Shown here: positions 1 through 17,038 of the stretch, in pieces
How the letters are laid out: each line of letters begins with the position of its first letter
How positions within the stretch are numbered: position 1 is the stretch's first letter
Assembly (NCBI GenBank): GCA_026985515.1
Contig: JALSQH010000063.1
Coordinates: 1-17,038, forward strand
Length of the DNA: 17,038 nucleotides
Direction of reading: 5' to 3'
Source of the DNA: a bacterium
GTDB lineage: Bacteria > JALSQH01
Notes under the pieces: model-generated
What the model saw: the letters and a program-made list of their open reading frames with translations, nothing else
The model's database searches: none
What the model was told of the DNA's origin: nothing
Translations under genes and position numbers: made by a program

Positions 1-2
1 CT

Positions 3-350
3 GTCATCGGTGCAGAAATTTTGAAGCATATTGAACAGTTAAAAGATGTACTTCTTGGTACCCTCTATCACCACGAGAGATATGATGGGAGAGGATATCC
101 TGAGGGTTTGAAGGATGGAGAGATTCCATTGATCGCACGAATAATTGCTGTGGCCGATACTTTTGATGCCATGACTTCTGACAGACCATACAGGAAGGCT
201 CTTCCTGACAAGGTTGCTCTTGAGGAACTCATAAAGAACAAGGGTACGCAGTTTGATCCCGATGTTGTGGATGCTTTTGTAAAAGCATTTAAAGATGGTA
301 AGATAATCAGTGCTACCAAAAGAAAGGAGGAGGGAAAAAATGTCCAGTGA
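3..350 (+). CDS. HD-GYP domain protein, C-terminal part (5' end outside the window)
   Basis: This is the C-terminal half of an HD-GYP domain, a metal-dependent phosphodiesterase family that mainly degrades cyclic di-GMP. The frame is open from the first bases of the window, so the start, the HD dyad and any sensor domain lie upstream. The visible part begins with VIGAEIL, which normally follows the family's conserved HP. It then has the family hallmark HHERYDGRGYP and the IIAVADTFDAMTSDRPYR segment. The TTG at position 21 is internal and should not be taken as a start. The stop (348-350) overlaps the start of the downstream CRP-type gene by 11 nt, which suggests translational coupling. Family assignment is firm; which cyclic dinucleotide it acts on is inference. 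Confidence 0.93.
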   Translation, partial: VIGAEILKHIEQLKDVLLGTLYHHERYDGRGYPEGLKDGEIPLIARIIAVADTFDAMTSDRPYRKALPDKVALEELIKNKGTQFDPDVVDAFVKAFKDGKIISATKRKEEGKNVQ

Positions 351-999
351 AATGGAAGAAAGATTATTTAAATTATTTGGAAAAGAATTCCCGGCTGGTA
401 CTGTTCTCACGCGGGAGGGTGATACAGGTGATGAGATGTTCATCATCCAGAGTGGAAAGGTGAAGATTATCAAAAGAGTGGGAGACAGGGAAAAACTTCT
501 GGCGGTCCTTGGTCCTGGAGATTTTTTTGGAGAAATGGCAATACTTCTTCAGGAGCCGAGAAGTGCTGATGCAGTTGTGGAGGAGGATGCAAAGATTCTT
601 GTAATAACCTCTCAGACTTTCAGGGATATGATAAAGGCCAATCCCGATATTGCCTTTAAGATAATGAAGAAACTTGCAAAAAGGGTGAAAGATACCACTG
701 AACAGATTGCGGATTTGCTTTCAAAGGATAAAAATCAGAAGGTGGTAAATGCAGTTTTAAGATTTGCCAGAGAACAGGGTAGAGAAACAGAGGAGGGTAT
801 TGAGATAGAAATCTCGGTTGATGATCTTGCCAAATACACAGGCTTGCCAATGGAGGATGTTGAAGAAGTTCTGAAAAAGATGATGAGAGCGGGTTTAATT
901 TCGATAACGGGGAGAGGATTTGCTGTACCAAGTCTGGAGAAGCTGAACAAATTTCTGGAATATCTGATGATGAAAGAACAATTTGGAGAAATAGACTGA
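340..999 (+). CDS. CRP/FNR-family cyclic nucleotide-binding transcriptional regulator
   Basis: A 219-residue regulator with an N-terminal cyclic-nucleotide-binding beta-barrel (about residues 10-115) and a C-terminal winged helix-turn-helix (about 140-205). The phosphate-binding cassette reads FFGEMAILLQEPRSADAV and keeps the Gly-Glu and Arg-Ser pairs that contact cyclic nucleotides in true cNMP-binding members. The recognition region is around DLAKYTGLPMEDVEEVLKK. No Cys cluster of the FNR type is seen. The ATG at 340 was chosen because AAAGGAGG sits at 323-330 with good spacing; the longer frame from GTG 310 would place the ribosome-binding site inside the gene. It overlaps the HD-GYP gene and lies 10 nt before a class II PDE-like gene, so ligand-binding regulator and possible ligand-degrading enzyme are neighbours. 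The ligand itself is not proven. Confidence 0.93.
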   Translation: MSSEMEERLFKLFGKEFPAGTVLTREGDTGDEMFIIQSGKVKIIKRVGDREKLLAVLGPGDFFGEMAILLQEPRSADAVVEEDAKILVITSQTFRDMIKANPDIAFKIMKKLAKRVKDTTEQIADLLSKDKNQKVVNAVLRFAREQGRETEEGIEIEISVDDLAKYTGLPMEDVEEVLKKMMRAGLISITGRGFAVPSLEKLNKFLEYLMMKEQFGEID

Positions 1000-1009
1000 G
1001 AGGGGGATT

Positions 1010-1777
1010 ATGGAAATCAGAGCATTAGGGGTATATGGAAATCAGCTCCTGAGAAAAAGAACCACCACTTTCATGATCAATCATACTCTGCTTATTGATG
1101 CTGGAGCCATAACAGCATCCCTTACATTGAAGGAACAGGCTGAGATCAATAACATTATTCTGACCCATTCCCATGCTGACCATATAAAGGATATTGCTTT
1201 TCTGGCAGATAATGTTATTGGGAGGAAGCCTGTTTCAATAACTATCTATGGATCAGAAACAGTTATTAACGATGTGAGGGAGCATTACCTGAATGATAAA
1301 ATATGGCCTGATTTTACCATTATTCCATCAACACAGAATCCTGTTTTCAAATATGAGGTAATTGAGGTTGAAAAGGAATTTTCGGTATGTAACTTGAAGA
1401 TAATGCCTGTGAGGGTCAATCACCCCGTTTTTACTACCGGTCTGATTGTCTCTGATGGAAAGGTAACAGTTGCTTTTTCCTCTGATACAAGTCCCACAGA
1501 GAGGTTCTGGGAGGTTGTTAACAGCTACAGAAAGATAGATGCACTTTTTATTGAAACTTCTTTTCCCTCCGAACTGGAAAAACTTGCTGAGGTGAGTGGC
1601 CATCTGACTCCTGCAATGCTCAGTAAGGAGCTGGAGAAATTTAGATTTCTTGGAAAGTCCCGAATCTTTATTTATCACATCAAACCAGCTTTTGAGAGAA
1701 AGGTAAAAAGAGAGATAATGAAATTGGGGATCCCCAATCTCAGGATCCTCAGGCAGAATGAGATCATAAAGCTCTGA
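1010..1777 (+). CDS. class II cyclic-nucleotide phosphodiesterase-like metallo-beta-lactamase-fold hydrolase
   Basis: A 255-residue metallo-beta-lactamase-fold hydrolase that best fits the class II 3',5'-cyclic-nucleotide phosphodiesterase group. Metal-binding motifs appear in order: THSHADHIKD (about residue 52), VNHP (about 138), FSSDTSPTERFW (about 155), SGHLTP (about 196) and YHIKP near residue 222. The HLTP and HIKP motifs and the position of the DT motif argue for the PDE group rather than a glyoxalase-II or RNase Z type. No signal peptide is seen, so it should act in the cytoplasm. The ATG follows GAGAGGGGG 10 nt after the regulator gene, and the stop overlaps the accD start by one base (TGATG). 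Its likely role is to lower the cyclic nucleotide read by the upstream regulator; this is inferred from context. Confidence 0.8.
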   Translation: MEIRALGVYGNQLLRKRTTTFMINHTLLIDAGAITASLTLKEQAEINNIILTHSHADHIKDIAFLADNVIGRKPVSITIYGSETVINDVREHYLNDKIWPDFTIIPSTQNPVFKYEVIEVEKEFSVCNLKIMPVRVNHPVFTTGLIVSDGKVTVAFSSDTSPTERFWEVVNSYRKIDALFIETSFPSELEKLAEVSGHLTPAMLSKELEKFRFLGKSRIFIYHIKPAFERKVKREIMKLGIPNLRILRQNEIIKL

Positions 1778-2547
1778 TGAAGTGTCCCCTTTGCGGAAAA
1801 TTGTTTTCTGAAGAGGAGTTCCTTCATTCTGGTGGGGTGTGTCCTGCCTGTGGTTTTCACTTAAGGTTGAGTGTGGAGCAGAGAATCTCCCTTACCTGTG
1901 ACAGATGGAATTCCCTGTCGCCGGAGCTTGAATATCTGAAGGACCCCCTTGAGTTTAAGGACAGATACCATTATGAAGAGAGGGTTGAAAGGGAAAGAAG
2001 GAAAACAGGAAGAGAAAGTGCCATAGAGCTCGGGAGGTGCTGGGCTGGTGATGTTGATTTCATGATGGGGATTTTTGATTTTGATTTTATGGGTGGAACA
2101 ATGGGAATCGTTGTGGGTGAAAGGATCAGGTATCTTTTTGAATCAGCAATGAGAGAAAAGAAGGCAGTGGTGATTTTTTTCTCTTCAGGTGGTGCAAGGA
2201 TGCAGGAGGGACTCTTCTCCCTTATGCAGATGGCAAAGGTTACAGTGGTGGTTGATGAATTTAAAAGCAGATGCAGGAAACCGTTTATCTCTGTAATTAC
2301 CCATCCAACCACAGGGGGGGTGCTGGCAAGTATTGTTTATCAGGCTGACATTGTAATTGCTGAACCCGGTGCAGATGTGGGTTTTACGGGGAAAAGGGTT
2401 ATAAGGAAGCTCTATAGAAGGAGAATTCCTTCAGATTTTCAAAAGGCTGAAAGAACTCTTGCTCTGGGATATCTTGATGATGTGGTGGATAGAAGAGAGT
2501 TGAAGGATTATCTGGTAAAGGTTGTAGAATTTCTCTCCGATGGGTAA
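1777..2547 (+). CDS. accD: acetyl-CoA carboxylase carboxyltransferase subunit beta
   Basis: AccD forms the carboxyltransferase of acetyl-CoA carboxylase with AccA and transfers the carboxyl group from biotin to acetyl-CoA, giving malonyl-CoA for fatty acid synthesis. The N-terminal zinc ribbon is intact (Cys3, Cys6, Cys22, Cys25). The carboxyltransferase core shows SGGARMQEG (137-145), HPTTGG (176-181) and GFTGKRV (202-208), followed by an IPSDFQKAE segment. At 256 residues it is a little shorter than most family members, mainly at the N-terminus, which starts almost directly with the first Cys pair. It overlaps the preceding gene by one base and folC by 8 nt. The accD-folC order is common in bacteria. 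accA is not in this window. Confidence 0.96.
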   Translation: MKCPLCGKLFSEEEFLHSGGVCPACGFHLRLSVEQRISLTCDRWNSLSPELEYLKDPLEFKDRYHYEERVERERRKTGRESAIELGRCWAGDVDFMMGIFDFDFMGGTMGIVVGERIRYLFESAMREKKAVVIFFSSGGARMQEGLFSLMQMAKVTVVVDEFKSRCRKPFISVITHPTTGGVLASIVYQADIVIAEPGADVGFTGKRVIRKLYRRRIPSDFQKAERTLALGYLDDVVDRRELKDYLVKVVEFLSDG

Positions 2548-3754
2548 AATTGATCTCTTTCTGGAAAATATTTTGGGCAGAAGGGTAAGGCCCGATCTCT
2601 CACCTCTCAGGAGCGCACTGATTGAAGCGGGATTCTCAGAAGGAGATTTTACGAAGGTCCTTGTGACCGGGACCAATGGTAAGGGTTCCACATCTTTCAT
2701 ATTTCACTCAATTTTGAAAATTGCCGGTTTGAAAAGTGGTCTTCTAACTTCCCCTCATATCTGCTCGGTTACAGAGAGAATCAAAATTGATGGTTCATTA
2801 CATGAAGAGGAGTGGATCGAAGCTCTGGAGAATTATCTTCCCATTATCCGGAGATACTCATTGACCTACTATGAAATAACAGTTCTGCTGACCTTTCATT
2901 TTTTCAGAAAATATGGTGTTGACACAGGAATTATGGAAACAGGGATGGGGGGCAGGTGGGATGGTTCCAATGTCTTTGGCGGGGAGTATGGGATTATCAC
3001 TTCTGTGGGACTTGACCATTCTGAATTCCTGGGCAATTCCCTCAGGCAGATTTTTATAGAAAAGGTTGAAATTCTGAGGAGAAGCAGAGCGGGTGTGTCA
3101 GGAGTTAGCAGAAAATTTTTCCGGGAAGTGGATTTTTATCCGCCGGAGGGAATCTACTTTTTCAATGAGGATTTCAATTACAGGAAAGGCGGCAGAATCT
3201 CCACATTTAGAATCAGGGATATAGCGTTCAAAATACCCGGTCTTTCCCCTTTACCTCAGTGGCACAGGAGCGTTGCAATGGCTCTGATGGGGGCTTATTT
3301 GATTCTTGGCAGAGAAGCTCTTATGAAAAAGAAGAATGAAATAGAGAATAGCCTGCCACTTCTGAAGATTCCCGGAAGATGGGATCTGAGAATAATAGAT
3401 GAGAAAGAGGTCCTTCTTGATGTTGCTCATAATCCACAGGCGTGGAGCAGGTTGATACAGAATGTGTACAGATACTTTACAGAGGGAGAAGAACCAGTAT
3501 GGATAATTGGAGTTCTCAGAGATAAAAACTGGAGGTATCTCTTTAACAAACTGGAAGGAAAAGAAGTTTTCTATGTTGAGGTTGGACCTGAGGAGAGGAG
3601 ACTTACCTTTGAGATGGTCAGTGACAGGTACCCTTATGTCAGGTATTGCCCAGGTGTTAAGGAATGCATTGCTGGCATCAGAAGCAGGAAGGTTGTTGTA
3701 ACAGGTTCCTTCTACACAGTTGCTCAGGCTGTATGTCCAGAATTAAAAACCTGA
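2540..3754 (+). CDS. folC: bifunctional folylpolyglutamate synthase / dihydrofolate synthase
   Basis: FolC is a Mur-ligase-like ATP-dependent enzyme that adds glutamate to dihydropteroate and/or to tetrahydrofolates. The 404-residue product has the P-loop TGTNGKGST (43-51), LLTSPHI (69-74), the TYYEITVLL segment, ETGMGGRWDGSN (the usual GGRxDATN with D-G-S-N here), TSVGLDHSEFLG, the EKVEILR lysine segment, PGRWD, LLDVAHNP, VLRDKN and a C-terminal VTGSFYTV. All major family blocks are in order and the gene is full length. The start overlaps the end of accD by 8 nt, so it is probably translationally coupled. The 3' end overlaps the convergent trmFO gene by 12 nt. Whether it performs both reactions cannot be told from sequence alone. 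Confidence 0.95.
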   Translation: MGKIDLFLENILGRRVRPDLSPLRSALIEAGFSEGDFTKVLVTGTNGKGSTSFIFHSILKIAGLKSGLLTSPHICSVTERIKIDGSLHEEEWIEALENYLPIIRRYSLTYYEITVLLTFHFFRKYGVDTGIMETGMGGRWDGSNVFGGEYGIITSVGLDHSEFLGNSLRQIFIEKVEILRRSRAGVSGVSRKFFREVDFYPPEGIYFFNEDFNYRKGGRISTFRIRDIAFKIPGLSPLPQWHRSVAMALMGAYLILGREALMKKKNEIENSLPLLKIPGRWDLRIIDEKEVLLDVAHNPQAWSRLIQNVYRYFTEGEEPVWIIGVLRDKNWRYLFNKLEGKEVFYVEVGPEERRLTFEMVSDRYPYVRYCPGVKECIAGIRSRKVVVTGSFYTVAQAVCPELKT

Positions 3755-5053
3755 TTTGTTCAACCATTTTCTGAAATCTTTAAGGGCTCTTTCACTGTAC
3801 AACTGTTTCTTTTTAAGTTTGTTTTTCACCCTGCGGGGCAGGGGAGCAAACAGTCCGAAATTGATATTACTTGGTTGAAAATTTTCACTTTTTTTCCTGA
3901 GATGAGAGAGGAGGGCACCTGTTGCAGTTGTGTCTGGCGGTATCAGTGGTTCTTTCCCCTCAAAATGGAGTTTCCTTACGAAGTATCCCGCCATAATTCC
4001 GGTGGTTGCAGATTCTATGTATCCTTCAACCCCGGTTATCTGGCCAGCCAGCATAATTTCAGTTCCTTTAATTCTCAAAAACTGGTCCAGAACCTCTGGT
4101 GCATTTATGTAAGTGTTTCTGTGCATACTGCCATATCTGAGAAATTCTGCATTTTTCAGGCATGGTATCATTCTGAAAACTCTCTTTTGTTCCGGATATG
4201 TGAGCTTGGTCTGGAAACCAACAATATTGAAGGCAGTTCCCTCTCTGTTTTCCTTCCGCAGCTGAACCACAGCGTATGGACGTTTACCGGTACGTGGATC
4301 TACAAGTCCAACAGGCTTCATTGGTCCATGGGCGAGGACATCGATTCCCCTCTCAGCCATCTCTTCAATGGGAAGACATCCTTCAAAATGTTTCCCTTTT
4401 TCAAACTCGTGATAAGGAAATTTTTCTGCTTTCATCAATTCTCTGACAAAATTTTTATACTCCTCTTCGGTCAGGGGACAGTTGATGTAATCGGCACCTT
4501 CTCCCTTGTTGTATCTGCTGGCCCAGAAGGCTCTGCTCATGTCTACTGTGTCAGCGTCAACTATGGGGGCAATGGCATCGTAGAAGTAGATGAATTTTTC
4601 ACCAATTATCTTTTTTAATTCTTCCACAAGGGGCTCAGATGTTAGCGGTCCTGTGGCAATTATTACCGGTGGAGACGGAATTTCAGTAACTTCTGTTTTT
4701 ATTATTTTTATCTCTGGCATGGATGAGAGTTTTTCTGTGATGTATTTCGAAAATTTCTCCCTGTCCACAGCAAGGGATTGTCCAGCAGGAACTCTGTACC
4801 TGTCCCCGGCTTCCATAACAATTGAGTTCATCATTCTCATTTCCCGCTTGAGTATCCCGGGAGCGGAGGTTTCGGAATCACTGCGGAAAGAGTTGCTGCA
4901 CACCAGTTCCGAAAAGTACCCTGTTTTGTGTGCAGGTGTTAATTTCCCGGGCCTCATTTCGTACAATTCCACACTGATCCCTTTTCTTGCCAGATACCAG
5001 GCGGCTTCACTACCCGCCAGTCCTGCACCTATTATTTTTACCGGAGATTTCAT
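3743..5053 (-). CDS. trmFO: methylenetetrahydrofolate--tRNA-(uracil-5-)-methyltransferase
   Basis: TrmFO makes 5-methyluridine at position 54 of tRNA, using methylenetetrahydrofolate as carbon donor and FADH2 as reductant. The 436-residue protein has an FAD-binding N-terminus (IIGAGLAGSEAAWYLA, 7-22), the VCSNSFRSD block with Cys52, and the GCLPIEEMAERG block with Cys226; these two cysteines match the pair implicated in catalysis. Further conserved blocks are FYDAIAPIV, PMKPVGLVDPRTGKRPYAV, NIVGFQTKLTYPEQKRVFRM, MHRNTYINAP and AGQITGVEGYIES. The ATG overlaps the pyrE stop by 4 nt (ATGA). It is the last gene of the purL-purF-pyrE-trmFO operon and converges on folC, whose product also works on folates. 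There is no separate terminator between the two convergent genes. Confidence 0.97.
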   Translation of the reverse strand: MKSPVKIIGAGLAGSEAAWYLARKGISVELYEMRPGKLTPAHKTGYFSELVCSNSFRSDSETSAPGILKREMRMMNSIVMEAGDRYRVPAGQSLAVDREKFSKYITEKLSSMPEIKIIKTEVTEIPSPPVIIATGPLTSEPLVEELKKIIGEKFIYFYDAIAPIVDADTVDMSRAFWASRYNKGEGADYINCPLTEEEYKNFVRELMKAEKFPYHEFEKGKHFEGCLPIEEMAERGIDVLAHGPMKPVGLVDPRTGKRPYAVVQLRKENREGTAFNIVGFQTKLTYPEQKRVFRMIPCLKNAEFLRYGSMHRNTYINAPEVLDQFLRIKGTEIMLAGQITGVEGYIESATTGIMAGYFVRKLHFEGKEPLIPPDTTATGALLSHLRKKSENFQPSNINFGLFAPLPRRVKNKLKKKQLYSERALKDFRKWLNKSGF

Positions 5054-5610
5054 CCCAGAAGTTCTGACTTTGTAAAGATGGTTCTGAGCCTGTAGCCTGC
5101 TGACTCGATATTTTCTCTGCCTCCCTCTTCCCTGTCAATAAGAATAATAATAGCCTCAACCTTGTAGCCGGCTTCTTCAACTTTTTTGGCAGCTTCCAAG
5201 CTTGATTTACCTGTTGTTACAACATCATCAACAACCACCACTGGCTCTTTCTTCCGGAGATTTTTCCATCCCTCTATCCACTGCGAAATCCCGTGATCCT
5301 TTGATTCCTTTCTAACGATGAAGGCTGGAATGGGCTCTCCTTCAAGGTAACTCACCAGAGAAACTGCGGTGGCAATTGGATCAGCTCCAATGGTGAGACC
5401 ACCAACTCCCCTTACAGGGGTGCCCAGCTTCTTTATCTCTTCAAAAAAAAGTTTTCCAACCAGATAGCTTCCCTCTGGATGAAGGGTTGTGTGTTTGCTG
5501 TCAAAGTAAAAGTTACTTTTTCTTCCCGATGCAAGGATCACTTCTCTTTCCTCGTAAGATTTTTCGAGTATAATTTTCTTCAATTTTTCCCTCATTTCTG
5601 CAAGGTCCAT
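5050..5610 (-). CDS. pyrE: orotate phosphoribosyltransferase
   Basis: PyrE joins orotate to PRPP to give orotidine 5'-phosphate in pyrimidine synthesis. The 186-residue product shows LASGRKSNFYFDSK (26-39), the GGLTIGADPIA block (70-80), the catalytic flexible loop RKESKDHG (100-107) and the PRPP-binding loop VVVVDDVVTTGKS (124-136). The length is normal for the family. AGGAGG for this gene lies inside the 3' end of purF, just upstream of the ATG, and the start overlaps the purF stop by one base (TAATG). The stop overlaps the trmFO start by 4 nt. A pyrimidine gene embedded in a purine operon suggests balanced nucleotide supply; that is inference. No pyr attenuator is seen. Confidence 0.96.
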   Translation of the reverse strand: MDLAEMREKLKKIILEKSYEEREVILASGRKSNFYFDSKHTTLHPEGSYLVGKLFFEEIKKLGTPVRGVGGLTIGADPIATAVSLVSYLEGEPIPAFIVRKESKDHGISQWIEGWKNLRKKEPVVVVDDVVTTGKSSLEAAKKVEEAGYKVEAIIILIDREEGGRENIESAGYRLRTIFTKSELLG

Positions 5611-7034
5611 TATTTTTCCTCCTCTTTGCTTATTTCAAAGAGTGACATTTGTAAGGTTCTCTCTACCCCTATGGGATCCACCGGATAATTTCCTGTGAAA
5701 CACGCATAACAGAAATTTTCCGCCTTTCCCACCACCTCCATCAATCCTTCAATGCTCAGATAACCAAGGGAATCTGCTTCAAGCTCTTTTCTAATGTCTT
5801 CTATGGAACTCGCCTTCTGTGAGGCGATTAATTCCTTCTGAGCCGGAGTGTCAATGCCGTAGAAACAGGGGTGGGTTACCGGTGGCGAGCTGATTCTCAG
5901 GTGCACCTCCTTTGCCCCGGCATTTCTCAGCATTCTTATTATTTTTCTGCTCGTTGTACCCCTGACAATTGAGTCATCAATTACCACCACTCTTTTACCC
6001 TTTAAAAGATTCTTCACGGGGTTAAGTTTGAGTTTCACTCCTATATCACGCTGTCCCTGTTCCGGTTGTATAAATGTTCTTCCTATGTAGTGGTTTCTAA
6101 TAAGTCCCATCTCAAAGGGAATTCCTGATCTCTGAGAATATCCGATTGCCGCAGGAACCCCTGAGTCTGGAACGGGAATCACCATATCCGCATCAATATA
6201 CTGCTCCTCTGCCAGTTTTTCTCCAAATTTTTTCCTTATTTCATAAACTGAAACACCATCAAAAATCATACTATCAGGTCTTGCAAAGTAAATCAGCTCA
6301 AAGACACAGTAGGATCTTTTGCCTCTTCCAGACAGGTACTTGCTGAAGAGACCACTTTCTCCTATGAATAGAACTTCTCCCGGTTCTATATCCCTTTCAT
6401 ATCTGGCTCCTATCAGGTCAAAAGCGCATGTTTCTGATGCCACCACCCATCCCTCACCAAGTCTTCCAAGCACTAATGGTCTAAAACCATTGGGATCTCT
6501 TGCGGCAATTAGATATCTGGGTGTCAGCATCACCATGGAAAACGCTCCCCGCAATTTATCGAGGGAGTTGACAATCTTATTCTCAATGTACTCAGAGTCG
6601 TCCATAGCTATGAGGTGGAGAAGAATTTCAGTGTCAATGGTGGTGTGAAAAATTGCGCCTTCTCTTTGAAGTTCTTTTCTCAGGATGTCTGCGTTAACAA
6701 TGTTTCCATTGTGGGCAACTGCAAAGGTACCCCAGTGGTATTCCACAACAAGAGGTTGAATATTTCGTGGTGCTGACGCACCATGGGTTGAGTATCTCAC
6801 ATGGCCAATGGCCATATCTCCCGGGAGTTTTCTCAGGATACTTCTTGAGAAAACTTCGGTTACCATTCCCATATGTCTGTAAGTGTATGTTTTACCGGTG
6901 GAACTCTCCATAGAAACTATACCGGCACTCTCCTGACCCCTGTGCTGAAGGGCAAAAAGACCGTAGTATGCCTTCTGAGAGGCATCTTCTACATTGTAGA
7001 AGCCAATAACTCCACACTCATCTCTGAGAGGCAA
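5610..7034 (-). CDS. purF: amidophosphoribosyltransferase, Fe-S type
   Basis: PurF catalyses the first committed step of purine synthesis, PRPP plus glutamine to phosphoribosylamine. The 474-residue protein starts with a short propeptide (MPLRDE) before Cys7, the N-terminal nucleophile of the glutaminase domain, followed by CGVIGFY, HVRYSTHG and AHNGNIVN. The C-terminal phosphoribosyltransferase domain has VIDDSIVRGTTS (351-362). Cys243, Cys390, Cys442 and Cys445 (CYAC) match the [4Fe-4S] cluster ligands of the Bacillus-type enzyme, so a cluster-containing, propeptide-processed form is expected. The start is TTG, preceded by AGGAGGG with a 4-nt spacer; no ATG lies between that site and Cys7. 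It begins 9 nt after the purL stop and overlaps pyrE by one base. Confidence 0.97.
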   Translation of the reverse strand: MPLRDECGVIGFYNVEDASQKAYYGLFALQHRGQESAGIVSMESSTGKTYTYRHMGMVTEVFSRSILRKLPGDMAIGHVRYSTHGASAPRNIQPLVVEYHWGTFAVAHNGNIVNADILRKELQREGAIFHTTIDTEILLHLIAMDDSEYIENKIVNSLDKLRGAFSMVMLTPRYLIAARDPNGFRPLVLGRLGEGWVVASETCAFDLIGARYERDIEPGEVLFIGESGLFSKYLSGRGKRSYCVFELIYFARPDSMIFDGVSVYEIRKKFGEKLAEEQYIDADMVIPVPDSGVPAAIGYSQRSGIPFEMGLIRNHYIGRTFIQPEQGQRDIGVKLKLNPVKNLLKGKRVVVIDDSIVRGTTSRKIIRMLRNAGAKEVHLRISSPPVTHPCFYGIDTPAQKELIASQKASSIEDIRKELEADSLGYLSIEGLMEVVGKAENFCYACFTGNYPVDPIGVERTLQMSLFEISKEEEK

Positions 7035-7043
7035 TATTCCCTC

Positions 7044-9242
7044 CTATGCTGTAAGTGTTTTTTCAAGGGCACTGTCCCAGAGGTGAAATACTTCGTTAAT
7101 ACTCAGATCAAAAACTCCTTCAACTATTGCTCTTTCTCCCCCCGTGGTACCAAGAAAAGTCAGTGGAATTTTCCATTTCTCAGCAACTTCTATTACTTTT
7201 TCTGCGTTACCTTTTTTCACTTCTACCAAAATTTTACCAGGAACTTCGGAAAAAAGGAAGAAATCTTTTCGTATATCCTTAGGCAATTTTACCATGAATC
7301 CTATTTTTTTTCCAAATGTCATTTCAAGAAGTGCAATTGCAGCTCCACCTTCTGAGATGTCGTGCGAAGATTCAATTATACCTCTGTTCCAGAGTTCAAT
7401 CAGTGCCTCCACACTGTTTTTTATGAGTTCAAGGTTCAGAGAAGGTAATTCACCCTTTATTTCACCTGTTAGCATTTTCAGGTATTCACTTCCAGCAATT
7501 GATAGAGGAGAGCTTCCAAGAAGATATATTGAGTTTCCCTCTCCTGCAAAGTAATTTTGGGGTACTTTTTTCATCCCTTCTTTTATGCCCACCATCCCTA
7601 TGGCTGGGGTTGGCAGGATAGGTTTACCGTTTGTTTCATTGTAAAAACTTACATTGCCGCTCACCACGGGCGTTTCAAATACTTCGCATGCCTGACTTAT
7701 TCCCTCAACTGATTGCTCAAACTGCCACATAATTTCAGGTTTTTCAGGATTTCCAAAGTTAAGACAGTCAGTTATTGCAAGAGGACGAGCACCAACACAT
7801 GCAAGATTTACGGCGGCTTCTGCCATTATCCACTTGCTTCCCTCAAGGGGATCAAGATAAACATACCGGGCATTGCTTTCAACAACAAGGGCAAGATATT
7901 TCTCTGTGCCTTTTATTCTGAGAAGGGCAGCGTCTCCCCCCGGTCTTATCACTGTGTTGATCTGTACCATGTGATCATACTGTCTGTAGATCCATCTTTT
8001 ACTGGCGATATTTGGTCTGATAATCAGTTGTTTAATAATTTTTTCATAATCTTCCGGTTCAGGAAGTGGATCCAGATTCTTAACCTCTTCAAGATACAAA
8101 GGTTTTTTTCTGGGTCTATCATAGACTGGCGCTTCTTCGGTGAGTGGTTTGACCGGAAGTTCAAAAACCTTTTCTCCTTTGAAGTAGCCTCTTATTACCT
8201 GTTCTTCAATTATTTCTCCAATTTCAACTGCCTGAAGGTCCCATTTTTCAAAAATCTTTTTGACTTCCTCTTCTTTTCCCTTTTTTGCAACAATAAGCAT
8301 TCTTTCCTGTGACTCTGATAGCATAATTTCATAAGGGGTCATTCCCTCTTCACGGACAGGCACCCTGTCAAGATGAAGAATCATTCCTGTAGCGGCTCTG
8401 CCAGCCATTTCAAAGGAGCTTGAAGTCAACCCTGCTGCTCCCATGTCCTGAATTCCCACAATGAGATCCTTATCCATAACTTCCAGGCATGCTTCCAGAA
8501 GCAATTTTTCAGTGAAAGGGTCTCCAACCTGAACGGTTGGTTTCTTTTCCTCCGTGTCCTCTGAGAATTCTTCAGAGGCCATTGTGGCTCCATGAATGCC
8601 ATCCCTCCCGGTCCGTGATCCCACATAGAGCACTTTGTTACCCGGTCCACTTGCCCTTCCATAAAAGATCTTATCCTTCTTTGCAATTCCAAGGGTAAAA
8701 GCATTTACCAGAATGTTATAGTTGTACTCCTTTTCAAAATATGTTTCCCCTGCCACTGTTGGTACACCCACACAGTTTCCGTAGTCCCCTATTCCAGCTA
8801 CCACACCTTCCACCAGGAATTTCATTCTGGGAAAGTCAAGCTCTCCAAAGTGGAGGGAGTCCATATTGGCGATTGGTCTGGCTCCCATGGTGAAAATGTC
8901 TCTCAAGATTCCTCCCACTCCTGTTGCAGCTCCCTGATAGGGTTCAATGTAGGATGGATGATTGTGACTTTCCATTTTAAATACAACTGCGAGACCATCT
9001 CCAATATCCACAACTCCAGCGTTCTCTCCGGGACCCTGTATTACCTGGGGTCCAGATGTGGGAAACCTCTTCAGGAATTTCCTTGAGCTTTTATAGCTGC
9101 AGTGCTCTGACCACATTGCAGCGAAGATACCTAATTCTGTATAGTTGGGTTTTCTTCCCAGTATTGACAGAATTCTTTCGTATTCTTCCCTTTTCAGGCC
9201 CAGTTCTTCAGCAAGCTGGGGGGTAACTTCAGGTTCTTTCAT
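7044..9242 (-). CDS. purL: phosphoribosylformylglycinamidine synthase subunit, small (multi-subunit) form
   Basis: This is the synthetase subunit of FGAM synthase, which converts formylglycinamide ribonucleotide to the amidine in purine synthesis. At 732 residues it is the small PurL type and therefore needs separate PurQ (glutaminase) and PurS subunits, neither of which is in the window. Recognisable blocks include [14 protein letters not shown] near residue 40, [15 protein letters not shown] around 90, [40 protein letters not shown] and, in the second half, [30 protein letters not shown] and SSHDISEGG. The ATG has GAGGAGAA just upstream, and a strong extended -10 promoter lies in the adjacent spacer. 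It is the first gene of the four-gene minus-strand operon. Confidence 0.97.
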
Positions 9243-9266
9243 ATTTTCTCCTCTGTGCAGGGAATT

Positions 9267-9294
9267 ATTATACCAGAGGGTGCGTTGAATGCAA
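9267..9294 (-). promoter_or_regulatory. extended -10 sigma-70-type promoter for purL-purF-pyrE-trmFO
   Basis: On the minus strand, TTGCAT (9294-9289) is followed by a 16-nt spacer and a perfect TATAAT (9272-9267), with TGG directly before it making an extended -10 element. Transcription would start near 9260, leaving a leader of about 17 nt that contains the purL ribosome-binding site. The leader is too short to hold a riboswitch. Confidence 0.7.
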
Positions 9295-9303
9295 AATTGA
9301 GAT

Positions 9304-9331
9304 TTGAAATTAAAATCATTTCTGATAAAAT
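9304..9331 (+). promoter_or_regulatory. extended -10 sigma-70-type promoter for the PHP-family gene
   Basis: TTGAAA (9304-9309), a 16-nt spacer and TAAAAT (9326-9331), with TG at 9323-9324 one base before the -10. The predicted start of transcription is near 9338, giving a leader of about 20 nt with GGGAGGAG. It is back to back with the purL promoter; the two -35 elements are about 10 nt apart and do not overlap. Confidence 0.6.
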
Positions 9332-9357
9332 TTCATTCTTAATTTTTCCGGGAGGAG

Positions 9358-10164
9358 ATGGTGAAGGTTGATCTTCATGTGCATACAAATTGCTCTGATG
9401 GTGTTTATCCCCCTCTTGAGGTTGTCAGGAGAGCAAGGGAGGGTGGTCTGGATGTTATAGCAATTGCTGATCACGATTGTGTTGAGGGAAATCTTGAGGC
9501 TCAGGATAATCCCTTTGGTGTGATTGTGCTTAAAGCAGTTGAAATCACGAGTTATATTGGTCCGGATGAGATTCATGTGCTGGGGTATTTCAGGGAATTT
9601 TCTGATAATTTGAAAATTTTTCTTAAGGGGATACAGGAAGAGAGGAGGGGACGAATTGTTGAAATTATTTCATCACTTAAGAAACTGGGTGTATCCATAA
9701 GCGAAGAGATCTTTTTTGAAACCTTCAGTGAAGCCAGAACTTACACCAGGGGTCATCTTGTTTTTTATCTTCTCCAGAATAACTACGGATCTTCTCCAAA
9801 GGAAGTATTTGAAAAATATCTGAAAGATTTTTCTGTTCCAATTAGCGTGACTCCCGCTGATGCGATTAAAGTTATTCTGGAAAATGATGGTATACCTGTA
9901 TGGGCACATCCTGTCCCTGAAGAGTTAAACAAGCATTTTGATTATATGCTGAATGCCGGGATCAGAGGAATTGAAGCGTATAATGGAAGAAGGGGGGTGA
10001 CTGAAGAGGTCAGCAGAGAGTTTGTGAAGATTGCAAAGGAACATAATCTCTTTGTTACTGCTGGTTCAGACTGGCATGGTCACACGAAGGATTACAATCT
10101 TGGGGATTTCTACAGGACTGAGAGGGAGGTGGGGGGATTCCTGGCAAATTTTATTCAGTTGTAG
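9358..10164 (+). CDS. PHP-domain phosphoesterase (TrpH / RNase AM-like)
   Basis: A 268-residue stand-alone PHP-domain protein. Metal ligands of the family are visible: DLHVHTNCSDG (His7, His9, Asp14), IADHD (Asp38, His39), VEIT (Glu62), His73 in EIHVLGY, RGH (His133), WAHP (His184) and GSDWHG (Asp238, His240). The arrangement, with an insert between the His73 and His184 motifs, matches the YciV/TrpH group, which act as 5'-3' exoribonucleases or on 3',5'-nucleoside bisphosphates. No DNA polymerase domain is attached. Start choice is open: the ATG at 9358 is only 2 nt from GGAGG (9351-9355), whereas the next codon, GTG 9361, has a better 5-nt spacing, so the first residue may be the Val. It has its own promoter. 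Substrate is inferred from family only. Confidence 0.88.
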   Translation: MVKVDLHVHTNCSDGVYPPLEVVRRAREGGLDVIAIADHDCVEGNLEAQDNPFGVIVLKAVEITSYIGPDEIHVLGYFREFSDNLKIFLKGIQEERRGRIVEIISSLKKLGVSISEEIFFETFSEARTYTRGHLVFYLLQNNYGSSPKEVFEKYLKDFSVPISVTPADAIKVILENDGIPVWAHPVPEELNKHFDYMLNAGIRGIEAYNGRRGVTEEVSREFVKIAKEHNLFVTAGSDWHGHTKDYNLGDFYRTEREVGGFLANFIQL

Positions 10165-10223
10165 TGTCTTGATTCTTGTCTCATCGTTTATCTTCTGCTA
10201 ATCTTCTTTAAAAGGGGGCTATT

Positions 10224-12269
10224 ATGAGAAGAAGAATTTACCTGTCTGGTCTGATTATCTTTTTTCTTTCGCTTTTACTCTCCTGTGCAAAAAAGGAAAG
10301 TGAAAAAATTCATATATCTTCAACTTCCTGTAACATTTTCAGCATGGGGGATTGTCTGACTCCTTTTCCCTCTGATCAATTCCTTGCCAGGGATGGAGAG
10401 CGCACTTTTGTTAATTTGCCTTCACATGCCTTTGAAAAAACAGCGGGTGGTGTAACTTTCCCTGTGGATGCATTTAAAATTTTTGATGGATTCAGCCCTG
10501 CAACCCAGATAATGGCGATTCTTTATCATCCTGTAATAAAAAGTGAAAATTTCCCCGATATTCATCATCCCCGTCGATCTCTCACCCCTGATGGCACCAT
10601 CCAGATTTTTGATGTGGAATCGTGGAAGAGAGTCCCTCTTTTTGCAGAGACAGATTCAAGATCAAAGAATGAAGCATTTCTTCTTATTCATCCACTGGTG
10701 AGGCTTTTGCCATCCCATACTTACCTTGTTGTTTTGAAGAAGGGGATAACCAGTGGTAAATCCCCGCTATCGTTTCAGGCTCTCAGGGATGGGATTATCA
10801 CGGATAATTTGGTTGTGGAAAGCATGAGGAAGAGATATGATGCCTATTTCTCTGCACTTTCATCCAGAGGAGTTGGCAGAGGGGACATCTTTCTGATGTG
10901 GGATTTCACCACAGGGAGCGATGACTTTATAATAGGAAGGAATATGGGTAAGATCATAAACTTTTTAAAGGGCTTTCCCGATCCCGATTCAGGGAGCATC
11001 AATTTGACTCATCGATCCTTGTCCCCTGACAGGGATGATGGAGGTTTCATATATGAGACGATCTATGGAGAAATAAAAGTCCCCTGGTTGCTTGACAGTA
11101 AAGATTTTAGAATAAAGAGAACCGGAGATGGTGGAGTCGATACGGACCATTATACTATGAAAGAGATTCCCTTTGTTATGGAAATACCCCGTTGTGCCAC
11201 ATCCACCACATATCCATCCATAATGATTTATGGTCATGGCCTCGGTGGTTCTTATACAGGTTTAACAGGGTACCATATGAGAAAGAGACTTGAGGAATGG
11301 TGTTCCATAGGATTTGCAGTTAACTGGTATGGAGCAGACTATGAGGGTATTCAGCATGTTGTAAATGTTGCTGTTGCTACGGAACTGCATCCCTTTTTTG
11401 GTTTTATCTCAATGGCTGAAAGGTTACTGCAGGGTCATCTGAATTTTCTTTTTCTTCTTAAATCCATTCCTGCAATTATGGACCTTGTATATCCTTATCC
11501 AGTAACTCTGGGTGTTGATGGGAAAAATAAGTTAGGTATCTATTACTATGGGGGTTCCAATGGGGGGATTCAGGGTGCCACATTCGCATATACAGCAAAT
11601 ACCCTCTATCCTTTTTTCAGGGGATTTGTTCTGGTGGTGAATGGGGGAATATGGTCAATACTATTCCAGAGATATCAAAACTGGACAATGTTTGAAAATC
11701 TTTTCCTTGCAAAAATACCTGACCTCGAAGAGGTGACGAAAATGGCAATTCTGGCTCAGTTCTTTTTTGATTTTGTGGATCCGATAACTTTTGCAAGATA
11801 CTACAATTTAAAAGGATCTGAAAATCTCTCTGATCTCTGTGAAGCGATCCCCCTTCCTTTCAGAGGATTGTGGGGGAAATGTAATCTTGATTTTTCGGGG
11901 GTGAGGATTCTCTCCCAGGAGAGCATAGGTGATCCAGCAGTGAGCAATATTACCACGGAGATATGGGCAAGAACTGCGGGGATTCCTGGATTAAAGCATC
12001 TCATTGATTCCCCATTCGGGATTGAAGAAAAAGAGGGTCCTTTAACAAGTGCCCTGACCCAGTGGGATGCCCATCCTGATCCTCTTCCTCCGGATAGCAA
12101 TTCCCCCATTTCTGGCAAGCAAACAACAGTGGTTAAATGCGGGGACAGGTATGTCAGTGCCCATGAAGCTCCATTCTGTCTTGATGTGGCCAATGAGCAG
12201 ATCGGGGAATTTGTAAAAACTGGAATGATCTTTCAGCTGTGCAGTGGTGGGATTTGTGACCCTGAGTGA
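10224..12269 (+). CDS. putative alpha/beta-hydrolase lipoprotein of unknown substrate
   Basis: A 681-residue exported lipoprotein. Residues 1-21 form a type II signal peptide: basic MRRR, a hydrophobic stretch, then lipobox LLSC with Cys21 as the lipidated residue; the following AKK does not suggest inner-membrane retention by the classic Asp rule. The mature N-terminus has a CLTPFPSDQFL segment like that seen before lipase-type domains in secreted bacterial hydrolases. A possible oxyanion-hole segment YGHGLGGS (336-343) and a nucleophile elbow YGGSNGG (442-448, Ser445) support an alpha/beta hydrolase fold. The C-terminal part contains several Cys (for example in VKCGDRY, PFCLD and LCSGGICDPE) that may form disulfides. 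AAAAGGGGG precedes the ATG. The substrate is unknown and no clear terminator follows. It may be catalytic or a degenerate relative. Confidence 0.72.
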   Translation: MRRRIYLSGLIIFFLSLLLSCAKKESEKIHISSTSCNIFSMGDCLTPFPSDQFLARDGERTFVNLPSHAFEKTAGGVTFPVDAFKIFDGFSPATQIMAILYHPVIKSENFPDIHHPRRSLTPDGTIQIFDVESWKRVPLFAETDSRSKNEAFLLIHPLVRLLPSHTYLVVLKKGITSGKSPLSFQALRDGIITDNLVVESMRKRYDAYFSALSSRGVGRGDIFLMWDFTTGSDDFIIGRNMGKIINFLKGFPDPDSGSINLTHRSLSPDRDDGGFIYETIYGEIKVPWLLDSKDFRIKRTGDGGVDTDHYTMKEIPFVMEIPRCATSTTYPSIMIYGHGLGGSYTGLTGYHMRKRLEEWCSIGFAVNWYGADYEGIQHVVNVAVATELHPFFGFISMAERLLQGHLNFLFLLKSIPAIMDLVYPYPVTLGVDGKNKLGIYYYGGSNGGIQGATFAYTANTLYPFFRGFVLVVNGGIWSILFQRYQNWTMFENLFLAKIPDLEEVTKMAILAQFFFDFVDPITFARYYNLKGSENLSDLCEAIPLPFRGLWGKCNLDFSGVRILSQESIGDPAVSNITTEIWARTAGIPGLKHLIDSPFGIEEKEGPLTSALTQWDAHPDPLPPDSNSPISGKQTTVVKCGDRYVSAHEAPFCLDVANEQIGEFVKTGMIFQLCSGGICDPE

Positions 12270-12298
12270 GATTTATTTAAGGGCAGTATTATGTTAAA

Positions 12299-13918
12299 AT
12301 GAGTGAGATGAAACACTGGAAAAGATTGAAATTAGTCTTCACAAACAATAAAGATTCTCTTCTATCTTCCATTTATCTTGCCTGCAGTGCTTTTGAAAAA
12401 GGGTTTGTGGAGGTTGTCCCTGAATATGAAAGTGCCCTTTTTATCCTGAAGAAATTGAAAGAATTATCCATGCTTGATAATACCCTGATAATTATCGTAA
12501 AGAATCTTCCGCCTGAGGTGGCTCCCTATGCAAGAGAGGAATATAAGAGAGAAGCTGAATTGTTCTTTTTAGAAGTGGATAGAGCACTCCGGGAAAGAGG
12601 AAGCAGGGTTATTTTCTGGTTGAAGGATGAGTTTACTGACCTTGAAAGATACAGGGAAAAGGGTGACCGTGTAAATTTCCTGTATGATGAAGAGTTCTTC
12701 CAGTTCTGGGGTGAGAGAATAAGAGTTGAGGAATCAATTTTACCGGATTACGAGGCACTGAGGAGATGGTATGTAACCACAAGGGATGAGAGAGTATTTC
12801 TGGAGATATTTCCCGGAGGGGTTAAGGAGTGTGGCAGGAGATTGAAAAAACCAGCCATTCTCAAGAAACTTACCCTTGATCAGCCGGAAGATGATTACTG
12901 TGTTATACAGGCCAAGATAACCCCTGCCATTGTTGAACTTAAAAATGATCTTCAGAAGATAGCCCTGAACGATGAAACTGTATTCATCTATGGTGAGACG
13001 GGAACAGGGAAAGAGTGTGTGGCTCAGAGTATTTTTTATCTCAGGAAAGTTACCATTTCTCCAAAGGGTAAATTTGTTGCCCTCAACTGTGCGGCCATTC
13101 CTCCTGATCTCCTTGAGAGTGAACTTTTTGGATATGAAAAGGGAGCTTTTACAGGTGCGGAAAGTTCAAAGAAGGGACTTGTCGAGGAGGCATCGGGAGG
13201 AGTTCTCTTCCTTGACGAAATAGACAAAATGCCTATTTCCCTTCAGGCGAAGCTGTTGAGGTTCATACAGAGTGGAAAATTCAGAAAAGTGGGTGGCACG
13301 GAAGAGAAAAAGGTAAAGAATGTGAAAATTATTTCTGCCTCCAATATGCTTCCTGAAACTGCAATAAAGGATGGAAAGCTTCTGCCTGATCTTTTTCATC
13401 GTTTATCTACATTTATATTGAGATTACCCCCTCTGAGGGAATGGCACAGCGAAGATAAGTTGAGATTGATAAATAACTTTGTGTACGGGTTTACTTCAAG
13501 AAACAGGTTTATTGTGGAAGAGTATTTGAGAAAAAAGGGGAAGGAGGAGCTTGCAGAAAGGGAATCCCTCAAGGGCTTTTACTATACCATCATTCCAAAA
13601 CCCGTTATTCAGTCATTCCTCTCCCATCCCTGGAACAGGGGAAATGCAAGAGAGATGAAAAAGGTCATTTTGAGGTATGTGACACTGGAAAGAAAATTGT
13701 ATGATGAAGATATTTTTAAAGAGGGTGGAACACCTTTAACCTCTGGAGAGAAGTTCTTTTCAGTGGGAATCGATTCTTCAAATCCCCCTGCTCTTAAGGA
13801 GATAGAGCGTCTGTATGCAAGGTATGTTTTTGAACTCACTGGTAGGAATAAAAAGAAAACTGCTTCCATTCTTGATGTTTCGCAACCAACTCTGAACAAG
13901 TTGTTGAAGGAGGAATGA
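12299..13918 (+). CDS. sigma-54-dependent transcriptional activator with an unrecognised N-terminal domain
   Basis: A 539-residue bacterial enhancer-binding protein that would remodel sigma-54 RNA polymerase by ATP hydrolysis. The central AAA+ domain (about 205-465) has Walker A GETGTGKE (232-239), an intact GAFTGA sigma-54 contact loop (282-287), Walker B VLFLDEID (302-309), DLFHRLSTF with the arginine of the finger region, and HPWNRGNAREM. A Fis-type helix-turn-helix ends the protein (about 500-537, GRNKKKTASILDVSQPTLNKL). Residues 1-205 are not a response-regulator receiver, GAF or PAS domain that I recognise; they look alpha/beta with alternating hydrophobic strands. The start is uncertain, since no strong ribosome-binding site precedes ATG 12299. 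The TTG start of the SWIM gene lies 3 nt after the stop, so it probably controls or belongs to the downstream module. No -24/-12 promoter was found by eye. Confidence 0.9.
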   Translation: MSEMKHWKRLKLVFTNNKDSLLSSIYLACSAFEKGFVEVVPEYESALFILKKLKELSMLDNTLIIIVKNLPPEVAPYAREEYKREAELFFLEVDRALRERGSRVIFWLKDEFTDLERYREKGDRVNFLYDEEFFQFWGERIRVEESILPDYEALRRWYVTTRDERVFLEIFPGGVKECGRRLKKPAILKKLTLDQPEDDYCVIQAKITPAIVELKNDLQKIALNDETVFIYGETGTGKECVAQSIFYLRKVTISPKGKFVALNCAAIPPDLLESELFGYEKGAFTGAESSKKGLVEEASGGVLFLDEIDKMPISLQAKLLRFIQSGKFRKVGGTEEKKVKNVKIISASNMLPETAIKDGKLLPDLFHRLSTFILRLPPLREWHSEDKLRLINNFVYGFTSRNRFIVEEYLRKKGKEELAERESLKGFYYTIIPKPVIQSFLSHPWNRGNAREMKKVILRYVTLERKLYDEDIFKEGGTPLTSGEKFFSVGIDSSNPPALKEIERLYARYVFELTGRNKKKTASILDVSQPTLNKLLKEE

Positions 13919-13921
13919 GAA

Positions 13922-14221
13922 TTGGATTACACATTCCACACCAGAATAAGGAGGGTTTTGAGAGATTTCAAGAAACACTATAAAGTTCATGAGATAGAAA
14001 TTACCGATACGGAAGAGACATACCTTGTTACTGGTGGAACACAGGATTACACTGTAAAGTTGATCTTTGATGAAGAGGAGAGATTGAAAGAGTGGAGCTG
14101 TACATGTCCCGATTTCACCACCAAAACACATGGTTACTGCAAACACATAATTGGAGTTCTCTACCATACGGGCAGGGAATTTATGATCCTTCCCAAGTTA
14201 ATAGAAGAAATAAAGGGGTAA
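13922..14221 (+). CDS. small SWIM zinc-finger protein
   Basis: A 99-residue protein whose second half carries a SWIM motif: CTC (about residues 60-62) followed by CKH (about 73-75), giving the CxCx(n)CxH zinc-binding pattern in WSCTCPDFTTKTHGYCKHI. SWIM fingers mediate DNA or protein contacts. The start is TTG at 13922, chosen because GAAGGAGG lies 8 nt upstream inside the end of the activator gene; no ATG gives the same N-terminus. It ends 3 nt before the MoxR-type gene. SWIM proteins next to MoxR ATPases and VWA or metallopeptidase-type proteins are a known grouping (compare the E. coli yehL-yehP-yehQ neighbourhood), so it is probably a subunit or adaptor of that system. The precise role is unknown. 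Confidence 0.85.
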   Translation: MDYTFHTRIRRVLRDFKKHYKVHEIEITDTEETYLVTGGTQDYTVKLIFDEEERLKEWSCTCPDFTTKTHGYCKHIIGVLYHTGREFMILPKLIEEIKG

Positions 14222-14224
14222 AAG

Positions 14225-15121
14225 ATGGCTGTTAAAGGGTACAGGTATTCTGAGGCTAAAAAACTTGTGAAACATGCTTTACAGAAAGGATTATCTGTTT
14301 TCCTGTGGGGTCATCCTGGCATCGGAAAATCAACAATGGCAAGGGAAATCGCATCTGAAATGGGTTTGCCTCTAATTGATATCAGACTTGCTCAGTCAGA
14401 TCCCACTAAGATTGGAGGGATTCTCTATCCGGATCGTGAAAAGGGATTGTCAGTCTGGTTGAGACCTTCATGGGTACCTGTGGATAAACCAGCTTTCATT
14501 TTCCTTGATGAAATAAATGCTGCAGTTACAAAACTTCATCAGTCAATCGCGTACCAGATAGTACTTGAAAAGAGATTGAGAGAGTGGAAGTTTGCTCCAG
14601 GTACTGTGGTGCTTGCTGCAGGAAATCTTGAAGAGGATTCTGCCATTGTTCAAACTCTCTCCCAGGCTCTTTCAAACAGATTTGTTCATTTTCAATTGAA
14701 GGTTGATGTTGATGAATGGATTAAGTGGGCGAAGAGAAACGGGATTGTTGAGCCGATTATCAGTTACAAAAAATTCAGGGGGGAAAACTCTCTCTACAAC
14801 AATACAGGAGATCATGCCTTTCCTTCTCCAAGAAGCTGGGAATTTGCATCAAGACTCATTGAGGATGAAATCAGATCTGAAAAACCATCCATAACCACAA
14901 TAAGAAATCTGGTTGAATCTGCTGTGGGGAAGGGAGAAGCCAGTGCATTCATGACCTTTTACAGACACTACAGGAAAATTGATGTTTCTGGTATGAGCTT
15001 TAAAGGGAATATTGTTAAAGTTGCAAAGACTACAGAACCTTCTTTTATACATGCACTTCTTTCAGCAATTGCTGTGTATTACTCAAAGCATTTCAAGTTG
15101 ATTAAAAAAGATTCCTATTAA
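14225..15121 (+). CDS. MoxR-family AAA+ ATPase, C-terminus lost to a frameshift
   Basis: A MoxR-type AAA+ ATPase of the group linked to SWIM and VWA-like/metallopeptidase partners. Residues show Walker A GHPGIGKST (29-37), IDIRLAQSDPTKIGG, Walker B FIFLDEINAA (91-100), sensor 1 AAGN (131-134), the arginine-bearing LSNRFVHF (149-156) and sensor 2 region FPSPRSWE (199-206). The AAA+ core looks functional. The frame stops after 298 residues, but about 60 more residues of plausible C-terminus lie in the +1 frame directly downstream (see 15102-15293), which would give about 355 residues. The break maps to a run of six A at 15104-15109; five A would restore one frame. The start ATG follows AAAGGGG, 3 nt after the SWIM stop. 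It may be a mutated gene, a sequencing error, or recoded; mutation is my preference. Confidence 0.88.
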   Translation: MAVKGYRYSEAKKLVKHALQKGLSVFLWGHPGIGKSTMAREIASEMGLPLIDIRLAQSDPTKIGGILYPDREKGLSVWLRPSWVPVDKPAFIFLDEINAAVTKLHQSIAYQIVLEKRLREWKFAPGTVVLAAGNLEEDSAIVQTLSQALSNRFVHFQLKVDVDEWIKWAKRNGIVEPIISYKKFRGENSLYNNTGDHAFPSPRSWEFASRLIEDEIRSEKPSITTIRNLVESAVGKGEASAFMTFYRHYRKIDVSGMSFKGNIVKVAKTTEPSFIHALLSAIAVYYSKHFKLIKKDSY

Positions 15122-15293
15122 GAATATTGTAATATTTTTTAAGCAGAGTGGAATAACCAATGAACACAAAATAATTTTCCTATCCAAGTTGAATAAAAAA
15201 GCTCTGGAGGATTTTACAAGGAGAAAGTATGCTGTTTTGATCCTGAAGGATCTTTCCAGAATGGTAAATTCGTTACTTAAAGATTCTATATGA
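15102..15293 (+). pseudogene. out-of-frame C-terminal remnant of the MoxR ATPase
   Basis: In the frame one base ahead of the MoxR frame, the sequence is open from 15102 to a TGA at 15291-15293. After the shared Lys-Lys it adds about 60 residues, including KNIVIFFKQSGITNEHKIIF and RRKYAVLILKDLSRMVNSLL. Its amphipathic character suits the C-terminal lid end of this ATPase group. The TGA overlaps the next start as ATGATGA (15290-15296), a classic coupling arrangement between consecutive operon genes, which strongly suggests that this was once the real end of the MoxR gene. There is no start codon or ribosome-binding site for it as an independent gene. Confidence 0.7.
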
Positions 15294-15446
15294 TGAGAAA
15301 AAAGGATAGATTTGATCCTGATAAATTGCACAGAAAGGTTGATGATGCCAGATTGATCGTTTCTCTTATGGGACCATTCTGGTCCACAATGTTAAGTTAC
15401 ATACCTTTTGATATTGAGAAATTAATTGATAGTTACGAATATACCG
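15290..15446 (+). pseudogene. 5' fragment of a DUF2201-type putative metallopeptidase gene
   Basis: Beginning at ATG 15290 (or ATG 15293), the frame encodes MMRKKDRFDPDKLHRKVDDA, then ARLIVSLMGPFWSTMLSYIP and a short acidic stretch. The PFW-STMLSYIPF segment resembles the N-terminal PFFxxLLxxLP region of the MoxR-associated putative metallopeptidases (DUF2201). The homology stops near 15446 and the matching continuation, including the HE metal motif, reappears at about 16676 in another frame. The two parts are separated by an AT-rich insert. By chance the fragment is in frame with the insert's gene, so the open frame runs on to 16321. The start is coupled to the former MoxR stop. Confidence 0.68.
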
Positions 15447-15458
15447 ATACGCCATCGC
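15447..15458 (+). repeat. left-end arm of the insert, inverted match to the tail
   Basis: ATACGCCATCGC here matches the reverse complement of GCGACGGCATAT (16589-16600) at 10 of 12 positions. Both differences are transitions that would be G-T wobbles on the bottom strand. In a circularised cassette this would be the outer right (R'-like) arm of attC. Confidence 0.5.
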
Positions 15459-15460
15459 TA

Positions 15461-15469
15461 AAAGGAGGT
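15461..15469 (+). promoter_or_regulatory. strong ribosome-binding site deciding the start of the insert gene
   Basis: AAAGGAGGT, close to the perfect anti-16S complement, lies 6 nt before ATG 15476. It identifies this ATG as the native start of the inserted gene, although the frame is open further upstream into the peptidase fragment. No other plausible ribosome-binding site is seen between 15300 and 15476. Confidence 0.8.
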
Positions 15470-15475
15470 AAAACA

Positions 15476-16321
15476 ATGAGAGATGTATTAAACTGCATTA
15501 AAAAATATGTGGAAGTTATGTATGATGAAAAATTCATGCTACATTCGAAACATCTATCTAAAAGATTACTAAATGGAATACAAAAAAGCTACAATCTCAG
15601 AGAACCAGAAGTCGTTAAGATTATTGAAAATATTATAAACAGCATTGGGCAATTTTCTACAGGGGGCAATAGACTTAATATTTCTACTAATTCGGTTTTT
15701 ATTCACGGGAATAAATCTCAGGTAGAATTTGAATATTATGGAAAAAGCACTCGACGAGAACTTGGAGATATTATTTTTATCTTATCTGTTGTTTATAATG
15801 GCAAAAAATATTTTGAGAAAATGACTATTACCCAAGTAAAAAAATCAAAAAATGTCCAATGGAAGTTCAATAACGATGGTGCTAAAGAACAACTTTATTT
15901 ACTTTCTAAATTTCCGACATTCAGAGGTGCAAATAATTCACTAATACCTAAGAAAAACTATAATCTACCCAATTACTCAGGATGTCTTGGTTCCCATGGG
16001 TTACTTTATTATCCCGGTGATTTTGCTTTAGTCAGTTCAGAACAATTGGGGACAATTATGTCAGGAAAAAAGAAATTAGAATTAAAAAATTTGTTGTCAA
16101 TTATTACCCCAAATCATTTTTGCCCTTGTTCCTGTTGCTGGCATCTCTCGGATGATATAGATCTTGAAGAGTTTTATCACCTTTTACATAAATTAATCTA
16201 CTTTTACCCACGCTATTTTAGATATTTTCCCTTTATGTGTAATTTACAGATATTAGGGAATAATTGCATTTCATATAATGTGTATGATTTTTCAGATAAG
16301 TATTTAAAAGGACACATATAA
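15476..16321 (+). CDS. hypothetical protein in the insert, possibly nuclease-like, truncated by a duplication
   Basis: From the ATG with the strong ribosome-binding site this encodes 281 residues; the frame is also open back to 15290, giving a 343-residue fusion with the peptidase fragment. I do not recognise the family. Residues 92-122 contain E95-L-G-D98, a strand-like IIFILSVV and TITQ120-V-K122-K, which resembles the D...(E/Q)xK active-site spacing of PD-(D/E)xK nucleases, followed by EQLYLLSKFPTF. A Cys-rich HFCPCSCCWHL lies at about 214-224. Codon use is much more AT-rich than that of the neighbours. The TAA at 16319-16321 is produced by a 22-bp tandem duplication; without it the frame runs to 16583, for about 361 residues. 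The short form may not be functional. Nuclease function is a weak inference. Confidence 0.6.
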   Translation: MRDVLNCIKKYVEVMYDEKFMLHSKHLSKRLLNGIQKSYNLREPEVVKIIENIINSIGQFSTGGNRLNISTNSVFIHGNKSQVEFEYYGKSTRRELGDIIFILSVVYNGKKYFEKMTITQVKKSKNVQWKFNNDGAKEQLYLLSKFPTFRGANNSLIPKKNYNLPNYSGCLGSHGLLYYPGDFALVSSEQLGTIMSGKKKLELKNLLSIITPNHFCPCSCCWHLSDDIDLEEFYHLLHKLIYFYPRYFRYFPFMCNLQILGNNCISYNVYDFSDKYLKGHI

Positions 16322-16339
16322 GTATTTAAAAGGACACAT
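16296..16339 (+). repeat. perfect 22-bp tandem duplication
   Basis: The 22-base unit beginning ATAAGTATTTAAAAGG and ending ACACAT occurs twice without a mismatch, at 16296-16317 and 16318-16339. Because 22 is not a multiple of three, the second copy shifts the frame and creates the TAA at 16319-16321. Its perfection suggests a recent event. Confidence 0.97.
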
Positions 16340-16583
16340 AGGAGAGTTAATATATGCTAAAAAATTACTCTCCAACAGACATGCTTTTCAATTTTTGCAT
16401 GATTTGCTTTATACGATAAGAAAAAAGGCAGAAAGAGAAAATTTAAAGGATGTTTTAAAATTTCTGTCTTCTTATAGCGATGGATATGGTAACGAAGGAG
16501 GCGAAGGGGATAATGATATGAACTATGACGGTGGAGGGATTGGTATAGTACATACAACAATAGACCTCGGAGAAGGTGAATGA
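16340..16583 (+). pseudogene. disconnected C-terminal part of the insert gene
   Basis: Removing one copy of the 22-bp repeat continues the insert gene in frame as GELIYAKKLLSNRHAFQFLH, DLLYTIRKKAERENLKDV and a Gly/Asp-rich end finishing in GGGIGIVHTTIDLGEGE, with TGA at 16581-16583. That is about 80 further residues. A TTG at 16395 could in principle start a 62-residue product, but no ribosome-binding site supports it. The attC-like tail follows the stop within 5 nt, which supports this as the original gene end. Confidence 0.8.
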
Positions 16584-16588
16584 TGGTG

Positions 16589-16675
16589 GCGACGGCATAT
16601 AACAAGCGGGTATCTCGTTCGAGCTATCAGCCCTCACCCAAATCGCCTTTGGCAACTTCAGATATCTGCAAAACG
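16589..16675 (+). repeat. attC-like structured tail of the insert
   Basis: GCGGGTATCT (16606-16615) can pair with AGATATCTGC (16660-16669) through ten base pairs, two of them G-T. Inside lie a CTCG-TT-CGAG hairpin (16614-16623) and GCC-TTT-GGC (16644-16652). Outside, GCGACGGCATAT (16589-16600) pairs with the left end of the insert when the ends are joined. The arms are then separated by unpaired AACAA and AAAACG, like the central spacer of an attC site. A canonical G-TTRRRY core is not visible, so this is a resemblance, not proof. Confidence 0.45.
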
Positions 16676-17038
16676 GCACAAGAATAGTCCTAGTAACCCA
16701 GCTTTACGAATTCGGTTCAGATGTTATGGCTGCCATAATAATACATGAGCTTATGCGTATTGCGTATATGCATTTTGTCAGGGGAAATGATAAGATCCAG
16801 ATTCTGTGGAATGTAGCTGCTGTTATTGTTGTAAATTCTCATATTGTGGAACATTACAAAAGGGTAACTCTTACACTGGAGTGCTTATAAATACTAAGTT
16901 TGAAGATAAAGATGTTGAGGAGGTTTATTCAGCTATCTTAAAGGATTTTTACAAAACATTTGGAAATGATCCTGAAGGAGTTGATGATCAAGAAATAGAG
17001 GAATGGATAAAGAAAAATTTTGAAAAGTATATGCTTGG
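16676..17038 (+). pseudogene. 3' part of the DUF2201-type putative metallopeptidase gene, frameshifted and running off the window
   Basis: The first part (to 16890) reads GTRIVLVTQLYEFGSDVMAA, then IIIHELMRIAYMHFVRGN, DKIQILWNVAAVIVVNSHIV and a stop at 16888-16890. This matches the order of the MoxR-associated putative metallopeptidase domain: DGxRIxxN, HExxHxAxxH, then WNxAxDxxVN. Two key residues differ: the second His of HExxH is Arg (HELMR), and the Asp after WNxA is Val. After about 16858 the homology continues in the -1 frame as KGNSYTGVLINTKFEDKDVE, EVYSAIL and onward to the window end. One extra A in AAAAGGG would restore the frame. The usual C-terminal VWA-like part would lie beyond the window. 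The domain is normally paired with the MoxR ATPase upstream. Confidence 0.7.

Follow-up and report, generated by a model that had tools for sequence, protein, structure and literature searches.

A lone integron gene cassette within a decayed metallopeptidase gene, and an integron-like platform with an I2-less recombinase in the same genome

An integron cassette can reside at a secondary site, as aadB in RSF1010 exemplifies, and insertions of cassettes at attG sites have reportedly been described by Loot et al. in 2024, a study cited in PMC12901181. Secondary-site insertion of cassettes is known, with targets that follow a GNT-like rule (PMC10127599), and attC arrays without an integrase are known as well (PMC9024848), also in archaeal MAGs (PMC9668308). 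In the standard integron integrase, IntI, the I2 insert is held to be necessary for cassette capture and to occur in no other protein, and its deletion abolishes IntI1 activity (PMC7790495). Our search of an open-access library returned no description of I2-less integron integrases; most subscription papers lay outside that search, which is not proof of novelty.

The DNA analysed here (the window) is a 17,038-nucleotide stretch of a bacterial contig, and it is near certain that its insert at about 15447-16675 is a lone integron gene cassette, lying within a decayed DUF2201-type metallopeptidase gene. Relatives of the encoded protein were found at seven loci in other genomes, the best five lying in a Thermococci-labelled MAG (L016, 73% identity), Kapaibacterium (L017, 57%), Tepidanaerobacteraceae (L018, 53%), Terraquivivens (L019, 43%) and Nitrospinae (L020, 43%). 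At L016, L017 and L020 the homologous gene is observed between attC-like sites, so this is a cassette family that resides in arrays elsewhere. The features of the window are as follows, with the evidence for each in brackets.

14225-15121, forward strand: MoxR-like AAA ATPase gene that neighbours the interrupted gene on its upstream side (Pfam PF00004, E 1.7e-9)
15290-15446, forward strand: 5' part of the host gene, DUF2201_N / putative metallopeptidase family (joined flanks, PF13203)
15447-16675, forward strand: integron gene cassette whose left boundary may be off by a few nt (homologous cassettes L016, L017 and L020 with attC on both sides)
15447-15458, forward strand: cassette left end ATACGCCATCGC, the R' side of attC without its leading TT (compare L020 CGTTATACGCCATCGCC and L016 CGTTATACGCC)
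15460-15469, forward strand: ribosome-binding site AAAAGGAGGT (sequence; comparable position in L016, L017 and L020)
15476-16321, forward strand: cassette ORF, 281 aa, without known family (identities to L016-L020 as above)
16297-16340, forward strand: 22-bp tandem duplication (16297-16318 plus 16319-16340) that shifts the frame of the cassette gene (sequence; homologues uninterrupted, ..DKYLRGVIGELIYAK..)
16320-16583, forward strand: C-terminal part of the cassette gene, frame-shifted (translation; matches family columns 236-357, E 2e-25)
16589-16675, forward strand: attC tail (covariance model R1, E 1.2e-4, window excluded from training)
16594-16603, forward strand: R'' of the attC tail, GGCATATAAC
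16606-16615, forward strand: L'' of the attC tail
16660-16669, forward strand: L' of the attC tail
16675, forward strand: crossover G of the attC tail
16676-17038, forward strand: 3' part of the host gene, decayed, with HELMR for HExxH and a later frameshift (translations; relatives L013 and L095)

The layout proposed in an earlier sequence-only reading, one ORF with its own ribosome-binding site and an attC close behind in the same orientation, is that of a cassette and is present in full. When the insert ends are joined (16589-16675 followed by 15447 onward), the outer arms GGCGACGGCATAT and ATACGCCATCGC pair, the inner arms GCGGGTATCT (16606-16615) and AGATATCTGC (16660-16669) pair as well, and AACAA and AAAACG remain unpaired, so that recomputation reproduced the arms, spacers and inner pairs described in that reading. 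R'' and R' as well as L'' and L' are thus paired around an unpaired spacer, R' being complete only with TT restored: once TT is added at the junction, a full attC results in which GTT pairs with AAC. The cassette protein itself has no match in Pfam, PHROGs, NCBIfam, PADLOC, plasmids, phages or viral contigs. Its conserved residues, which resemble E..GD..(Q)xK, hint at a nuclease-type fold, and AlphaFold with six sequences reached a pLDDT of only 30.

Independent support for the attC site comes from a covariance model, R1, built without the window from six attC sites adjoining homologous cassettes (alignment A2, with two helices); a mixed-family attC alignment, A1, was misaligned and was excluded from the model. 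The R1 helices covary, with 82% of cells paired and 11 of 20 pairs changed on both sides; no shuffle was as good on four of five measures, and slid versions were far worse. R1 matches the window only once, at 16594-16684 (24 bits, E 1.2e-4); the match falls at the right end of the insert and arises although the R' half in the inserted form is host DNA. Across the 2.36-Mb host genome this site is the only credible match, the next (14.8 bits, E 4.7) not being credible; all such genome-wide statements rest on searches of the contigs of one MAG assembly (97.6% complete). A fixed two-arm score on the joined ends was reached by none of 1000 dinucleotide shuffles, a result that is supportive only, since we devised the score ourselves and applied it to ends preselected in the sequence-only reading. 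Folded as DNA, the linear tail is no better than shuffles, as is expected when the inserted form lacks the R' half, and an Rfam scan of the window gave no match. A palindrome arisen by chance, or some other mobile element, could draw on that unremarkable fold and on the missing GTT core, but it is strongly contradicted by the independently built model and by the homologous cassettes, and we regard it as scarcely credible.

The ends of the homologous cassettes resemble those of the insert in the window. With the crossover point written as a slash, the left ends read CGTTATACGCCATGC in L016, CGTTATACGCCATCGCC in L020, CGTCATATGCTGTCGCC in L017 and CCGATACGCCATCGCT in the window; the homologues begin G/TTATACGCCATCGC and the window G/ATACGCCATCGC, the boundary being G/TT in L016 and L020 and G/TC in L017. 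The right ends are also alike (TATCTCGTTCGAGCTATCAGCCCTCACCCAAATC..ACTTCAGATATCTGC in the window, TATCTGGTTCGGTCTTGCAGCCCTTGTCCGAATC..ACTTCAGATACCCGC in L017). The G/TT boundary is therefore not met at the left end of the window, where TT is absent. The G proposed for both junctions fits all homologues on the right (16675), whereas on the left the end is uncertain by a few nucleotides. The earlier statement that the canonical GTT is missing holds for the inserted form; its cause would most simply be a later small deletion at the left junction rather than a different core, an inference from sequence. Similar tails thus flank homologous cassettes in other genomes, and the sister genome G001, the only one of the same family, has one clear R1 site with a cassette array on contig C102 (L092), plus one weaker. 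A gene of that array (L092 1-1178) encodes a PD-(D/E)XK-like motif, EPDIIIKTDNALFFIEAKL, and on another contig of the same genome (C159, L093 8085-8155) a weak attC-model match of 22.6 bits lacks outer arms. A further copy of the window's cassette adjoins a decayed recombinase gene in genome G203 (L117 5659-6860), which is without standard IntI.

The disruption of the host gene is likewise observed. The joined flanks form one reading frame, with a weak PF13203 (DUF2201_N) match (E 6.4e-4, 19.9 bits, below the 23.2 cut-off), and in the relative L013 a DUF2201-type metallopeptidase gene adjoins a homologous ATPase. The insert thus lies within a coding gene and outside attI, as had been suggested, and is now recognised as a cassette at a non-attI site. 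The exact crossover is either ACCG/ or ACCGATG/. The relatives L013 and L095 conserve T-D-G ('FATDGRRIYY') before the strand that precedes HExxH, and the window retains ACC GAT on the left and GGC ACA AGA on the right; because of this, the left boundary of the cassette remains uncertain by a few nucleotides, and of the boundaries proposed earlier only the right one is firm. Two readings of the junction fit. In the first, the host sequence is ACCG/GCAC and the left end of the cassette lost TT; in the second, it is ACCGATG/GCAC, and five nucleotides (GTTAT) were lost between two AT repeats. The second preserves T-D-G and sets TATA at the distance seen in the attI-like site of contig C163, introduced below (TATAACTGAG/TT versus TATACCGATG/GC), which is suggestive only. 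Searches of host-gene relatives gave only distant homologues and did not reveal the exact empty site. In the absence of TT, the host start and the cassette ORF share one frame (15290-16321); in view of the 22-bp duplication, this reads more like decay than like a fusion under selection. Lone attC sites can persist after array decay and both genes here are decayed, so the insert might be conceived as all that is left of a decayed cassette array rather than a single secondary-site insertion, yet the flanks belong to one gene and no other attC lies nearby, which makes such an origin very improbable.

No standard IntI (TIGR02249 over cut-off) is present in the host genome or in its sister, as against 40 of the 290 genomes searched. 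A search for an integron integrase in the host did find an integron-like platform with an unusual recombinase. The best-scoring tyrosine recombinase of the host, a 370-aa protein encoded on contig C163 (L008 9073-10285), fails the TIGR02249 cut-off (225.5 versus 265 bits), passes that of NF040815 (261 versus 220), and scores equally against 2a3v and XerA 5hxy. It lacks the IntI-specific I2 insert, where an alignment with 28 IntI proteins shows a gap, and its N-terminus is HARP-like (PF07443, E 4e-4 for the N-terminus alone; 20.2 versus 25 bits, below the curated cut-off). IntegronFinder's second integrase profile was built from the IntI-specific domain (PMC9668308), which this enzyme lacks. 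Directly 3' of its stop codon lies a palindrome that ends ..GGGTATAACTGAG/TTGTGCGCAATCAG where the contig ends. We observe here an attI-like site, ..TATAACTGAG/TTGTGCGC, so that a G/TT site stands next to an integrase as in an integron platform; the contig stops 14 nt into the presumed first cassette, and its array is unseen. A promoter-like TTGAGT-17-TATAAT lies just upstream of the recombinase gene. We set aside the protein's identity as a plain Xer, since its relatives adjoin attC arrays.

That a standard I2-bearing IntI acted in trans, from a plasmid, a phage or a lost integron, with the C163 enzyme uninvolved, remains possible and is about a one-in-three prospect in our judgement: IntI is common elsewhere, the cassette family is spread across distant lineages, and the host MAG is not 100% complete. 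Against it, neither host nor sister has an IntI over cut-off, and the host does encode an I2-less recombinase next to an attI-like site.

The relatives of the C163 recombinase bear on this point. A search of 241 genomes gave matches in eight others, and beside three of these platforms (G087:C55, G087:C202 and G169:C9) R1 finds attC sites: three at the first (48.3, 33.7 and 41.0 bits) and one at each of the others (41.6 and 48.0). In all three the recombinase and the cassettes share one direction, with an attI-like site downstream of the recombinase gene that ends ..GAG/TT or ..TAG/TT; two of the three recombinase genes look damaged, that of G169:C9 being split by a frameshift and that of G087:C202 lacking its N-terminal part. 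An attI-like motif resembling RTATRAACNAG/TT recurs in several platforms, more loosely in C163, G053 and G203, and sites of similar kind are also visible in G162 and G053.

Two Chryseobacterium plasmids, NZ_CP041688.1 (a complete plasmid) and NZ_CP094530.1, share 95.8% identity over 1190 bp that include the integrase, a relative of the C163 enzyme, and ..ACATATAAACAAG/TT, and diverge directly after the ..AACAAG/TT crossover, 3' of which NZ_CP041688.1 carries several cassettes. R1 performs poorly on these distant sites (12.7 bits for one), which rest instead on R''/left-end pairing and hairpin arms. In nine cassettes from the arrays of G087:C55, G087:C202, G169:C9 and NZ_CP041688.1 the left end pairs with the cassette's own R'' at 9-12 of 12 positions, at least nine having a chance of 4e-4 each; cassette ends were chosen by eye, and one NZ_CP094530.1 cassette, with R'' wrongly chosen, scored 4. 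An attC array adjoining the integrase is thus observed in these four cases. Also on NZ_CP041688.1 (L135), an ORF-less cassette-like unit of about 172 bp occurs in three copies (6116-6287, 8211-8382 and about 10595-10766), and an IS110-family element (9217-10480) sits in an apparent attC site.

The association varies among the other relatives. In the complete genome G203 an I2-less recombinase, divergent from the cassettes, stands beside attC-like sites, one of which R1 supports at 22 bits; in this second kind of layout (L118 6100-8600) the array holds a repeat of the recombinase's upstream region. In G162 (C5:43265-47014), which has no standard IntI, a recombinase gene fragment is followed some 3 kb downstream by two attC-model matches of the same orientation. 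More distant relatives at 42-48% identity (G053:C41, G208, G086 and G030) have no attC-model match nearby, and the recombinases of G208 and G086 adjoin IS91-type transposase genes, so that not every member of the wider family is associated with arrays. Further relatives sought around G087 and in viral contigs added little. For the related arrays, boundaries were assigned by eye once the model had matched; many of the genomes are MAGs, and the association is seen without a random set of Xer genes as background.

These I2-less recombinases might be mere passengers or degenerate neighbours of arrays that an IntI in trans moves, as the reported need of IntI1 for I2 in cassette capture (PMC7790495) and the two standard IntI genes also present in G087 would allow. 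This is hard to square with the similar attI-like sites, with an exact G/TT, that head several platforms, with two plasmids that diverge at exactly that point, and with G169, G162 and G203, where attC-model matches and I2-less relatives occur without a standard IntI over cut-off; we consider it unlikely.

Taken together, we hold it highly probable that a circular cassette was inserted at a secondary site by an integron-type tyrosine recombinase, with the C163 enzyme as the likely agent. The cassette would have entered through its single-stranded attC hairpin, circle formation and recombination both being inferred, at a non-attI, attG-like site in the metallopeptidase gene. It would have come to lie in the direction of the operon and probably under its transcription, expression being an inference. 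Later, a few bases would have gone from the left junction, and both the cassette gene, with its 22-bp duplication, and the host gene would have decayed. The enzyme may well have been the I2-less, HARP-tailed C163 recombinase with its own attI-like site; that enzymes of this class catalyse attC x attI recombination, are functional integron integrases and made the insertion in the window is inferred. Caveats to the insertion are the left junction without TT, the lack of an empty site in a close relative, and host evidence from one MAG. We lean slightly towards a broader proposal, that a second lineage of I2-less, HARP-like integron integrases heads attC arrays in genomes and plasmids and inserted the cassette of the window; its members score below the standard integrase model, and some integrase-less arrays may belong to it.

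The feature in the window adds a further case to a kind already known, and the platform class would count as a new variant. Since it arose in nature, has decayed and lies in a poorly sampled lineage, the insertion indicates that outside laboratory systems, too, cassettes can leave integrons and enter ordinary genes. If real, I2-less platforms would contradict the requirement for I2 in using single-stranded attC sites, might serve as a present-day model of the pre-I2 state, and could account for some of the attC arrays in which no integrase has been reported.

Compared with known systems, the insert resembles secondary-site cassettes (aadB in RSF1010, attG) in being one promoterless gene with an attC outside attI, and differs in its environmental lineage without standard IntI, its decay and its partly lost left GTT. 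The host, with attC and no standard IntI, resembles CALIN or a single attC without integrase in the terms of IntegronFinder (PMC9024848), but has an integron-like platform on another contig. Like IntI (TIGR02249; IntI4, PDB 2a3v), the C163 enzyme is a tyrosine recombinase beside an attI-like site and cassettes; unlike IntI, it has no I2, carries a HARP-like N-terminal stretch, and is encoded in the direction of the cassettes with the attI-like site at the 3' end of its gene. It passes the model of the XerA/XerC type (NF040815, named 'site-specific tyrosine recombinase/integron integrase' by NCBI), from which its relatives differ in heading attC arrays.
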